DNA from: Hyphomicrobiales bacterium
GTDB lineage: Bacteria; Pseudomonadota; Alphaproteobacteria; Rhizobiales; Rhizobiaceae
Assembly (NCBI GenBank): GCA_900473205.1
Contig: UCLB01000007.1
Coordinates: 248,001-312,000 of the forward strand
Length of the DNA: 64,000 nt
Direction: 5' to 3'
The notes beneath the pieces are model-generated. The model ran no database searches, was not told the origin of the DNA, and saw nothing but the letters and a program-made list of their open reading frames with translations. Below, piece after piece: positions 1 to 64,000 of the stretch (positions are counted from its first letter, which is position 1; every line of letters starts with the position of its first letter). The translations under genes and the position numbers were made by a program.

Positions 1-315
1 GCCGCCAAGCATGGCGTCATTGGCATGACTCGGGCGCTCGCGCTGGAGCTGGCCAAGAAGGGCGTGACGGTCAATGCCGTCTGCCCGGGCTTTACCGATA
101 CGCCGATCATCCAGCGTGCGCTGGAGACAATCATCGAAAAGACAGGGCGCAGCCGCGATGAGGCTTTGGCCGAGTTCACGAAATCCAACCCTCAAAGCCG
201 TCTGATTCAGCCGCAGGAGGTGGCCGATACTGTGCTGTGGCTGGCATCACCGGGTGCAGGCTCGATCACGGGCCAAGCCATTGCCATTGCCGGTGGCGAA
301 ATCATGGTTGGCTGA
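1..315 (+). CDS. SDR-family dehydrogenase, 5' end cut by window
   Basis: The reading frame is open from base 1, so this is the C-terminal ~104 residues of a short-chain dehydrogenase/reductase (NAD(P)-dependent alcohol/ketone oxidoreductase). The Lys of the YxxxK catalytic pair is visible as the third residue ([11 protein letters not shown]), followed by the typical helix and the NAVCPGF strand-loop and a C-terminal [10 protein letters not shown] segment. The Rossmann nucleotide-binding half and the Tyr lie before the window. It heads a run of plus-strand catabolic genes (thioesterase 25 bp downstream), so it probably oxidises a CoA-linked or free cyclic intermediate of aromatic breakdown. 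The substrate cannot be told from this part. Confidence 0.85.
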
Positions 316-339
316 GCGAGTTAAAAAGCGAGAACACAC

Positions 340-759
340 ATGCCCTATACCCATTCCAAGCCGATGCGTTTTGGCGATTGCGACCTGACCGGGATCGCCT
401 ACCATCCGGCCTATCTGTCGATGCTGGTCGATGTCAACGAGGCGATGTTCGCCTCCTTTGGTGTCACCTGGAAAGAGATCATGTTCGAGCGCAAGCTGGG
501 CTTGCCGACCGTGACCATGAACCTCGAGTTCAAGAAGCCTGCCGTCTACGGCGATGTGCTGGATTTTGCCGTGTATGTGCGCGCCATCGGTCGCGCATCG
601 CTCGATCTCGAAACCATCGTGACCGTTAACGGTGACATCATCTGGACGGTGCGCCAGCGCATCGTGATGACGTCGCTGACCGACCATAAATCCCATCCCT
701 GGCCCGACGATATCCGCGCAGGCCTGACACGTTATCTGGAGCCAAGACATGATGCATGA
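340..759 (+). CDS. acyl-CoA thioesterase, hot-dog (4HBT) fold
   Basis: This 139-residue cytosolic protein has the length and opening of YbgC/4-hydroxybenzoyl-CoA-type thioesterases. The motif MRFGDCDLTGIAYHPAYL (about residues 9-26) places an Asp (D15) before a G-x-x-Y-H turn, where the family has its catalytic Asp. It should hydrolyse an acyl- or aryl-CoA to release the free acid. It is co-transcribed with the preceding SDR and overlaps the next RidA gene by 11 bp, so translational coupling is likely. With a CoA ligase further downstream, it probably acts late in an aryl-CoA pathway. The exact substrate is inference. Confidence 0.8.
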   Translation: MPYTHSKPMRFGDCDLTGIAYHPAYLSMLVDVNEAMFASFGVTWKEIMFERKLGLPTVTMNLEFKKPAVYGDVLDFAVYVRAIGRASLDLETIVTVNGDIIWTVRQRIVMTSLTDHKSHPWPDDIRAGLTRYLEPRHDA

Positions 760-1147
760 AATCATCCAGCCGGACGGATGGGCAAAGCCCATCGGCTATT
801 CTAACGGCATCAGCGCCCGCGGGCGCATCGTTCAGGTCGGCGGCCAGATCGGCTGGGATGAACATTGCCAGTTCCATTCCGATGATTTTGTCGATCAGGT
901 GCGCCAGACGCTTCTGAACATCGTCAGCGTGCTGGAAGCTGCCAATGCCAAGCCAGAGCATCTCATCCAGATGACATGGTATTTTACCGACCGCGAGGCC
1001 TACAAATCGCGCATGCGGGAAATCGGTGCCATCTACCGCGAGATCATCGGTCGCCACTTCCCGCCCATGGCCGCCGTTCAGGTCGTGGCACTGATGGAAG
1101 ACCGCGCCAAGATCGAGATCCAGTCGCTGGCCGTGGTGCCGGACTGA
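749..1147 (+). CDS. RidA (YjgF/YER057c) family protein
   Basis: This is a 132-residue Rid-superfamily protein of usual length (VGGQIGWDEH near the start; GRHFPPMAAVQVVALMEDRAKIEIQSLAV at the end, positions approximate). Archetypal RidA hydrolyses reactive enamines/imines to ketones plus ammonia, using an Arg near the PxRxxVxV motif. Here that stretch reads PPMAAVQVVA with no Arg, as in the less-studied Rid subfamilies, so classical imine deaminase activity should not be assumed. The start at 749 lies 7 nt after TGGAG and overlaps the thioesterase; 752 is an alternative ATG. Position in an aromatic operon suggests it handles an amino- or enamine-bearing ring-cleavage intermediate (inference). 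Confidence 0.8.
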   Translation: MMHEIIQPDGWAKPIGYSNGISARGRIVQVGGQIGWDEHCQFHSDDFVDQVRQTLLNIVSVLEAANAKPEHLIQMTWYFTDREAYKSRMREIGAIYREIIGRHFPPMAAVQVVALMEDRAKIEIQSLAVVPD

Positions 1148-1174
1148 TCACCATTCAAAGAGGAGGAGAATTCG

Positions 1175-1603
1175 ATGACCAGCAACGTCAGGCCCGTGAT
1201 TACCCGCAAGGGACAGGAAGACACAGGAACAGGCCAGTCCGGCGGCTGCGTGCGCATCTCCGGCGTCAGCCCGCAGCACACGCCCGCCACCAAGATCTGG
1301 TTCGGCAAGGTCTCCAACGACCCCGGCTACCGCTCCTATCCGCACCATCATGGTGAGGCAGAGACCGGCGGTTATGTGCTGAAGGGCAAGGCGCGCATCT
1401 ATTTTGGCGAGAACTGGCAGGAGTTCCTCGACATGGAGGAAGGCGACTTCATCTTCGTGCCACCCAACTGGCCGCATATCGAAGTCAACATGTCCACGAC
1501 GGAAGAACTGGTCTGGCTGACGACCCGCACGCCCGACAATATCGTCGTCAATCTGCCCGACGTCGATGACAGCGTTCTCACCGGCTTCAGGAGAGCAGAA
1601 TGA
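1175..1603 (+). CDS. small cupin-domain protein
   Basis: This is a single-domain cupin of 142 residues. Cupin motif 1 is seen as YPHHHGEAETGGYVLKG (His57-59, Glu61/63, Gly71) and motif 2 as GDFIFVPPNWPHIEV (Pro97, His101), enough for a 2-His/3-His metal site. It is far too short for a gentisate or 3-hydroxyanthranilate dioxygenase of the usual bicupin kind, so it may be a small dioxygenase, isomerase or binding protein. A strong AGGAGGAG precedes the ATG at 1175. It overlaps the following FAH gene by 4 bp (ATGA), so it belongs to the same catabolic operon. Confidence 0.75.
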   Translation: MTSNVRPVITRKGQEDTGTGQSGGCVRISGVSPQHTPATKIWFGKVSNDPGYRSYPHHHGEAETGGYVLKGKARIYFGENWQEFLDMEEGDFIFVPPNWPHIEVNMSTTEELVWLTTRTPDNIVVNLPDVDDSVLTGFRRAE

Positions 1604-2448
1604 AACTGTTGAGACTTGGAGCGCTTGGCGCTGAAAAGCCCGCACTTCTGGCAGACGATGGCACATTGCGCGATCTTTCCGGGATTGTGCCGGATATTGC
1701 GGGCGAAACGCTGGGTGATGAGGCTATCTCCCGCATCCGCGCCGTCGATCCGGCAAGCCTGCCCGTTGTTTCCGCTGATCGCGTCGGCGCCTGCGTCAGC
1801 AATGTCGGCAAGTTCATCTGCGTTGGCCTGAACTATGCCGACCACGCCAAGGAGACCGGCAAGGAGCCCCCGCCAGAGCCGATCCTGTTCATGAAGGCCA
1901 CGACCGCTGTCGTCGGTCCGAATGACGATGTCGAGATACCCCGTACCTCCGCAAAGACCGACTGGGAGGTCGAGCTTGGCGTGGTCATCGGCAAGCGCGC
2001 CAAATATGTCAGCGAAGCCGATGCGCTGTCGCATGTCGCGGGTTATTGCGTCGTCAATGACGTGTCCGAGCGTGCCTTCCAGTCGGAACGCGGTGGACAG
2101 TGGACCAAGGGCAAGAGCCATGACACCTTCGGCCCCATTGGCCCATGGCTGGTGACGCGCGACGAGGTGACCGATCCGCAGAATCTGGCGCTGTGGCTGG
2201 ATGTCGATGGCCAGCGCCGCCAGACTGGCAACACCTCCACCATGATCTTCGGCGTCTCCCACCTCGTCCACTATATCAGCCAGTTCATGACGCTGATGCC
2301 GGGTGATGTGATCGCCACCGGCACGCCGCCGGGCGTGGGCATGGGCATAAAGCCAACACCGGTCTTCCTTCAGCCGGGTCAGGTCATGACACTTGGCATC
2401 GAAGGTCTTGGCGAACAGCGCCAGACCACCATCGCAGCGAGGGCATGA
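1600..2448 (+). CDS. fumarylacetoacetate hydrolase (FAH) family protein
   Basis: This 282-residue protein has a full FAH catalytic domain: CVGLNYADHAKETG (about 74-87), LFMKATTAVVGPND (96-109), the metal-binding DWEVELGVVIGK with Glu123 and Glu125, VVNDVSER (~150) and a C-terminal GDVIATGTPPGVGMG. Such enzymes hydrolyse or decarboxylate/isomerise acylpyruvates (fumarylpyruvate, 2-oxohept-3-ene-dioate and relatives) with Mg2+ or Mn2+. It overlaps the cupin upstream and nearly abuts the SDR downstream, so it probably cleaves a ring-opened product of the same pathway. The precise substrate is not decided by the sequence. Confidence 0.82.
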   Translation: MKLLRLGALGAEKPALLADDGTLRDLSGIVPDIAGETLGDEAISRIRAVDPASLPVVSADRVGACVSNVGKFICVGLNYADHAKETGKEPPPEPILFMKATTAVVGPNDDVEIPRTSAKTDWEVELGVVIGKRAKYVSEADALSHVAGYCVVNDVSERAFQSERGGQWTKGKSHDTFGPIGPWLVTRDEVTDPQNLALWLDVDGQRRQTGNTSTMIFGVSHLVHYISQFMTLMPGDVIATGTPPGVGMGIKPTPVFLQPGQVMTLGIEGLGEQRQTTIAARA

Positions 2449-2450
2449 CC

Positions 2451-3236
2451 ATGAGCGACCTCAAGGGCCGCCTGGCCATCGTCACCGGTGGCGCACGCGG
2501 ACAGGGCGAAGCCGAAGCGCGGCTGTTTGCCTCCAAGGGTGCCGCCGTCATCATCGCAGATGTGCTGGCCGAAGAAGGTCGCGCCTTGGCGCAAGCCTTG
2601 CAAGATGACGGGTTCGAAGCCCGCTATGTCCATCTCGACGTGACCGACCCGGTAAGCTGGGAAGGCGTCGTTACCCTTGCCACCGAATGGAAAGGGCGCA
2701 TCGACATTCTGGTCAACAATGCCGGCATCATCAACCGCTCGACGGTTGCCTCGACAGGTCTGGAAGCCTGGGAACGTGTCCTCAAGGTCAATCTGACCGG
2801 TGCCTTCCTCGGCATTCAGGCGGTCACCGACCGCATGGCGCAAAGCGGCGGCGGCTCCATCATCAACATCTCCTCCAATAGCGGCTTTTCCGGCCACTAC
2901 GACCCGGCCTATACCGCCAGCAAGTGGGGCCTGCGCGGCCTCACCCGCAGCGCGGCTATGGAGTTGGTTTCGAAGAACATTCGTGTCAATGCGGTGTGTC
3001 CGGGCCTCGTCGTCACCGGCCTTAATGCCAGCAGCCCGCATTTGAAGCCAATGATCGAGATGACACCAATGAAGCGTAGCGGAAAGCCGGAAGAAATCGC
3101 CGAGCTCGTGCTCTTCCTCGCCTCCGACGCATCCAGCTTCATCACCGGCGAAGACTTTGTCATTGATGGCGGGTTTACCGCAGGCGCCGCCTATCGCCGC
3201 GTAGCAACGCAGACGAATATTTTCCCCGATAGTTGA
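2451..3236 (+). CDS. SDR-family NAD(P)-dependent oxidoreductase
   Basis: This is a classical SDR of about 261 residues. It has a TGGARGQG cofactor loop near residue 13, NNAGI near 89, NISSN supplying the catalytic Ser (~141), and YTASK giving Tyr154 and Lys158. An ATG at 2445 overlaps the FAH stop, but GCGAGGG ends one base before it and seven before the ATG at 2451, so 2451 is preferred. It is the last gene of the catabolic run; the next gene is a MarR regulator after a 207-bp gap. It probably oxidises a hydroxyl intermediate. The presence of two SDRs at the ends of this operon suggests two successive oxidation steps. Confidence 0.85.
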   Translation: MSDLKGRLAIVTGGARGQGEAEARLFASKGAAVIIADVLAEEGRALAQALQDDGFEARYVHLDVTDPVSWEGVVTLATEWKGRIDILVNNAGIINRSTVASTGLEAWERVLKVNLTGAFLGIQAVTDRMAQSGGGSIINISSNSGFSGHYDPAYTASKWGLRGLTRSAAMELVSKNIRVNAVCPGLVVTGLNASSPHLKPMIEMTPMKRSGKPEEIAELVLFLASDASSFITGEDFVIDGGFTAGAAYRRVATQTNIFPDS

Positions 3237-3377
3237 GGCCCGATGCCTCTTCCATCATTCGGACGCGGAAATCGCTCTGCGTCCGAATAAAAATATAAAT
3301 TCTGCAGGGAATGAAGTTTGCTTCACCCGCTGTTCCGGCTAGCAAAGATTGCAATGCGCTGATATGCCAGATGTTCC

Positions 3378-3389
3378 TTGAATGTTCAA
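3378..3389. promoter_or_regulatory. inverted repeat upstream of the MarR gene
   Basis: TTGAATGTTCAA is a perfect 5-2-5 dyad 55 bp before the marR-type start. MarR proteins bind palindromes of this size and commonly autoregulate, so this is a candidate operator (inference). Confidence 0.4.
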
Positions 3390-3443
3390 ACATGTTGACG
3401 TAAGTCGGTATTTGCCATTCAACGGCGTGCAAGGGGCGGGACT

Positions 3444-3950
3444 ATGTCGGCGGTCGATCTCGAAATCATCATCAGCGATACGCAAGAGGGCAAGAAGCAG
3501 GAGCTTCGCCTATGGCTGCGACTGCTGTCCACCACCAAGCTGATCTCGCAGGAAATACGCCGCCGCCTGCGCCGCGAATTCGGAGCCACCCTGCCGCAAT
3601 TCGATCTGCTATCCCAGCTGTACCGGGAGCCGGAAGGTTTGCGTCTTGGCGAATTGTCGAAACGCACCATGGTCACGAATGGCAACATTACCGGCCTCGT
3701 TGAACGGCTGGAATTGGATGGCCTCGTGCTGCGCGAACGGCCAGCCGATGACCGACGCGTCATTGTCGCGTGCCTCACAGACAAGGGCCGGACGATATTC
3801 GAAGCCATGGCGGAAGCGCATGGCGGCTGGCTGGAAGATATGATGGCGGATGTGGACCCGATCGTGGTCTCGGGCCTTCTGACCCATGTTGGACAGGTCA
3901 AACGGTCGGTGCACAATCATCTTTCTGCCGATGAAGGCGACGACCCTTAG
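3444..3950 (+). CDS. MarR-family transcriptional regulator
   Basis: This 168-residue protein has a winged-helix MarR fold: an N-terminal dimerisation helix, LPQFDLLSQLYREPEGLRLGELSKR, the recognition region MVTNGNITGLVERLELDGLV and the wing DDRRVIVACLTDKG (about residues 105-118). An AAGGGGCGGGA Shine-Dalgarno supports the ATG at 3444. It lies between the catabolic operon and the CoA-ligase/ABC operon on the same strand. MarR proteins in such loci typically sense an aryl acid or aryl-CoA and repress both units. That this one does so is inference, helped by the dyad at 3378. Confidence 0.85.
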   Translation: MSAVDLEIIISDTQEGKKQELRLWLRLLSTTKLISQEIRRRLRREFGATLPQFDLLSQLYREPEGLRLGELSKRTMVTNGNITGLVERLELDGLVLRERPADDRRVIVACLTDKGRTIFEAMAEAHGGWLEDMMADVDPIVVSGLLTHVGQVKRSVHNHLSADEGDDP

Positions 3951-4436
3951 AGACAACGTCACCGGCTTGATTGCCTACACGCGTCTATAACGGTTGATCC
4001 ATAGTGCAGTTTTGGCGCGCCTCCACGAGCGTGTAAGAGATACAGAGCCTTGCTCAAATCTCGATGTTCTTATCTGCCGCTCTGCCACCACCATTAAAAT
4101 CAAAAAAGCCTGCTCTTCAGCGCCGACGCATGTTTGCCTCGGCGGGATGCATAATGCCTGAACTAGCCTTTCGCAACAAAGTACTCAAGGCCAACTCGCC
4201 TCAAAATATCCTTTAAAAGCAACGAACTTTTTGTGCATATCAAAAATCTCATTGCTCAGTAAATCGGCGTATCGGCAATCAATTTTGCATATATTTTAAA
4301 CGCCAACATACCAATTTTGCACTTCAGAAAAAAATATTACAAACTTAAACTTTCTCTCTTGCCAGAGCCAAATTCAGGTGCAATTCTGGACAAAAGGCAA
4401 AAAGCCACATCGATAAGAAGAACTGGGAACATAATT
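3951..4436. other. non-coding gap with promoter-like AT-rich DNA
   Basis: No convincing gene is seen in this 486-bp stretch between the MarR gene and the CoA ligase. Its right half is clearly more AT-rich than the flanking genes and contains the direct repeat CAATTTTGCA described separately. It most likely carries the promoter and regulator sites of the ligase-ABC operon. Confidence 0.5.
4280..4321. repeat. direct repeat CAATTTTGCA, 32 bp apart
   Basis: CAATTTTGCA occurs at 4280-4289 and again at 4312-4321, with starts 32 bp apart (about three helical turns), about 115 bp before the ligase start. A same-face spacing of this sort suits a DNA-binding regulator, but chance in AT-rich DNA cannot be excluded. 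Confidence 0.35.
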
Positions 4437-6062
4437 ATGCTGGGACCGTCAGGCCATCAGGATACCTTTGCCCGCGATAATCTTCCGCCCTTCGAAGAAT
4501 GGCCGGAAATCAAGCTCGATGGGTTCGACTACCCCGAATGGATGAATACCGGCGTCGAGCTGACCGACCGGATGGTCGAGCGAGGTTTCGGCGATTATAC
4601 CGCACTCATCGGCAATGGCCGCCGTCGGACCTACAAAGAGCTTGCCGACTGGACGAACCGCATCGCCCGGGCACTGACAGAGGATTATGGCGTCAAGCCG
4701 GGCAACCGCATTCTGATCCGCTCCGCCAACAACCCTGCCATGGTCGCGTGCTGGCTGGCTGCGATGAAGGCGGGCGCGGTCGTCGTCAACACCATGCCCA
4801 TGCTGCGTGCTGGCGAGATGACCAAAATCATCGACAAGGCCGAGATCACCATCGCGCTCTGCGACACCCGCTTGATGGATGAGCTGGTGATGGCGGCCAA
4901 GGAAAGCGACTACCTCACCCAGGTCATCGGTTTTGATGGCACCGCCAATCACGATGCCGAACTGGACCGGGCGGCGCTCAACAAACCGGTTCGGTTCGAA
5001 GCGGTCAAAACCGGTCGCGATGACGTCGCATTGCTCGGTTTCACCTCAGGTTCGACCGGCGTCCCCAAAGCGACGATGCACTTCCATCGCGACATTCTCA
5101 TCATTGCCGACGCCTACGCAAAGGAAGTGCTGGATGTACAGCCAGAGGATATCTTCGTCGGCTCGCCACCCCTAGCATTTACCTTTGGTCTCGGCGGCCT
5201 CGCCGTTTTCCCTCTGCGTTTTGGCGCGAGTGCCGCCCTTCTGGAAACGGCCACGCCGCCCAAGATGATCGATATCATCGAGACTTACAAAGCGACAATC
5301 TGTTTTACGGCCCCCACCGCATATCGCGCAATGATGGCCGCGATGGATGCAGGCGCCGATCTCTCCTCGCTCAGAATTGCGGTTTCTGCCGGAGAAACGC
5401 TACCCGCGCCTGTCTTTGACGAATGGGTGAAAAAGACCGGCAAGCCGATCCTGGATGGCATCGGCGGCACGGAAATGCTGCATATCTTCATCTCCAACCG
5501 CCAGGACGATTTCAAACCGGGCTGCACCGGCAAGCCGCTGACCGGATATGAAGCGATGGTGGTTGATGCCGACATGAACGAGGTGCCGCGCGGTACGCCC
5601 GGCCATCTGGTCGTCAAAGGCCCCATCGGCTGCCGTTACCTTGCCGACGACCGCCAGCGGAAATTCGTTCGCAATGGCTGGAACCTGCCGGGCGACACTT
5701 TCGTGCAGGATGAGGATGGTTATTTCCATTTCGCCGCCCGTTCTGACGATATGATTGTTTCCGCCGGCTACAATATTGCCGGTCCGGAAGTCGAGGCGGC
5801 ACTTCTGAAACATGCCGCCGTTTCGGAATGCGCGGTCATCGGCGCGGCCGATGACGCGCGCGGGATGATTGTTGAGGCCCATATCGTGCTGGGGCCGGGC
5901 TATGAGGCCAGCGATGCGATGGCGAAAGAACTGCAGGAGCATGTGAAGGCTGTCATCGCGCCGTATAAATATCCGCGCTCGGTCGCCTTTACAGATGCCT
6001 TGCCGAAAACCGAATCCGGCAAAATCCAACGCTTCAGGCTGAAGCCAGCTCAGACGATGTAA
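4437..6062 (+). CDS. benzoate/2-aminobenzoate-type aryl-CoA ligase
   Basis: This is an ANL-superfamily (AMP-forming) acid-CoA ligase of 541 residues. The P-loop-like GFTSGSTGVPKATMHFHRD begins near residue 201, the GIGGTEMLHIF adenylate motif follows, and the C-terminal catalytic Lys is Lys529 in PKTESGKIQRF. The length, the THFHRD-like end of the first motif and the GTEMLHIF motif resemble the benzoate-CoA/2-aminobenzoate-CoA ligase branch rather than acetyl-CoA synthetases. The frame extends back to 4317, but that extension is AT-rich and has no ribosome site, so the ATG at 4437 is used. It activates an aromatic acid to its CoA thioester; the neighbouring ABC importer probably brings the acid in. 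RidA in the locus would fit an amino-aromatic acid (inference). Confidence 0.82.
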   Translation: MLGPSGHQDTFARDNLPPFEEWPEIKLDGFDYPEWMNTGVELTDRMVERGFGDYTALIGNGRRRTYKELADWTNRIARALTEDYGVKPGNRILIRSANNPAMVACWLAAMKAGAVVVNTMPMLRAGEMTKIIDKAEITIALCDTRLMDELVMAAKESDYLTQVIGFDGTANHDAELDRAALNKPVRFEAVKTGRDDVALLGFTSGSTGVPKATMHFHRDILIIADAYAKEVLDVQPEDIFVGSPPLAFTFGLGGLAVFPLRFGASAALLETATPPKMIDIIETYKATICFTAPTAYRAMMAAMDAGADLSSLRIAVSAGETLPAPVFDEWVKKTGKPILDGIGGTEMLHIFISNRQDDFKPGCTGKPLTGYEAMVVDADMNEVPRGTPGHLVVKGPIGCRYLADDRQRKFVRNGWNLPGDTFVQDEDGYFHFAARSDDMIVSAGYNIAGPEVEAALLKHAAVSECAVIGAADDARGMIVEAHIVLGPGYEASDAMAKELQEHVKAVIAPYKYPRSVAFTDALPKTESGKIQRFRLKPAQTM

Positions 6063-6135
6063 TCGGCTTATATCCAACTTTCGTCATGTTGTGACATTGC
6101 AAGTCTTTCCGTGTTTGTGGAAGGTAACGGTTCCA

Positions 6136-6152
6136 CCCGGCAGCCAGCCGGG
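6136..6152 (+). other. hairpin in ligase-ABC intergenic region
   Basis: CCCGGC-agcca-GCCGGG is a perfect 6-bp GC stem with a 5-nt loop 32 bp before the binding-protein start. There is no following T run, so it is more likely an mRNA processing or stabilising element than a terminator. Such hairpins are common before highly expressed binding-protein genes. Confidence 0.4.
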
Positions 6153-6183
6153 CAGAGTAGAAACCAAAAAGGGGAATATCTCA

Positions 6184-7320
6184 ATGAGGAAAATGCTTGT
6201 CACCGCCACGATGGCGCTTAGCCTTGGCGTATCCAGCCTGGCCGTGGCCGAACCGCTGAAAATCGGCATGATTACAACGCTTTCGGGCGGCGGCGCGGGT
6301 CTCGGCGTCGATACACGTGACGGCTTCATGCTGGCCATCAAGCAGTCTGGCAACAAGGACGTCACCGTTGTGACGGAAGACGACGCGCAGAAGCCGGAAC
6401 TCGCGGTTCAGATTGCCGACAAGATGATCCAGAGCGACAATGTCGACGTACTGACCGGCATCGTTTGGTCGAACCTGTTGATGGCTGTCGTGCCGGGTGC
6501 GGTTGCCCAGGGCAAGTTCTATGTATCGACCAATGCCGCACCCGCAGCACTGGCCGGTAAGGGTTGCAACAAGCTTTACTTCAACTCCGCATATCAGAAC
6601 GACAATCTTCACGAAGCCATGGGCCAATATGCCAACAAGGACTTCAAGAAGATGTTCATCCTGGCCCCGAACTACCCCGCTGGCAAGGATTCGCTGGCTG
6701 GTTTCAAGCGCTATTACAAGGGTGAGGTCGTCTCCGAAGTCTATACCAAGGTTGGTCAGACGGATTACGCCGCCGAAATTGCGCAGATGCGCGCATCCGG
6801 TGCCGATGGCATTTTCACATTCCTCCCCGGCGGCATGGGCATTGCCTTCATGAAGCAGTTTGCCCAGTCGGGCGTCAAAATTCCGGTCATGGGTCCCGGC
6901 TTTTCCTTCAGCCAGGATGTTCTGCCTGCCATCGGCGATGCGGCCATCGGCGCCAAGGCTTCCGGCCAGTGGGTGCCGGATTTCGATACCGAAGTCAGCA
7001 AGAAATTCGTTGCCGATTTCCAGAAGGAATATAACCGCCTGCCGTCCATCTATGCCCTTCAGGCTTACGATGCGGCACAGTTGATCCTGTCCGCTGCTGC
7101 CAAGGCCAGCGTCAAGGATACAGACGCTTTCCGCGCCGAACTGTTGAAGGCCGATATCAAGTCTCCGCGCGGCAACTTCAAGTTCAACACCAACCAGCAC
7201 CCGATTCAGGATCTCTACATCACCGAAGTAGTGAAGAAAGACGGCGTGCTGACCAACAAGACGGTCGAGAAAATTTTCTCCGACCACGGTGACGCCTATG
7301 CCCAAGATTGCAAGATCTAA
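6184..7320 (+). CDS. ABC transporter periplasmic binding protein, LivJ/aromatic type
   Basis: This is a 378-residue exported type-I periplasmic binding protein (Peripla_BP_6). Residues 1-22 form a signal peptide ending SLAVA before EPLKIGMITTLSGGGAG, the usual first strand of this family. FILAPNYPAGKDSLAGFKRYYKGEV is the hinge region common to LivJ-like and aromatic-acid-binding homologues. The ATG at 6184 follows AAAAAGGGG; an upstream in-frame start at 6091 would bury the signal peptide and is rejected. It delivers its ligand to the LivHMGF components encoded next. Because an aryl-CoA ligase lies directly upstream, the ligand is more likely an aromatic acid than leucine. Confidence 0.85.
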   Translation: MRKMLVTATMALSLGVSSLAVAEPLKIGMITTLSGGGAGLGVDTRDGFMLAIKQSGNKDVTVVTEDDAQKPELAVQIADKMIQSDNVDVLTGIVWSNLLMAVVPGAVAQGKFYVSTNAAPAALAGKGCNKLYFNSAYQNDNLHEAMGQYANKDFKKMFILAPNYPAGKDSLAGFKRYYKGEVVSEVYTKVGQTDYAAEIAQMRASGADGIFTFLPGGMGIAFMKQFAQSGVKIPVMGPGFSFSQDVLPAIGDAAIGAKASGQWVPDFDTEVSKKFVADFQKEYNRLPSIYALQAYDAAQLILSAAAKASVKDTDAFRAELLKADIKSPRGNFKFNTNQHPIQDLYITEVVKKDGVLTNKTVEKIFSDHGDAYAQDCKI

Positions 7321-7329
7321 GGCCATAGC

Positions 7330-8253
7330 GTGACCATTGCACTTGCTATCGAACAGTTGCTGAACGGCATCCAGCTCGGCGTCATGTTGTTTCTCATGGC
7401 TGCCGGGTTGACGCTGATCTTCGGCGTCATGGGGCTGATCAACCTCGCTCATGGCTCGCTCTATATGGTTGGCGCATTTGCTTGCGCCACCGTCGCCGCC
7501 TGGACCGGCTCCTTCTGGCTTGGCCTCGTCGCAAGCCTCATCTGTGCGGCGGCGGCTGGCGCGATTGTCGAACTTGCCGTCATCCGTCGGCTCTATGACC
7601 GGGACCATCTTGATCAGGTTCTGGCCACCTTTGCGCTCATCCTGATCTTTTCGGAAGGCACCCGCTGGATGTTCGGATCCTTCCCGCTCTACCTCGATAT
7701 CCCGCCCCTTCTGCAAGGCGCAGTTACTCTGCCGGGTGATGCGAGCTATCCGGTCTATCGTTTGGCCATCATCGCTGTTGGTGCACTCGTGGCCCTCGGT
7801 CTTTACCTCCTCATCGGCAAGACGCGTCTCGGCATGCGCATTCGCGCTGGCGAAAGTGATCGCGAAATGATTGGGGCACTCGGTGTAGATATCCGCACGC
7901 TCTACACACTGGTCTTTGCGCTCGGTTCCGCTCTGGCAGGTCTCGCCGGTGCGCTGGTGGGCGCCTTGCAATCGGTGCAGGTCGGCATGGGTGAACCGGT
8001 GCTGATCCTCGCCTTCGTCGTGATCGTCATCGGTGGCATTGGCTCCATCAAGGGAGCACTTTACGGCGCGCTTCTGGTCGGCATCACCGATACGCTTGGA
8101 CGCCTCTTGCTGCCGCAACTGCTCGGCCTCTTTGTCGATCCGTCTCAGGCAGGCATGATCGGTGGCGCTGCGGCATCGATGCTGATCTATGTCGTCATGG
8201 CCATCATCCTGGCTGTCAAACCGCGCGGGCTCTTTCCGCCAGCCCATGCGTGA
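7330..8253 (+). CDS. livH: branched-chain-type ABC permease, LivH family
   Basis: This 307-residue inner-membrane permease has about eight hydrophobic segments and the family hallmarks LTLIFGVMGLINLAHGSLYMVGAF (near the N-terminus) and the EAA-like loop RAGESDREMIGALGVDIRTLYTLVFALGSALAGLAG (~170-205). It starts with GTG at 7330, nine bases after the binding-protein stop, with AAGG just upstream. It pairs with the LivM subunit that follows after 6 bp to form the translocation channel for the aromatic or branched-chain substrate. Confidence 0.88.
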   Translation: MTIALAIEQLLNGIQLGVMLFLMAAGLTLIFGVMGLINLAHGSLYMVGAFACATVAAWTGSFWLGLVASLICAAAAGAIVELAVIRRLYDRDHLDQVLATFALILIFSEGTRWMFGSFPLYLDIPPLLQGAVTLPGDASYPVYRLAIIAVGALVALGLYLLIGKTRLGMRIRAGESDREMIGALGVDIRTLYTLVFALGSALAGLAGALVGALQSVQVGMGEPVLILAFVVIVIGGIGSIKGALYGALLVGITDTLGRLLLPQLLGLFVDPSQAGMIGGAAASMLIYVVMAIILAVKPRGLFPPAHA

Positions 8254-8259
8254 GGCCCC

Positions 8260-9234
8260 ATGCTGACCCGTGAAAACACCGTCAATCTGCTGCTTGCTGC
8301 CCTACTGCTGGCAGCGCCGCTGGCCGCAAACGCTCTCGGTCAACCCTTCTACATTACGCTTGCCACCCGCATCGCTATTCTGGCACTGGCAGCGCTGGGT
8401 CTCAATCTCGCGCTGGGGCTTGGCGGTCTCGTCTCCTTCGGCCATGCCGCCTTTTTCGGCATTGGTGGATATGCCGCTGGCATTCTCGCAAGCCACGGCT
8501 TTTCCGACGAGCCGATGATCTTCGGCCTGCCCGGCACGGTGCAGATGCCGGTGATCTGGATCGTCGCGGCCTGTGCATCGGCTATGGTCGCCTTTTTGAT
8601 CGGTCTGATCAGCCTTCGCACGACCGGTGTCTACTTCATCATGATCACCCTCGCCTTCGCGCAGATGGTCTATTATTTCGCGATTTCCTGGCCTGCCTAT
8701 GGCGGTGAGGATGGCCTGTCTATTCTGGTGCGCAACCAGTTCCCCGGCATCAACACCATGAAGCCGCTGAGCTTCTTCCTCGTCAGTTACGCGGTGCTGA
8801 TGGCGAGCATCGGTCTTTTCGCGCTGATCCGCGCGTCGCGCTTCGGCGCCGCCTTGCAAGCGGCGCGACAGAATGAAACCCGCGTTGCAACGGTCGGCAT
8901 CCATCCCTACCGCATCCGCCTAGTAGGCTTCGTCATCTCGGCGATGATCACCGCTTTGGCCGGTGCGCTTTATGCCGACCTCAACCGCTTCGTCAGCCCC
9001 TCCATGCTGTCCTGGCACATGTCAGGCGAACTGATCGTGCTGATCATTCTGGGTGGAACGGGAAGGTTGTTTGGCCCGCTTGCCGGAGCTGCCCTCTTCG
9101 TCGCTTTCGAATTTGCCTTGGGCGGGCTGACAGAACGCTGGCAGTTCTTCCTTGGGCTCATTCTTCTCGGTGTCGTGCTGTTTGCCCGGGGTGGCTTGCT
9201 CGGCCTTTTGGCCGGAAAGGCAAAACATGGCTGA
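8260..9234 (+). CDS. livM: branched-chain-type ABC permease, LivM family
   Basis: This is a 324-residue inner-membrane permease. It has a hydrophobic N-terminus, the LivM signature ALGLNLALGLGGLVSFGHAAFFGIGGYAAG (about 45-74) and the cytoplasmic coupling loop AARQNETRVATVGIHPYRIRLVGFVISAMI (~205-235). It is the partner of the preceding LivH. Its last eight bases overlap the LivG start, which implies translational coupling. A small membrane-protein insertion or fused ATPase, seen in some LivM proteins, is absent. Confidence 0.88.
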   Translation: MLTRENTVNLLLAALLLAAPLAANALGQPFYITLATRIAILALAALGLNLALGLGGLVSFGHAAFFGIGGYAAGILASHGFSDEPMIFGLPGTVQMPVIWIVAACASAMVAFLIGLISLRTTGVYFIMITLAFAQMVYYFAISWPAYGGEDGLSILVRNQFPGINTMKPLSFFLVSYAVLMASIGLFALIRASRFGAALQAARQNETRVATVGIHPYRIRLVGFVISAMITALAGALYADLNRFVSPSMLSWHMSGELIVLIILGGTGRLFGPLAGAALFVAFEFALGGLTERWQFFLGLILLGVVLFARGGLLGLLAGKAKHG

Positions 9235-9976
9235 CGCTGTTCTTCAAATAGACAATCTCGTCAAGAATTTCGGAGCGTTGCGGGCCACCGACGGCGTGAC
9301 GCTCGATCTTCGCCCCGGCGAAATTCACGCGCTGATTGGCCCAAATGGTGCTGGAAAATCCACGCTCATTCACCAGATTTGCGGCACGCTGAGACAGGAT
9401 TCCGGCACGATCCGTTTTGCCGGTGAGGATATCGGTGCGCTCAACACTGCCGAGCGCGCACAACGCGGTCTGGGACGAACGTTTCAGGTGTCATCTCTGG
9501 CACCGGAATTCTCCGCACTGCGCAACGTCATGTTGGCGGTGCAGGCCAAGCAGGGGACGAGCTTTCGTTTCTTCAAACCGGTCATGCAGGACAAGTCGCT
9601 GGTTGATCCATCCATGGCTATCCTCGAAAGGGTTGGACTGGCGGACCGCGCTCGCCTGCCGACCGCCGAACTTTCGCATGGTGAAAGGCGACAGCTGGAA
9701 ATCGCCATGGCGCTGGCGCTTCAATCAAAAGCCTTCCTGCTCGATGAGCCGATGGCCGGCATGGGGCCGGAAGGGTCGAAAAAACTTACCGGCTTCCTCG
9801 ATATGCTGCGTCACGAAGCGCCGATCCTGCTGGTGGAACACGACATGGACGCGGTCTTTGCGCTTGCGGATAGGATTTCCGTTCTCGTTTACGGCAAGGT
9901 CATAGCAACGGGCACGGTGGATGAAATCCGCAACAACCCGACAGTCCGCACCGCCTATCTTGGAGATCACGCCTGA
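9227..9976 (+). CDS. livG: branched-chain-type ABC ATPase, LivG family
   Basis: This 249-residue ATPase has Walker A GPNGAGKST (38-46), the LivG-typical ERAQRGLGRTFQVSSL Q-loop region, signature LSHGERRQLEIAMAL, Walker B AFLLDEPMAGM and the H-loop LVEHDMDAVFALADR. The signature has LSHGE rather than LSGGQ, which is normal for this family. The ATG at 9227 overlaps the LivM gene by 8 bp; the open frame back to 9152 runs inside livM and is rejected. It forms the nucleotide-binding dimer with LivF. Confidence 0.9.
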   Translation: MADAVLQIDNLVKNFGALRATDGVTLDLRPGEIHALIGPNGAGKSTLIHQICGTLRQDSGTIRFAGEDIGALNTAERAQRGLGRTFQVSSLAPEFSALRNVMLAVQAKQGTSFRFFKPVMQDKSLVDPSMAILERVGLADRARLPTAELSHGERRQLEIAMALALQSKAFLLDEPMAGMGPEGSKKLTGFLDMLRHEAPILLVEHDMDAVFALADRISVLVYGKVIATGTVDEIRNNPTVRTAYLGDHA

Positions 9977-10659
9977 TGCTGTTGAATGTGCAGGATATCA
10001 CCACCTATTACGGTGCCAGCCAGGCGCTTTTCGGTGTCGATTTCAACGTGGCCGAAGGCGAAGTCGTGGCGCTGATGGGCCGCAACGGCATGGGCAAATC
10101 GACGACGATCAAGTCGATCTGCAACCTCATGCCGCCGAAGACCGGCCGCATCTCCTTCAGCGGCAAAGGAACAGAGCGTCTTGCGCCGTATAAGGTCGCA
10201 CGTCTGGGCGTTGGGCTTGTCCCAGAAGGACGGCGTTGCTTCCCCAATCTCTCCGTCCACGAAAATCTGGTCGCGGCAGCCAGACCCGGCCCGTGGACAC
10301 TGGAAAAGGTCAATGCGCTTTTCCCGCGCCTACAAGAGCGCCATACCCAGATGGCCAAGTCGCTCTCCGGCGGCGAACAGCAGATGCTGGCCATCGGCCG
10401 CGCCTTGATGACCAATCCGCTGCTTCTGATCCTCGATGAAGCGACAGAGGGCCTCGCCCCTGTCATTCGTCAGGATATCTGGCGGGCGATACGCCAGCTC
10501 AAAGCCGAGGGCCTGTCCATTCTGGTGGTGGACAAGACACTGACCGAACTTCTGCCCGTTGCCGACCGCTGCGTCATTCTCGAAAACGGACGAAGCGTCT
10601 GGCAGGGAACGAGCGGCGATCTAGCCGCCGATGTTCAGGATCGCTATCTCGGCGTGTGA
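9976..10659 (+). CDS. livF: branched-chain-type ABC ATPase, LivF family
   Basis: This 227-residue ATPase has Walker A GRNGMGKST (~36-44), the LivF-typical GVGLVPEGRRCFPNLSVHENL Q-loop, signature LSGGEQQMLAIGRAL and Walker B LLILDEATEGLAP. The H-loop position reads VVDKTLTEL: Lys stands where most ABC ATPases carry the switch His, which is seen in a number of LivF proteins. The start shares one base with the LivG stop (TGATG). It closes the five-gene importer operon. Confidence 0.87.
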   Translation: MLLNVQDITTYYGASQALFGVDFNVAEGEVVALMGRNGMGKSTTIKSICNLMPPKTGRISFSGKGTERLAPYKVARLGVGLVPEGRRCFPNLSVHENLVAAARPGPWTLEKVNALFPRLQERHTQMAKSLSGGEQQMLAIGRALMTNPLLLILDEATEGLAPVIRQDIWRAIRQLKAEGLSILVVDKTLTELLPVADRCVILENGRSVWQGTSGDLAADVQDRYLGV

Positions 10660-10782
10660 CGACGAGCCTCTGTTTTGTTGAGCCGACAAAGCTATTCGTG
10701 CCCCCACTCTTGAATGAGACCCTCCCCCACCCCATTCATCTATAGCGGACAGAAATTTTTGTTTTCCGTGTAGGAGTGTCAA

Positions 10783-11211
10783 ATGGCAACGAGAACATGG
10801 AATGCGAACCGGGCAGCTGAGGGTGCCTCTGACGAATTCATCGATAGCGCACAGCGACTTCGCCGCTTGAAGCGTCTATCCGGCATAGCCCGTCTTATGG
10901 ATACGGCAATCGGCATCCCCGGCACCCGCATCCGCTTCGGTGCAGATTCCATCATGGGTATGGTGCCTCTCATCGGAGATGGCGCTGGTGCGCTGGTCGG
11001 CCTCTACATCGTCAATGAAGCCCGGCGCATGGGCGTGCCGCGCGAAAAACTCATCCGGATGGTCGGCAATGTCGCTGTGGATTCCGTGATCGGCAGCTTC
11101 CCTCTCGTCGGCGACGTGTTCGATGTCTATTTCAAGTCGCATCGCCGCAATGTCCACATGATCCTGGATCATTTCGGCATCGACCGCGATGAGTTGAAAA
11201 GAAAGCGATAG
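10783..11211 (+). CDS. DUF4112 membrane protein
   Basis: This 142-residue protein fits the DUF4112 family. A soluble basic N-terminus (to ~residue 35) is followed by LSGIARLMDTAIGIPGTRIRFGADSIMGMVPLIGDGAGALVGLYIV, then VAVDSVIGSFPLVGDVFDVYFKSHRRN. The two GDxxD/GD-containing hydrophobic hairpins (PLIGDGAG and PLVGDVFD) are the family hallmark. The function is unknown. GTAGGAGTG precedes the ATG. It stands alone between the ABC operon and a sensor kinase; its neighbours suggest nothing specific. Confidence 0.8.
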   Translation: MATRTWNANRAAEGASDEFIDSAQRLRRLKRLSGIARLMDTAIGIPGTRIRFGADSIMGMVPLIGDGAGALVGLYIVNEARRMGVPREKLIRMVGNVAVDSVIGSFPLVGDVFDVYFKSHRRNVHMILDHFGIDRDELKRKR

Positions 11212-11313
11212 CCGCCGTTTCAGCGGAAATGGCCCACACGGACCCTCGTAAAAACCAGTGTGAGGAGCGTAGACGCCGTGATATGGGTTGGCGTTCACCG
11301 AAAGCATTTCCTT

Positions 11314-12387
11314 ATGAATGAAACAGACAACCTGCCGCCGACACCTGCCAACATCGCCGATTTGCCGCATCTTGCCGAAGCGCTGGATGATGATCGGTTC
11401 CGGCAGTTTCTCGACCACGTTCCATTCGCAGTGGCGGTTGCGGAGTTTGGTAAGGAAGAGCTTATCGTTTACGGCAACATTGAATTCGAGCGCTTGACGG
11501 ATTTGACCGCCGAAACCATTCAAGGCAAGCCGTGGTCGATCCTTCCTTCAAGCGCGCCACTTGTCGACGGGCCTGAGCTTTCCGATGCCCTGCTGGAAAA
11601 TGAGGAATATCTCGGTGCCTTCACTATAAAGACGGAAGAGGCGACACGTGTCGTCGATGTCTGGTCGAACACGATTGTCGATGACTCCGAGAAGCCACTG
11701 TTCCGGTTGCTGGCCATGTCGGCACGCGACAGGGCCGACGTCACCTCCGTTTTGAGCGATGCAGTCGCCGAAAAGGACGTGTTACTGAAGGAGTTGCAAC
11801 ACCGCGTAAAGAACAATCTCCAGATGATAACCGCGCTGATCCGTATGGAAGCCCGCAATGTTCAAAGCGAGGAAGAAAGCGCACAGTTTGGCCGATTGGC
11901 AGGCCGCATCGACGCACTTTCGATCCTCTATAAGTCTCTATATGGCGGCAAAGAAACCGAGACCGTCGATCTTGGCATTTATGTCAGCCAGATCGCGTCT
12001 TCGGTCATGGCCGCTCACGCCGTCGAGGGAATTCGGCTGGAACTGAAGATCGATACATGGCCGGTGTCGGTCAATGTGGCCATGCCAGTCGGCCTCGTCA
12101 TCAACGAGCTTATGACCAATGCGCTGAAACACGCATTCGTCGGTCGCGATGGCGGCCTGATCGGCGTCCGTTGCACTGTGGATGACGAAGGTTGCAAGAT
12201 CATCGTCACGGATGACGGTGTAGGACTTTCTGACGCAGCGGATTGGCCTAAGCGCGGTAAACTCAGCGCCATGATTGTTGAGTCGGTGCGACGAAACGCC
12301 AAAGCAGAAATTGATGTGGAATCCGAGCTCGGTCACGGCATGAAGGTGACGATTGCGTTCAAGCGCATTAATGCAGTAGAAGCTTGA
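11314..12387 (+). CDS. PAS-domain sensor histidine kinase, HisKA_2 type
   Basis: This 357-residue kinase lacks membrane segments. Residues ~30-145 look like one PAS domain (FAVAVAEFGKEELIVYGNIEFERLT). The phospho-acceptor box is LKELQHRVKNNLQMITALIRM with His163, the HisKA_2 form. The ATPase domain has VINELMTNALKHAF (N box) and VTDDGVGLS (G1). Kinases of this kind often regulate the general stress response or light responses in alphaproteobacteria. No response regulator is adjacent, so it is an orphan here. The start is uncertain: ATG 11314 is chosen, but the GTG at 11278 lies 10 bp after GAGGAG and is a real alternative. Confidence 0.82.
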   Translation: MNETDNLPPTPANIADLPHLAEALDDDRFRQFLDHVPFAVAVAEFGKEELIVYGNIEFERLTDLTAETIQGKPWSILPSSAPLVDGPELSDALLENEEYLGAFTIKTEEATRVVDVWSNTIVDDSEKPLFRLLAMSARDRADVTSVLSDAVAEKDVLLKELQHRVKNNLQMITALIRMEARNVQSEEESAQFGRLAGRIDALSILYKSLYGGKETETVDLGIYVSQIASSVMAAHAVEGIRLELKIDTWPVSVNVAMPVGLVINELMTNALKHAFVGRDGGLIGVRCTVDDEGCKIIVTDDGVGLSDAADWPKRGKLSAMIVESVRRNAKAEIDVESELGHGMKVTIAFKRINAVEA

Positions 12388-12634
12388 ATTGAAGGGAAAC
12401 TAGCCTTTAAATTTTGCCCTATGAGGCGCAATTCGGGAAAACCAGAGCATTGTTGAAATATCCACCATATGCACTTTGCGGACGATACTTTGATTTTTCC
12501 TATGCCTTTCGATGCAAACACTTAAAATCTTAGTAAATCCGTCAATAAAAATAAAATAGTTTATCGGATGCAAAATAATTTTCTGAGTTCAGTCGATTTC
12601 ATGCGTTATTCCTGATAAGCTCATCACAATCAGC

Positions 12635-13975
12635 ATGTGGCGAGTTACATTGTTTAAATCACCCAGCACCAACCATTACCTGACGCAAAAACAGCATTTT
12701 CAACACCTTCAATTCGTTTGCCGTATCGCTCTTCCCGTTGGCGTCGCGGTGAGCGGAGCGTGGCTGGCAGTTTTTGCGCTGATGCAACACTGGCCGCTGG
12801 TGGTGATCGAAGGGTTGTTATGCGCCATCATATTTGCGGGATGGGCAGCAGCAAAGCGGGGACACATATCTTCCGGCATGCTGGTCTCTCAAGTTGCGTG
12901 TGTTTTATTCATTATCTGTTTTTCGTTGCTCTTTGATGTGCCGGATGATTCCGCGCCCAGGGTTTCGCATATTTACCTGTTGATCATCGCCTTGGCGGGC
13001 TTCGTGAATCTCCAGCTGGACCCAACACGCCTTCAGCTTGGAATAATTATTACATCTATCTTGGGCTTCATCCTGTTTTCGGCAAGCCCGATGCGATTTG
13101 GCTTTGCGACCCCGCTACCGGACGAAATTCGAACGATTACGGCTTGGGCCCACGCGGCGATTGCGAGTGCCGTGTTGTGCGGCGGCATCCTGCTTCTGCA
13201 GCGCAAGCTCGGTCCCGATAGCAGACTTGTCCGTGAGTTGCGCACAGCAGTCGCCAAGGAGCAGCTCGAACTGTTCTTTCAGCCGCAGGTCGATCGTTCC
13301 GGTCGTCTGATTGGCGCGGAAGCGCTGCTCAGATGGAAGCATCCGCGCCTTGGCTATGTCGCGCCGGATAATTTTATTCCATTGGCGGAACGCGCCGGTC
13401 TCATGCCCGAAGTAGGCGGCTGGGTTCTGAGCAAGGGCATCGAAACCCTGTCCAAGTGGGGCACGAAGGATGAGACAAAAGACATTGTTCTGGCGATCAA
13501 TGTCAGCCCGGATCAGTTCTTCCAGGAAAATTTCGTAGCGAATGTCATGTCGGCGCTCGAAGCATGCGCTGTTGCACCAGGGTCGCTGAAACTGGAACTG
13601 ACCGAGACGATGTTCGTGTCCGAGGTCAACGAACTCATAGACAAGATCAAGGTCCTGAAAGACAAGGGCATCGGCATTGCGCTCGATGATTTCGGTACGG
13701 GTTACTCGTCTTTGAGCTATTTGCGCCAGCTTCCTCTTCAGCAGTTGAAGATCGACCGCAGCTTCGTGCGCGCCACAACGACCGAACGGGGCGCATTGAT
13801 GGCGCGGAACATATGCCAGATGGGGCATGATCTGGGTCTGGACATTCTCGCCGAAGGCATCGAAACCGAAGAGCAATTGCGCTTCATGACCGAATGCGGC
13901 TGCAGCGCCTTTCAAGGCTACTATTTCGGGCGACCAATTGCTTTGGAAGCGTTTGAAACTCGTTTCCTCGCTTGA
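12635..13975 (+). CDS. membrane-bound EAL-domain c-di-GMP phosphodiesterase
   Basis: This is a 446-residue protein. The first ~190 residues hold about six hydrophobic segments (starting near 30, 52, 80, 112, 132 and 165) forming an unrecognised membrane sensor. The rest is an EAL domain: GAEALLRW with Glu229, LTETMFV, DDFGTGYSSLSYL with Asp351-352, KIDRSFV and AEGIETEEQL. All metal-binding and catalytic motifs seen are intact, so it should hydrolyse c-di-GMP to pGpG. There is no GGDEF domain. It is monocistronic, and a strong hairpin follows it. The ribosome site before ATG 12635 is weak, so the start is moderately sure. Confidence 0.85.
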   Translation: MWRVTLFKSPSTNHYLTQKQHFQHLQFVCRIALPVGVAVSGAWLAVFALMQHWPLVVIEGLLCAIIFAGWAAAKRGHISSGMLVSQVACVLFIICFSLLFDVPDDSAPRVSHIYLLIIALAGFVNLQLDPTRLQLGIIITSILGFILFSASPMRFGFATPLPDEIRTITAWAHAAIASAVLCGGILLLQRKLGPDSRLVRELRTAVAKEQLELFFQPQVDRSGRLIGAEALLRWKHPRLGYVAPDNFIPLAERAGLMPEVGGWVLSKGIETLSKWGTKDETKDIVLAINVSPDQFFQENFVANVMSALEACAVAPGSLKLELTETMFVSEVNELIDKIKVLKDKGIGIALDDFGTGYSSLSYLRQLPLQQLKIDRSFVRATTTERGALMARNICQMGHDLGLDILAEGIETEEQLRFMTECGCSAFQGYYFGRPIALEAFETRFLA

Positions 13976-13989
13976 GCGAAAAACGTGCC

Positions 13990-14016
13990 GCGCCAGCAGC
14001 AATCATCTGCTGGCGC
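13990..14016. terminator. bidirectional terminator hairpin, EAL gene / RidA
   Basis: GCGCCAGCAG and CTGCTGGCGC form a perfect 10-bp stem with a 7-nt loop, between two convergent genes. The A run before it gives a T run for the minus-strand transcript. Confidence 0.7.
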
Positions 14017-14027
14017 AGCGATGCTGA

Positions 14028-14423
14028 TTAGGCACCTGGAATACGTGCGATCACCTTGATCTCGAAATCGAAACCAGCGAGCCACGTTACCCCGACCGCG
14101 GTCCAGTTCGGATAAGGCGGCTCCCCAATGAAGGCTTTGCGGACGTCCATAACCGTTTCGAGCTGCGCCTCGGGATCTGTGTGGAACGTCGTAACATCCA
14201 CGATATCATCAAGCGTGCAGCCGGCAGCGGCCAGAACGGCCTTCAAATTGGTGAAGGCCTGCTCCACCTGTTTGCGGAAGTCTTTCTCCGCTGAACCGTC
14301 AGCGAGGCTTCCGACCTGCCCGGAAACGAACAGCAGATCGCCAGAGCGGATGGCGGCGGAGTATCCATGCTTTTCATAGAGTGCGTGGCGGTTCTCGGGA
14401 AAAATAGCCTGTCTATCTGTCAT
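14028..14423 (-). CDS. RidA family protein under TetR control
   Basis: This Rid-superfamily protein of 131 residues has ENRHALYEKHGYSAAIRSGDLLFVSGQVG at the N-terminus and ends VTWLAGFDFEIKVIARIPG. The catalytic Arg of archetypal RidA is missing (the segment reads YPNWTAVGVTWL), so it belongs to a divergent Rid subfamily of uncertain reaction. AAGGAG lies six bases before the ATG at 14423 and three before the ATG at 14426; 14423 is preferred. Upstream starts run through operator DNA and are rejected. It is transcribed away from a TetR regulator with a triple operator between them, so it is the likely target gene. Confidence 0.82.
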   Translation of the reverse strand: MTDRQAIFPENRHALYEKHGYSAAIRSGDLLFVSGQVGSLADGSAEKDFRKQVEQAFTNLKAVLAAAGCTLDDIVDVTTFHTDPEAQLETVMDVRKAFIGEPPYPNWTAVGVTWLAGFDFEIKVIARIPGA

Positions 14424-14473
14424 CATTTTCTCCTTGGTATCGGTTTCGCTTTCCGGCGAGATCGAAATTTGAT

Positions 14474-14535
14474 ATACGCACCGTATGTCAAATAATAACA
14501 TACGCTGCGTATGTCAACTTACATACGCCATGTAT
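14474..14535. promoter_or_regulatory. three tandem TetR-type operators
   Basis: Three 13-bp dyads share the half-site ATACGC or its reverse: 14474-14486 (ATACGCACCGTAT), 14500-14512 (ATACGCTGCGTAT, perfect 6-1-6) and 14523-14535 (ATACGCCATGTAT). Centres are 26 and 23 bp apart. They fill the gap between the divergent RidA and TetR genes and are the likely binding sites of that TetR protein. Confidence 0.75.
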
Positions 14536-14555
14536 GCCTTTTGTTGGAATTGAGA

Positions 14556-15149
14556 ATGGCCGGAAAAACGCGTTCAGAAATGATAACGGAAACGAGGCGC
14601 AAGCTCATTTCAGCCGCGCGTAAGACCTTTGCGGAAAAAGGATTTGCAGGCGCCTCCATGGACGATCTGACCGGATCCGTCGGCCTGACGCGCGGAGCGC
14701 TCTATCATCACTTCGGAGACAAGACTGGATTGCTCCAGGCCGTTGTCGATGAAATTGATGGAGAATTGGCAGCGAGGGCACAGGCCCAAGGAATGCGTGA
14801 GAAAAATGACTGGGACGCTCTGATGGCGGAAGGCATCGCCTATATCGAGATGGCGCTGGAAGACGAGGTTCAGCGCATCGTGCTTCTGGACGGGCCATCC
14901 GTGCTCGGTGACCCCTCCAAATGGCCAAGCCAGAACAGCTGTCTGAAAGCTACGATGGAGAAGATCGAAACCTTGATTGCCGATGGCATCGTCAAGTCGG
15001 TCGACCCGGAAGCGGCCTCGCGCTTGCTGAACGGGGCCGCCCTCAACGCGGCCCTGTGGGTTGCTGCCAGCGACGAGCCGCAGGCCGTGCTGCCCAAAGC
15101 GCTCGATGCATTTCGAGCCTTGGCAAGCGGAATGCTTACGCAGCATTAA
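14556..15149 (+). CDS. TetR-family transcriptional regulator
   Basis: This 197-residue regulator has the N-terminal helix-turn-helix RKLISAARKTFAEKGFAGASMDDLTGSVGLTRGALYHHFGDKTGLL (about 15-60). The C-terminal domain has the ligand-binding style of the AcrR/TetR_C group (IVLLDGPSVLGDPSKW). The frame is open from 14511, but that start lies inside operator sites; ATG 14556 after GGAATTGAG is chosen. It most likely represses itself and the divergent RidA gene. Its stop codon overlaps the stop of the convergent LtrA gene within TTAA at 15146-15149. Confidence 0.87.
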   Translation: MAGKTRSEMITETRRKLISAARKTFAEKGFAGASMDDLTGSVGLTRGALYHHFGDKTGLLQAVVDEIDGELAARAQAQGMREKNDWDALMAEGIAYIEMALEDEVQRIVLLDGPSVLGDPSKWPSQNSCLKATMEKIETLIADGIVKSVDPEAASRLLNGAALNAALWVAASDEPQAVLPKALDAFRALASGMLTQH

Positions 15150-16354
15150 GCCGCGCTTGGCGCACTCTTTCTCAAGGCGAGATATTCCCAGACTGCGACC
15201 AGTAGAAGGACGCTTACGGCGGAGATTTGCAGAGCGTAAAGCGGCATGCCTTGCAAAAGCAGCAACACGGCAAGCACAGCGATACCGACGAAATGCGATA
15301 CCGGGCGAATGTGGGAAGACGCGATCTTCACCCCGATATTTCCCGCCAGAAAAAGGATCGGCCCTCCAACAATGGCCATCGCCTCACGAAGTGTGGAATG
15401 TTCATGGCTATGCGACAGACTGAAATCTTCACCTACAGCCGTGAGGATGATGCCGGCCACGATTGGCAAATGACCGTAGTTGAACAGGTTCTGCGCAATC
15501 TTTTCTGGCTCTGCGGTTTCCTCAGCCTTTTCAGACACCTTTTCCTGCCCGTGATGGAAATAAATCCACCACATCAAAACCGTGCTTGCAAAAGCCGAGC
15601 AAAACACGACGAAGGTCAGGCTGGAATTCATATAATCAGTTGCGGTGCGACCGGTGGTGAGGATCGTTTCGCCCAGGCAGATGATGACAAACAGCGCGCA
15701 GCGTTCCGCCAGATGCTCTCCCGACAGATGCAGCCTTTCATCCTTGCCGGTCTTCAGTCCCGGAAAATAATACTTCGTCACTGGCCCCAGATACTCGATG
15801 CCGATGGCGACGGCCCAAAATCCAATTTGCCAGATAAGAGTGTCAGACAGACCGCCTGCGATCCAGAAGATGCTGGAAATACCAAGCCACAAGGCCATCC
15901 GCGCAAAGGTTAGCGAGTTTTCGTGATCCACACCTTTGAAAACATAAAGGGCGAAAAGCGAACGCATGATCTGCATACCGCTATAAATCACCGCAAAGAT
16001 GAGGCTCTGTTCCTGAAACGCTTTCGGCAAGGCTATGGCAAGCAAAACCCCTGTAAACATCATTGAAAACAGGAAAAGCCGGACAAGCCCGGCCTCGGTA
16101 TTCAGGAGATTTGTGAGCCAGGTGATCTGAATCCAGAGCCACCAGAGCGCAAGAATAAGAAGGGCGGCTTCCAGAAGGGCCGTCGAACCAAAATCCTTGG
16201 CCAAGGTGTGGGACAACTGAATGAGCGCAAATACAAAAACGAGATCAAAAAATAATTCAGGAAATGTCGGCTTTCCCGCTTCGGCATCGTCCTGCCGGAT
16301 GAGGCGCCATTTCGGATCGGTTTTCGCGCCCTGATCCGCAGGAGAATTCTTCAT
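15146..16354 (-). CDS. ltrA: low temperature requirement protein A (LtrA) family
   Basis: This 402-residue integral membrane protein has about eleven hydrophobic segments. The LtrA hallmark KPTFPELFFDLVFVFALIQLSH appears near residues 28-49, and HLAERCALFVIICLGETIL (about 208-226) supplies a conserved acidic/His pair in a membrane segment. Family members were named from a Listeria cold-growth mutant; the molecular function is unknown. It is a single gene; the small exported protein lies 48 bp upstream on the same strand. The start at 16354 follows GAGGG by about ten bases. Confidence 0.85.
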   Translation of the reverse strand: MKNSPADQGAKTDPKWRLIRQDDAEAGKPTFPELFFDLVFVFALIQLSHTLAKDFGSTALLEAALLILALWWLWIQITWLTNLLNTEAGLVRLFLFSMMFTGVLLAIALPKAFQEQSLIFAVIYSGMQIMRSLFALYVFKGVDHENSLTFARMALWLGISSIFWIAGGLSDTLIWQIGFWAVAIGIEYLGPVTKYYFPGLKTGKDERLHLSGEHLAERCALFVIICLGETILTTGRTATDYMNSSLTFVVFCSAFASTVLMWWIYFHHGQEKVSEKAEETAEPEKIAQNLFNYGHLPIVAGIILTAVGEDFSLSHSHEHSTLREAMAIVGGPILFLAGNIGVKIASSHIRPVSHFVGIAVLAVLLLLQGMPLYALQISAVSVLLLVAVWEYLALRKSAPSAA

Positions 16355-16402
16355 ACTGGCATTGCCCTCAGCACTGGACGCTAAATATTTCGGGTAAGCT
16401 TC

Positions 16403-16693
16403 TTATCGCGCGGCAATTTCAGATCTGGCTTCTTCCCGCAGGAGAGCTTGTGTGCGACCGAGGAGTTCAACTTCGTTGGAATTGTCTGCAAAGAACCGAG
16501 GCCCCACAAGACGAACCTGTTTTCCGCTGACATCAACGATGTAGCGAGGATCCTTGGCAGCGGGCTGCGCTTTCTCGTGCTTCATGTTTGTCTGCTTGAG
16601 ATCAAGGCTGCTGACTTCAATATCCTGAGCAACAGCGGCGGTAACAAAACACAGAGCAACGCCCATGGCGGCACCAACGGCAACCCGTCTCAT
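16403..16693 (-). CDS. small exported protein, unknown function
   Basis: This 96-residue protein has a clear signal peptide (RRVAVGAAMGVALCFVTAAVAQ, cut after AVAQ or just before). The mature part, about 73 residues, is hydrophilic, with YIVDVSGKQVRLVGPRFFAD resembling a short beta-hairpin module and an acidic/arginine-rich C-terminus. The ATG at 16693 has AGGAG seven bases before it. I do not recognise a named family. It lies upstream of ltrA on the same strand and might be co-transcribed. Confidence 0.7.
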   Translation of the reverse strand: MRRVAVGAAMGVALCFVTAAVAQDIEVSSLDLKQTNMKHEKAQPAAKDPRYIVDVSGKQVRLVGPRFFADNSNEVELLGRTQALLREEARSEIAAR

Positions 16694-16774
16694 CAATAAT
16701 CTCCTGAATGTATTGAGCTTTATGCCTCAACAACATCGAAGATCGTCTTTTGGTTCCATGTGGATTTATGGGAT

Positions 16775-16806
16775 GACAAACCACGCGAAAAATCGTGTGG
16801 TTTGTC
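16775..16806 (-). terminator. hairpin after the dehydratase/RraA operon
   Basis: GACAAACCAC and GTGGTTTGTC pair, extended by three more base pairs (one G-T wobble), around a 6-nt A-rich loop. It lies 16 bp past the RraA-like stop on the minus strand. No strong T run follows. Confidence 0.6.
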
Positions 16807-16821
16807 GGCTAGCCAATAGAT

Positions 16822-17547
16822 TCAGCGACCCTTGGCTTTACGCCATTCCGCAAACTCCTGACGCGGCGCGTCGCTGGTGGCGGGATAGAGGCCAATGATG
16901 GTGGCTCCACCCAAAACCTTTTCGGTGACGAAGTCCTCATAGGCCGTCATTTCAACGGTTTCATCGGCAATTTCATCGGCAATTGCAGCTGGAATAACAA
17001 TGACGCCCTCGTCATCACCAACAATGACATCTCCCGGCCACACGGCGACATCGCCGCAGCCAATCGGCACGTTGATGTCGATGGCCTGATTGAGCGTCAG
17101 ATTAGTGGGGGCAGACGGCCTGTTGTGGTAGGCGCGGATGTCAAGATCGGCAATTTCAGGGCTATCCCGGAAGCCGCCATCTGTCACCACGCCCACGGCA
17201 CCACGCACCATCAAACGCGAAACCAGAATGGACCCGGCGGATGCCGCCCGCGCGTCCTTGCGGCTATCCATCACCAGCACCTGTCCAGCCGGGCAGGCTT
17301 CGACAGCTGCGCGCTGAGGATGTTCAGGGTTTTGAAAAACGCTGAGCGGGTTTAAATCCTCCCGGGCCGGAATATAGCGCAGCGTAAACGCCTGCCCGAC
17401 CATGTTTCGCTTTTTTGCTGAAAGCGGTCGCACATCCTGAATGAACTGGTTGCGCAGTCCGCGCTTGAAAAGCGCCGTGGCAATGGTCGGTGTCGCCACG
17501 CCCATCAGCTTCTGGCGGGTGGCATCGCTCAAAACGTAATCTGTCAT
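16822..17547 (-). CDS. RraA-like protein (4-hydroxy-4-methyl-2-oxoglutarate aldolase fold)
   Basis: This 241-residue protein belongs to the RraA/HMG-aldolase fold family. The core is GQAFTLRYIP (near 58), GQVLVMDSR (~93), a GAVGVVTDGGFRD metal/oxyanion loop (~120-132) and DVAVWPGDVIVGDDEGVIVIP (~170-190). The G-x(20)-R-D residue set typical of class II aldolases is present as DGGFRD. Catabolic RraA homologues cleave 4-hydroxy-2-oxo acids; the E. coli RNase E inhibitor is shorter (~160 aa). It lies 14 bp after the IlvD/Edd dehydratase gene, which would supply a 2-keto-3-deoxy acid, so an aldolase role is likely. ATG 17547 follows GGATAAG. Confidence 0.8.
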   Translation of the reverse strand: MTDYVLSDATRQKLMGVATPTIATALFKRGLRNQFIQDVRPLSAKKRNMVGQAFTLRYIPAREDLNPLSVFQNPEHPQRAAVEACPAGQVLVMDSRKDARAASAGSILVSRLMVRGAVGVVTDGGFRDSPEIADLDIRAYHNRPSAPTNLTLNQAIDINVPIGCGDVAVWPGDVIVGDDEGVIVIPAAIADEIADETVEMTAYEDFVTEKVLGGATIIGLYPATSDAPRQEFAEWRKAKGR

Positions 17548-17561
17548 CAATCTTATCCCTA

Positions 17562-19298
17562 TCAATAAATATCGGGTTCGGCAGCGGTGTTGCCAAAGCC
17601 CGTTTCCAGAAAATCGAAATCCGCGCCCGTATCGGCCTGCGCAACATGGCGCGCGAACATCCAGCCATAACCACGGCCAATCTTGTCGGCTGGCTGCACC
17701 CAGTCGGCACGACGGCGGGCAAGCTCCTCTTCGTCTACCAGCATGTCGATGGTGCGCGCCTCAAGATCAAGCTTGACGATATCGCCATTGCGCAACAGCG
17801 CCAGAGGTCCGCCGACATGGGACTCCGGCGAGACGTGCAGAATGCAGGCGCCGTAACTGGTGCCGCTCATGCGTGCATCGGACAGGCGAAGCATATCGCG
17901 ATGCCCTTGTTTCAACAGCGCTTTTGGAATGGGCAGCATGCCCCATTCCGGCATACCCGGCCCACCCTGCGGCCCCGCACCCCTCAAGACCATGACATGA
18001 TCCGGCGTGATATCGAGATTTTCATCATCAACCGCAGCCTTCATCTCAGGATATGTATCGAAGACGACCGCCGGGCCCTGGTGCTTGTGAAATCTGGGAT
18101 CGCAGGCGGCCGGTTTGATGACGGCGCCATTCGGCGCGAGATTGCCCTTCAGAACGGCCAGAGATCCTTCGTGATAAACGGGATTATCCAGTGAGCGAAT
18201 GACATCATCATTGAAGCATTCCGCTCCCTTCAGCGTCTCACCCAGCGACAGTCCGGAAACGGTCAGCGCCGTCTGATCGAGTCTATCGCCCAGCTTGGCC
18301 ATGAGGGCGCGCAGACCACCGGCATAATAAAAATCCTCCATCAGATAGGTTTTGCCGGTGGGCCGGATATTGGCGAGCACGGGCGTGGTCCGTCCGGCGC
18401 GATCCAGATCCTCCAGAGTCAGCTTAATGCCTGCGCGGCGCGCCATCGCCAGCAGATGCACCACTGCATTGGTGGAACAGCCCGTGGCCATGGCAACGGC
18501 AACGGCATTGTTCACGGCGGCTTGCGTGAGGATCTGGTTTGGCGTCAGGTCTTCCCACACCATCTCCACGATGCGCCTGCCGCAGGCTGACGACATGCGA
18601 ATGTGGTTGGCATCAGCCGCGGGGATGGAACTTGCGCCCGGCAGCGTCAGCCCCAGCGCCTCGGCAATCGCCGTCATCGTGCTGGCAGTGCCCATGGTCA
18701 TACAGTGGCCGTAGGAGCGGGCGATGCCAGCCTCTACCTCGACCCATTCATTTTCTGTGAGATTTCCAGCCCGGCGCTCATCCCAATATTTCCATGCGTC
18801 GGAACCGGAACCAAGGGGCTTTCCCTGATAGTTCCCACGCAACATCGGCCCAGCCGGGAGATAAATCATCGGCAGGCCCATGCTGATCGCCCCCATCACA
18901 AGACCCGGCGTGGTCTTGTCGCAGCCACCCATCAGCACCGCGCCATCGACAGGGTGGGAACGCAGAAGCTCCTCCGCCTCCATTGCCAGCATGTTGCGAT
19001 ACAGCATCGTGGTTGGCTTTACGTAGCTTTCCGACAGAGACAGGGCTGGCAACTCCAGGGGAAAGCCGCCCGCCTGCAAAATGCCGCGCTTCACATCTTC
19101 CACGCGATGTTTGAAATGCGCGTGGCAAGGATTTGCATCCGACCAGGTGTTGAGGATGGCGATGATGGGTTTGCCCATCCACTCCTCAAGCGCGTAGCCC
19201 ATCTGCATGGTGCGAGACCGATGACCGGAACTTCTCAAATCATCCGGCGCGAACCACCGTGCGCTGCGCAGCATGTCTGCTGTTTTTTTCTTTTCCAT
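17562..19298 (-). CDS. IlvD/Edd-family sugar-acid dehydratase
   Basis: This 578-residue dehydratase has the three Fe-S cluster cysteines of the family: Cys58 in NPCHAHF, Cys126 in GGCDKTTPG and Cys199 in SYGHCMTMGTAS. The motifs ARWFAPDD near residue 13 and SMGLPMIYLPAGPMLRG resemble the aldonic-acid branch (L-arabinonate/D-xylonate dehydratases) rather than biosynthetic IlvD. It removes water from an aldonate to give a 2-keto-3-deoxy acid, which the downstream RraA-like protein may cleave. The ATG at 19298 is used; the frame is open to 19388 without a ribosome site. The gene is divergent from a GntR regulator with a dyad between them. Confidence 0.85.
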   Translation of the reverse strand: MEKKKTADMLRSARWFAPDDLRSSGHRSRTMQMGYALEEWMGKPIIAILNTWSDANPCHAHFKHRVEDVKRGILQAGGFPLELPALSLSESYVKPTTMLYRNMLAMEAEELLRSHPVDGAVLMGGCDKTTPGLVMGAISMGLPMIYLPAGPMLRGNYQGKPLGSGSDAWKYWDERRAGNLTENEWVEVEAGIARSYGHCMTMGTASTMTAIAEALGLTLPGASSIPAADANHIRMSSACGRRIVEMVWEDLTPNQILTQAAVNNAVAVAMATGCSTNAVVHLLAMARRAGIKLTLEDLDRAGRTTPVLANIRPTGKTYLMEDFYYAGGLRALMAKLGDRLDQTALTVSGLSLGETLKGAECFNDDVIRSLDNPVYHEGSLAVLKGNLAPNGAVIKPAACDPRFHKHQGPAVVFDTYPEMKAAVDDENLDITPDHVMVLRGAGPQGGPGMPEWGMLPIPKALLKQGHRDMLRLSDARMSGTSYGACILHVSPESHVGGPLALLRNGDIVKLDLEARTIDMLVDEEELARRRADWVQPADKIGRGYGWMFARHVAQADTGADFDFLETGFGNTAAEPDIY

Positions 19299-19377
19299 GA
19301 TGCCTGCTCTGTAACTCCTCATAGGAACAGCTGGTCTTAGCCAGCGAAGTCCCCCTGCCCTCCTCAAGACGTAAATG

Positions 19378-19409
19378 CATTGAAGCACTAAAACATCAGT
19401 GCATCAATG
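19378..19409. promoter_or_regulatory. 32-bp dyad, likely GntR operator
   Basis: CATTGAAGCACT (19378-19389) and AGTGCATCAATG (19398-19409) are inverted repeats with 11 of 12 positions matching around an 8-bp spacer. It sits between the dehydratase and the divergent GntR gene, the expected operator position. Confidence 0.65.
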
Positions 19410-19465
19410 GTGAAATTGTGATTTAATGGTTTTACGGTAAAGCCTTGGAAGAGGTCGAAGGACTC

Positions 19466-20149
19466 ATGATCAGAGACACGATGCTGGATCGCTCACGACA
19501 GGTGGCGCTACAGATTTACGAGATATTGCACAGGCGCATTCTGACGGTTGAGCTTGTTCCGGGGACCGTGCTTTCGCGTGCTTCCTTGCAACTGGAATTC
19601 GGGGTGAGCCAGACACCGGTGCGCGATGCATTGATGCGCTTACAGGAAGACGGCGTGGTAGATGTCTATCCACAATATGCGACTGTCGTTTCCAAGATCG
19701 ATATTCGCCACGCTCAGCAGGCGCAGTTTCTTCGGCTTTCACTGGAGCTGGAGGCAGTCACGCGTTTGACGAAAGACAGCCCTGCCGCCACCGCCGCCGA
19801 ACTCACCGATATTCTCGAAAAACAGAAAACCTTCGCGTCACCGGAAACCTATGACAGTTTCGACGCAGCCGACCGGGAATTTCATAGAAAACTCTATGAG
19901 CGGGCGGATATTCTCGACCTCTGGACCAATGTGCGCAGGCAAAGCGTGCATCTGGACCGCTTGCGACGGCTGAACCTGCCCATGCCCGGAAAAATGCAGA
20001 CGGTACTGAGAGATCACCAGTCGATCATCGATGGTATCCATTCAGAAAACCCGGCGGAGGCCGCGGCAGCCTTGCGCAAACATCTCTCCGGTACTCTTTC
20101 GATTACCGGTTTGATCAGCGAGAAATTTCCGGAATATGTGCGGCAATAA
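19466..20149 (+). CDS. GntR-family (FCD) transcriptional regulator
   Basis: This 227-residue regulator has an N-terminal GntR winged helix (QVALQIYEILHRRILTVELVPGTVLSRASL, then GVSQTPVRDALMRLQEDG, about residues 7-62). The C-terminal domain is FCD-type, with FDAADREFHRKLYE and DHQSIIDGIHSENPAEAAAALRKHL supplying the metal/ligand residues (Asp and two His). The ATG at 19466 has GAAGGA upstream. It is divergent from the dehydratase operon and probably represses it until a sugar acid binds. Confidence 0.86.
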   Translation: MIRDTMLDRSRQVALQIYEILHRRILTVELVPGTVLSRASLQLEFGVSQTPVRDALMRLQEDGVVDVYPQYATVVSKIDIRHAQQAQFLRLSLELEAVTRLTKDSPAATAAELTDILEKQKTFASPETYDSFDAADREFHRKLYERADILDLWTNVRRQSVHLDRLRRLNLPMPGKMQTVLRDHQSIIDGIHSENPAEAAAALRKHLSGTLSITGLISEKFPEYVRQ

Positions 20150-20233
20150 CCATCATTTTTCACGCTTTAGGTTCCTGTGCGTGAATGATGATCAGCTTAT
20201 TATGACCTGCGTAACTTGCTATAAGCCATAAAC

Positions 20234-20250
20234 ATGATAATTCTTATCAT
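20234..20250. promoter_or_regulatory. palindrome resembling an iron-regulator box
   Basis: ATGATAA-ttc-TTATCAT is a perfect 7-3-7 palindrome about 130 bp before the AraC regulator of the siderophore locus. It overlaps the GATAATNATTATC-type core of Fur boxes, but rhizobial iron control often uses RirA or Irr, so the binding protein is uncertain. Confidence 0.45.
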
Positions 20251-20380
20251 AATATGGCATCCATTCTCGCGAATTTTCTCCGCTATTGTCGCTGCTTGAA
20301 AGCTGGCGGCGCGGCGTCTGAACTGCAACGAATTCGCGTAAAATGCCAGTCTTGAAAACCGATGAGACAGGTTTACGACT

Positions 20381-21274
20381 GTGACATACCTCCACTCGAT
20401 GACATGCTTTACCGATGGCATCCGCGCTATCGGACCCGCCAGATGGCGCGGGCTGGATGGGCTGATCAGCGTATTCTGGGATGCGGAAGGACATGCGGGC
20501 GCCACGGGCTATTACCTGTCTCCCGACCCTCGCATCGTCATCTTCTTCAACGACGTCTCATCCCACATTCGCATGACGAACCGCGACAGCAGCGTTGCCG
20601 AACACTACCGCCCGATGAAGAGAGCGATTTATGTTCCCGCAGGCGTTCCGCTCTGGACGAGTTTTACGTCGTTCCATCGCTTCTCGCATCTCGATATCCA
20701 TCTGCACAAAGACCGGATGCTGAAATATCTATCCCCCTCGGTCGGAACCTCAGTCGCACTTACCGCCTTGCGGCGACCCGTGGAGATACAGGATGCAGGC
20801 GCCATCGAGGCCTTGGCCAGCCTGCTGGTGGATGAAGTCTCCACACCTTCGAAACATGCCATCTATGCTGAAAGCCTTGTCGGCAGCATCGTCACCGGTC
20901 TGCTCGACATCGGCGGAGAGCCCATCGAGCAGACGAATGCGAGACTGACGCAGGCGCAGATGAACAAGCTCATTGCCGTGGTCAATGCACGCGCCGATTA
21001 CCGCATGACGGTGGGCGAGATGGCGGAAACGGTCGGGCTTTCTGAAAGCTGGTTTGCCAATGTCTTCAAGCAAACGACGGGCAAAACACCGTTGCAATGG
21101 CAACTCGGCAAACGCATCAGCCTCGCCCAGAGCATGCTAACCGAAAGCGACCTCAGCGTCGCCGCCATCGCCGCCCAACTCGGATTTTCAGATCAGGCCC
21201 ATCTGACGAAAACATTCAGGCAGGTCGCGGGTGAAACACCTGCCGCATGGCGGCGTATGCGGCAGGTCGAGTAA
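20381..21274 (+). CDS. AraC-family transcriptional regulator of siderophore locus
   Basis: This 297-residue regulator has an N-terminal ligand/oligomer domain and a C-terminal pair of helix-turn-helix motifs: MTVGEMAETVGLSESWFANVFKQTTGKTPLQW and SVAAIAAQLGFSDQAHLTKTFRQVAGETPAAWR (about 210-295). The GTG at 20381 with GAGACAGG upstream is used; ATG 20399 is an alternative. It converges on the TonB-dependent receptor gene and is next to the iron ABC operon. AraC regulators in this setting usually activate uptake genes when the cognate ferri-siderophore is present (inference). Confidence 0.83.
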   Translation: MTYLHSMTCFTDGIRAIGPARWRGLDGLISVFWDAEGHAGATGYYLSPDPRIVIFFNDVSSHIRMTNRDSSVAEHYRPMKRAIYVPAGVPLWTSFTSFHRFSHLDIHLHKDRMLKYLSPSVGTSVALTALRRPVEIQDAGAIEALASLLVDEVSTPSKHAIYAESLVGSIVTGLLDIGGEPIEQTNARLTQAQMNKLIAVVNARADYRMTVGEMAETVGLSESWFANVFKQTTGKTPLQWQLGKRISLAQSMLTESDLSVAAIAAQLGFSDQAHLTKTFRQVAGETPAAWRRMRQVE

Positions 21275-21306
21275 AAGGTCCACCCGCATTTAGGCGGATG
21301 GACCTT
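21275..21306. terminator. bidirectional terminator, AraC gene / TonB receptor
   Basis: AAGGTCCACCCGC and GCGGATGGACCTT form a 12-bp stem with one mismatch and a 6-nt loop, in the 38-bp gap between convergent genes. Confidence 0.75.
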
Positions 21307-21312
21307 CGTGCG

Positions 21313-23460
21313 TTACCAGGTCTGACGCAATGTCGCGTAGATCGCACGGCCGGGGTTGTAGTACACCCCCCCGCTATCCTGACTTGCGACATGCTTTTCA
21401 TCGAACAGATTGCTGGCGTTAAGTTGCAGTGTCGTGTTTTCCTTGATTTTGTAAGTGAACGCCGCGTCAAATATGACAGCGCTTTCCGAAGCGATTGTAT
21501 TCTGAATGTTCGTAAAATAGCTGTCGGTGTAACGCGCACCTAGGCCGAACGTCATGTCGCCCCGAGCACCCTCACCTTCGAGTGTGTAAGTTGTCCAAAC
21601 TGAAGCAAAATGCTTGGGAACGCGCATCAGGCGGTGCCCATCATTTGAGCCGCCGGGCTCTTCGATTTTGGAATCGATATAGCTATAGGCTGCAACAATA
21701 TCGATATTGTCCGTAATCTCCGCCTTCGCCTCAAGTTCCAAACCACGGTGACGAATTTTATCCACAGTCGTGGGCACGTAGGTCACATTGTAATAGTCAT
21801 AGACGCTGAAGTTTTCCTTCGTCAGATCATAGATTGACGCCGTGAACAAAGCTGGGATTGCATCAGGCCGGTACTTTACGCCAACCTCGTATTGCTTCCC
21901 CGTCGTCGGTTCGGTTCCAACAGGTGGAGGTGCAGCCGATTCGGAGTAACTTGCAAAGGCTGCAAATTCGTCAGTGATTTTGTAGCTGACGCCAAATTTT
22001 TTGCTCAACTCACTATGATCATCGGACGTCTTTGCGCCCGACAATAATGTTGTCTGGCTGAGATCAAGCCAGTCGTTACGCAAACCAACGCTGACGGTCA
22101 ACTTGTCGTTAAATACGACATCCTGCTGGAAATAAATTGCCTTGGTTACCTGATCGTTCCCATTTCCTGGGGTGAGTCCGGCACTAGGTCCACCAGTGTA
22201 AATCGGATTTGTCGAGTCGATTGGAGAGGGTGCGCCCACAACTCCAGCAGCGCCAGAAAGATAGAGGCTGGCTTCCTTTGATTTGAAATTATTGTATTCG
22301 GCACCGAGAAGCGTCCGGCTTTCGACGTCATCGAAGTTCTGTTCATAGATTAGGTTGGCATCGATGATGAATTGTTCGGAAGATTTCTCGTTGCCGTAAA
22401 AGTAACGATCCGTCAAATTTGGAAACCCTGCCACTGGCGCTTCCAGATAGGCACTTCCAAATCCCGTTGTCGTCTTGCTGTATCGGGCTTTCGATCCGAA
22501 ACTCAATCCATTTCCGAAATCGTGATCGAACATCATGCTGTATGAGTTGCGGTTGGTGTTGCTGAAGTAATAATCCGGCTCACCAAAGAATTTGCTTCTG
22601 TCAAAATCCGTCCCAAACGGATGCCCGCCACTACCGGGCACACCATCCCTATTGAGATGATCGAAGACGAAGGAAAGGCTTGTTACGTCAGTCGGGCGCC
22701 ATGTAAGACCGCCCATGATGAACTTCTCGTTGTCTTTCGAATAATCGTATTCGGCGTCCGCATCCTGAAACTTTCCAGTCAAGCGGTAAGAGAGTGTGTC
22801 GTCTTCGGTAATGTTGTCGCCAAAATCGAGGCCAACTTCCTTATGGTTGAAGGAGCCACCGGTGACGTAAGCCTCCCCAAACCTCTCGGTCTTCGGCAGC
22901 TTTGTCACGTAGTTCACAGCACCGCCGGGTTCGGCTGAACCGAAGCCGCTAGAACTGCTTCCCTTGAGCACCTCGATCCGTTCAAAAGCGTAAGGCTCTT
23001 CACGAACTCCGCCGAACGTCCTCCCAATGGCCAGCCCATCACGGTAGGTGTAGGGGGTAAAGCCACGGATATCGAAGAAATCCCAACGATCGTCCGAACC
23101 ATAAAAATCGGTAACCACGCCTGCGGTGTATTGCACGACCTGCTCGACGCTTGTCGCAGCGCGCTCCTTAATTTCTTTTGCGGTGATGACAGAAACTGAG
23201 GCGGGTGTCGTCAGCACTTCACTTGGCATCTTTCCAGCGCCAGTCGTCTGTCGGGCGACGATGGACCGCTCGTTATCATCCCCACCCGTGGCCTGAACCG
23301 TGATCGTTTCCAGCACCGTGCTGCCACCCTGTTCGGCGGCATCTTGAGCCAGCAGGCGCACAGGGGCAAAGGCGACAAGCGCTGTGCAGCCGAGCAAGAG
23401 GGCGCTGCGATATCGGCGTTGCGACTGTGTTCGGTCTGCGCTTGTCGTTTCGATGGTCAT
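21313..23460 (-). CDS. TonB-dependent siderophore receptor
   Basis: This 715-residue outer-membrane receptor has a signal peptide ending LLAQ near residue 39, then a TonB-box-like ETITVQA. The plug domain is MPSEVLTTPASVSVITAKEIKERA through YAFERIEVLKGSSSSGFGSAEPGGAVNYVTKLP. A long beta-barrel ends in the aromatic YATLRQTW typical of outer-membrane proteins. The plug and barrel resemble hydroxamate (FhuA/FoxA-type) receptors, but the ligand is not decided. The frame is open to 23784; ATG 23460 places the signal peptide at the N-terminus and is chosen. It is divergent from the iron ABC operon and shares its dyad-rich gap. Confidence 0.88.
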   Translation of the reverse strand: MTIETTSADRTQSQRRYRSALLLGCTALVAFAPVRLLAQDAAEQGGSTVLETITVQATGGDDNERSIVARQTTGAGKMPSEVLTTPASVSVITAKEIKERAATSVEQVVQYTAGVVTDFYGSDDRWDFFDIRGFTPYTYRDGLAIGRTFGGVREEPYAFERIEVLKGSSSSGFGSAEPGGAVNYVTKLPKTERFGEAYVTGGSFNHKEVGLDFGDNITEDDTLSYRLTGKFQDADAEYDYSKDNEKFIMGGLTWRPTDVTSLSFVFDHLNRDGVPGSGGHPFGTDFDRSKFFGEPDYYFSNTNRNSYSMMFDHDFGNGLSFGSKARYSKTTTGFGSAYLEAPVAGFPNLTDRYFYGNEKSSEQFIIDANLIYEQNFDDVESRTLLGAEYNNFKSKEASLYLSGAAGVVGAPSPIDSTNPIYTGGPSAGLTPGNGNDQVTKAIYFQQDVVFNDKLTVSVGLRNDWLDLSQTTLLSGAKTSDDHSELSKKFGVSYKITDEFAAFASYSESAAPPPVGTEPTTGKQYEVGVKYRPDAIPALFTASIYDLTKENFSVYDYYNVTYVPTTVDKIRHRGLELEAKAEITDNIDIVAAYSYIDSKIEEPGGSNDGHRLMRVPKHFASVWTTYTLEGEGARGDMTFGLGARYTDSYFTNIQNTIASESAVIFDAAFTYKIKENTTLQLNASNLFDEKHVASQDSGGVYYNPGRAIYATLRQTW

Positions 23461-23558
23461 GATCAAATTCCAGAACTCATGTTGCTGTGTCTGGCAAGCT
23501 GGGTGAAAATCCAGTTGCCCCCCTTGATGGGCTGATAACTTGAGAGCGTTAGTCTGGT

Positions 23559-23593
23559 ATTGTACAATTCCACGGTTTTGTAAAAAACCATGG
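23559..23593. promoter_or_regulatory. two dyads between receptor and iron ABC operon
   Basis: The perfect palindrome ATTGTACAAT lies at 23559-23568. A second dyad pairs CCACGGTTTT (23570-23579) with AAAACCATGG (23584-23593), 9 of 10 matching. They sit in the divergent promoter region, so control of both transcripts is plausible. No classical RirA or Irr consensus was seen. Confidence 0.5.
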
Positions 23594-23695
23594 AAACTTC
23601 GCCGCTCTTGGCGACGCTTCTCCCACATGGGTCTTGACCTTGTAGAGTGAAGCTGAGACGTGAAGTCAACTTTTAACGTCGAGAGAGTGTCGCCA

Positions 23696-24700
23696 ATGCT
23701 GCGCTTCGTTCGCGCTTTTGCGCCCGTGATTGTAACGTTTCTATCGCTTGTAATGGGCAATGCCGCCTTGGCCGGGGAGAACACTTCCTACCCCATCGTC
23801 ATCAAACATGCCTTTGGCACGACCACGATTCCCAAGAAGCCCGAGCGCGTGGCGACTGTTGCATGGGCAAATCACGAGGTGCCGCTGGCGCTGGGCATCG
23901 TCCCGGTCGGCTTTGCCTCGGCCAATTTCGGCGATGATGACGGTGACGGCATCCTTCCCTGGGTGGCGGAGAAGCTTAAGGCACTTGGTGCAGACAAGCC
24001 CGTTCTCTTCGATGAAGGCGATGGCATTGATTTCGAAGCCGTCGCTGCGACGAAGCCGGATGTCATCCTGGCTGCCTATTCCGGCCTGAGCCAAGCCGAC
24101 TATGACACTTTGAGCCAGATTGCCCCTGTCGTCGCCTATCCAGAATCGCCATGGGCAACCGATTGGCGTGACATGATCCGCTTCAATAGCGCTGGTCTCG
24201 GCATGGCCGAGGAAGGCGAGGCACTGATCAAACGCACGGAAGCCGAAATTGCCGAAGTCGTTGCCGGGGTTCCCCAACTCAAAGGCAAATCGGCCATGTT
24301 CGTTACCCATCTGGACACGACCAATCTCAGCACGGTCAATTTCTATACCGCCAATGATACCCGCGTGAAATTCTTCGCCGATCTCGGTTTGTCATCCCCC
24401 AAAAGCGTCAGGGAAGCAACGACGCCCGGCCAGTTTGCCTCGAGCGTCAGCGCGGAGCGCGTGGATGCGTTTGACGACGTGGATATCGTCGTCACCTATG
24501 GCGGCCAAGCACTGCTGGACGCGGTGAAGGCCGATCCGCTTCTGTCCAGAATGCCAGCGGTCGAGCACGATTCCATCGTTATGCTGGGCCGAAATCCGCT
24601 GGGTACGGCAGCCAACCCGACACCGCTTTCGATTTCGTGGATTTTGAAAGATTACGTCGGCATGCTTGCCAAGGCCGTGGAGAAGGCTGGAAAACGGTAA
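23696..24700 (+). CDS. iron-siderophore ABC transporter binding protein
   Basis: This 334-residue exported protein has a signal peptide to about residue 26 (VMGNAALA) and a type-III periplasmic binding fold (FecB/FhuD/FepB). Hallmarks are the TTTIPKKPERVATVAWANHEVPLALGIVPVGF opening, FEAVAATKPDVILAAYSGLS (~110-128), and the long helical backbone between two lobes. The GTG at 23660 is the start of the open frame, but ATG 23696 gives a proper signal peptide. It passes the ferri-siderophore from the TonB receptor to the two permeases that follow, starting with a one-base overlap. Confidence 0.88.
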   Translation: MLRFVRAFAPVIVTFLSLVMGNAALAGENTSYPIVIKHAFGTTTIPKKPERVATVAWANHEVPLALGIVPVGFASANFGDDDGDGILPWVAEKLKALGADKPVLFDEGDGIDFEAVAATKPDVILAAYSGLSQADYDTLSQIAPVVAYPESPWATDWRDMIRFNSAGLGMAEEGEALIKRTEAEIAEVVAGVPQLKGKSAMFVTHLDTTNLSTVNFYTANDTRVKFFADLGLSSPKSVREATTPGQFASSVSAERVDAFDDVDIVVTYGGQALLDAVKADPLLSRMPAVEHDSIVMLGRNPLGTAANPTPLSISWILKDYVGMLAKAVEKAGKR

Positions 24701-25743
24701 TGACGTTTCGATACGTCAGGCAGAAAGCGCCGGGTGTCGTTCTGAAGCGCTCGAACAGCGTCAGATCACTCTGGCTTCTGGCGCTGATGGCCGCTCTTTT
24801 TCTGTTGTGCATGCTATCCGTCGCCGTCGGTACGCGTGATGTTGCCTGGGGCGACATTCTCTTGGCACTTAGCGGACAGGTGGAGAATATCGGTCAGGCG
24901 GCGGTTGCGGTTCGCATTCCACGCACCGTGCTTGCCATGGTCGCGGGCGCGGCGCTGGGACTTTCCGGCGCGATCATGCAAGGCGTCACGCGCAATCCGC
25001 TGGCTGATCCGGGCATTTTAGGCGTGAATATGGGCGCTTCGCTGGCCGTCGTTATCGGTGTTGCCTGGTTTAATATCGCCTCAGCCAATGCCTTCATCTG
25101 GACGGCGATCATTGGCGCTGGCTGTTCGGCGGTTTTCGTTTACACGATTGGCTCGCTGGGTCGCGGAGGTGCGACACCTCTCAAGCTGGCGCTGGCTGGT
25201 GCTGCGACCTCTGTCGCCTTCTCTTCGCTGGTCATCGCGGTCGTGCTGCCTCGAAACGATATCGCTGGCGGCATTCGGTCCTGGCAGATCGGCGGCGTTG
25301 GCGGCGCGACATTCGATCGTATTTCGCACATATTGCCATTTCTGGCCGTCGGCTTTCTCATCAGCCTCCTCTCGGCCAGAAAACTGAACTCTCTCGCCTT
25401 GGGTGATGAACTTGCTGCCGGGTTGGGTGAACGTGTGGCCATCGCCCGCGCTTTTTCGGCACTTGGCGCAATCACCCTTTGCGGGGCAACGACCGCGGTC
25501 TGCGGGCCAATCGGCTTTCTGGGGCTTGTCGTGCCGCATCTCTGCCGCCTGCTTGTCGGCGTCGATCACCGTTGGCTTTTGCCATTTTCGGCGGTGGGCG
25601 GCGCATGCCTGCTGCTTGCGGCCGATATTGTAGGGCGCATCGTTTCCCGCCCGGCGGAGCTTGATGTCGGCATCGTAACAGCGCTGATCGGTGCACCGTT
25701 TTTCATCTGGGTCGTCAGACGCCAGCGAGTGCGCGACCTATGA
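24700..25743 (+). CDS. FecCD-family iron-siderophore permease (first)
   Basis: This 347-residue inner-membrane permease has nine to ten hydrophobic segments and FecCD hallmarks: RIPRTVLAMVAGAALGLSGAIMQGVTRNPLADPGILGVNMGASL (about 90-133), and GFLGLVVPHLCRLLVGVDHRWLLPFSAVGGACLLLAADIVGR (~265-306). ATG 24700 shares its first base with the binding-protein stop; the frame's start at 24637 lies inside that gene. It overlaps the second permease by 4 bp, so the pair is translationally coupled. It forms a heterodimeric channel with that gene's product. Confidence 0.88.
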   Translation: MTFRYVRQKAPGVVLKRSNSVRSLWLLALMAALFLLCMLSVAVGTRDVAWGDILLALSGQVENIGQAAVAVRIPRTVLAMVAGAALGLSGAIMQGVTRNPLADPGILGVNMGASLAVVIGVAWFNIASANAFIWTAIIGAGCSAVFVYTIGSLGRGGATPLKLALAGAATSVAFSSLVIAVVLPRNDIAGGIRSWQIGGVGGATFDRISHILPFLAVGFLISLLSARKLNSLALGDELAAGLGERVAIARAFSALGAITLCGATTAVCGPIGFLGLVVPHLCRLLVGVDHRWLLPFSAVGGACLLLAADIVGRIVSRPAELDVGIVTALIGAPFFIWVVRRQRVRDL

Positions 25744-26780
25744 CGATGCTGTCTCCGATCATCGATTCCATCGTGGAACAGCGCAACAAACATGCACGCC
25801 GCCGCATGACGGTGATTGCGGTTCTTGTCACGCTGCTGATTGCCATATTTTCGCTTACCCTTGTTCTCGGTCAGTCCTTGACCCCACCGGCGGACGTGTT
25901 GCGTGTTCTGCTGGGTGAAGATGTGGCGGGGGCTAGCTTTACCGTTGGCCAGTTGCGGCTGCCGCGAGCGCTGCTTTCCGTTCTCGCTGGCCTGAGCTTC
26001 GGCCTTGGCGGCGTTGCCTTTCAGATCATGCTGCGCAATCCGCTCGCAAGCCCCGACATTATTGGCATTAGTTCCGGTGCCAGCGCGGCAGCGGTGTTTG
26101 CCATCGTTGTACTGTCGCTGAAAGGGCCAATTGTATCCGTCTTTGCGGTGGTTGCCGGTCTTGGAGTCGCTTTGTCGGTCTATGCGCTGTCCTCCCGCAA
26201 TGGGGTTGCCGGAACACGGCTTATCCTCGTCGGCATCGGTGTTTCCGCCATGCTAGAAAGCGTTATCGCCTATATCCTGTCCACAGCCCCCGCTTGGAAC
26301 CTGCAAGAGGCGATGCGCTGGCTGACGGGCAGCGTTAACGGCGCTCAGCTTTCGCAAGTCCTGCCGCTTCTCCTGGGGCTTGCCATCTTCGGCGGTCTGC
26401 TGCTGAGCCGCCAGCGTGATCTGGAAGCTTTGCGGCTGGGCGATGACACGGCTGCGGCGCTTGGCGTGCGGGTCGGCGTCACCCGCATCGTGGTCATCGT
26501 GGCGGCTGTGGGGATGATTGCCTTTGCCACCGCTGTTACAGGACCAATCGCTTTCGTCGCTTTTCTCGCAGGGCCGATTGCCGCCCGGGTCGTCGGACCC
26601 AACGGCTCACTGCTTATCCCTGCCGCTCTGATCGGAGCGCTGCTTGTCTTGGCCGGGGACTATGCCGGGCAATTCCTGCTGCCAAGCCGCTATCCCGTGG
26701 GTGTCGTCACAGGGGCACTCGGCGCACCCTATCTGATTTTCCTGATCATTCGCGTCAACCGGACCGGAGGCTCGCTTTGA
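25740..26780 (+). CDS. FecCD-family iron-siderophore permease (second)
   Basis: This is the second FecCD permease, 346 residues. RLPRALLSVLAGLSFGLGGVAFQIMLRNPLASPDIIGISSGASAAAV is the family's first conserved region, and GPIAFVAFLAGPIAARVVGPNGSLLIPAALIGALLVLAGD the second (about 267-306). ATG 25740 overlaps the previous stop (ATGA), and its own stop overlaps the ATPase start. It completes the transmembrane channel of the importer. Confidence 0.88.
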   Translation: MTMLSPIIDSIVEQRNKHARRRMTVIAVLVTLLIAIFSLTLVLGQSLTPPADVLRVLLGEDVAGASFTVGQLRLPRALLSVLAGLSFGLGGVAFQIMLRNPLASPDIIGISSGASAAAVFAIVVLSLKGPIVSVFAVVAGLGVALSVYALSSRNGVAGTRLILVGIGVSAMLESVIAYILSTAPAWNLQEAMRWLTGSVNGAQLSQVLPLLLGLAIFGGLLLSRQRDLEALRLGDDTAAALGVRVGVTRIVVIVAAVGMIAFATAVTGPIAFVAFLAGPIAARVVGPNGSLLIPAALIGALLVLAGDYAGQFLLPSRYPVGVVTGALGAPYLIFLIIRVNRTGGSL

Positions 26781-27601
26781 CCGCCCATTCCCTTACCGCT
26801 AGCCGACTTTCCGCCGGTTATGGTGACAACGTCATTCTGGAGGGGCTCGATCTTACCGTTCCTCCGGGTCAAATCACGGTGATTGTCGGGGCCAATGCGT
26901 GCGGTAAGTCCACGCTTTTGCGCACCATGTCACGGCTTATTTCTCCGCGCCGCGGGCATGTCTTGCTGGATGGGAAATCCATTCACAGCACGGCCCCTCG
27001 CAAGCTTGCGCAGACGCTGGGCCTGCTTCCGCAATCGCCAATCGCGCCGGAAGGCATAACCGTTGCCGACCTCGTCAGCAGAGGACGCCACCCGCATCAG
27101 GGACTGTTGTCCCGCTGGACCACAAAGGATGATGAAGCAGTCGCAGCCGCACTCGAGGCGACGAAGACCTTTGAACTGGCGGAACGGCCCGTCGATGAGC
27201 TCTCCGGCGGCCAGCGGCAGCGTGTGTGGATTGCCATGGCGCTGGCCCAGCAGACCGAAATCCTGTTGCTGGACGAGCCGACCACCTTTCTCGACATCAG
27301 CCATCAGGTCGAGGTTCTGGACCTTCTGACGGACCTCAATCACACGCGCGGTACGACCATTGTCATGGTGCTGCATGATCTCAATCTTGCAGCACGTTAT
27401 GCGGACCATTTGGTGGCCATGGCAGCCGGACGTCTGCATGTCATCGGCACGCCGGAGCAGGTCTTGACCGAACGGAATGTGCGTGAGGTCTTTGGGCTGG
27501 AAAGCCGCATCATTACCGACCCTACATCGGGCAGGCCGATCATGCTTCCCATCGGCCGCCACCGGATGAGTTCCGCGCAGGACGACGCGGGCATCGCCTG
27601 A
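26777..27601 (+). CDS. iron-siderophore ABC ATPase
   Basis: This 274-residue ATPase is of the FepC/FhuC/FecE type. Walker A is GANACGKST near residue 38 (the Cys is common in iron ABC ATPases), followed by VADLVSRGRHPHQGL, signature LSGGQRQRVWIAMAL, Walker B ILLLDEPTTFLDI and the H-loop VMVLHDLNLAARYADH. It begins with TTG at 26777 overlapping the permease stop, with GGAGG a few bases upstream; no ATG competes. It powers import of the ferri-siderophore and ends the operon. Confidence 0.86.
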   Translation: MTAHSLTASRLSAGYGDNVILEGLDLTVPPGQITVIVGANACGKSTLLRTMSRLISPRRGHVLLDGKSIHSTAPRKLAQTLGLLPQSPIAPEGITVADLVSRGRHPHQGLLSRWTTKDDEAVAAALEATKTFELAERPVDELSGGQRQRVWIAMALAQQTEILLLDEPTTFLDISHQVEVLDLLTDLNHTRGTTIVMVLHDLNLAARYADHLVAMAAGRLHVIGTPEQVLTERNVREVFGLESRIITDPTSGRPIMLPIGRHRMSSAQDDAGIA

Positions 27602-27606
27602 GATTA

Positions 27607-27622
27607 CGGCTGAACGCAGCCG
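27607..27622 (+). terminator. hairpin after the iron ABC operon
   Basis: CGGCTG-aacg-CAGCCG is a perfect 6-bp stem 5 bases after the ATPase stop. A second hairpin, GCTGGGC-atttt-GCCCAGC, follows at 27667-27685. T richness downstream is modest. Confidence 0.45.
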
Positions 27623-27644
27623 CATTCATCTCATTCGTCAATCG

Positions 27645-27662
27645 CTGTAAACAAATTGTCAT
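27645..27662 (+). promoter_or_regulatory. candidate PHO box upstream of the secreted phosphatase
   Basis: CTGTAAACAAATTGTCAT matches the PHO-box consensus (two CTGTCAT repeats separated by an AT spacer) at 14 of 18 positions by eye. It lies 92 bp before the phosphatase start. PhoB control of a secreted phosphatase would be expected biology. Confidence 0.4.
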
Positions 27663-27754
27663 GATCGCTGGGCATTTTGCCCAGCATCGACTCACGTCTG
27701 GCTATGACGTGTCTCGCAAAGGCATATTACAATAAATGAATTGAGGAGGCTGTC

Positions 27755-29734
27755 ATGGCCAAGCTACGCGCATATTTCCCACTTTTCCGCTCAACCCTGC
27801 TTGCATCCGTCGCTGCATTCGGCATCGCAACACATGCGCAAGCGTTTGACGCTGCCGAGCCTTCCGGCAACGGCTACAGCATTGCCGTGCCTGCTCCCTC
27901 AGTCGAATATCCGCTCCCTGTGGCGGAAAACTATCACAACCAGACGGGCAAGAACGCCAAGGGCGAAAGCGTCAACGCCTATGACGACAAGGACAATCCC
28001 GTCATCAAAATCCTGTCTGGCTTCAACCGCCTCTGGACGCTGGGTGATGAGAATTGGGCCAATGGCGGCGCGAACGGCGATGGCCCGAAAGACTACAGCA
28101 AGGTGACAGTCCTGAACCCAGTCGTCTGGACGGAGAATATGCGTTACGTGCTTTCCGTCACCGGAAAGAACCGCACGGACGCTGCCGCTCTGGACGCCTA
28201 TCTCAACGACCGTCGCTCGCAAAGCTACAGCGTCATCGAAGGCCTGGGACCGCTGGCGGATTGGTATCGGGAGGGCGCAGGAGCGACCACCACCATCACC
28301 CACACGCTGAGCGACTTCAACGTCAATGAAGTCATCACAAAGCGGGAAGACGATAAGGGAACCGAAGCAGGTTCGCCGGACTCGGAGCTGAAGAATTTCG
28401 TCGCCTTCATGGCGCTGATGCGCGGCCCCGAGGGCACGACCTCGCCCTCCAAATATTTCTACTCCACGCCCCGTCCATGGCGCATGAATGCCAAGGGCGA
28501 GGTGATCGAGACTGGCACCGAAACCATCGGCGACAAGACATTCGAGCGCTACGAGTCCGAGCCTGACGTCACCGTGCCCGCCTTGCGCTATGCGCGCGAA
28601 AACCGTGGTCGCGCCAAGGATGGTGGATTTCCAAGTGGCCACACCAATGCCGCCTATCTGGCGGCAATCGCCTATGCCTATGCCGTACCGGAGCGTTTTT
28701 CCGAACTGCTGACAAAAGCATCACAGCTTGGCGAAACCCGCATCGTGGCAGGCATGCACTCGCCGCTCGATGTGATTGGCGGACGCATCACCGCCACCGC
28801 CATTGCTGCTGCCGTTCTGCAGGACCCGAAAGTGGCCGATGTGAAAAAGGCCGCGCATGATGAGGTGCAGGCCTATCTCACGAAGCGTTTGCCGCAGGGC
28901 CAGACCCTTGAAGCCTTTGCGCATAGCGCGGATATAACCTCAGACCGCTTTGCAGATGAGAGCACCAATAAGGCCGATTATCGCAAGCGCATGACCTATT
29001 CGTTCAAGCGTGATCTGTCTGCTCCGAACCTGGCCATGGTCGTACCACAAGGTGCCGAAGTCCTGCTGGAAACCCGCCTCCCCTATCTCGACGCGGCCCA
29101 ACGCCGTGCGGTTCTCTTTTCCACCGGTATCGAATCCGGCTATCCCTTGCTGGATGACAGTAATGGCTGGGGCCGCATCAATCTCGTCGCCGCGGCTTCT
29201 GGCTTTGGATCGTTCGATGGCGACGTGAATGTGGCGATGGACGCAGCCGCTGGCGGATTCAACACCAAAGACCGCTGGACAAATGATATTGCAGGCACTG
29301 GTCGTCTGGTAAAATCCGGCACTGGCGCACTGGAACTCGCTGGCACCAACAACTATTCCGGCGGCACCGTTCTCAAAGACGGAACGTTGACGGCAGCGTC
29401 GAAAACCGCACTGGGAACCGGCAGCGTGCTGGTGTCTGGCGGAACGCTGAAACTTGCGACGTCCGATGCGGTCGATATCAACGGCAACTACAGCCAGACC
29501 GCTGGCACACTCTCTCTCGACGCAACGAAAACCGCACTGCACATCAAAGGTAAAGCCGATATAGAAAATGCCACGCTTGAGCTGACATTCGAGGGCGATA
29601 CGCCAGCGGCGGGAACGCGATTTGACGTGCTGTCGGCTGATGGCCTGACTGGCTCTTTCGCCTCCATAAATGCCAATGGCGTGAAAGTCCGCCCGGTTTA
29701 CACCGGCACCACCTTGACCATCATCATCGAATAG
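27755..29734 (+). CDS. exported PAP2-family phosphatase fused to autotransporter-type strand repeats
   Basis: This 659-residue protein starts with a signal peptide ending THAQA (~31). The acid-phosphatase/haloperoxidase signature is complete: K233-x6-R239-P240 in KYFYSTPRP, P293-SGH296 in FPSGHTNAAYL, and R329-x5-H335-x3-D339 in TRIVAGMHSPLD. Residues ~520-555 (GTGALELAGTNNYSGGTVLKDGTL) form a PATR autotransporter-associated strand repeat. The C-terminus (to ~659) is beta-rich but ends in TLTIIIE without a visible autotransporter barrel. It should release phosphate from esters outside the inner membrane. GAGGAGG precedes the ATG at 27755. How it is surface-anchored or released is unclear. Confidence 0.82.
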   Translation: MAKLRAYFPLFRSTLLASVAAFGIATHAQAFDAAEPSGNGYSIAVPAPSVEYPLPVAENYHNQTGKNAKGESVNAYDDKDNPVIKILSGFNRLWTLGDENWANGGANGDGPKDYSKVTVLNPVVWTENMRYVLSVTGKNRTDAAALDAYLNDRRSQSYSVIEGLGPLADWYREGAGATTTITHTLSDFNVNEVITKREDDKGTEAGSPDSELKNFVAFMALMRGPEGTTSPSKYFYSTPRPWRMNAKGEVIETGTETIGDKTFERYESEPDVTVPALRYARENRGRAKDGGFPSGHTNAAYLAAIAYAYAVPERFSELLTKASQLGETRIVAGMHSPLDVIGGRITATAIAAAVLQDPKVADVKKAAHDEVQAYLTKRLPQGQTLEAFAHSADITSDRFADESTNKADYRKRMTYSFKRDLSAPNLAMVVPQGAEVLLETRLPYLDAAQRRAVLFSTGIESGYPLLDDSNGWGRINLVAAASGFGSFDGDVNVAMDAAAGGFNTKDRWTNDIAGTGRLVKSGTGALELAGTNNYSGGTVLKDGTLTAASKTALGTGSVLVSGGTLKLATSDAVDINGNYSQTAGTLSLDATKTALHIKGKADIENATLELTFEGDTPAAGTRFDVLSADGLTGSFASINANGVKVRPVYTGTTLTIIIE

Positions 29735-29751
29735 TCACGCCATAACCTTTC

Positions 29752-29786
29752 AAGGAGGCGCGGACCTGATCGTGTCCGCGCCCCTT
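29752..29786 (+). terminator. terminator hairpin after the phosphatase gene
   Basis: GGCGCGGAC and GTCCGCGCC form a perfect 9-bp stem (29757-29765 with 29774-29782), extended by AAGG/CCTT around one bulged A. It separates the phosphatase from the queC leader. The T run after it is weak. Confidence 0.6.
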
Positions 29787-29823
29787 CACAACGGTCCCGA
29801 CATGGGTTAGAAGCCGCACCGTA

Positions 29824-29857
29824 ATCCGGTCGCAGCCCACCCGGTCAAAACAAGGGA
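29824..29857 (+). ncRNA. preQ1-I (type) riboswitch, queCDE leader
   Basis: Directly before queC, P1 strands CCGG (29826-29829) and CCGG (29841-29844) enclose the loop TCGCAG. An A-rich tail AAAACAAGG (29847-29855) follows, whose GG is part of the Shine-Dalgarno AAGGGA, ten bases before the ATG. The UCGCAG loop and AAAACAAGG tail are identical to those of the well-known Thermoanaerobacter queC preQ1-I riboswitch, and C29840 is positioned as the ligand-pairing C. Binding of preQ1 would sequester the ribosome site and turn off translation. The tail is three bases shorter, so folding should be checked. Confidence 0.78.
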
Positions 29858-29866
29858 TCCTGAATT

Positions 29867-30577
29867 ATGAAGACTATCGTCATCTGCTCCGGCGGATTGG
29901 ACTCCGTTTCGCTCGCGCATAGAATTGCGGCGGAACATGAACTTTTAGCCCTCGTCTCATTCGATTATGGCCAGCGCCATAAGAAAGAACTGGACTTTGC
30001 GGCGCTCTGCGCAAACCGCCTCGGCGTTCCGCACCACATCATCGACATCAGAACCATCGGCGCACATCTGACGGGTTCCGCATTGACGGATGATGTCGAG
30101 GTTCCCGACGGCCATTATGCCGAGGAAACGATGCGCTCCACCGTCGTTCCCAACCGCAACGCCATCATGCTGACCATCGCCTTTGGTCTGGCAGCAGCCC
30201 AGCAGGCGGATGCCGTGGCCATCGCGGTCCATGGCGGCGACCATTTCATCTATCCGGACTGTCGTCCCGGTTTTATCGACAGCTTCAACGACATGCAGCG
30301 CCACGCCTTGGAAGGCTATGCCAGCGTCAAGCTTTTCGCTCCCTATGTTACGGTTTCGAAGGCCGACATCGTGACCGATGGCGCAAAGCACAACACTCCC
30401 TTTGCCGACACATGGTCCTGCTACAAGGGCGGACTGCGCCACTGCGGACGCTGCGGCACCTGTGTAGAGCGGCGCGAAGCGTTTCATCTTGCTGGCGTCG
30501 ATGATCCAACGGATTATGAAGACCCGGATTTCTGGAAGGCTGCCACCAGCGCCTATGCCGCGCAAGAGGTGCGGTAA
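29867..30577 (+). CDS. queC: 7-cyano-7-deazaguanine (preQ0) synthase QueC
   Basis: This 236-residue cytosolic enzyme converts 7-carboxy-7-deazaguanine plus ammonia and ATP to preQ0, an intermediate of queuosine in tRNA. The PP-loop SGGLDSVSLA is at residues 8-17, and the C-terminal zinc site is CYKGGLRHCGRCGTC (Cys near 185, 193, 196, 199). Its product and the preQ1 made downstream fit the riboswitch immediately upstream. Its stop shares one base with the queD start, giving a tight queCDE operon. Confidence 0.92.
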   Translation: MKTIVICSGGLDSVSLAHRIAAEHELLALVSFDYGQRHKKELDFAALCANRLGVPHHIIDIRTIGAHLTGSALTDDVEVPDGHYAEETMRSTVVPNRNAIMLTIAFGLAAAQQADAVAIAVHGGDHFIYPDCRPGFIDSFNDMQRHALEGYASVKLFAPYVTVSKADIVTDGAKHNTPFADTWSCYKGGLRHCGRCGTCVERREAFHLAGVDDPTDYEDPDFWKAATSAYAAQEVR

Positions 30578-30945
30578 TGTTTCGTATCACCAAGGAATTT
30601 CATTTTTCCGCATCGCATCAACTGAAAGGCCTGCCCGCAGATCATCAATGCGCGCGGCTGCATGGTCACAATTACATCGTCGAGGTGGAGCTTTCCGGTG
30701 AGGAACTGAACGAGCATGGTTTCGTTCGCGATTATCAGGAACTTGCGCCGCTCAAGCATTACATTGATGACCACTTCGACCACCGGCACCTGAACGACGT
30801 TCTCGGTCATGACATGGTGACGGCGGAGCGTCTCGCCCAGCATTTTTACGACTGGTGCAAGGAACGGCTGCCGGAAACCAGCGCTGTGCGGGTTAGCGAG
30901 ACGGCAAAGACCTGGGCGGAATATCGGCCCCGGCGCCAGCCATGA
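30577..30945 (+). CDS. queD: 6-carboxytetrahydropterin synthase QueD
   Basis: This 122-residue QueD/PTPS-family enzyme makes 6-carboxy-5,6,7,8-tetrahydropterin from dihydroneopterin triphosphate. The zinc ligands are His in FSASHQLKG (~14) and the HGHN pair (~30-32), and the catalytic Cys lies in [11 protein letters not shown] (Cys25). The Glu near the end ([12 protein letters not shown]) contacts the pterin. It overlaps queC by one base and queE by four. Confidence 0.9.
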
Positions 30946-31679
30946 GCGACCGCAAAGAAGCCCCGATCCGCATCAGTGAAATCTTCGGCCCCACCATTCA
31001 GGGCGAGGGTTTGCTGATTGGCGTTCCCACCGTCTTCGTGCGTACCGGCGGCTGCGATTACCGTTGTTCGTGGTGCGATACACTGCATGCGGTCGATAGC
31101 GAATACCGGGATGGCTGGAAACCCATGCCTGTCGACGCCATCTGGCAGGAGGTGACGCGGCTATCCGGCGGCAAACCGCTAACCATTTCCCTTTCCGGCG
31201 GCAACCCGGCCATTCAGCCACTTGGGGCCTTGATCAAGAAAGGGCACGGCGAAGGCTACCGTTTCGCGCTGGAAACGCAGGGCAGCATTACGAAAGACTG
31301 GTTTGCCGATCTGGACTATCTGGTTCTCAGCCCCAAACCGCCATCCAGCGGCATGCAGACAGACTGGGCGGCTTTCGAAGCCTGTCTTGATTCAGCCGGG
31401 CAAACACCGCAGATCGCTTTGAAATTCGTGATCTTCGATGATGTCGATTACGCCTACGCCAAGGCTGCGTCGGCACGCTATCCCCATCTTCCGGTCTACC
31501 TCCAACCCGGAAACCACACGCCACCCCCGCCGGATGACGACGACGCGGTGGTCGATATCGATGGTGTGATGGACCGGATGTTGTGGCTGGTGGACAAGGT
31601 CAGCGCTGACCGCTGGTTCGATGTTCGCGTGCTGCCGCAACTGCATGTTTTACTGTGGGACAACAAACGCGGCGTCTGA
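30942..31679 (+). CDS. queE: 7-carboxy-7-deazaguanine synthase QueE (radical SAM)
   Basis: This 245-residue radical-SAM enzyme forms the 7-deazaguanine ring (CDG) from 6-carboxytetrahydropterin. The cluster motif CDYRCSWC (CX3CX2C) lies near residue 33, following the substrate-binding [24 protein letters not shown]. It completes the queCDE set; the QueF/queA/tgt genes are elsewhere. Its ATG overlaps the queD stop (ATGA). It converges on the TusA-like gene with only seven bases between stops, without a visible terminator. Confidence 0.92.
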
Positions 31680-31686
31680 AGCAGGC

Positions 31687-31920
31687 TTATGTCTTGCGGA
31701 TATGAAACCTGTGTCCACCGTCCGTCGCGACGGTTTCCAGCAGTTCATGCCCGTCTTCGCGGCACATATGCGGAATGTCGATGACGGCCAGCGGATCGCT
31801 GGTTTCCACCCAAAGCTCTTCGCCCGCGCTCATAGTGGACAGTTTCTTGCGGCTTTTCAAAACAGGAAGGGGGCATTTCAGCCCCCTTAAATCGTAGATA
31901 TCCTGAACGGACGCCGTCAT
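31687..31920 (-). CDS. TusA/SirA-like sulfurtransferase
   Basis: This 77-residue protein has the family opening YDLRGLKCPLPVLKSRKKL, with the CPxP motif (Cys16) that carries persulfide in TusA. The size matches E. coli TusA (81 aa). It overlaps the L,D-transpeptidase stop by four bases and is likely co-translated with it. TusA takes part in sulfur transfer for tRNA thiolation or sulfur metabolism; the pairing with a peptidoglycan enzyme gives no clear functional hint. Confidence 0.85.
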   Translation of the reverse strand: MTASVQDIYDLRGLKCPLPVLKSRKKLSTMSAGEELWVETSDPLAVIDIPHMCREDGHELLETVATDGGHRFHIRKT

Positions 31921-33212
31921 TCCTTGGCCCAGAACTTCCAGAATGGTTTCTTCTGGGCATCTTCAGCCGATGGCTGTGCCGTGAAGGCCAGTGGATTGAC
32001 GGCCGGAACCGGAATGCTTTGCGCTGCTGCGACCTGCGGGCCCGAAGGCGCCGGGGCTGCGGAAGCCACCATAGTTGGGGCTGCCGGACGGGCCGTTGCT
32101 GGCTGCTGCGTCGTAGCAGTCGGAGCGACCGTCGCGCGCGGATTGGCAGAGGATGCGATGGCGGTTGCGGCTGGAGCGGTCAGACCCTTTGCGGCCTTCT
32201 TCTCCATCAGCGCAGCAAACTCTGTTTCTTTCATCAGCTTGCCAGCCTTGAGGGCGGAGCCGGTCGGCGCATAGGCAGGTTCACGGCCCTTGCGCTTTTC
32301 GGCAACCAGCGCCTTGCGCTCGGCTTCGCTCGGATCATACCAGACCATGCCATCGAGCTTCTTTGCTGCCTTATCATAGGCAACATCATAGGTCTTCTCG
32401 TAGCTTGAAAGCGCGCTCGCCAAAGCAGGCGGCGTGCTCATCTGCGGGCAGGCTGCAGAGGCATTGAACTGACCGCCTGCCGTCTGCTGGTTGAAGACGT
32501 ATTTCTTTTCGCAGACATTGACCTCGGGCGGGCGCTTGGTGACTTCGAAATTGTCGTAGCCGACCTTGAGCATTTTCCAGAATTCGAAATGCTCGCTGTT
32601 GCGGTGGCGCGCCATGTTTTCCGCTGTCATGCGGAAGGGCAGAGCCTGAAGCTGCACGGTCTTCTGTCCGCCCTTGAAGGCGTCACGCGCAAAGCCATAG
32701 ATTTCCAGCACCTGCGCATCGGTCATGGAATAGCAGCCAGACGACGAGCAGGCGCCGTGGATCATCAGGTTCGTACCATTGCGGCCATTGGCCTGATCGT
32801 AACGGTTCGGGAACCCCGTGTTGATGGCCAGATAATAGTTGGAGTTCGGGTTCAGGTGCCCCGGTGTCAGGTTATAATAACCTTCAGGCGCCTGACGGTC
32901 GCCTTCTTTGACCTTGGGTCCAAGCTTACCCGACCATGCGCAAATGTCGTATGACGCGATCATATCGAAACGATTGTCGCGCTTGGCTTTCCAGATTTCG
33001 AGCTTACCCTCTTCCTTGAAGATACGGATCATGATCGGCGCATTGCGATCCATATTCTTCTTGTCCATCTCGGCCAAAATGGACGGAGACAGCGGGTACT
33101 CGACTTTGTTTTTGACATGGGAAACGTCCCGCTCGACGGTTTCGAGCGTTTCGTTACAGCCTGCCAGCATGAGAGCGGTACAGGCAAGCAGCGCAATATG
33201 TCTCAAACGCAT
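31917..33212 (-). CDS. lipoprotein L,D-transpeptidase, YafK type
   Basis: This 431-residue protein has a lipobox LMLAGC with Cys19, so it is a lipoprotein. The YkuD/YafK catalytic motif is HGACSSSGCYSMTD (His ~150, Cys ~158) within residues ~55-190, and residues 310-420 are Ala/Pro/Thr-rich. YafK-type enzymes in Gram-negatives remodel peptidoglycan cross-links or cleave lipoprotein-peptidoglycan bonds. The Pro/Ala tail ends with PFWKFWAKE, a short aromatic basic motif. It overlaps the tusA-like gene downstream by 4 bp. A CAAGTC-tgtc-GACTTG dyad lies 58 bp upstream at 33270. Confidence 0.82.
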   Translation of the reverse strand: MRLRHIALLACTALMLAGCNETLETVERDVSHVKNKVEYPLSPSILAEMDKKNMDRNAPIMIRIFKEEGKLEIWKAKRDNRFDMIASYDICAWSGKLGPKVKEGDRQAPEGYYNLTPGHLNPNSNYYLAINTGFPNRYDQANGRNGTNLMIHGACSSSGCYSMTDAQVLEIYGFARDAFKGGQKTVQLQALPFRMTAENMARHRNSEHFEFWKMLKVGYDNFEVTKRPPEVNVCEKKYVFNQQTAGGQFNASAACPQMSTPPALASALSSYEKTYDVAYDKAAKKLDGMVWYDPSEAERKALVAEKRKGREPAYAPTGSALKAGKLMKETEFAALMEKKAAKGLTAPAATAIASSANPRATVAPTATTQQPATARPAAPTMVASAAPAPSGPQVAAAQSIPVPAVNPLAFTAQPSAEDAQKKPFWKFWAKE

Positions 33213-33452
33213 GGCGTTTCACCGGTTTGCAGGATGTGACACGGTGGTAAGATAATTCCGATTTGATTACAAGTCTGTCGACTTGCGATCGGCAGCCAAT
33301 TTCCGGCAAATGTGTCCTGATTGACGGTCATGAGGTCATCGGTTTCGTTGAAATTCTGGCAATTATTATAGCTGACAAAGCCTTAACACATCGCTACCCG
33401 GCCTGCGAACCGCGCGACTTGCAGCAAAGTCGAACTCCATTATATTCCCTAT

Positions 33453-34913
33453 ATGATTGATCTGTTTACGACTTATTGGCCCCACATATTGGCAACCCTG
33501 TCTATCATTATGGGTGCCAGTGCCGCCATTCATGCGACGATGACGAAGCAGGAGGTGCGCACGGCGTTGGGTTGGGTCGGGGTGATCCTGCTTTCGCCTG
33601 TCGTGGGGGCCGTGATTTACGGCATCGCCGGCATCAACCGCATCCGCCGCAGTACATTGGGACAGCAGCGCTCGTTGATGCATGGCACGATCATGGATCG
33701 CGTCGCCCGTTTCGATGCCGATCATGACCTCGTGGTGGAGCGTTTCGGTCGCCGTTTCGTCGCCATGAAAAACGTAGGCGACCGCGTTACCCGCAACGCC
33801 CTGACGACGGGCAACGAGATCGAACCGCTCATCTCCGGCGACATCGCCTATGCCGCCATGCTGGAAGCCATCAGCAACGCAAAACGATCCATCATTCTGG
33901 AAACCTATATCTTCGATCAGGATCGGATCGGTCTTCGTTTTGTGGAGGCCCTGGCGCAGGCGCGGGACCGCGGCGTCGAGGTGCGGGTGCTGGTGGATGC
34001 GGTTGGCGCGCGCTATTCCGTTCCCAGTATCATGCCAAGCCTCAAGAAAGCGGATATCCATGCCGCCGTTTTCAACGGCAACGTCATTATGGGATTGCGC
34101 CTGCCCTATGCCAATCTGAGAACGCACCGCAAGATTCTGGTGGTCGATGGGCGGATAGCCTTTACCGGCGGCATGAATATTCGCGAAGTCTTCACCGCCG
34201 AGTTTTCCGGCGACCGCCAGTCCCGCGACACCCATTTCAAGGTGAAAGGTCCGCTCGTCTCCGATCTGTTTACTGTTGCCGCTGAGGACTGGCGGTTCAC
34301 CACCCGTGAATTGCTCGATGGTCCGGTCTGGGATATCACCCTTCCCGGGGGCAAGCCCGGCTCAGCGGTGTTTGGCCGCGTGGTGCCATCGGGGCCGGAT
34401 AACAGCATCGAGACCAGCCACAAGATGCTCATGGGCGCGTTTTCGGTCGCGCGCTCGTCCATTCGCATCATGTCCCCCTATTTCCTGCCGGACAGGGAGC
34501 TGATTTCGGCGCTGACGACTGCCGCACGGCGCGGGGTGCAGGTCGATATCATCGTTCCCGCAAACAACAATCTGACGCTTGTCGACCATGCGATGACGGC
34601 GCAGTTCGATCAGATACTGAGAAGCCAGTGCCGCATCTGGCGTGCCACGGGCGCATTCAATCACTCCAAACTCCTCGTCATCGATGACCGCTGGTCCTAT
34701 GTCGGATCATCGAATCTCGATCCACGGTCATTGCGATTGAACTTTGAGGTGGACATAGAAGTTATCGATGACAGGTTCGCCCATGCGGTTTCCGAAAGAA
34801 TGGCGGAAGCCATGGAACAGGCGACGCCAGTGAAGCTGGAAGAACTGCGGGCAAGGCCATTTGTGCTGCGCCTGTTCGAACGGGTTTTATGGCTGGCATC
34901 GCCGTATCTTTAA
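33453..34913 (+). CDS. cardiolipin synthase, phospholipase D family
   Basis: This 486-residue protein has two N-terminal membrane segments (about 8-28 and 41-61), then two PLD/HKD motifs: His225-x-Lys227-x4-Asp232 in THRKILVVDG and His404-x-Lys406-x4-Asp411 in HSKLLVIDD. This layout is the bacterial cardiolipin synthase family (ClsA-like), which joins two phosphatidylglycerols or transfers phosphatidyl groups. Start 33453 has a weak ribosome site. The next gene on the same strand is an EEP-family hydrolase 79 bp away, and may be co-transcribed. Confidence 0.86.
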   Translation: MIDLFTTYWPHILATLSIIMGASAAIHATMTKQEVRTALGWVGVILLSPVVGAVIYGIAGINRIRRSTLGQQRSLMHGTIMDRVARFDADHDLVVERFGRRFVAMKNVGDRVTRNALTTGNEIEPLISGDIAYAAMLEAISNAKRSIILETYIFDQDRIGLRFVEALAQARDRGVEVRVLVDAVGARYSVPSIMPSLKKADIHAAVFNGNVIMGLRLPYANLRTHRKILVVDGRIAFTGGMNIREVFTAEFSGDRQSRDTHFKVKGPLVSDLFTVAAEDWRFTTRELLDGPVWDITLPGGKPGSAVFGRVVPSGPDNSIETSHKMLMGAFSVARSSIRIMSPYFLPDRELISALTTAARRGVQVDIIVPANNNLTLVDHAMTAQFDQILRSQCRIWRATGAFNHSKLLVIDDRWSYVGSSNLDPRSLRLNFEVDIEVIDDRFAHAVSERMAEAMEQATPVKLEELRARPFVLRLFERVLWLASPYL

Positions 34914-34992
34914 GGAGCCCGGCAAGACCGTCGTATATTCGCATTATAGCTTTGCGAAACCGGCTGAAGTGATTGAGGAATGAGGATTTTTG

Positions 34993-35820
34993 ATGCGAGA
35001 CAAGAAAATGATGCGCACGAAACCTGAAAGCCTTTCCTCGGTTCTCATCACATCCTTTCGCAATCGCAAAAAACGTCAGAGTGAAAGCGACACATGCAGC
35101 GAAGAGGGCTTTCCCGTCATTGCATCCTACAATGTCCATAAATGTGTCGGGCGGGATCGCAAATTCGATCCGGATCGTATCTGCCACGTCATTCAGGAAA
35201 TCGGTGCCGACATCATAGCCTTACAGGAAGCCGACAGCCGTTTCGGCGAACGTACGGGCTTGCTTGATCTTATCGGACTGGAGCGGGATTGCGGACTTGT
35301 TCCGGTTCCCATTGCGGCTGGCACGAAGGCGCATGGCTGGCACGGCAATGTCGTCTTGTTCAAGGAAGGTGCCGTTCGCGACGTGCACCGCCTCAAGCTT
35401 CCTGGTCTGGAACCTCGCGGGGCGCTGGTGGTGGAACTGGAACTGAAGCTGGGCGGAACGCTGCGCATCATCGCCGCACATTTCGGTCTGCTTCGCCACT
35501 CGCGCGCGCAACAGGCTAAAGCACTGGTGGAACTGTTGAGCACGCGTGACGAACAACCAACCATCCTGCTGGGCGATCTCAACGAGTGGCGATTGGGGAA
35601 TGGCTCTTCCCTCAATACATTCCGCGAAGCTTTCGGCACATTGCCGCCCGCCGTTCCAAGCTTTCCATCCGGCATGCCTGTTTTGGCCCTGGATCGGATC
35701 ATTTCCAACCGCGTTGGCCTGATCGATCATGTGACAGCGCATGATAGCGCGCTGTCACGCATCGCATCCGATCATCTGCCGCTGAAAGCCGCTATCCGAA
35801 CCGATATTCTTACCGCGTGA
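34993..35820 (+). CDS. endonuclease/exonuclease/phosphatase (EEP) family hydrolase
   Basis: This 275-residue protein lacks a signal peptide. The EEP fold is indicated by ASYNVHKCVGRDRKFD (~40-56), IALQEADSR (the Glu near 78), LLGDLNEWRLGN (Asp-x-Asn near 195) and the C-terminal SDHLPLKA. Members include DNases, sphingomyelinases and inositol phosphatases. In alphaproteobacteria, such genes often stand next to a cardiolipin synthase, as here, so a role with lipids is conceivable but unproven. ATG 34993, after GAGGA, is preferred over the preceding TTG. Confidence 0.8.
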   Translation: MRDKKMMRTKPESLSSVLITSFRNRKKRQSESDTCSEEGFPVIASYNVHKCVGRDRKFDPDRICHVIQEIGADIIALQEADSRFGERTGLLDLIGLERDCGLVPVPIAAGTKAHGWHGNVVLFKEGAVRDVHRLKLPGLEPRGALVVELELKLGGTLRIIAAHFGLLRHSRAQQAKALVELLSTRDEQPTILLGDLNEWRLGNGSSLNTFREAFGTLPPAVPSFPSGMPVLALDRIISNRVGLIDHVTAHDSALSRIASDHLPLKAAIRTDILTA

Positions 35821-35851
35821 AAAGGCGGGGCAGCCAGCTGCGCCCGCCTTT
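35821..35851. terminator. strong bidirectional terminator
   Basis: AAAGGCGGG pairs perfectly with CCCGCCTTT and an inner GCAGC-ca-GCTGC stem extends it. It sits between the convergent EEP hydrolase and Gfo/Idh genes, with the A/T flanks acting as T runs in both directions. Confidence 0.85.
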
Positions 35852-35856
35852 AGCCA

Positions 35857-36990
35857 TCAGCGAAGCAGCGATTGTGCTTCCTCGATACCCAATGCCGCTG
35901 GCTGGGTGCAGGTTGTGGTCAGCTCGATGAAGCGACCCTCTTCACCCGATTTCAGGATCGATGTCATCACGTCGATGCCGTGCAGCGAACGATCCAGCGA
36001 GCACCGTGCATCGCGTCCCTCGGTCAATGCAATGGCCATGTCTGCCAGACCTGCCGTGCGATAGTTCGCGCGCGCACCGTTCGGGCTTTCCTGATTGGCT
36101 ATGCCAAAGGGATGATCCCAGTTTTCGAGTGGCTTGATGTCCTTGTCGCGACCGCTGGCCTCGACAACACCCCCGAAGAAGTTGGGATCCGGCACATAAA
36201 TCGAACCTTCAGTGCCATATAGCTCCATGTTGGCATGGCGATGAGACCAGACGTCCCAGCTGGCTGAGAGCGTGATCGTCGCGCCATTTACGAATTCCAG
36301 AAGGGCATGGATATTCGTAGGCGTTTCGACTGGAATGATCTGACCGTTCAGCGGCTGGCTGGTGACCGTACGGGTCGGATTCGCCATCGAGGTCAAGGCA
36401 CCAACGCGTTTGACGGGGCCGATCAGATTGATGAGATTGGCGATGTAATAGGGGCCAAGATCAAGGATCGGGCCGCCACCGGCGAGAAAAAAGAAGCCGG
36501 GGTTGGGGTGCCACATTTCCATGCCGGGGCTCATGACATGGCATGTGCCGGATGTGATGCGCCCAACCTTGCCCTCATCGATATATTTGCGGGCAAGCTG
36601 GTGCGCGCCACCGAGAAACGTGTCCGGTGCGCAACCGACGGCGAGCTTCTTTTCCATCGCGATACGCCGCAGTTCTTCGCCTTCTTCCAGCGTCAGCACA
36701 AGCGGCTTTTCCGAGTAAACATGTTTGCCCGCTTCGAGAATGGCCTTCGAGACACCAAAGTGGGCGGATGGGATGGTGAGGTTCACCACCACATCGATTT
36801 CGTCGTTCTGAAGCAGCTCCTCGATGGATTGCGCTTTGACACCGTATTCTTCAGCTCTCAGCTCTGCGGCACTGCGGTTAAGGTCTGCGCAGGCCAGAAC
36901 TTTCAGGCCCCTGAAAAGCGGGGAGAGCGAAAAATAGGTCGTTGAGATATTGCCGCATCCAATGATGCCGACGCCAAGTTCCTTGGCCAT
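35857..36990 (-). CDS. Gfo/Idh/MocA-family dehydrogenase
   Basis: This 377-residue NAD(P)-dependent oxidoreductase has the Rossmann VGIIGCGNISTTYF (~8-21) and the family motif YSEKPLVLTLEEGEEL with the conserved Glu-Lys-Pro (~95). The C-terminal beta-domain follows (GGGPILDLGPYYIANLINLIGPVKRV). It typically oxidises a sugar or inositol hydroxyl to the keto form. It is the last gene of the sugar-import operon, 22 bp after a TIM-barrel isomerase. ATG 36990 has GGAG eight bases upstream; the frame's earlier start lacks it. The substrate is not decided. Confidence 0.85.
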   Translation of the reverse strand: MAKELGVGIIGCGNISTTYFSLSPLFRGLKVLACADLNRSAAELRAEEYGVKAQSIEELLQNDEIDVVVNLTIPSAHFGVSKAILEAGKHVYSEKPLVLTLEEGEELRRIAMEKKLAVGCAPDTFLGGAHQLARKYIDEGKVGRITSGTCHVMSPGMEMWHPNPGFFFLAGGGPILDLGPYYIANLINLIGPVKRVGALTSMANPTRTVTSQPLNGQIIPVETPTNIHALLEFVNGATITLSASWDVWSHRHANMELYGTEGSIYVPDPNFFGGVVEASGRDKDIKPLENWDHPFGIANQESPNGARANYRTAGLADMAIALTEGRDARCSLDRSLHGIDVMTSILKSGEEGRFIELTTTCTQPAALGIEEAQSLLR

Positions 36991-37012
36991 GAATGTCACT
37001 CCGGATTTTGGA

Positions 37013-37774
37013 TTAGTAGCTGTTGAAGGATGCGATCGATCGGGTGATCAAACGGTCGACATCCTTCGGATTGTCATGTTCGACGACATAATATTTGACG
37101 GCGGTTTTCTTCAGCACATCGACAAGGCCTTTCCAGTCCACCGTGCCGTGGCCAACATCCGCCCAGCCGTCTTCATCCGTATTTTCACCGGCTGGCGCGA
37201 TGTCCTTCACATGCACAGCCGTGATGCGGCTGGCGTAACGCTCAATCCATTCAAGCGGATCGGCTTTGCCGCGGATGATCCAGGCGATGTCCGCTTCCCA
37301 CTCCAGCTCAGGCCCGCCTTCAAAGATTTGCTCCTGTGGCGTGGAGCCGTCTTCCAGCTTCACGAATTCGAAATCGTGGTTGTGCCAGCCAAATGCCAGA
37401 CCTGCGTCGCGGTAGGGCTTGGCAGCTTCCTGAAGGCGCTTGCCGAAAGCCAGCCAGCCGACGGCGTCGGTTGGGCGCTGATCGGGCATGAGGTGAGGGC
37501 AATAGATCGTTTCAACGCCCAGAATTTTCGCGATGTTCAGCGCTTTCTGCGGCTCTTTCTCCAGCATGTCCAAACCGAAATGGCCGGTCGGCATGGTCAG
37601 ATTGTTGGCATCGAGATCGCTGCGCAGAGCTTTCAGGGCGGCATCGTCCATTGTGCCGTAAATGCCGCCGAAGCCTTCGACATGGGCGTAGCCTGCCGCT
37701 GAAAGCTTCTTGAGAATATCCGAAAGCGGCGGGAAGTTGCGCGCGCTGTAAAGTTGAAAGCCGAGTTTCGTCAT
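37013..37774 (-). CDS. sugar phosphate isomerase/epimerase-like TIM-barrel protein
   Basis: This 253-residue AP-endonuclease-2/xylose-isomerase-like TIM barrel (as in IolE/IolI and keto-sugar hydratases) opens with LGFQLYSARNFPPLSDILKKLSAAGYAHVEGFGG. Metal-ligand candidates are the Glu in HNHDFEFV and WEADIAWI, the His in VHVKDI and the C-terminal VVEHDN. AGGAGAG precedes the ATG at 37774. With the Gfo/Idh dehydrogenase, it could interconvert or eliminate a 3-keto-glycoside or inositol-like intermediate (inference from operon context). Confidence 0.8.
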   Translation of the reverse strand: MTKLGFQLYSARNFPPLSDILKKLSAAGYAHVEGFGGIYGTMDDAALKALRSDLDANNLTMPTGHFGLDMLEKEPQKALNIAKILGVETIYCPHLMPDQRPTDAVGWLAFGKRLQEAAKPYRDAGLAFGWHNHDFEFVKLEDGSTPQEQIFEGGPELEWEADIAWIIRGKADPLEWIERYASRITAVHVKDIAPAGENTDEDGWADVGHGTVDWKGLVDVLKKTAVKYYVVEHDNPKDVDRLITRSIASFNSY

Positions 37775-37822
37775 CTGTCTCTCCTGACATTGGGACGGTG
37801 TCTGGTGGAATGAAGGATTGTC

Positions 37823-38911
37823 TTAGATGCGCTCTTCCGTCGTCGCATCGAACAGTGAGGCCATGGACATATCGAAGGCGAGCTTGACCTTCGTTCCGGG
37901 CGAGAAGCGCCGGTGGCCGCCAACGCGAACCGAAAGCGTGTGGCCAGCAAGCTTGAGCCAGATAAGGTTATCCGCACCCATCGGCTCTTCGATATCGACC
38001 ACGGCATCATGAATATCGCCGCCGGTGATGTCGTTATCGACCCGCACATGCTCCGGACGCACGCCGAGAACGGCAGGGGTTCCTGCGGTGAGTGGCGTGG
38101 AGGCATCATATCCATCGAGGGTGAAGCTGACGCCATTGGCCAGGAATTCGACCTTGCCGTTTTTCTCAGCCAGTTCGCCGCGCAGGAAATTCATGGACGG
38201 GGAACCAATGAAACCGGCAACGAACAGGTTCTTCGGCTTGTTGTAAATCGAAATCGGATCATCCAACTGCTGGATGACACCGCTTTTCATAATGGCGATG
38301 CGGTCTGCCAGCGTCAGCGCCTCGATCTGGTCATGCGTGACGTAGATCATTGTGTTTTTCAGCGACTGATGGAGCCGTTTGATTTCTACGCGCAGTTCCG
38401 AGCGCAGTTTTGCATCAAGGTTGGACAGGGGCTCATCGAACAGGAACACATCCACATCTCGCACCAATGCGCGGCCGATGGCGACACGCTGACGCTGCCC
38501 CCCCGAAAGCTCGGCGGGCTTTCTTTTCAACAGCGGCTCGATCTGGAGAATGCCCGCCGCGCGCTTCACGCGCCGGTCGATCTCATCCTTCGGTACTTTG
38601 GCCACTTGCAGGCCGAAGGAGAGGTTTTTTTCCACCGTCATCTGCGGGTAGAGCGCGTAAGACTGGAACACCATACCGATGCCGCGATCTTTCGGCTCTT
38701 CCCAGGTGACGTTGCGATCCTTGATGAAGATCTGACCTTCCGTCGGCTCCAGAAGTCCGGCAATGCAATTGAGCAATGTGGATTTTCCGCAGCCGGACGA
38801 GCCGAGAAGAACGAGAAACTCACCTTCGTAAATATCGAGATTGAGGTCTGTCAGCACGTTGACCGCACCGAATGACAAAGACAGGTCGCGAATGGAGACG
38901 CTTTTATTCAT
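37823..38911 (-). CDS. sugar ABC ATPase, UgpC/MsmK type
   Basis: This 362-residue ATPase has Walker A GSSGCGKST (~37-45), signature LSGGQRQRVAIGRAL (~133-147), Walker B VFLFDEPLSNLDAKLR and the H-loop IYVTHDQIEALTLADR. The C-terminal MalK-type OB/TOBE domain (~235-362) is VLGVRPEHVRVDN…TLSVRVGGHRRFSPGTKVKLAF. It energises the CUT1 permeases encoded just upstream, five bases away. This ATPase type often serves several sugar importers. Confidence 0.88.
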   Translation of the reverse strand: MNKSVSIRDLSLSFGAVNVLTDLNLDIYEGEFLVLLGSSGCGKSTLLNCIAGLLEPTEGQIFIKDRNVTWEEPKDRGIGMVFQSYALYPQMTVEKNLSFGLQVAKVPKDEIDRRVKRAAGILQIEPLLKRKPAELSGGQRQRVAIGRALVRDVDVFLFDEPLSNLDAKLRSELRVEIKRLHQSLKNTMIYVTHDQIEALTLADRIAIMKSGVIQQLDDPISIYNKPKNLFVAGFIGSPSMNFLRGELAEKNGKVEFLANGVSFTLDGYDASTPLTAGTPAVLGVRPEHVRVDNDITGGDIHDAVVDIEEPMGADNLIWLKLAGHTLSVRVGGHRRFSPGTKVKLAFDMSMASLFDATTEERI

Positions 38912-38916
38912 GAAGC

Positions 38917-39858
38917 TTAACCCTTGACTGCGCCTGCGGCGATGCCGCGGACAAAAAGTCTGCCTGAAACGAAATAGACGAACAGCGGAACGGCACCGGT
39001 GAGAAGGGTTGCCGCCATGTTGACGTTGTATTCCTTCACGCCTTGAACCGAGTTGACGATATTGTTGAGCTGAACCGTCATCGGGTAATATTCCGGTCTG
39101 GTGAAGACGACGCCGAACAGGAAGTCGTTCCAGATACCGGTAACCTGCAAAATCATGGCCACCACGAAAATCGGCAGCGACATGGGCGCCATGATGCGGA
39201 AATAGATTTGCCAGAAATTGGCACCATCGATACGTGCCGCCTTGAACAACTCCTCCGGCAGACCGGCAAAGTAGTTGCGGAACAGCAGCGTGAGGATCGG
39301 CATGCCGAAAATCGTATGAACGATGACAAGTCCCGTAAGCGTGCCGTAGATACCCAGTTCACGCAACACGATCACGATGGGATAGATCATGACCTGATAG
39401 GGAATGAACGCACCGATGATGAGAATGGAAAAGAAGAACTCAGACCCTTTGAACTTCCAGTTTGCCAACGCATAACCGCTAACTGAAGCGATCACGATCG
39501 ATACGATGGTGGACGGGATCATGATCCGCACGGAGTTCCAGAAACCGCGCGACAAGCCATCGCAGTTCAAGCCCGTGCAGGCATTGGCCCAGGCCTTGAC
39601 CCAAGGTTCGAAGGTGATTTCCAGCGGTGGGGCGAAGATATTGCCCATACGGATTTCCGGCATGCCCTTCAGCGATGTAACGACCATCACGTAAAGCGGC
39701 AGCAGGTAATAGAGAGCAGCAACGGTCAGCGTGCCGTAGAGTATGATATTGCGTCGGGACAAGCGCTTGCGCGGTTTACGTCCGCGCGGACCGCTGACGT
39801 CATTCGAAACGGCATCCACGCCTGCGGCAACAGTGTTAAGCGTCGAGATATTAGCCAC
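38917..39858 (-). CDS. CUT1 sugar ABC permease, MalG-like
   Basis: This 313-residue inner-membrane permease has six predicted membrane segments after a basic N-terminus (KPRKRLSRRNIILYG). The EAA loop is ELFKAARIDGANFWQIYFRIMAPMSLP (about 203-229). The GTG at 39858 has GGAGGG 8 bp upstream and overlaps the other permease gene by eight bases; a TTG at 39873 is less likely. It pairs with the MalF-like permease encoded upstream to import the sugar. Confidence 0.86.
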   Translation of the reverse strand: MANISTLNTVAAGVDAVSNDVSGPRGRKPRKRLSRRNIILYGTLTVAALYYLLPLYVMVVTSLKGMPEIRMGNIFAPPLEITFEPWVKAWANACTGLNCDGLSRGFWNSVRIMIPSTIVSIVIASVSGYALANWKFKGSEFFFSILIIGAFIPYQVMIYPIVIVLRELGIYGTLTGLVIVHTIFGMPILTLLFRNYFAGLPEELFKAARIDGANFWQIYFRIMAPMSLPIFVVAMILQVTGIWNDFLFGVVFTRPEYYPMTVQLNNIVNSVQGVKEYNVNMAATLLTGAVPLFVYFVSGRLFVRGIAAGAVKG

Positions 39859-40753
39859 GCTTGCGCCCTCCAAATTCGAGGTAAGCCCATGGAACGATAA
39901 TGATGGCGACGGTGAGCAGCATCATGGTGGAAGCGGCAAAGCCCTGCCCCAAATTCTGCGCCTGGAACATGTAGTCATAGACATATTTCGCAGGCACTTC
40001 CGATGCGATGCCGGGACCGCCGCTGGTTTGCGCGACAACGAGATCGTAGACCTTGACGATGCCGCTGGCGATGATGACCAGCGTGGTGATGAAGACGGGG
40101 CGCATCATGGGAATAACGATGAGAATATAGGTCTTCCACATGGGAATGCCGTCCACTCGCGATGCCTTCCAGATGTCCTCATCGATGCCGCGCAGACCCG
40201 CAAGCATAAGGCACATCACAAGACCTGTTCCCTGCCACAGCGCGGCAATGAGAATACCGTAGATAACGAGCTGGGAATTATAGAGCGGGTCGAATGTGAA
40301 GCTTTCCCAGCCCATAGACCGTACCACGGACTGGATGCCGAATTCCGGGTTCAACAGCCATTGCCAGACGAGACCGGTGACGATGAAGGACAAGGCAAAG
40401 GGATAAAGGAAGATCGTTCGGAACGTATTTTCAAACCGAATTTTCTGGTCCATCAACGCTGCCAGCACGAAGCCGATGACAAGGCTGAAGATCAACGAAA
40501 GAATACCGTAAATAGCCAGATTCTGGATGGAAATAATCCAGCGCGGTGCGGCCCACAAACGCTCATATTGCTCGAAGCCGATAAAGTTCGCACGCGGCAA
40601 CAGCTTGGAATTGGTAAAGGAATAAACGACTGTCCAGATCGTTCCGCCCAGGAAGATGACCATCGCGGTCAGGATCATGGGTATCGATGCAATCTTAGAA
40701 TTCAGATTGCGGAACAGCTGGTTTGGACGACCAGAATGGCTTTTGACTGCCAT
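39851..40753 (-). CDS. CUT1 sugar ABC permease, MalF-like
   Basis: This 300-residue inner-membrane permease has about six membrane segments, starting with IASIPMILTAMVIFLGGTIWTVVYSF (~22-47). The EAA loop is GIDEDIWKASRVDGIPMWKTYILIVIPMMRPVF (~185-217). ATG 40753 lies six bases after GGGAG. It partners the MalG-like permease encoded next. The first two bases of its stop region overlap the next gene's GTG, so the two are translated together. Confidence 0.86.
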   Translation of the reverse strand: MAVKSHSGRPNQLFRNLNSKIASIPMILTAMVIFLGGTIWTVVYSFTNSKLLPRANFIGFEQYERLWAAPRWIISIQNLAIYGILSLIFSLVIGFVLAALMDQKIRFENTFRTIFLYPFALSFIVTGLVWQWLLNPEFGIQSVVRSMGWESFTFDPLYNSQLVIYGILIAALWQGTGLVMCLMLAGLRGIDEDIWKASRVDGIPMWKTYILIVIPMMRPVFITTLVIIASGIVKVYDLVVAQTSGGPGIASEVPAKYVYDYMFQAQNLGQGFAASTMMLLTVAIIIVPWAYLEFGGRKRG

Positions 40754-40905
40754 GACCACTCCCTATCAATCATAATGGTTGATTGTGCAGCGGGTAGCTT
40801 GCAGCCATTCCGCGGCACATTTCCAGACACGCCACAACAGCGTTTTAAGGTCTGGCAAGGAGGTGTCTGAACCGTGAGGCGAACCGCCCGGTTCAGACAG
40901 TACAA

Positions 40906-42141
40906 TCAATCTGCAGAAGAGATGATGTCAGCGAAACGCTTCTGGGCCGCTTCAGCCGTCAGAGATGCGTTGGCGAAAAACTCCGCCATCAAATCTTCCT
41001 TCTGCTTTTGCGTATCAGCGGAAATCAGCTGATCAGTGCTGGGAAGAACGCTGCCCTTCGCCAGAATGGCCAAGCCCTTTTTCATGCAGTCATTGGCCGC
41101 ACCAAGGTCAACATCGCCTCTGATCGGCAAAGAACCCTTCTTCAGGTTGAACGCAACCTGTGTCTTGGGATCGACAATGACTTCGGCAAGAACTTCCTGC
41201 GCCTTTGACTTGGCTTCATCCTTCAGCAGCGGGAAATAGAAAGCGTCACCATTGGCTGTCAAATATTCATTGAGGCCGAGACCTGGAAGGCAAGTATAGT
41301 CCGTGCCGGCTTTCTGATTGGCAAGCTGAAACTCGCCCTGCGCCCAGTCACCCATGATCTGACCGCCTGCTTTACCGGTGATGACCATGTTGGTTGCCTG
41401 GTTCCAGTCCTGAACGTTCGAACCCTTGGTCAGCTTGCGGGCTTCGTCGGCAGCAGCGAAGATTTTCTGCATGTCCGCGCCAGCGGCGACGTCAGCGTCC
41501 TTATCCTTATAGACTTTTTCGTAAAGGTCTTTACCGCCCAGCGAAATCATCAGCGTGTCAAACAGACCGTTGGCCTGCCAAGCCTGCCCACCCAGAGCGA
41601 GTGGCTGAATGCCAGCCTTTTGAAGCGCTGGGGCTGCGGCAATGAATTCAGTCCAGTTTTTCGGAACTTCAACGCCAGCCTTTTTGAATGCAGCATTGGA
41701 AAGCCACAACCACTGCCAGGAGTGAATATTGACAGGCGCACAGTAAATCTTGCCATCTATAGTGCAGCTATCCAGCAAACTGGCCGGCTTGATGACCTCT
41801 TTCCAGTTGCCTTTTTCCGCAACATCCGTGAGATCCCGCATCAGACCCGACTGAACGAGTTCTTCTGCCTGACGCCCATGGTTGAATTGGGTTGCACCCA
41901 TCGGGTCACCGCCGGTGATGCGGCTGATCATAATTGGCCTTGCGGTACCACCGGAACCCGCAATTGCGCCATCGATCCATTTATTTCCAGTTGCATCAAA
42001 CGCCTTGGCCAGCTCTCCCACCGCGGCGGCTTCACCACCCGATGTCCACCAGTGCGTCACTTCAAGGTCAGTGGCTCCGGCTATACCCGCCGGAAGCATG
42101 ACACCAGCCGCCAAGGCGGCCAAAATAGAACGAATGCGCAT
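40906..42141 (-). CDS. sugar ABC transporter binding protein, glucose/mannose type
   Basis: This 411-residue exported protein has a signal peptide ending AGIAGA (~23) before TDLEVTHWWTSGGEAAAVGELAKAF, the usual opening of family-1 extracellular solute-binding proteins. The motif APVNIHSWQWLWLSNAAFKKAGVEVPKNWTEF (~136-167) resembles glucose/mannose-binding proteins of CUT1 systems. GGAGGAG precedes the ATG. It is the first gene of the operon; a gap of 152 bp (with no hairpin found) separates it from the permeases. The exact sugar is not known. Confidence 0.87.
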   Translation of the reverse strand: MRIRSILAALAAGVMLPAGIAGATDLEVTHWWTSGGEAAAVGELAKAFDATGNKWIDGAIAGSGGTARPIMISRITGGDPMGATQFNHGRQAEELVQSGLMRDLTDVAEKGNWKEVIKPASLLDSCTIDGKIYCAPVNIHSWQWLWLSNAAFKKAGVEVPKNWTEFIAAAPALQKAGIQPLALGGQAWQANGLFDTLMISLGGKDLYEKVYKDKDADVAAGADMQKIFAAADEARKLTKGSNVQDWNQATNMVITGKAGGQIMGDWAQGEFQLANQKAGTDYTCLPGLGLNEYLTANGDAFYFPLLKDEAKSKAQEVLAEVIVDPKTQVAFNLKKGSLPIRGDVDLGAANDCMKKGLAILAKGSVLPSTDQLISADTQKQKEDLMAEFFANASLTAEAAQKRFADIISSAD

Positions 42142-43004
42142 GAGTCTCCTCCCTCACTGAAACGTTGCCGTAAAAACCTATGCGAAACATCATGGTTCTG
42201 CAACAGCATGATTGATAAAAAAACTGTGCGCTCCATAAGCCAATAAAATCAATATATTGGATGTAAGGCGCGGACCGGAATTGCGATAGCCGTGGTGGCG
42301 ACTAGGCGAATTGGAGCCGAGATCACGACAAAAACTATTAAAGGTCGCTGGTTCTTAAATTCCATTATCGATGGACACATTTATTTAAGAGGAGATCAAA
42401 TTGGAAACATGTATTGCAGCAGATTTCATCGCATCGGAGCGGCTGTAAAAACCCGAAAATACAAATCAAATTTAAACAACCGAAGCCAGACGTGATGTAT
42501 ATCAAAAGTAGTGAAAAACATATTTTTGAAAGATTTCAACAAATTAAGGCGATATCGCCACAACTCTTAAAATACATGCGACTAATCGCAACCGCAATTA
42601 ACCACGCCTTAACCAATCAAACGATATCAATAAGCTAATATGATAGCTATGCAAAACACATAATGACGACGGTCATGAGTGCGCCGCTATCGTGACGAGT
42701 TGCATGACGCCAACTCGAATTTCAAAAATGTATCGATTTGGAACGCTTTCTTGCTTTGGCAGGGACGGCGAAGTCGTGGACGTTTCTGAATTTCATTGGG
42801 CTCTACCAAAGACTTACTTTGGTGGCGAAAGACTTGTCTTTCACGTCGTGCTCGCCGCCCCGTGCCATTCCGCTTGAGACCCGACCTATCGCCGCAAGGC
42901 CTCCAGAATGCAGCCATTGCAGGATTGCAGGACCGCGTCCGGCATCAAGCAACATGCACGCGAAAATAGAATCGAAGACGATCGAGGATGTTTAGGAAAA
43001 ACTG
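42142..43004. other. 863-bp gap between sugar operon and chemotaxis operon
   Basis: No credible gene was found. Several short open frames (for example 42738-42995 and 42687-42917 on opposite strands) overlap each other and show no family. The left half is AT-rich. ATCATG (42189) and CATGAT (42207) form an inverted repeat 12 bp apart near the binding-protein gene. The right end has AGGAAA before the STAS start. It should hold both divergent promoters. Nothing else stands out. Confidence 0.5.
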
Positions 43005-43319
43005 ATGACACCAGAACTGCTCTCTTTACCTCCCTCGCTTTCCATACGCGGCGCGGCTGCCGTGCATGAAAGCCTCCTCGACGCTTTGAAGACGAACAAA
43101 GCCATCACCGTCGATATTCCTGACGATGCTCAGGCCGATCTGAGCTTCATCCAGCTCATCGAGGCATCCAGAGTCTATGCCCGGACGGAAGGCAAATACA
43201 TCACACTGACGAAACCAGCCTCTCCCGGCATTGTTGATACGCTTCGGCGCGGTGGTTTCCTCACGAATATGGATGAGGCGTCTCGCCTCTTCTGGCTGCA
43301 TGGAAAGGAAATTCAATGA
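43005..43319 (+). CDS. STAS-domain protein, first gene of chemotaxis operon
   Basis: This 104-residue single-domain protein has the pattern of anti-sigma-antagonist-like STAS modules: LSIRGAAAVHESLLDALKTNKAITVDIPDDAQADLSFIQLIEASRVYARTEGKYITLTKPA. The usual phosphorylatable Ser lies in the D-S-x-x-L segment, here DLSFIQLI with Ser49. It overlaps cheY by four bases (ATGA). STAS proteins head several chemotaxis-like operons, but their role in them is poorly described. AGGAAA precedes the ATG. Confidence 0.78.
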   Translation: MTPELLSLPPSLSIRGAAAVHESLLDALKTNKAITVDIPDDAQADLSFIQLIEASRVYARTEGKYITLTKPASPGIVDTLRRGGFLTNMDEASRLFWLHGKEIQ

Positions 43320-43684
43320 GCGCCAACATTCTTACCGTCGATGATTCTGCAAGCATCAGAATGACAACGAAGATCGCCCTGACGAATGCCGGATATCAGA
43401 TCACGGAAGCAGTCGATGGTGCAGATGGTCTGACCAAGGCAAAAGGCGGCTCATTCGACCTCATCGTTACCGATCTCAACATGCCGAACATGAACGGCCT
43501 GGAAATGATCGAGGCACTGCGCCAGTCGCCTGCGCATACGGGTATTCCAATCATCTTCCTGACCACGGAATCCGATGCGGATATGAAAGCACGCGCAAAA
43601 GCCGCCGGTGCCACGGGCTGGGTAACCAAGCCTTTCGATCCGGAAAATCTCGTCAAAATCGTCAGGAAGGTTCTTGGTAGATGA
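43316..43684 (+). CDS. cheY: CheY-type response regulator
   Basis: This 122-residue receiver has Asp9-Asp10 acidic residues, the phosphorylation site Asp53 in LIVTDLNMPNMNG, the switch Thr in FLTTESD and the invariant Lys in VTKPFDP. As a stand-alone receiver, it is the presumed phosphoryl acceptor of CheA that acts on the flagellar motor or another output. It overlaps cheA by four bases. Confidence 0.9.
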   Translation: MSANILTVDDSASIRMTTKIALTNAGYQITEAVDGADGLTKAKGGSFDLIVTDLNMPNMNGLEMIEALRQSPAHTGIPIIFLTTESDADMKARAKAAGATGWVTKPFDPENLVKIVRKVLGR

Positions 43685-45672
43685 CCATACTGGACCCCAT
43701 TCAGGTTTTCAGAACAGAAGCAGCCGAGCTTTTCGAACAGATCGAAAGCGGCCTGCTCGACCTGTTGCATGACCTGTCCAATCAAGGGCAGATCGACGCC
43801 GTATTCCGCGGCCTGCATACCCTCAAGGGGTCCGGAGCCATGTTCGGTTTCGAGGCATTGGCCGCCTTTACCCACCATTGCGAAACCGCATTCGACCGCG
43901 TCCGCAAGGGAGAAGTGCCTGCAACCAGCGAACTGATCGCAGCCGTCCTTGAGGCGCAGGATCACATGCGCCGCCTCGTCGACAATCCTGCAACAGCTTT
44001 TCCTGAGACGGGTGATCGCCTGCTCGCAAAGCTGGAAGCAGCTGTTGGAACCGGCGCAAGCACCGTCCAGCACACCGCGCAGAGAGCCCCCGTCGCCAAG
44101 GCTGACGAACCATCCGTCGCCACCTGGCAGATCGATTTCAGCCTGCCTGCCAATGCCATGGCCAATGGCACCAACCCGCTGGGCCTGCTGGACGAACTGG
44201 CTGAGCTTGGAGAATGCACGATTGCCGCAAACACGGCAGCGATTCCCGCGCTTGATACGATCGACCCGACCAACCTTTATCTGTCCTGGTCTGTCACGCT
44301 GACGACGGATCAACCGCGCTCGGCCATCGACGACGTTTTCATCTTCGTCATGGACGATATGGAAATCGACGTCAAAAAAATCTCGAGCGAGCCTGCACCG
44401 TCCGCCGAGATCGTGCCGCCACCGGCACCGGTCGAAGAAGCGGCCAAGGCAAACCCTGCCGCCGCGCAGGCCAACGCCGATGGCAAGCAGAACAAGAGCG
44501 CCGAAAACGTTCGCGTTCCTGCCGAACGCCTTGACGAATTGATGGACCGCGTCGGCGAACTCGTCATCGCCCAGTCGCGTCTATCGCAGCTGGCCAATAC
44601 CAGCGTCGATATTCAGCTTCGTTCCGTCTCGGAAGATGTAGAACGCCTTTCGGGCGAGCTTCGCGACACGATGATGGTGCTTCGTATGGTGCCCATCACG
44701 CAGCTTTTCGGCCGCTTCCGCCGCCTCGTCCACGATCTCGCGCGCGAAACCGGCAAGCAGATCGAGCTTGTGACAGAAGGTGAAAGCACCGAAGTCGACA
44801 AGGCCGTCATCGAACGTCTTGCCGATCCGCTCGTGCACCTCGTGCGCAATTCCTGCGACCACGGTCTTGAAACCCCGGATGAACGTGTTGCAGCGGGCAA
44901 GAACCCTTCCGGTCAGGTAACCCTGATCGCACGCCAGACCGGCGGCGATGTGACCATCACCATTCGCGACGATGGTCGCGGGATTGATCGCCAGCGGGTA
45001 CGGGCAAAGGCGGAGTCCTCCGGCCTTGTTGCAGCGGGCGCCACGCTGACGGATCAGGAACTTCTGCAGATGATCTTCGAGCCCGGTTTTTCAACCGCTG
45101 CTCAGGTCACCAATCTGTCCGGCCGCGGCGTCGGCATGGATGTGGTGAAGAAGACCATCGAAGCCCTGCGCGGAACGATCAACGTCACAAGCTCGCCGGG
45201 CACAGGTTCGGAAATCACGCTTGCCATTCCGCTTACGCTGGCGATCATCGACGGCCTCCTCGTGCGGGTCGGCTCCGGCTGCTACGTCATTCCGCTGTCT
45301 GCGGTGGAAGAATGCCTTGAGCTTTCTCCCGAAAATGACGTCAAGTCGCGTGGCCGGTCGTTCATTTCGCTGCGGGAAAGCCTCGTTCCGTTCATTCGCC
45401 TTCGCGAGCTTTTCCATACGGGTACCAAGCCCGACCAGTTCCAGAAAGTCGTCGTCATCTCCACCGGATCGGAGCGTGTCGGTCTCGTCGTCGATCAGAT
45501 TATCGGCGACCACCAGACGGTCATCAAGGCGATGTCGAAACTGCACCACGATGTCGCGACCTTCTCGGGCGCAACCATTCTGGGTGATGGCAGCGTCGCC
45601 CTCATTCTCGATGTCGGACACCTCGTGGCCGCAGGCCAGCACCAGGAGGCGCAAATGCGTATTGCCGGATGA
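43681..45672 (+). CDS. cheA: chemotaxis histidine kinase CheA
   Basis: This 663-residue kinase has an Hpt domain (His46 in GLHTLKGSGAMFGF), then a divergent region at about 140-250 (TWQIDFSLPANAMANG…) in place of a classical P2 domain. After the Ala/Pro-rich linker (~245-275) come the dimerisation helices (VPAERLDELMDRVGELVIAQSRLSQLA), the ATPase domain (HLVRNSCDHGLETP, IRDDGRGID, GRGVGMDVVKK) and a CheW-like domain at the end. It links receptors to CheY and CheB. It overlaps cheY and cheW by four bases each. Confidence 0.92.
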   Translation: MTILDPIQVFRTEAAELFEQIESGLLDLLHDLSNQGQIDAVFRGLHTLKGSGAMFGFEALAAFTHHCETAFDRVRKGEVPATSELIAAVLEAQDHMRRLVDNPATAFPETGDRLLAKLEAAVGTGASTVQHTAQRAPVAKADEPSVATWQIDFSLPANAMANGTNPLGLLDELAELGECTIAANTAAIPALDTIDPTNLYLSWSVTLTTDQPRSAIDDVFIFVMDDMEIDVKKISSEPAPSAEIVPPPAPVEEAAKANPAAAQANADGKQNKSAENVRVPAERLDELMDRVGELVIAQSRLSQLANTSVDIQLRSVSEDVERLSGELRDTMMVLRMVPITQLFGRFRRLVHDLARETGKQIELVTEGESTEVDKAVIERLADPLVHLVRNSCDHGLETPDERVAAGKNPSGQVTLIARQTGGDVTITIRDDGRGIDRQRVRAKAESSGLVAAGATLTDQELLQMIFEPGFSTAAQVTNLSGRGVGMDVVKKTIEALRGTINVTSSPGTGSEITLAIPLTLAIIDGLLVRVGSGCYVIPLSAVEECLELSPENDVKSRGRSFISLRESLVPFIRLRELFHTGTKPDQFQKVVVISTGSERVGLVVDQIIGDHQTVIKAMSKLHHDVATFSGATILGDGSVALILDVGHLVAAGQHQEAQMRIAG

Positions 45673-46199
45673 ACCAGCCCCTTATGAAACAGCACGAAGA
45701 CGTGTGGGGCAGCAGCGACGACCTCGAAGTCCTGACCTTCAGCATCGAAGGCGAAACCTTTGCCATCGAAGCCGTGCAGGTTCAGGAAATTCTCGATCTT
45801 CTGCCTGAAACCGCCGTTCCCGGCAGCAAGCCATTCGTGGCCAGCGTCATCAATTTCCGTGGCAAGGTCATTCCACTGGCCGATATCCGTCTGGCCTTCG
45901 GCATGGGCGCTGCTGAAAAAACCATCGACAGCCGCATCATCGTCATTGAACTCCCGATTGAAGGCGAACGGACGCTGGTCGGCCTGCGCACGGACAAGGT
46001 TTACGAGGTCACGACCTTCTCCAAATCCGCCAGCGAGCAGCCACCAAGCGTCGGCATGCGGTGGAGGCCGGACTACATCAAATGCCTGGTCAAACGCGGA
46101 AGCGAATTTGTCATTCTTCCCAATCTCAATGCGATCTTCACGTCACAGCCCGACACATCCGTGAAAGGCACTTCCCGCAACAACATCGTAGAACTCTAA
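45669..46199 (+). CDS. cheW: CheW coupling protein (first copy)
   Basis: This 176-residue protein is one CheW/SH3-like domain: [56 protein letters not shown], then [14 protein letters not shown]. It couples receptors to CheA. It overlaps cheA by four bases and is 11 bp before the first receptor. The second CheW of the cluster (51989) is only distantly similar, so the two may pair with different receptors or array positions. Confidence 0.9.
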
Positions 46200-46210
46200 G
46201 GAATTCTGAA

Positions 46211-48025
46211 ATGCGATTCACCATCAAAATGAAACTAGCCGTCGCGTTCGGATTCCTGATCTTGATGCTTGCGGGAACTGCAACTTACGGCATTCTCAGC
46301 TTGGGCGCCTCCAAAGCCGCCATGGATCAGGTTGTCGAACGCACTGTTGTCCGCCTTGACAAGGCCCACCAGATGAACGAGCTGTCTCTGGTCACAGTCC
46401 GCGCCCAGAAAAACCTGATCCTTTCCAAAACACCTGCCGAAGCACAGACAGTCAAGAAGGTTGGTGACGAAAGCCGTGCGGAGCTCCACCAGATCCTTGA
46501 CGACATGGAGGCTACGGCCAGCGAGAGCACGCGCAAGGACTGGGTCGAATTGCAAGCCATCGCCAAAGCTTTCGATGCCAGCGATGATCGCATTCGCGCC
46601 TATATGCAGGAGGGAGATACCGCAGCGGCTGCGGCTTACTCTTCTGGCGAGGGTCGTGATGCAGCAAATCTGCTGACGCAAAAACTGAATGAGCGCGTAC
46701 AGACCAACCGCGACCTTCTTGATCAAGCCAAGCAGGCAGCCAATAACGACTATGAGCAAACCCGCTTGCTGCTGACGTCCTTATCTGTAGCAGCCGTCAT
46801 TATTGCTATCGGCACGGCGCTCTGGATCGCTGTCGGCATCAGCAATGGCCTGCGCAAGATCATGGTTGTTGCCGAAGCCGTCGCAGTTGGTGACCTTAAT
46901 CAGGATGTCGATATTAAGACCAATGACGAGATCAAGGATCTGGTCAATCGCATCAACATTATGACCGGAAATCTGCGCAATACCGCAAGTGTTGCCAACG
47001 AAATCGCAGACGGTAATCTGACGATCACGCCGAAGCCGCTCTCCGACAAGGACACGCTGGGTATTTCCCTGGAGCGCATGGTTGAGCGTCTTCGTGGCGT
47101 TGTAGGCGATGCACTCGCAGCCGCCGATAACGTCTCCTCGGGTAGCCAGGAACTGTCTGCAAGCTCTGAACAGCTTTCGCAGGGTGCGACCGAACAGGCA
47201 TCGTCTGCCGAAGAAGCATCCGCTTCGATGGAGCAGATGGCAGCCAACATTAAGCAGAACGCTGACAACGCCGCCCAGACCGAGAAGATTGCCCGCCAGT
47301 CTTCCAAGGATGCGGAAGCCAGTGGCGAAGCCGTTGGTCGTGCCGTTTCGGCCATGCGCACCATTGCCGAGAAGATCTCCATCGTTCAGGAAATCGCTCG
47401 TCAGACCGACCTTCTCGCTCTGAACGCCGCGGTCGAAGCCGCTCGCGCTGGTGAACACGGCAAGGGCTTTGCGGTTGTCGCATCTGAAGTCCGCAAGCTT
47501 GCAGAACGCAGCCAGGCCGCCGCCGCTGAAATCTCCTCGCTTTCCGGCGAAACGGTTCAGGTTGCGACCGAAGCCGGTGAAATGCTGAACCGTTTGGTTC
47601 CAGACATTCGCAAGACTGCCGAACTCGTATCGGAAATTTCTGCCGCATGCCGCGAGCAGGATATCGGTGCAAGTCAGATCAACGAAGCCATCCAGCAGCT
47701 CGATCTTGTCACGCAGCAGAACTCCGGCGCTTCTGAAGAAATGTCTGCAACATCTGAAGAACTGGCGGCACAGGCCGAAGAGCTTCAGGCAAGCATCGCC
47801 TTCTTTAAGGTGGATCGTGCTGGCGCAAGCCACGCTCCAAAGGCACAGGCTGCTGCGCGCTCTGCGGCTCCCGCACCTCGCCCGGTCGCGAAGTCGGCTC
47901 CAGTGCGTCGCCCTGCTCCAGATCATTCGGTTCAGTCACAACAGGCACGCGCCAAGGGTTTCGCGCTTGATATGTCGATGGGCGGACCAGATGCCAATGA
48001 TGCGGACTTCCGCGAAAGCGCGTGA
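46211..48025 (+). CDS. chemoreceptor (MCP), two HAMP units
   Basis: This 604-residue receptor has a membrane anchor at ~9-29, a periplasmic four-helix-type domain to ~190 and a second segment ([22 protein letters not shown], ~191-213). Two HAMP units follow, with GDLNQDV near 227 and GNLTITP near 268. The signalling domain runs ~300-530 with the conserved hairpin tip [41 protein letters not shown]. The C-terminus is an Ala/Pro linker and the tail [20 protein letters not shown]…. The open frame begins at 46061, but ATG 46211 fits the topology. It is followed by a hairpin, so it may be partly transcribed alone. Confidence 0.88.
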
Positions 48026-48037
48026 GTCATAACGAAG

Positions 48038-48068
48038 ATTGGGCTCGGGATCGTTTCCCGAGCCCAAT
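48038..48068 (+). terminator. hairpin between first and second receptors
   Basis: ATTGGGCTCGGGA and TCCCGAGCCCAAT form a perfect 13-bp stem around a 5-nt loop. No T run follows, so it may attenuate or stabilise mRNA inside the operon. Confidence 0.6.
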
Positions 48069-48193
48069 GTGATCGAGGTAACTACTATGACTGTCGTATA
48101 CTATTGCAGCAAGTGAACTGCATTACGGCTAATTCAAATTGAAGTAAAATTTACCTTTCCACCACCGTCTTATATTTTTTCGAAGGAATTATT

Positions 48194-50131
48194 ATGCGCT
48201 TCACAATTAAACTAAAACTGGCTTTGGCCTTCACATTAATCATCGCGATGGCTGCAGGCATGGCGACAATGTCAATTTTCAATCTTGCTTCTCTGAACAA
48301 TTCTGTGACGCAAATTATCGATGGCCCAGCAGAAAATTTGCAGGACCTTACGATCATGTCTGACGCTGTCTCGGCGGCAATTCGGTCCGAGAAGAACGCA
48401 GTCATGACAACTGACGCTCAAAAAATAACCACTTATCGTAATGAGGTAATGGAGCGCCGAAAACAGATTGAAGCAATTCTCGGCGAGTTTGAACAGGAAA
48501 CCAAGGGTGACATCAAGTCAGCTGCATCGATTTTCCGCTCAACATACACCGACTGGCTGAAGACGCAGGATGAAACTCTATCCTTGGCAATGCAAAATAC
48601 CGCTGAAAGCAACGAGCACGCCGGTCAGCTATCGATGACTGAAGGTGCCGCAGCAACAGACCGCTTGGTTGCAACATTGGCCACGTTGTCCTCAACGATC
48701 AACACCGACCTTCGCAATACTGACCAGGCAACGAATGTTCAATATGAAACGGCTAGGAATATACTTGTGGCCGGATCAATCGCGCTAGTCGTTCTCTCCG
48801 TCATTATTGCTTTCTTTATCGCTTTGGGCATCAGCCGAGGGCTCAGCAAGGCAATTTTTGCCTCACGCAACATCGCTATCGGTGATCTGGATCAGAATAT
48901 CGAAATCAAAACGAATGACGAAATTAAAGATCTCGTTGACAGCATGAACGCCATGACGGCCAATCTGCGTGCTACGGCCAGCGTCGCCAACACGATTGCT
49001 GCCGGCGACCTGTCGGAAGACGTCAAACCATTGTCAGACAAGGACACACTCGGCTTGGCGATGCGCAGCATGGTCACAAATTTGCGGAAAACCTCTGAGG
49101 TCGCAGACCTCATCGCAAATGGCGATTTGACGATTACGCCAACGCCGCTTTCCGACAGAGACACACTGGGAATGGCACTGCAGCGTATGGTCGAGCGTTT
49201 GCGTGGTGTGGTTTCGGATGCTCTGTCGGCAGCCGACAATGTTTCTTCAGGTAGCCAGGAACTATCTGCAAGCTCTGAGCAGCTTTCGCATGGTGCAACC
49301 GAACAGGCATCCTCTGCCGAAGAAGCATCCGCTTCGATGGAGCAGATGGCAGCCAACATCAAACAGAACGCCGATAACGCCGCCCAGACAGAGAAGATTG
49401 CACGCCAGTCTTCCAAGGATGCAGAAGCTAGCGGCGAGGCCGTTGGCCGCGCCGTCCACGCCATGCGCACCATTGCCGAGAAGATTTCCATCGTTCAGGA
49501 AATCGCACGCCAGACCGACCTCTTGGCGCTGAACGCTGCGGTGGAAGCTGCTCGCGCCGGTGAACATGGCAAGGGTTTTGCAGTCGTTGCTTCCGAAGTC
49601 CGTAAGCTTGCCGAACGCAGCCAGGCCGCTGCCGCTGAAATCTCCTCGCTTTCTGGCGAAACGGTTCAGGTCGCAACCGAAGCTGGCGAGATGCTGAACC
49701 GCCTGGTTCCGGATATTCGCAAGACGGCAGAATTGGTATCAGAAATCTCATCCGCTTGCCGTGAGCAGGATATTGGCGCAAGCCAGATCAACGAAGCGAT
49801 CCAACAGCTTGATCTTGTCACGCAGCAGAACTCCGGCGCTTCTGAAGAAATGTCCGCAACATCAGAAGAACTGGCCGCACAGGCCGAGGAGCTTCAGGCA
49901 AGCATCGCATTCTTCAAGGTGGAGCGTAGCAACGTGCGCCAGGCACAAAACACCTATGCTGCCCCACGCGCGCCCGCTCCTGCACATCGCGCCGCTGCAA
50001 AGCCTGCAGCCGCCACGAGCCGTCCAGAGCAGTCCATTCAAGCACAACAGGCCCGCGCAAAGGGTTTCGCGCTTGATATGTCGATGGGTGGCCCGGACGC
50101 CAGCGACGCGGATTTTCGCGAAAGCGCGTGA
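48194..50131 (+). CDS. chemoreceptor (MCP), three HAMP units
   Basis: This 645-residue receptor has membrane segments at about 9-29 and 191-214, with a ~160-residue periplasmic helical domain between. Three consecutive HAMP units carry GDLDQNI (230), GDLSEDV (271) and GDLTITP (310). The signalling domain is nearly identical to the preceding receptor at both protein and DNA level. The tail is again [20 protein letters not shown]… after an Ala/Pro linker. It is 168 bp after the first receptor with the hairpin between. Its own N-terminal domain is unrelated in sequence, so it should sense a different ligand. Confidence 0.88.
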
Positions 50132-50141
50132 CAACAATCAA

Positions 50142-50170
50142 AAGGGTTCGGAGACTTTTTCCGAACCCTT
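50142..50170 (+). terminator. hairpin between second and third receptors
   Basis: AAGGGTTCGGA and TCCGAACCCTT form a perfect 11-bp stem with a 7-nt T-rich loop. Again there is no clear T run after it. Confidence 0.6.
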
Positions 50171-50296
50171 GGAACCAATGCGACGATGATTGTCGTGCAA
50201 ATTGTCGTGGAGAGTGAATGCATCACTTAATCCGCGATTGCAGGGTGGCAAACACCCGGATGCTCATCATCTCAATCGTTGCATAGAGGACCTACC

Positions 50297-51985
50297 ATGC
50301 GGCTTACCATCAAACTGAAACTCGGCCTGATATTTGGACTTCTCGTCCTTCTTATGGGGGCATGTGCTGTCTTCGGCATTAACGGCTTAAGACAGATGGA
50401 CGGCCTCAAGGACAGCATGATCAGCGGCCCGATCCGCCAGGATGACGCTGCCAATGAAGTTTCAGGCGCTTTTGATGGCCTTGGCCTTGCTGAAAGCGAC
50501 TTGCTTCTCTCGACGTCACCCGAGCGCATGCAAAACGCATTGAAGATGATCGAAACCGAACGTAAAAACTTCACAGACGCCCTGGCAATTGGCGAACAAA
50601 GTGCGTCGGAAGCGTTCAAGCCGAAATGGGCGGAAATTCGCGATTTTTGGGATGATTTCACCGCCCTTCAAGATCGCGTCATCAATTTGGTAAAATCGAA
50701 TAATCGCGAACAGGCACTGGAACTCAACCAGAACGAAGGAACGGTCGCATCCGAAAAGCTCGATGCCATGACCGAAAACCTCGCCGTATTGACGGAAGAG
50801 GGTATCGCGGCATCTGACAAGCTGAGCGAAGAGGCCTACAACAACACCTTCACGACGCTTCTCAGCCTCGCTGTCGTCGCCGCCATCATCTCTGTGATTT
50901 CAGCGGTCCTGATTTCCATCTCCATCAGCCGCGGCCTTAACAAAGCGATCACGTCCGTTCGCAATGTTTCCGAAGGCGATCTTACGAACATGGCCGTCAT
51001 CACCACGCGCGATGAGATCGGCACGCTTCTTGAACACGTCAACACGATGATCGAGCGTCTGCGCGGCGTCGTTTCAGACTCCATCTCGGCTGCCGAGAAC
51101 GTTTCCACCGGTAGCCAGGAACTGTCTGCAAGCTCCGAACAGGTCTCTCAGGGCGCGACCGAACAGGCATCCTCTACGGAAGAAGCATCCGCTTCGATGG
51201 AACAGATGGCCGCCAATATTCGCCAGAACGCTGAAAACGCTGCACAGACGGAAAAGATCGCTCGTCAGTCCTCCACGGACGCGGAAGCCAGTGGCGCCGC
51301 CGTTGGCCGGGCCGTTGTCGCCATGCGCACGATTGCTGAAAAGATTTCCATCGTTCAGGAAATTGCGCGCCAGACAGACCTTCTCGCCCTGAACGCAGCC
51401 GTTGAAGCCGCACGCGCCGGTGAACATGGCAAGGGCTTTGCGGTCGTTGCTTCCGAAGTTCGCAAGCTTGCCGAGCGCAGCCAGTCTGCCGCTGCGGAAA
51501 TCAGCTCCATGTCCAGCGATACGGTAAAGGCTGCCGCTGATGCCGGTGAAATGCTGAACCGTCTAGTGCCGGATATTCGCAAGACCGCAGAACTGGTTGC
51601 CGAGATTTCTGCAGCCTGCCGCGAGCAGGACATCGGTGCCGGCCAGATCAACGAAGCGATCCAGCAGCTGGATAAGGTGACACAGCAGAACACCAGTGCG
51701 TCTGAAGAAATGTCCGCGACATCCGAGGAACTGGCAGCACAGGCCGAAGAGTTGCAGACGAGCATCGCCTTCTTCAAGGTCGAGCGTAGCAATGGTCGTG
51801 CGACACCACCTGCTGCAAAGCAGGCTGCATTCCAGCAGCATAGAGCGCCTCAGAAGGCACCAGCTCGCAAGGCTACCTACGATCATACCGTCAGGACACA
51901 ACAGGAACGCGCAAAGGGTTTTGCACTGGACATGTCCATGGGCGGTCCTGATGCCAACGACGCGGATTTCCGGGAAAGCGCTTAA
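50297..51985 (+). CDS. chemoreceptor (MCP), one HAMP unit
   Basis: This 562-residue receptor has membrane segments at about 9-29 and 188-212. It has one HAMP unit, with GDLTNMAVI near 227, then the signalling domain with the usual tip and the same Ala/Pro linker and [20 protein letters not shown] tail. Compared with the other two receptors, the signalling domain is somewhat more diverged ([18 protein letters not shown]). ATG 50297 has AGAGGA upstream. A second CheW gene starts three bases after its stop, so they are co-translated. Confidence 0.88.
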
Positions 51986-51988
51986 ACC

Positions 51989-52483
51989 ATGGCTATCACA
52001 TCTTCTGACACCCAGTATGTAACGTTCAGTCTCGGCGAGGAGGTCTTCGCCGTGCCCGTCGATGTCGTGCGAGAAATTCTCGACCATGAAGAGGCGTTCA
52101 AAATCCCCCATGGGCCGGATTACCTGCTGGGTCTCAGGGATGTGCGCGGACACGGCGTGCCCGTCATCGACCTGCGTCTGCGTCTTGGCATGAGCAGAAC
52201 GGTCAAGACGCCGCACACCCGCATTCTGGTGCTGGACATTCCCGTAGGTGGCAAATTTCTGGCACTGGGGCTGGTGGCCGACAAGGTCTTTGAAGTCACC
52301 CCCTTCCGGCACGAAAACATCGAGACCGCACCCGACATCGGTGTGCGCTGGAATTCGGCCTACATCGCTGGCGTGGTGCGGCGCGAGGGCGACTTTGTCG
52401 TCATCATCGACCTTGCCGAGCTTTTCTCCAGCGAGGCCGGTAGCCTTGCCCAAATCAACAATGGCCCTGTTCGCGCTGCTTAA
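51989..52483 (+). CDS. cheW: CheW coupling protein (second copy)
   Basis: This 164-residue CheW domain has VTFSLGEEVFAVPVDVVREILDHEEAFKIPHGPDYLLGLRDVRGHGVPVIDLRLRLGM and ALGLVADKVFEVTPF. It differs in many positions from the first CheW (45669), for example the RDVRGHG linker region. It is co-transcribed with the third receptor and with cheR, and could form a separate signalling unit with it. Confidence 0.9.
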   Translation: MAITSSDTQYVTFSLGEEVFAVPVDVVREILDHEEAFKIPHGPDYLLGLRDVRGHGVPVIDLRLRLGMSRTVKTPHTRILVLDIPVGGKFLALGLVADKVFEVTPFRHENIETAPDIGVRWNSAYIAGVVRREGDFVVIIDLAELFSSEAGSLAQINNGPVRAA

Positions 52484-52497
52484 TGGAGTAAAAACAT

Positions 52498-53346
52498 TTG
52501 AATGCCCCCGCTTACAGTATGTTCGACGACAATCTGAGTTCGCGAGATTTTCGTCAGCTTGCCGACTTCATTTATAATTATTGCGGCATCAAAATGCCCG
52601 AGACCAAGCGCTCCATGTTGGAAGGTCGCTTACGTAAACGGCTGAGAGCCACCGGCTGCCCAAGTTTCAGCGCCTATTGCGACCTCCTCTTTCGCCATGG
52701 TGGTATGGAAACGGAATCCGTTTTCCTCATTGATGTCGTGACGACGAATAAAACAGACTTTTTCCGCGAGCCGAACCATTTCGACTTCATGGAACAGGTC
52801 GCCATGCCCGCCTTGGCGGACAAGGGTCATCAGCGCATTCGGGCCTGGAGTGCTGCCTGCTCGACCGGAGCGGAGCCCTATACCATGGCCATGGTCATGG
52901 CTGAGGCTGTCGAGAGAAAGGTCATCTCCGATTACAGCATTCTCGCAACGGACCTTTCCACAGATGTGCTGAAAAAGGCGCATAGCGGGATCTATGCCAG
53001 AGACCTGACCGAGCCCGTCCCCTCAGATCTCGCGCGAAAATACGTGATGCCAGCGAGGGACAAGCAGCGTGACGAGGTGCGCATAACACCGAAACTGCGT
53101 TCGAAGGTCGGTTTCGCCAGGCTCAACCTCATGAACCCAAGCTATGACGTGGGAGAGGCCTATCAGATCATTTTCTGCCGAAACGTTTTGATCTACTTCG
53201 ACAAAAAGACGCAGGCGCATGTGCTGACCCAGCTTTGCAAATGCCTGATGCCCGGCGGCTATCTTCTGATTGGCCATTCCGAAAGCGTGACCGGCATCAA
53301 TCTTCCCGTCAAGCAGGTTGCCAATACCGTATTTATGAAACAGTAA
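52498..53346 (+). CDS. cheR: chemoreceptor methyltransferase CheR
   Basis: This 282-residue methyltransferase has the N-terminal helical domain (DFRQLADFIYNYCGIKMPETKRSMLEGRLRKRL, ~12-44) and the SAM-binding IRAWSAACSTGAEPYTMAMVM (~115-135), YSILATDLS and IIFCRNVLIYFD (~225-236). It methylates glutamates of the receptors' signalling domains. The start is TTG 52498 after TAATGGAGTA; ATG 52519 is an alternative. None of the cluster's receptors ends in the usual NWxxF pentapeptide that tethers CheR. Confidence 0.88.
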   Translation: MNAPAYSMFDDNLSSRDFRQLADFIYNYCGIKMPETKRSMLEGRLRKRLRATGCPSFSAYCDLLFRHGGMETESVFLIDVVTTNKTDFFREPNHFDFMEQVAMPALADKGHQRIRAWSAACSTGAEPYTMAMVMAEAVERKVISDYSILATDLSTDVLKKAHSGIYARDLTEPVPSDLARKYVMPARDKQRDEVRITPKLRSKVGFARLNLMNPSYDVGEAYQIIFCRNVLIYFDKKTQAHVLTQLCKCLMPGGYLLIGHSESVTGINLPVKQVANTVFMKQ

Positions 53347-53355
53347 TGGCGTAAC

Positions 53356-54441
53356 ATGGTGAAAAAAACGCGTGTCCTGATTGTTGATGATTCTGCCAGT
53401 GTACGTCAGACACTGACGGCGGTGCTTGAGGCCGATCCTGCCATAGAGGTGATCGGCGCAGCGTCCGATCCCTATATGGCTGCCAAGAAGATACAGGAAG
53501 ATTTGCCTGATGTGATCACGCTGGATGTGGAAATGCCGCGAATGGACGGCATTACCTTTCTCCGCAAAATCATGTCGCAACATCCGATTCCCGTGGTCAT
53601 GTGTTCTTCACTGACGGAAGCAGGCTCGGAAACCCTGCTTCAGGCACTGGAAGCCGGGGCCGTAGACATCATTCTGAAACCACGCATCGGCGCTGCCGAT
53701 CATCTGGCAGAATCGGCTCTGCGCATTTGCGAAGTCGTGAAAAGTGCTGCCCATGCGCGAGTAACGGGCGTCAAGGCTGCACGGTCTGCGGCTGCGAGTG
53801 GACCGCAAGCCAAACTGACAGCAGATGCCGTTCTGCCTCCGCCCTCCGGGCGAGCCATGGCGCGAACGACAGAAATGGTCGTCTGCGTCGGCGCCTCGAC
53901 CGGCGGCACGGAGGCCTTGCGTGAGATGCTGGAAAAACTGCCTGCCAATTCACCGGGCATGGTCATCGTCCAGCATATGCCGGAAAAATTCACCGCAGCC
54001 TTTGCCAGACGTCTGAACACGCTTTGTGAGGTCGAGATCAAGGAAGCGGAGGATGGCGACCCGGTTCTGCGTGGCCATGTGCTGATTGCTCCCGGCGACA
54101 AGCATATGCTGCTGGAACGGCAGGGCGCACGCTATTATGTTTCCGTTCGAAACGGCCCCCTCGTCTCCCGTCACCGCCCCTCGGTCGATGTGCTTTTCCG
54201 CTCGGCTGCTCGCTCCGCAGGCTCCAACGCTATGGGTGTGATCATGACGGGAATGGGCGATGATGGCGCGCGTGGGATGCTTGAAATGCATCAGGCTGGC
54301 GCTTTCACCGTCGCGCAGGATGAAGCGTCGTCCGTTGTCTTTGGCATGCCCAAAGAAGCCATCGCTCACGGCGGCGTCGATAAAACCGTTCCGCTAGATC
54401 ATATCGCCCGTGAAATCCTGTCGGAAGACCGTCGCCGCTAA
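53356..54441 (+). CDS. cheB: chemotaxis response regulator and methylesterase CheB
   Basis: This 361-residue protein has a receiver domain with Asp57 ([13 protein letters not shown]), then a ~45-residue Ala-rich linker and the methylesterase domain with the catalytic triad: Ser in [10 protein letters not shown] (~178), His in [15 protein letters not shown] (~205) and Asp in [11 protein letters not shown] (~300). It removes methyl groups from receptors and deamidates Gln. It ends the chemotaxis operon; a short hairpin follows. No CheD, CheC or CheZ gene was seen in the window. Confidence 0.92.
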
Positions 54442-54498
54442 CCGGAAGTAGCCCTGCAATCTTCAGTCCCTGTTAACCATATTGGTTAATGATTGATG

Positions 54499-54518
54499 AG
54501 CGCCATGATTCTGGCGCT
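54499..54518 (+). terminator. hairpin after cheB
   Basis: AGCGCCA-tgattc-TGGCGCT is a perfect 7-bp stem 58 bases after the cheB stop. It probably ends the chemotaxis transcript, but there is no clean T run. Confidence 0.5.
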
Positions 54519-54560
54519 TCACATGGGCGATGAGCGCCGCACCCATTACGGGATATGGTT

Positions 54561-55253
54561 ATGGCGGTTATTACTTTCGCAAATACTAAGGGCGGCGCTG
54601 GCAAAACGACGGCAGTTCTACTGCTGGCTTCGGAACTGGCACGCCGCGGACTGAAGATTTGCGTTATCGATACTGATCCGCAGCGCTGGCTTTCCAAGTG
54701 GCGGGAAGCAGCCGACTATCGTGTCGACCTCTCCGTCATCACCTATGTTTCGGCATCCAGCCTGCAGCAACATGTCTTGGACAACCGCAGAAAATTCGAC
54801 CACGTCATCATCGATCTCCCCGGCGCCCAGTCTCCCCTTCTGGCGACAGCGGTTGGCCTTTCCAACCATGTGCTGATACCCGTCCAGGGAAGCACCATGG
54901 ATGCGCAAGGCGGGGCGCAGGTTCTTGAACTCCTACGCTATCTCGACGATCGCGCCTCCATCAAAATCCCCCATTCCGTCGTCCTCTCCCGCGTCAATTC
55001 CATGGTCACAACGCGCGCGCTTCTGGCGGCAAAGGCACTCTTGGCAAAACGCGACGTGAACGTGCTGAACACACCTATCATCGAACGCGCCGCCTTCCGG
55101 GACATGTTCGAATTCGGCGGCTACCTCCACATGATGAGCCCGTCGCAGGTCAGCAACCTCGACAAAGCCCTGCAAAATGCAAACGCATTTGCCGAAGACG
55201 TCCTTAGGCTTCTGCCAGCGCAGTCAATCGCGAGATATTCTTCGGCGGCTTGA
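54561..55253 (+). CDS. ParA/VirC1-like ATPase, no ParB partner
   Basis: This 230-residue ATPase has the deviant Walker A TKGGAGKTTAVLLL (~7-20) and the Walker A' DTDPQRWLSKWRE (~39-51), plus a Walker B-like VIIDLPGAQS. The later part (IIERAAFRDMFEFGGYLHMM) resembles VirC1 and solitary ParA proteins rather than RepA or chromosomal ParA. No ParB-like gene adjoins it. Start 54561 follows GGGATA; ATG 54555 is an alternative. It stands 119 bp after cheB on the same strand. ParA homologues next to chemotaxis genes (ParC, PpfA) position receptor arrays, but here the role is open. Confidence 0.82.
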   Translation: MAVITFANTKGGAGKTTAVLLLASELARRGLKICVIDTDPQRWLSKWREAADYRVDLSVITYVSASSLQQHVLDNRRKFDHVIIDLPGAQSPLLATAVGLSNHVLIPVQGSTMDAQGGAQVLELLRYLDDRASIKIPHSVVLSRVNSMVTTRALLAAKALLAKRDVNVLNTPIIERAAFRDMFEFGGYLHMMSPSQVSNLDKALQNANAFAEDVLRLLPAQSIARYSSAA

Positions 55254-55265
55254 GATTCCTGCCGA

Positions 55266-55991
55266 TTACCCACCCGGCTTGAATTGAGCGGTAACCACAT
55301 GGCGATTGCCGGGATAGGTCAGTTGCACATAGGTCACCGGCCCGTTCGGCCCCCAGGTCAAACGTTCGATCAAAAGGCACGCATCTTTTGGGGAAATGTC
55401 GAGGTTCTTCGTCTCTTTCGGTCCCGCGGTGATCGCCTGAATGCGATGTTCGGCGGTCGTCCAGGGAATTTGCGACAATAGCCAGGGGCCGGGCGCCAGG
55501 CTTTCGAAATCGAAATCGACGGCTTGCGGCACCGCTGCCAGACTGATGAGGCGCTCCTCCAGGCAAAATGGCTGTTCACCCGCATAGTGCAGGCATGTCA
55601 CCTCAATCACGGCATGCGGCTTGGACAGGGTGAGGCGGGTGCTGTCCTCTGCGCTCGCCTGCCGCTTCTTCAGCGACAGCACCTTGTATTGGTAAGCGAG
55701 GTTCAGAGAACGGACCTCTTCCTTGATGTCGTGGATATCAAGAATTGCGGATTGGGCGCGTGGCTGCGTTACGAAGCTACCGGATTTCTTGCGGCGCTCG
55801 ATCAGGCCGGATTTGGCAAGCTGGCTCATGACCTTGTTGACGGTCATGCGGGAACAGGAATAGGCCGCAGCCATGTCCACCTCAAACGGAAGCCTATGGC
55901 CAGGCTGCCATTCTCCGGACATGATGCGACCTTCGATGTCGTTCAATATGCGCTGGTGCAGGGTTTCATCCCTGCTGGTGTCTTTTGTCAC
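55266..55991 (-). CDS. hutC: histidine utilisation repressor HutC (GntR family)
   Basis: This 241-residue regulator has the GntR winged helix (RILNDIEGRIMSGEWQPGHRLPFEVDMAAAYSCSRMTVNKVMSQLAKSGLIERRKKSGSF, about 14-72) and a UTRA ligand-binding domain (PHAVIEVTCLHYAGEQPFCLEERLISL, GPVTYVQLTYPG). HutC proteins bind urocanate and repress the hut genes. The start is GTG 55991. It lies after hutF on the same strand, 63 bp away. The matching GTNTANAC operator is between hutF and hutI. Confidence 0.88.
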   Translation of the reverse strand: MTKDTSRDETLHQRILNDIEGRIMSGEWQPGHRLPFEVDMAAAYSCSRMTVNKVMSQLAKSGLIERRKKSGSFVTQPRAQSAILDIHDIKEEVRSLNLAYQYKVLSLKKRQASAEDSTRLTLSKPHAVIEVTCLHYAGEQPFCLEERLISLAAVPQAVDFDFESLAPGPWLLSQIPWTTAEHRIQAITAGPKETKNLDISPKDACLLIERLTWGPNGPVTYVQLTYPGNRHVVTAQFKPGG

Positions 55992-56054
55992 GCGTGATCG
56001 CTCTCAATGAAATCCAAGCGATAGACCTAACTCAAACCGTGTGAAACGGGAACA

Positions 56055-57401
56055 TCAGCGCGACAGAAGATCAGCCATTGCCGCATGAAACCGGCGAGAA
56101 ATCTCTGCGCGGCGAACATGCTTCCCACCTTCGACCTGTTTGCGCCCCGCAGACCAGACAGCATCCACGGTGACACCGCCAGCAAACACCCAGTGGTCAA
56201 GCAATCTGTCCTCGGAGAGATAGGGCACCGCACTCGTGTCCAGCGCCACCATATCGGCCGTACCGCCTTCTGCGAGTCCGCATTTGGATTGAAGCGCGGC
56301 ATTGCCGCCCAAGAGCGCCTGTTCGAACAGCTTGCGCCCTGTGGAACCGCCCGCATCGGCCACCACATTACGCGCCCGCAGTGCCAGACGCTGTGAATAT
56401 TCCAGCATTCGCAACTCTTCCGGCACGGAGATCAGGATGTTCGAATCCGACCCGATACCGTAACGGCCACCGTCTGCAAGGAAGGACGGCGCAGGGAAAA
56501 CGCCGTCACCCAGATTGGCTTCGGTTATGGGGCACAGCCCTGCAACAGCACCACTTCTTGCCATTCTGCGCGTTTCGTCGGCAGTCATATGTGTTGCGTG
56601 GATCAGGCACCAGCGATCATCGACAGGCGCGTGGTCGAAGAGCCATTCGACAGGCCTTGCGCCCGACCATGCAACGCAATCTTCAACCTCTTTCACTTGC
56701 TCGGCAACGTGAATGTGGATCGGCCCACCGGCGGCGAGCGGAAGGATGGCCTCAAGTTCTGCACCCGTTACTGCACGCAGACTGTGTGGGGCTATGCCGA
56801 GAACACCGCCCGGCAAACCAGCCACTACACTGGCGGCGCCCTCCATCAGCCGCCCATAGCTTTCGACGGAATGAATGAAGCGCCGTTGCCCCTCGATAGG
56901 TGCCTGACCGCCAAACCCGGAATGGGCGTACAAGACCGGCAGTAACGTCAGACCGATACCGGTGGCAGCACTGGCAGCCCCGATGCGTTCCGCCATCTCG
57001 GCGATATTAGCGTAATGAGAACCGTCTTGATCATTGTGCAGATAATGAAACTCGCCGACACGGCAGTAACCGGCTTCGAGCATTTCCATATAGAGCTGTG
57101 CTGCGACCGCCTCGACATGATCCGGCGTCATGGACAGGGCAAACTTGTACATGACGGTGCGCCAGCTCCAGAAGCTGTCGTCGGCAGGCCCACGGATTTC
57201 GGCCAGGCCCGCCATTGCCCGCTGGAAGGCGTGGCTGTGCAGGTTGGGCATGGCTGGCAGCAACACGGATTTTCGGTCATCGCCGGGTTGCGGCTCAACA
57301 CCCACCGTCAGCGAATGGATCGTTCCGTCCATGATCTCGAAACGCACGTCACGCGCCCATCCACTGGTCAAGAGTGCGGATTTTGCATGGATCGCGTTCA
57401 T
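56055..57401 (-). CDS. hutF: formimidoylglutamate deiminase HutF
   Basis: This 448-residue amidohydrolase has the metal motif NLHSHAFQRAMAG (His ~54, 56), a second His in HIHVAEQ (~232), HATHM (~270) and the Asp in GIGSDSNILIS (~320). It converts N-formimino-L-glutamate to N-formyl-L-glutamate plus ammonia, which HutG then cleaves. This makes the pathway here the five-step formylglutamate route rather than the HutG formiminoglutamase route. It is divergent from hutI. Confidence 0.9.
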   Translation of the reverse strand: MNAIHAKSALLTSGWARDVRFEIMDGTIHSLTVGVEPQPGDDRKSVLLPAMPNLHSHAFQRAMAGLAEIRGPADDSFWSWRTVMYKFALSMTPDHVEAVAAQLYMEMLEAGYCRVGEFHYLHNDQDGSHYANIAEMAERIGAASAATGIGLTLLPVLYAHSGFGGQAPIEGQRRFIHSVESYGRLMEGAASVVAGLPGGVLGIAPHSLRAVTGAELEAILPLAAGGPIHIHVAEQVKEVEDCVAWSGARPVEWLFDHAPVDDRWCLIHATHMTADETRRMARSGAVAGLCPITEANLGDGVFPAPSFLADGGRYGIGSDSNILISVPEELRMLEYSQRLALRARNVVADAGGSTGRKLFEQALLGGNAALQSKCGLAEGGTADMVALDTSAVPYLSEDRLLDHWVFAGGVTVDAVWSAGRKQVEGGKHVRRAEISRRFHAAMADLLSR

Positions 57402-57479
57402 TCAACTCTCTCCAATCATGGACCGATTAGACCGCCAATTCGCGGCGATTTCAATTTTTGTCTTGCCAAGACGCCTATT

Positions 57480-57491
57480 ATGTATAGACAT
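57480..57491. promoter_or_regulatory. HutC-type operator between hutF and hutI
   Basis: ATGTATAGACAT contains GTATAGAC, an exact match to the GT-N-TA-N-AC consensus of HutC-subfamily GntR operators. It is nearly palindromic and sits 30 bp before the hutI start and 79 bp before hutF, so one site can control both directions. Confidence 0.7.
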
Positions 57492-57520
57492 GTTATCGAC
57501 AAATGAAAGGCGTAAATCTG

Positions 57521-58780
57521 ATGCCCGGAAATAATTTTTCGAAAAACAGGACCGCTGATGCGTCACCAAGCCTGTGGCTCAACGCCCGCATCGCGACGCT
57601 CGACGCTAAGAAAACAGGCCTCGGCGTGATCGAAAATGGTGCTGTTGCCGTGAGAGACGGACGGATTGCTTGGGTGGGCGAAGTAGATGCTGTGCCAGCC
57701 GATATGGCGCAGGGCGTGACCGTTCACGATCTCGGCGGGCGCTGGCTGACACCCGCTCTGATCGACTGCCACACCCACCTCGTCTATGGCGGCAATCGCG
57801 CCCGCGAATTTGAAATGCGCCTTGAGGGCGCGACCTATGAAGAGGTGGCGCGCGCCGGTGGGGGCATCGTTTCGTCCGTCAAGGCAACCAACGCACTCTC
57901 TGTAGATGAACTTGTAGAGGCGGCACTGCCTCGTCTCGACACACTCCTGTCCGAGGGCGTGACAACTATTGAGATCAAATCCGGCTATGGCCTGAATATC
58001 GATGCCGAACTGCGCATGCTGAAAGCCGCCCGCATGCTGGAAACGATCCGGCCAGTCCGCGTCGTCACCTCCTATCTGGCTGCCCACGCTGTGCCGGTCG
58101 AGTACACAGGCCGCAACGCTGATTATATCGATGAAGTCGTGCTTCCGGGTCTGCGGCAGGGTCACGCGGAGAGGCTGATCGATGCGGTCGATGGTTTCAG
58201 CGAGGGGATCGCATTCTCGCCAAACGAAATCGCTCGCGTGTTCGATGAAGCCGAGGCTCTGGGCCTTCCCGTCAAACTCCACGCGGAGCAGCTTTCCGAT
58301 CTCGGCGGTGCGAAGCTCGCCGCCTCCTATGGCGCGCTCTCGGCAGATCATCTGGAATATCTGGACGAAGACGGCGCGCGTGCGATGGCGGAAGCCGGAA
58401 CGGTTGCGGTGCTGCTGCCCGGCGCTTTCTACGCCATCAACGAAACGCGCAAGCCGCCAGTCGCTGCCCTTCGTGCAGCGGGCACGCGCATTGCAATTGC
58501 CACCGATAGCAACCCCGGCACATCCCCGCTCACCTCGCTGCTTTTGACCATGAACATGTCGGCGACCCTGTTTCGCCTCACCGTCGATGAGTGCATCGCC
58601 GGTGCGACACGCGAAGCGGCCCGCGCGCTGGGTCTGCTGGACGAAACCGGCACGATCGAGGTCGGAAAGTCGGCGGACTTCGCCGTCTGGTCAATCGAAA
58701 GCCCAGCCGAGCTTGTCTATCGCATCGGCTTCAATCCGCTTTTCACACATGTTTTCAAGGGAAAGAGAATAGATCGATGA
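57521..58780 (+). CDS. hutI: imidazolonepropionase HutI
   Basis: This 419-residue amidohydrolase has the metal motif [12 protein letters not shown] (His ~82, 84), [26 protein letters not shown] (His ~249) and [11 protein letters not shown] (Asp ~324). It opens imidazolonepropionate to formiminoglutamate. ATG 57521 follows GAAAGG; the ATG at 57503 has no ribosome site. It overlaps the hutH gene by four bases (ATGA), which starts the hutIHGUD operon. Confidence 0.92.
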
Positions 58781-60312
58781 CCATCACCCTCACGCCTGGC
58801 TACGTTTCCCTGAAAGAGCTGGAGCAGATTTACTGGACAGGCGAGCCCGCCCGTCTCGACCGCTCCTTCGACGCGGGCATCGAAAAGGCCGCAGCCCGCA
58901 TTGCCGAGATTGCAGCGGGCAATGCGCCTGTCTATGGCATCAACACGGGCTTCGGCAAACTGGCGAGCATCAAGATCGATGCTGCCGACGTCGCCACCCT
59001 GCAGCGCAACCTCATCCTTTCCCATTGCTGCGGCGTCGGCCAACCGCTGGCGGACAACATCGTGCGTCTGATCATGGCGTTGAAGCTGATCTCGCTGGGG
59101 CGTGGTGCATCCGGCACGCGGCTTGACCTGGTGCGACTGATCGAAGCCATGCTGGAAAAGGGCGTGACCCCGGTCATTCCGGAAAAGGGCTCCGTCGGCG
59201 CGTCCGGTGACCTAGCGCCGCTGGCCCATATGGCTGCGGTTATGATGGGCGAAGGGGAGGCTTTCTTCGGTGGCGAGCGGCTGAATGGCCGCACAGCACT
59301 GGAACGGGCCGGTCTCACACCCGTCATTCTAGCCGCCAAGGAAGGCCTTGCGCTCATCAACGGCACGCAGGTCTCCACAGCGCTTGCGCTGGCCGGATTG
59401 TTCCGCGCCCACCGCGCCGCGCAATCGGCCCTGATTACCGGCGCTCTTTCCACCGATGCCGCCATGGGCTCGTCTGCGCCTTTCCATCCCGATATCCACA
59501 CGCTTCGTGGCCACAAGGGCCAGATCGATGCGGCGTCTGCCTTACGCGGCCTGCTCAAAGGCTCGGTCATCCGCGACAGCCACATCGAAGGCGATGAGCG
59601 CGTTCAGGATCCCTATTGCATCCGCTGCCAGCCGCAGGTCGATGGCGCCTGCCTCGATCTTCTGCGCTCGGTTGCCCGCACGCTCGAAATCGAGGCCAAC
59701 GCGGTAACGGACAATCCGCTGGTGCTTTCGGACAATTCCGTCGTTTCCGGCGGCAATTTTCACGCCGAACCGGTGGCCTTTGCCGCCGACCAGATCGCGC
59801 TCGCCATCTGCGAAATCGGTGCGATTGCACAGCGCCGTATTGCGCTGCTGGTTGATCCAGCGCTCAGCTACGGGCTGCCGGCGTTTCTCGCCAAGAAGCC
59901 CGGCCTTAACTCCGGCCTGATGATTGCCGAGGTGACGTCTGCCGCGCTGATGTCTGAAAACAAGCAGATGTCGCATCCGGCTTCTGTCGATTCCACGCCG
60001 ACATCGGCCAACCAGGAAGACCATGTCTCCATGGCCTGCCATGGTGCCCGCCGCCTGTTGCAGATGACCGACAATCTTTTCTCCATCATCGGCATCGAAG
60101 CGCTGACGGCGGCGCAAGGCATCGATTTCCGTGCGCCGCTTACCACCAGCCCGGAACTGACCAATGCCATCGCTGCAATCCGCAAAGTCGTGCCGACACT
60201 GGAAATCGACCGCTACATGGCCAACGACCTGAAGGCGGCCAGCGACCTAATCGCCACCGGTGCGCTCAACGCTGCGGTTTCTTCGGGCATTCTTCCGGTT
60301 CTGGAGGCGTAA
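58777..60312 (+). CDS. hutH: histidine ammonia-lyase HutH
   Basis: This 511-residue lyase has the MIO-forming Ala142-Ser143-Gly144 in [16 protein letters not shown], at the position of the characterised bacterial enzyme. The fold motifs [11 protein letters not shown] (~53), [14 protein letters not shown] and [17 protein letters not shown] are all present. It removes ammonia from histidine to give urocanate. The frame extends back to 58591 inside hutI; ATG 58777 overlaps the hutI stop and is used. Confidence 0.94.
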
Positions 60313-61131
60313 ATGAGCGTCTTTGAAGTCAAACAGGGTTCATCACCCGTTATTCTCGGTTTTCCACACACCGGTACCGACGTTCCGTCTGCGATCTGGG
60401 ATCGACTGAACGACACCGGTCGTCTGCTCGCCGATACCGACTGGCACATCCACCGCCTCTATGACGGCCTGCTGCCTGACGTGACGACCGTGCGCGCCAC
60501 CTTCCACCGCTACGTCATCGATGCCAATCGCGACCCTGAAGGCTCAAGCCTTTATCCCGGCCAGAACACCACGGGCCTTATTCCGGATACGGATTTCGAC
60601 GGCCTATCCATCTGGAAAGATAATCAGAAGCCGACGGAAGCGGATATCGCCGCACGTCTGGCCGAGTTCCATGCACCCTATCACGCGGCGTTTTTGGCAG
60701 AAGTCGAGCGGGTCAAGGCAATTCATGGGATGGCCATTATCTATGATTGCCACTCCATTCGCTCGCATATCCCGTTCCTCTTTGAAGGCAAGCTGCCGGA
60801 CTTTAACGTCGGCACGGATATGGGCAAGACCTGCGATCCGGCTATCGAAGCGGCAACGTTCGACGTGGCCTCCAAGGCCAAGGGTTACACCAGCATTCTC
60901 AACGGTCGCTTCAAGGGCGGTTGGACGACACGCCATTACGGCAGGCCGGGGACCGGAGTTCACGCCATCCAAATGGAACTGGCGCAGTCCACCCATTTGA
61001 CAACCGAAGCTGCACCCTTTGCTTATGACGAAGCCAAGGCCGAGAAGCTCCGCCTTCATCTCAAAGACATTCTTGCGCGCATCGAAGCGTTCGCGCTGAC
61101 ACTTTCTACACAAAAAGGGGAAACGAAATGA
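60313..61131 (+). CDS. hutG: N-formylglutamate deformylase HutG
   Basis: This 272-residue enzyme of the N-formylglutamate amidohydrolase family has [65 protein letters not shown] and [29 protein letters not shown]. It cleaves formylglutamate to formate and glutamate. Its ATG directly follows the hutH stop, and its stop overlaps the hutU start by four bases. Confidence 0.92.
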
Positions 61132-62801
61132 CCAATCCTCGTCACAACATTCGCGACGTGCGCGCTGCTCGCGGCACCGAACTGACGGCAAAATCCTGGA
61201 TGACCGAAGCGCCGCTGCGCATGCTGATGAACAATCTCGACCCTGAAGTGGCGGAAAACCCGCATGAGCTGGTGGTTTATGGCGGCATTGGCCGTGCCGC
61301 CCGCACCTGGGCGGATTTCGACAAGATTGTCGAAACGCTACGTGACCTCAACGAAGACGAAACGCTGATGGTGCAGTCCGGCAAGCCGGTCGGCGTGTTC
61401 CGCACGCACAAGGATGCGCCGCGCGTTCTCATCGCCAACTCCAATCTCGTGCCGCATTGGGCAACCTGGGACCATTTTAACGAGCTGGATAAGAAGGGTC
61501 TTGCCATGTATGGCCAGATGACCGCTGGCTCGTGGATCTATATCGGCAGCCAAGGCATCGTACAGGGCACCTATGAGACTTTCGTGGAGGCCGGTCGCCA
61601 GCATTATGGCGGTGACCTCACGGGCAAATGGGTATTGACCGGTGGCCTTGGCGGCATGGGTGGTGCCCAGCCACTCGCCGCCGTCATGGCCGGTGCCTGC
61701 TGCCTTGCTATCGAATGCAATCCCGATTCCATCGATTTCCGCCTGCGCACCCGCTATGTCGATGCGCGCGCCGAAACGCTTGATGAAGCAATGGAAATGA
61801 TCCAGCGCTGGACCGCCGCTGGTGAGGCCAAATCGGTCGGCCTTCTCGGTAACACCGCAGAAATCCTGCCGGAAATGGTTCGTCGCGGCATCCGTCCGGA
61901 TATGGTCACAGATCAGACCTCCGCACATGATCCCATCAATGGTTATCTGCCCAAGGGCTGGACGATGGCTGAGTGGAAGGACAAGCGCGAAAGCGATCCG
62001 AAAGCGGTTGAGACTGCGGCGCGTGCCTCCATGCGCGAACATGTCGAAGCGATGATCGCCTTCCAGGACATGGGCATCCCAACCTTCGACTACGGTAACA
62101 ACATCCGGCAGGTTGCCAAAGACGAAGGCCTCGAGAATGCCTTCGCCTTTCCGGGCTTCGTACCGGCCTATATCCGCCCGTTGTTCTGCCGAGGCATCGG
62201 CCCGTTCCGCTGGGCCGCACTCTCGGGCGATCCGGAAGATATTCGCAAGACCGACGCCAAGGTCAAGGAACTGACGCCCGGCAATAAGCACCTGCACAAC
62301 TGGCTGGACATGGCCGCCGAACGCATCGCTTTTCAGGGCCTGCCTGCACGCATCTGCTGGGTCGGCCTGGGTGATCGCCACCGCCTTGGTCTGGCTTTCA
62401 ACGAAATGGTCAAGAATGGCGAACTTTCCGCCCCCGTCGTCATTGGCCGCGACCATCTCGATTCAGGCTCCGTCGCCTCACCTAACCGCGAGACGGAAGC
62501 CATGAAGGACGGCTCGGACGCCGTGTCCGACTGGCCGCTTCTGAACGCGCTACTCAACACCGCGTCAGGCGCGACATGGGTTTCCTTGCACCATGGCGGC
62601 GGCGTCGGCATGGGCTTTTCTCAGCACTCAGGTGTGGTCATCTGCTGTGACGGCTCGGACGATGCCGCCCGTCGTATCGAGCGGGTGCTGTGGAACGACC
62701 CCGCCACCGGCGTCATGCGCCATGCCGATGCGGGCTATGACATCGCGCTGGATTGCGCCAAGGAAAAGGGTCTGCGCCTGCCCGGCATTCTGGGAAACTG
62801 A
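61128..62801 (+). CDS. hutU: urocanate hydratase HutU
   Basis: This 557-residue NAD-dependent hydratase has the same length as characterised urocanases. The NAD-binding region [31 protein letters not shown] (~168-198) and the Cys-containing [31 protein letters not shown] are visible. It converts urocanate to imidazolonepropionate. It overlaps hutG by 4 bp; hutD starts seven bases later. Confidence 0.94.
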
Positions 62802-62807
62802 ACCTCG

Positions 62808-63359
62808 ATGAAAATACTGCGGGCCAGTGACTACAAGCATATGCCGTGGAAAAACGGCAAGGGAGAGACGGCGGAGATCGCCGTCTTTCCTCCAGATGCC
62901 TCCATCGAGACTTTCGACTGCCGTATCAGCATGGCCTCGGTTGTCGAGGACGGCGCTTTTTCTACTTTCGACAACGTCGACCGAACTTTGATTGTCTTAG
63001 ACGGAGAGGGCATTGTGCTTTCCGTCGAAGGATCAAACCCAGTTGAGTTGCGTCCAGATTCACCACCCCACAGCTTCGCCGCCGACGCACCCACAACAGC
63101 AACGCTGCTGGGTGGGCCCATCACCGATCTCAACATCATGACACGCCGTGGCAAGTCGGAGTGCAGCGTCCGCCGCCAAACAGCAAAGCCCGTCCAGGCC
63201 GGCGATGAGGGCGTGACATTGGTGTTTGCGCTTGATGAATGCACCAAAGGTGGGCTTCCACTGCTGGCCCGCTATGATTCCATCAACCTTGAGCCGGGCG
63301 AGTTGGTGGCGCTTGATCTAAATGAAAACGCCGCCATTCTTGTAATCGAGGTGCACTAG
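62808..63359 (+). CDS. hutD: HutD family protein
   Basis: This 183-residue bicupin-type protein has the HutD pattern YKHMPWKNGKGETAEIAVFPP (~10-31), DCRISMASVVEDGAFSTF and LGGPITDLNIMTRRGK (~103-118). HutD proteins are found in hut operons and are thought to limit urocanate build-up or govern hut activity, but the molecular reaction is not known. It is the last gene of the operon; no terminator hairpin was seen after it. Confidence 0.88.
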   Translation: MKILRASDYKHMPWKNGKGETAEIAVFPPDASIETFDCRISMASVVEDGAFSTFDNVDRTLIVLDGEGIVLSVEGSNPVELRPDSPPHSFAADAPTTATLLGGPITDLNIMTRRGKSECSVRRQTAKPVQAGDEGVTLVFALDECTKGGLPLLARYDSINLEPGELVALDLNENAAILVIEVH

Positions 63360-63578
63360 TCAGCACTTTATCCAAGGCACATTAACTGCCGGTGAGGACG
63401 ATCATCCTAGTTGGAAGATCAGTCGTTCGTAGCTCGGCATATCCCCGGAAGGTCGAAAGCAGGTTTGCACGCTGTAACGATTGATCGCTCAAAACCGGTC
63501 ACCAAATGATCCGCCTTACAATAAATTTTGAAACGGTGCCGCCGCAATATCGGCGCCACCGCTTTAGCAATCCTAAAA

Positions 63579-64000
63579 TCACATAGGTGGCACGACGCCA
63601 TTGGTGCCGACGACGACACGACCGCTCGACATGGACCCATCGGCTGCCTTCTCAGATGGCACGAACACGGTGGCACCTGCCTTGAGATCGGCTTCGGTAG
63701 CCGGCGCGAATGTCACGACCGGCGTACCGTCAGGGATCGAAATCTTCTTTTCCTTGCCCTTATAGGTGACTGTCACGGTGCGGCCATCGACCGATTTGAC
63801 CGCATCAGCGACGGTGGCGTTGGTCATGGAGCTGTTGGGTTTCAAATCCCAGGCATAGCTGCCTTCGCCGGTGCCCTTCATGGCGGCAGGGAAAATCAGC
63901 ACTTCGAGCGCGCCGTCACCACCGCTTGCCGTTGGCATCGAAGCAATGCCGACAAAATCGCCCGGCTTGATGTCATCGACCGAGGCTTTGGCGACGCTCG
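63579..64000 (-). CDS. unrecognised protein, 5' end beyond window
   Basis: The minus-strand frame is open from the window edge (upstream residues SVAKASVDDIKPGDFVGIAS can be read) to the stop at 63579, giving the C-terminal ~140 residues. Short beta-strand-rich segments (GRTVTVTYKGKEKKISIPDG, GATVFVPSEKA) resemble the small-barrel/OB-like DUF5666-type proteins. An exported localisation is likely but cannot be checked without the N-terminus. An internal Met at 63938 is probably not the start. Confidence 0.6.
   Translation of the reverse strand, partial: SVAKASVDDIKPGDFVGIASMPTASGGDGALEVLIFPAAMKGTGEGSYAWDLKPNSSMTNATVADAVKSVDGRTVTVTYKGKEKKISIPDGTPVVTFAPATEADLKAGATVFVPSEKAADGSMSSGRVVVGTNGVVPPM

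Follow-up and report, generated by a model that had tools for sequence, protein, structure and literature searches.

A ladder of one, two and three HAMP units in the receptors of a Che2-type chemotaxis operon

The Che2 cluster of Rhizobium leguminosarum encodes the receptors McrA, McrB and McrC (RL4031-4033), which belong to class 34H (PMC7617929), and clusters of R. leguminosarum and Bradyrhizobium have been assigned to the F8 class (PMC8429497). No HAMP numbers for McrA-C are stated in the passages of the former source that deal with the cluster (PMC7617929). Published work describes the sorting of chemoreceptor arrays by physical length and attributes to HAMP units the relaying or inversion of signals. 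The components of a HAMP ladder are already known, but the stepped set is apparently unreported: no report of a HAMP-number ladder was found in the literature searched, which comprised open-licence papers.

The operon considered here lies in a 64,000-nucleotide stretch of DNA from a Hyphomicrobiales bacterium of the Rhizobiaceae (contig UCLB01000007.1), called the window throughout (Table 1). It is a Che2-type cluster resembling the mcrABC cluster of R. leguminosarum. Orthologous operons at two R. leguminosarum loci have HAMP counts of 1-3-2 (L149) and 1-(cut stack)-2 (L148), whereas the receptors of the window, M1, M2 and M3, follow the order 2-3-1, and sensors and species differ as well. For PF00015, M1, M2 and M3 score 103-105 bits against 170-181 for 15 other receptors of the genome. 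Among the other receptor loci of this genome, 12 of 19 share one common HAMP-linker-HAMP spacing, in partial contrast to the ladder, and L002 has a different HAMP arrangement.

Table 1. Genes of the operon and HAMP units of its receptors (window positions; HAMP bit scores from HMMs built outside the genus)
Feature	Position	Strand	Details
STAS-like protein, first gene of the cluster	43005..43319	+	Pfam STAS_2, 26.8 bits, slightly below cut-off of 29.2
CheY-like single response regulator	43316..43684	+	Pfam Response_reg
CheA histidine kinase, anchor of comparison	43681..45672	+	Pfam Hpt, H-kinase_dim, HATPase_c, CheW
CheW, copy 1	45669..46199	+	Pfam CheW
M1 membrane chemoreceptor, 604 aa	46211..48025	+	4HB_MCP sensor, 2 HAMP units, MCP signalling domain
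M1 HAMP unit 1, canonical, DEIK, residues 210-249	46838..46957	+	64.0 bits
M1 HAMP unit 2, divergent, residues 251-288	46961..47074	+	75.6 bits
M2 membrane chemoreceptor, 645 aa	48194..50131	+	4HB_MCP sensor, 3 HAMP units
M2 HAMP unit 1, canonical, DEIK, residues 213-252	48830..48949	+	63.7 bits; connector in model
M2 HAMP unit 2, divergent middle, residues 254-292	48953..49069	+	72.3 bits; connector in model
M2 HAMP unit 3, divergent last, residues 293-331	49070..49186	+	70.2 bits; connector in model
M3 membrane chemoreceptor, 562 aa	50297..51985	+	4HB_MCP sensor, 1 HAMP unit
M3 HAMP unit, canonical, DEIG, residues 210-250	50924..51046	+	58.9 bits
CheW, copy 2	51989..52483	+	Pfam CheW
CheR methyltransferase	52498..53346	+	Pfam CheR, CheR_N
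CheB methylesterase	53356..54441	+	Pfam CheB_methylest, Response_reg

The ladder of two, three and one HAMP units in M1, M2 and M3 is real. The coordinates, lengths and motif positions that the initial annotation gave for the three receptors were reproduced (GDL at residue 227 and GNL at 268 in M1; GDL at 230, 271 and 310 in M2; GDL at 227 in M3), and GDL or GNL occurs in every HAMP unit. A further GNL, at M1 residue 253, falls inside the second helix of unit 1 and is not a unit. All three proteins exceed the PF00672 cut-off, and at a loose E of 1 Pfam finds two, three and one HAMP stretches; the divergent units of M1 and M2 taken singly score below the cut-off (15.5, 16.3 and 19.5 bits). Family HMMs built solely from receptors of other genera (149 first units and 116 divergent units) give the same counts, with one canonical and one divergent unit in M1, one and two in M2, and one in M3. 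The units score 58.9-75.6 bits, against 6.0 for the best of 600 shuffled copies, and minor partial matches that overlap them reach 8.7-11.4 bits.

It had been envisaged that profile searches might return equal HAMP counts, or that the extra GDL segments might not fold as HAMP; the profile counts are unequal, and the AlphaFold2 model of the M2 region (monomer) has three connectors, between helices 2-34, 48-75, 91-114 and 130-182. In this model AS2 runs on into the next AS1 (helices 48-75 and 91-114). A monomer model of a four-unit stack has four connectors between helices, and both models display the expected helix-connector-helix repeats. When either the M2 region or a profile of it was searched against PDB sequences, Aer2 was not listed; the best profile match was a histidine kinase-Gcn4p fusion (9trk). 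In seven membrane receptors of relatives, Pfam at E 0.01 gives one HAMP stretch each, whether the receptor has one, two, three or four units, and added units are therefore easily overlooked by annotation.

The pattern extends across the family. Of 225 receptor frames surveyed, 25 were dropped as duplicates and seven of the remaining 200 were set aside before counting, which left 193 receptors from 90 loci. HAMP counts are all different in 69 of 69 operons with at least two countable receptors, a number that excludes loci with fewer, often due to contig ends. The count sets seen are 1-2, 1-2-3, 1-2-4, 1-2-3-4, 1-3 and 2-4; the single exception in a wider set is an operon outside the family with two 2-HAMP receptors (L182). 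The receptors set aside were L148 14472, whose stack is cut within one unit; L126 18353, which has a CHASE3 sensor and an atypical stack of three units by eye and two by HMM; receptors of L070, L080 and L146 with unlike, soluble-looking stacks; and two receptors of L085, the CheA of which is only 49% identical. Counting these by HMM only would give repeated counts in all six loci (L126, L148, L070, L080, L146 and L085). Hand correction preceded the counts, the motif regular expression alone having produced false extra units in L092, L095, L126 16392 and L078, and the first HMM false units in L131 and L129 (in L129 most likely from a wrong seed). When the inferred count changes were given random values in simulations, operons with repeated counts appeared in 2000 of 2000 runs at each of six settings, and with FastTree in 500 of 500 runs at each of four.

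Spacing between units is constant, at 41 residues in 72 of 72 two-unit receptors, 39+41 in 26 of 26 three-unit receptors and 39+39+41 in 10 of 10 four-unit receptors, so that receptor length changes by whole units. The distance from the last GDL to the tip motif is 128 residues in all 108 poly-HAMP receptors; in single-HAMP receptors the corresponding distance is 130 in 82 of 85 and 129 in three. The chassis are of two types, DEIG in single-HAMP receptors and DEIK or DEIR in poly-HAMP receptors. Thus the first units of M1 and M2 are without the DExG glycine (DEIK) and M3 keeps it; at this position 104 of the 108 poly-HAMP receptors have K or R in their first unit (106 with another pattern) and 80 of 85 single-HAMP receptors have G, which implies that the membrane-proximal unit differs according to what comes after it. 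All 154 divergent units fit a loose pattern ending in LG, the glycine being kept, and in an alignment of 24 receptors DExG is replaced by DxLG.

Fourfold-degenerate sites of the signalling domain match more often among receptors of one operon than among those of different species, even closely related ones; across distant species the level of agreement is equal for pairs with the same count and pairs with different counts. For the HAMP stack this surplus within operons is slight or lacking. The signalling domains are homogenised within operons and hold no memory of HAMP number. Over M1 residues 310-519, taken as seven 30-codon blocks, the M1 and M2 proteins are 97-100% identical. A fresh gene conversion among M1, M2 and M3 was considered and rejected, since only 67 of 115 comparable M1-M2 fourfold sites agree (31-79% per block); gene conversion shows as a family-wide average, not a fresh event in the window.

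The sensors have a different history from the rungs that carry them. Over about residues 31-180, those of M1, M2 and M3 share 7-33% identity per 30-residue block, and in a sensor tree each groups with receptors of other species. The M2 sensor is 70.8% identical to that of a one-HAMP receptor in a congener, and the M3 sensor type occurs, at 65% identity, on two three-HAMP receptors of other species in the genus. The stacks of these two are the nearest to that of M2 (79% and 77%), and their sensors are unlike that of M2. In such sensor-swap pairs similarity drops between TM2 and the first GDL. Because the M2 and M3 sensor types sit on other rungs elsewhere, the comparison of orthologues indicates that unit number is not conserved with the sensor and goes with the chassis. 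In one operon (L083) a two-HAMP and a three-HAMP receptor have 89% identical sensors, and in four-HAMP receptors the two middle units are 92% (L120) or 79% (L161) identical. Read together, these sequences argue that the rungs are old chassis on which sensors have been swapped, stepwise insertion being only part of the story. A parity rule, by which each unit would flip the sign and sensors would keep to odd or even numbers, was dropped: 9.6 of the 31 changes kept parity, where count frequencies predict 7.6.

HAMP number is tentatively proposed, at somewhat less than even probability, to mark receptors by length and so to give every sensor of an operon a separate array, the sensors being re-paired with rungs. 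Comparison shows that each receptor comprises a sensor head that has moved between receptors (the four-helix bundle with TM2 and sometimes the first HAMP helix), a slot-specific stack of one to four HAMP units, and a signalling domain near-identical in all receptors of the operon. The stack consists of the membrane-proximal unit followed by zero to three divergent 39-residue units, the stacks within one operon being all unlike. Different stacks would place receptors at different heights over a common CheA/CheW baseplate, in steps of about 2 nm per unit, an estimate that takes each helix half of the monomer models to have about 12 helical residues. Since receptors differing by about 2 nm reportedly sort into separate arrays by length (PMC6759762), HAMP number would act as a tag and confer an array of its own on each sensor, one kinase serving all; the receptors of that length-sorting demonstration differed by a signalling-domain insertion rather than by HAMP number. 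New rungs would arise by duplication of a divergent unit and recombination between adjacent genes, after which sensors would be re-paired with them.

Rather unlikely is an insulation code, by which one kinase set would serve up to four arrays of stepped height, ideally of one receptor kind each, with neither mixed trimers nor shared adaptation. The expected height of an F8 receptor of class 34H is about 22 nm (PMC7184735); provided that this value holds for one HAMP, the code would predict heights of about 22, 24, 26 and 28 nm. It would jointly explain the homogenised signalling domains, the rung-mobile sensors and the lack of equal counts within an operon. In Methylomicrobium alcaliphilum an F8 array was expected but not observed (PMC7184735), and no description of the arrays of the Che2 ladder system was found in the literature searched.

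Rungs 1 and 2 are each present in 68 of the 69 multi-receptor operons, rung 3 in 26 and rung 4 in 10; since most of the 69 are without them, rungs 3 and 4 are dispensable. The near-universal lower rungs suit a somewhat unlikely account in which ancestral chassis had one, two, three and perhaps four units, the number being without function, and in which descent brought losses of rungs and an exchange of sensors through recombination of adjacent genes. Distinct counts could then be inherited, staying different only because the chassis are, for old slots that exchange only sensors stay distinct without selection; the closeness of the M2 stack to the genus's other two three-unit stacks is also in keeping with such descent. 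On the CheA tree, however, presence of rung 3 switches 14 times and that of rung 4 seven times (gain and loss not being told apart), and the 92% identical units of the L120 stack suggest that unit number might be expected to drift. Moreover, although the signalling domain next to the stack is homogenised by gene conversion, none of the 69 operons was counted with two equal stacks, and receptors with CHASE3 sensors in L126 and L166 appear, by eye, to have built three-unit stacks separately.

If a signal is inverted or damped on passing each HAMP unit, unit number might instead set the sign, gain or bias of each receptor within one mixed array. Aer2 HAMP units in chimeras propagated opposite signals (PMC3570549), and the contrast of K/R and G at the DExG position points the same way, but this unlikely alternative leaves the all-different counts within an operon unexplained, and a sign rule would predict the sensor parity that was dropped above. 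The initial annotation had read the set as the gain or loss of a single module step by step. What stands of that claim is that lengths are 41-42 residues apart, that whole units (39 or 41 residues) separate the receptors, and that units have been gained elsewhere, as in the L083 pair, with two and three units, and in L120 and L161. As a simple series among M1, M2 and M3 it is very improbable: these are not simple derivatives of one another, their sensors being strongly unlike and set apart in the sensor tree; M3, with its single unit, has a different type of chassis, and the lower two rungs are common far beyond the genus. An assembly artefact across near-identical repeats has next to no likelihood, for although many contigs end in or near receptor genes and the L148 stack is cut, the pattern recurs in 69 operons, including L125 (1-3-2), whose record is titled complete sequence, and the genomes G010 and G022, in two and four contigs.

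Dozens of loci, then, hold natural sets in which a single signalling domain and a single kinase go with differing HAMP numbers, and within a genus one sensor type stands on one and on three units, which strengthens the earlier view of the ladder as a natural experiment on transmission length. Kept in relatives while sensor heads shift, the stepped set is a natural test of the effect of relay length, and it would allow in-cell tests of the effect of one added HAMP and of array sharing across heights.

Several known systems share features with this family. HAMP number also varies among the 38H receptors of one bacterium, Azospirillum brasilense (PMC6759762), but there the extra HAMP replaces a helical linker, so that equal height is predicted (PMC6759762); no such linker compensation is seen in receptors of the window family. 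The di-HAMP of Myxococcus xanthus FrzCD likewise provides tandem units that affect chemoreceptor clustering (PMC12077210), although FrzCD, unlike the window receptors, is a cytoplasmic, DNA-bound, single receptor (PMC12077210). As in Aer2-type poly-HAMP, the divergent units of the family keep one glycine and, in the 24 receptors aligned, are without DExG, and in the M2 model AS2 is continuous with the next AS1. Pseudomonas aeruginosa Aer2 (PDB 3LNR, 4I3M, 4I44) has been reported to be soluble and to contain a PAS domain, whereas in the window family the stack directly follows TM2 and its length varies among the receptors of one operon.

The three adjacent chemoreceptors of the window, M1, M2 and M3, belong to a Che2-type cluster with the gene order STAS-like, CheY, CheA, CheW, M1, M2, M3, CheW, CheR, CheB, in which two cheW genes flank the receptors; the source genome comprises 5.0 Mb in 55 contigs, and among named records the CheA is best matched in Agrobacterium and Rhizobium. 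In all three receptors a 4HB_MCP sensor and an MCP signalling domain score above the Pfam cut-off. The initial annotation had proposed a HAMP ladder of two, three and one units, built by stepwise insertion or loss of a module, and its receptor positions, lengths and motif counts were exact on re-reading. The ladder is family-wide, beyond the window.

Clusters were gathered through CheA. Within the genus, 21 of 39 genomes have an orthologue at E 1e-150, and further loci came from one genome scan (80) and from relatives (29). In all, 110 loci (L-numbers) were scanned, including the window, and receptor frames were found in 103; the 225 frames reduced to 200 without duplicates, of which 193, in 90 loci, were countable. 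Draft contigs often end in or near receptor genes (e.g. L104, L107, L112, L147, L163, L170, L173), the likely cause being that assembly fails across near-identical signalling domains.

Receptors with one, two, three and four HAMP units number 85, 72, 26 and 10. Counts are all different in 69 of 69 loci having at least two countable receptors, the sets being 1-2 (37 loci), 1-2-3 (21), 1-2-4 (5), 1-2-3-4 (4), 1-3 (1) and 2-4 (1). Rungs 1 and 2, a rung being the HAMP count of a receptor, each occur in 68 of the 69 operons, and rungs 3 and 4 in 26 and 10, respectively; on the CheA tree the presence of rung 3 changes 14 times and that of rung 4 seven times. An order-wide CheA search at E 1e-170 gave hits in 46 of 397 genomes, and 31 of 41 additional CheA loci were examined, 28 of the 31 from other families. 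By our tally, 15 of these 31 have at least two such receptors, and in 13 of the 15 the counts differ by HMM; one of the 13 (L188) has a contig as long as that of L119 and is probably the same record. The single clear exception is L182, with two 2-unit receptors; L166 has counts 2 and 1 plus a CHASE3 receptor read by eye as three units and by HMM as two.

Between these receptors length varies by whole HAMP units only. From the last GDL, the motif marking each unit, to the kinase-tip motif there are 128 residues in 108 of 108 multi-unit receptors, and units are spaced by 41 residues in 72/72 two-unit, 39+41 in 26/26 three-unit and 39+39+41 in 10/10 four-unit receptors; in single-unit receptors the GDL-to-tip distance is 130 (n=82) or 129 (n=3). 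The first unit of multi-unit stacks has K or R at the DExG glycine position in 104 of 108 (106 by another pattern), and single units keep the glycine in 80 of 85. Among 19 other receptor loci of the window's genome, 12 have one common HAMP-linker-HAMP arrangement, with the two HAMPs starting from ~218 (first) and 137 (second) residues ahead of the tip, and L017 is close to it; L002 (C10 of this genome) is arranged differently, with an additional HAMP-like stretch and spacing unlike the uniform 12, and L005, L007, L013, L015 and L019 are without the first HAMP. The contrast with the ladder receptors is thus good, not complete.

Fourfold sites were compared in 20-codon blocks between pairs of multi-unit receptors (39 within-operon pairs), close species being those with CheA identity of 0.86 or more and distant ones under 0.76. 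In the blocks that begin 64 residues ahead of the tip, agreement is 0.68-0.78 within operons, 0.44-0.63 between close and 0.37-0.54 between distant species, and in distant-species signalling domains same-count and different-count pairs differ by at most 0.02. In the last HAMP unit, within-operon agreement (0.54-0.58) is not above that of close same-count pairs (0.56-0.58) and only slightly exceeds that of close different-count pairs (0.50-0.53). Receptors of one operon thus have the signalling domain in common but not the stack: their kinase-control modules undergo concerted evolution and carry no memory of HAMP number; no fresh conversion event was seen in the signalling domains of M1-M3 themselves.

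Sensors have been swapped between rungs. Over 216 residues the M2 sensor shares 70.8% identity with the sensor of a single-HAMP receptor in L062 (another species of the genus); the HAMP of this L062 receptor matches that of M3 at 88.5% over 26 compared residues. The M3 sensor is 65% identical to sensors on three-HAMP receptors of L061 and L066; their stacks are the closest to that of M2 (79% and 77%; median of 25 compared, 69%), and their sensors share only ~20% with the M2 sensor in ungapped comparison. In swapped pairs likeness falls off between TM2 and the first GDL. Across 21 loci of the genus, sensor type B is carried by single-unit receptors in 8 (including the window) and by three-unit receptors in 2; type D has a single unit in 3 loci and three units in the window only. 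L086, the closest relative by CheA (96%), has no three-unit receptor within the stretch examined. A tree of 191 sensors, parts of which are unsure because of long branches, requires at least 31 changes of HAMP number by parsimony; well-supported branches alone force fewer, namely 9, 11, 11 and 5 when each of the four counts is treated by itself, and a FastTree version gives 31, or 27 without the six longest rows.

Several further observations concern unusual receptors and neighbouring genes (table). The CHASE3-sensor receptors have their own HAMP followed by seemingly two more units, and would then be three-unit stacks that arose independently of the rest. The extra long-array receptors look soluble and are reminiscent of Aer2-like poly-HAMP receptors, their HAMP_N3/HAMP_2 assignment coming from a Pfam run on the L070 copy. 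In R. leguminosarum Tri-43 the stack is cut inside the first connector in a receptor whose sensor is of the three-unit type, either a real deletion or an assembly fault. The ladder receptors have a conserved C-terminal tail, and among countable receptors with complete ends GGPD lies within the final 20 residues in 175 of 187; several other receptors of the window's genome end in WEEF, unlike this tail. Of the 112 loci with cheB detected by motif (141 examined, duplicates included), 67 have a ParA/MipZ-like gene no more than 3 kb from cheB. Positioning of chemoreceptor arrays by ParA-like proteins is known from other bacteria.

Coordinates of the receptors and neighbouring features
Feature	Locus	Position	Strand
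M1, M2, M3	window	46211-51985	
Receptors ending in GGPD..D.DFR..A	window; also L057-L165	46211-51985	
ParA/MipZ-like ATPase gene after cheB (Pfam VirC1, AAA_31, MipZ)	window	54555-55253	+
CHASE3-sensor receptor	L126	18353-20365	
CHASE3-sensor receptor	L166	7288-9387	
Extra receptor, long HAMP_N3/HAMP_2 array	L070	11790-13835	
Extra receptor, long HAMP_N3/HAMP_2 array	L080	7162-9234	
Extra receptor, long HAMP_N3/HAMP_2 array	L146	16493 onward	
Receptor with cut stack	L148	14472 onward	

Coordination of the counts was examined by simulation, in which the positions of changes on the tree were kept and new counts drawn from the observed frequencies. Operons with a repeated count arose in 2000 of 2000 simulations, even with single-tip changes alone redrawn (mean 8.1 of 68, against 0 observed), and a FastTree repeat with 500 per setting had the same outcome. 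Independent change of HAMP counts is rejected. The simulation by itself does not separate selection from sensor exchange between old slots. One rival reading is inherited slots in which HAMP number has no function; another is that HAMP number tunes sign or gain, and parity is not preserved when sensors move between rungs.

Comparison among loci supports the unit anatomy, invariant spacing, homogenisation, sensor swapping and unequal counts, and we propose that HAMP number may serve as a tag separating co-operonic receptors on one kinase. Since two units have 24-residue helices in common, each would contribute ~12 residues at 0.15 nm, and hence by our estimate ~2 nm of height. Receptors unlike in length sort into distinct arrays, 14 residues or ~2 nm being enough, according to the portion of PMC6759762 consulted, which also describes an extra HAMP in Azospirillum that takes the place of a linker, height being kept. 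The excerpt of PMC7184735 gives ~22 nm as the expectation for an F8 receptor of class 34H and records no such array in the imaged organism. By this reasoning, receptors of one ladder operon should not share arrays. In R. leguminosarum the Che2 cluster includes three receptors of class 34H, McrA-C, whose HAMP numbers are not stated in the relevant sections of PMC7617929 and PMC8429497, supplements aside; a che2 mutant shows a minor swimming-halo reduction, and a role in bacteroid development and nodule maturation has been suggested (PMC7617929, in part). Poly-HAMP stacks as such are already known, in the accounts drawn on here, from Aer2 and FrzCD.
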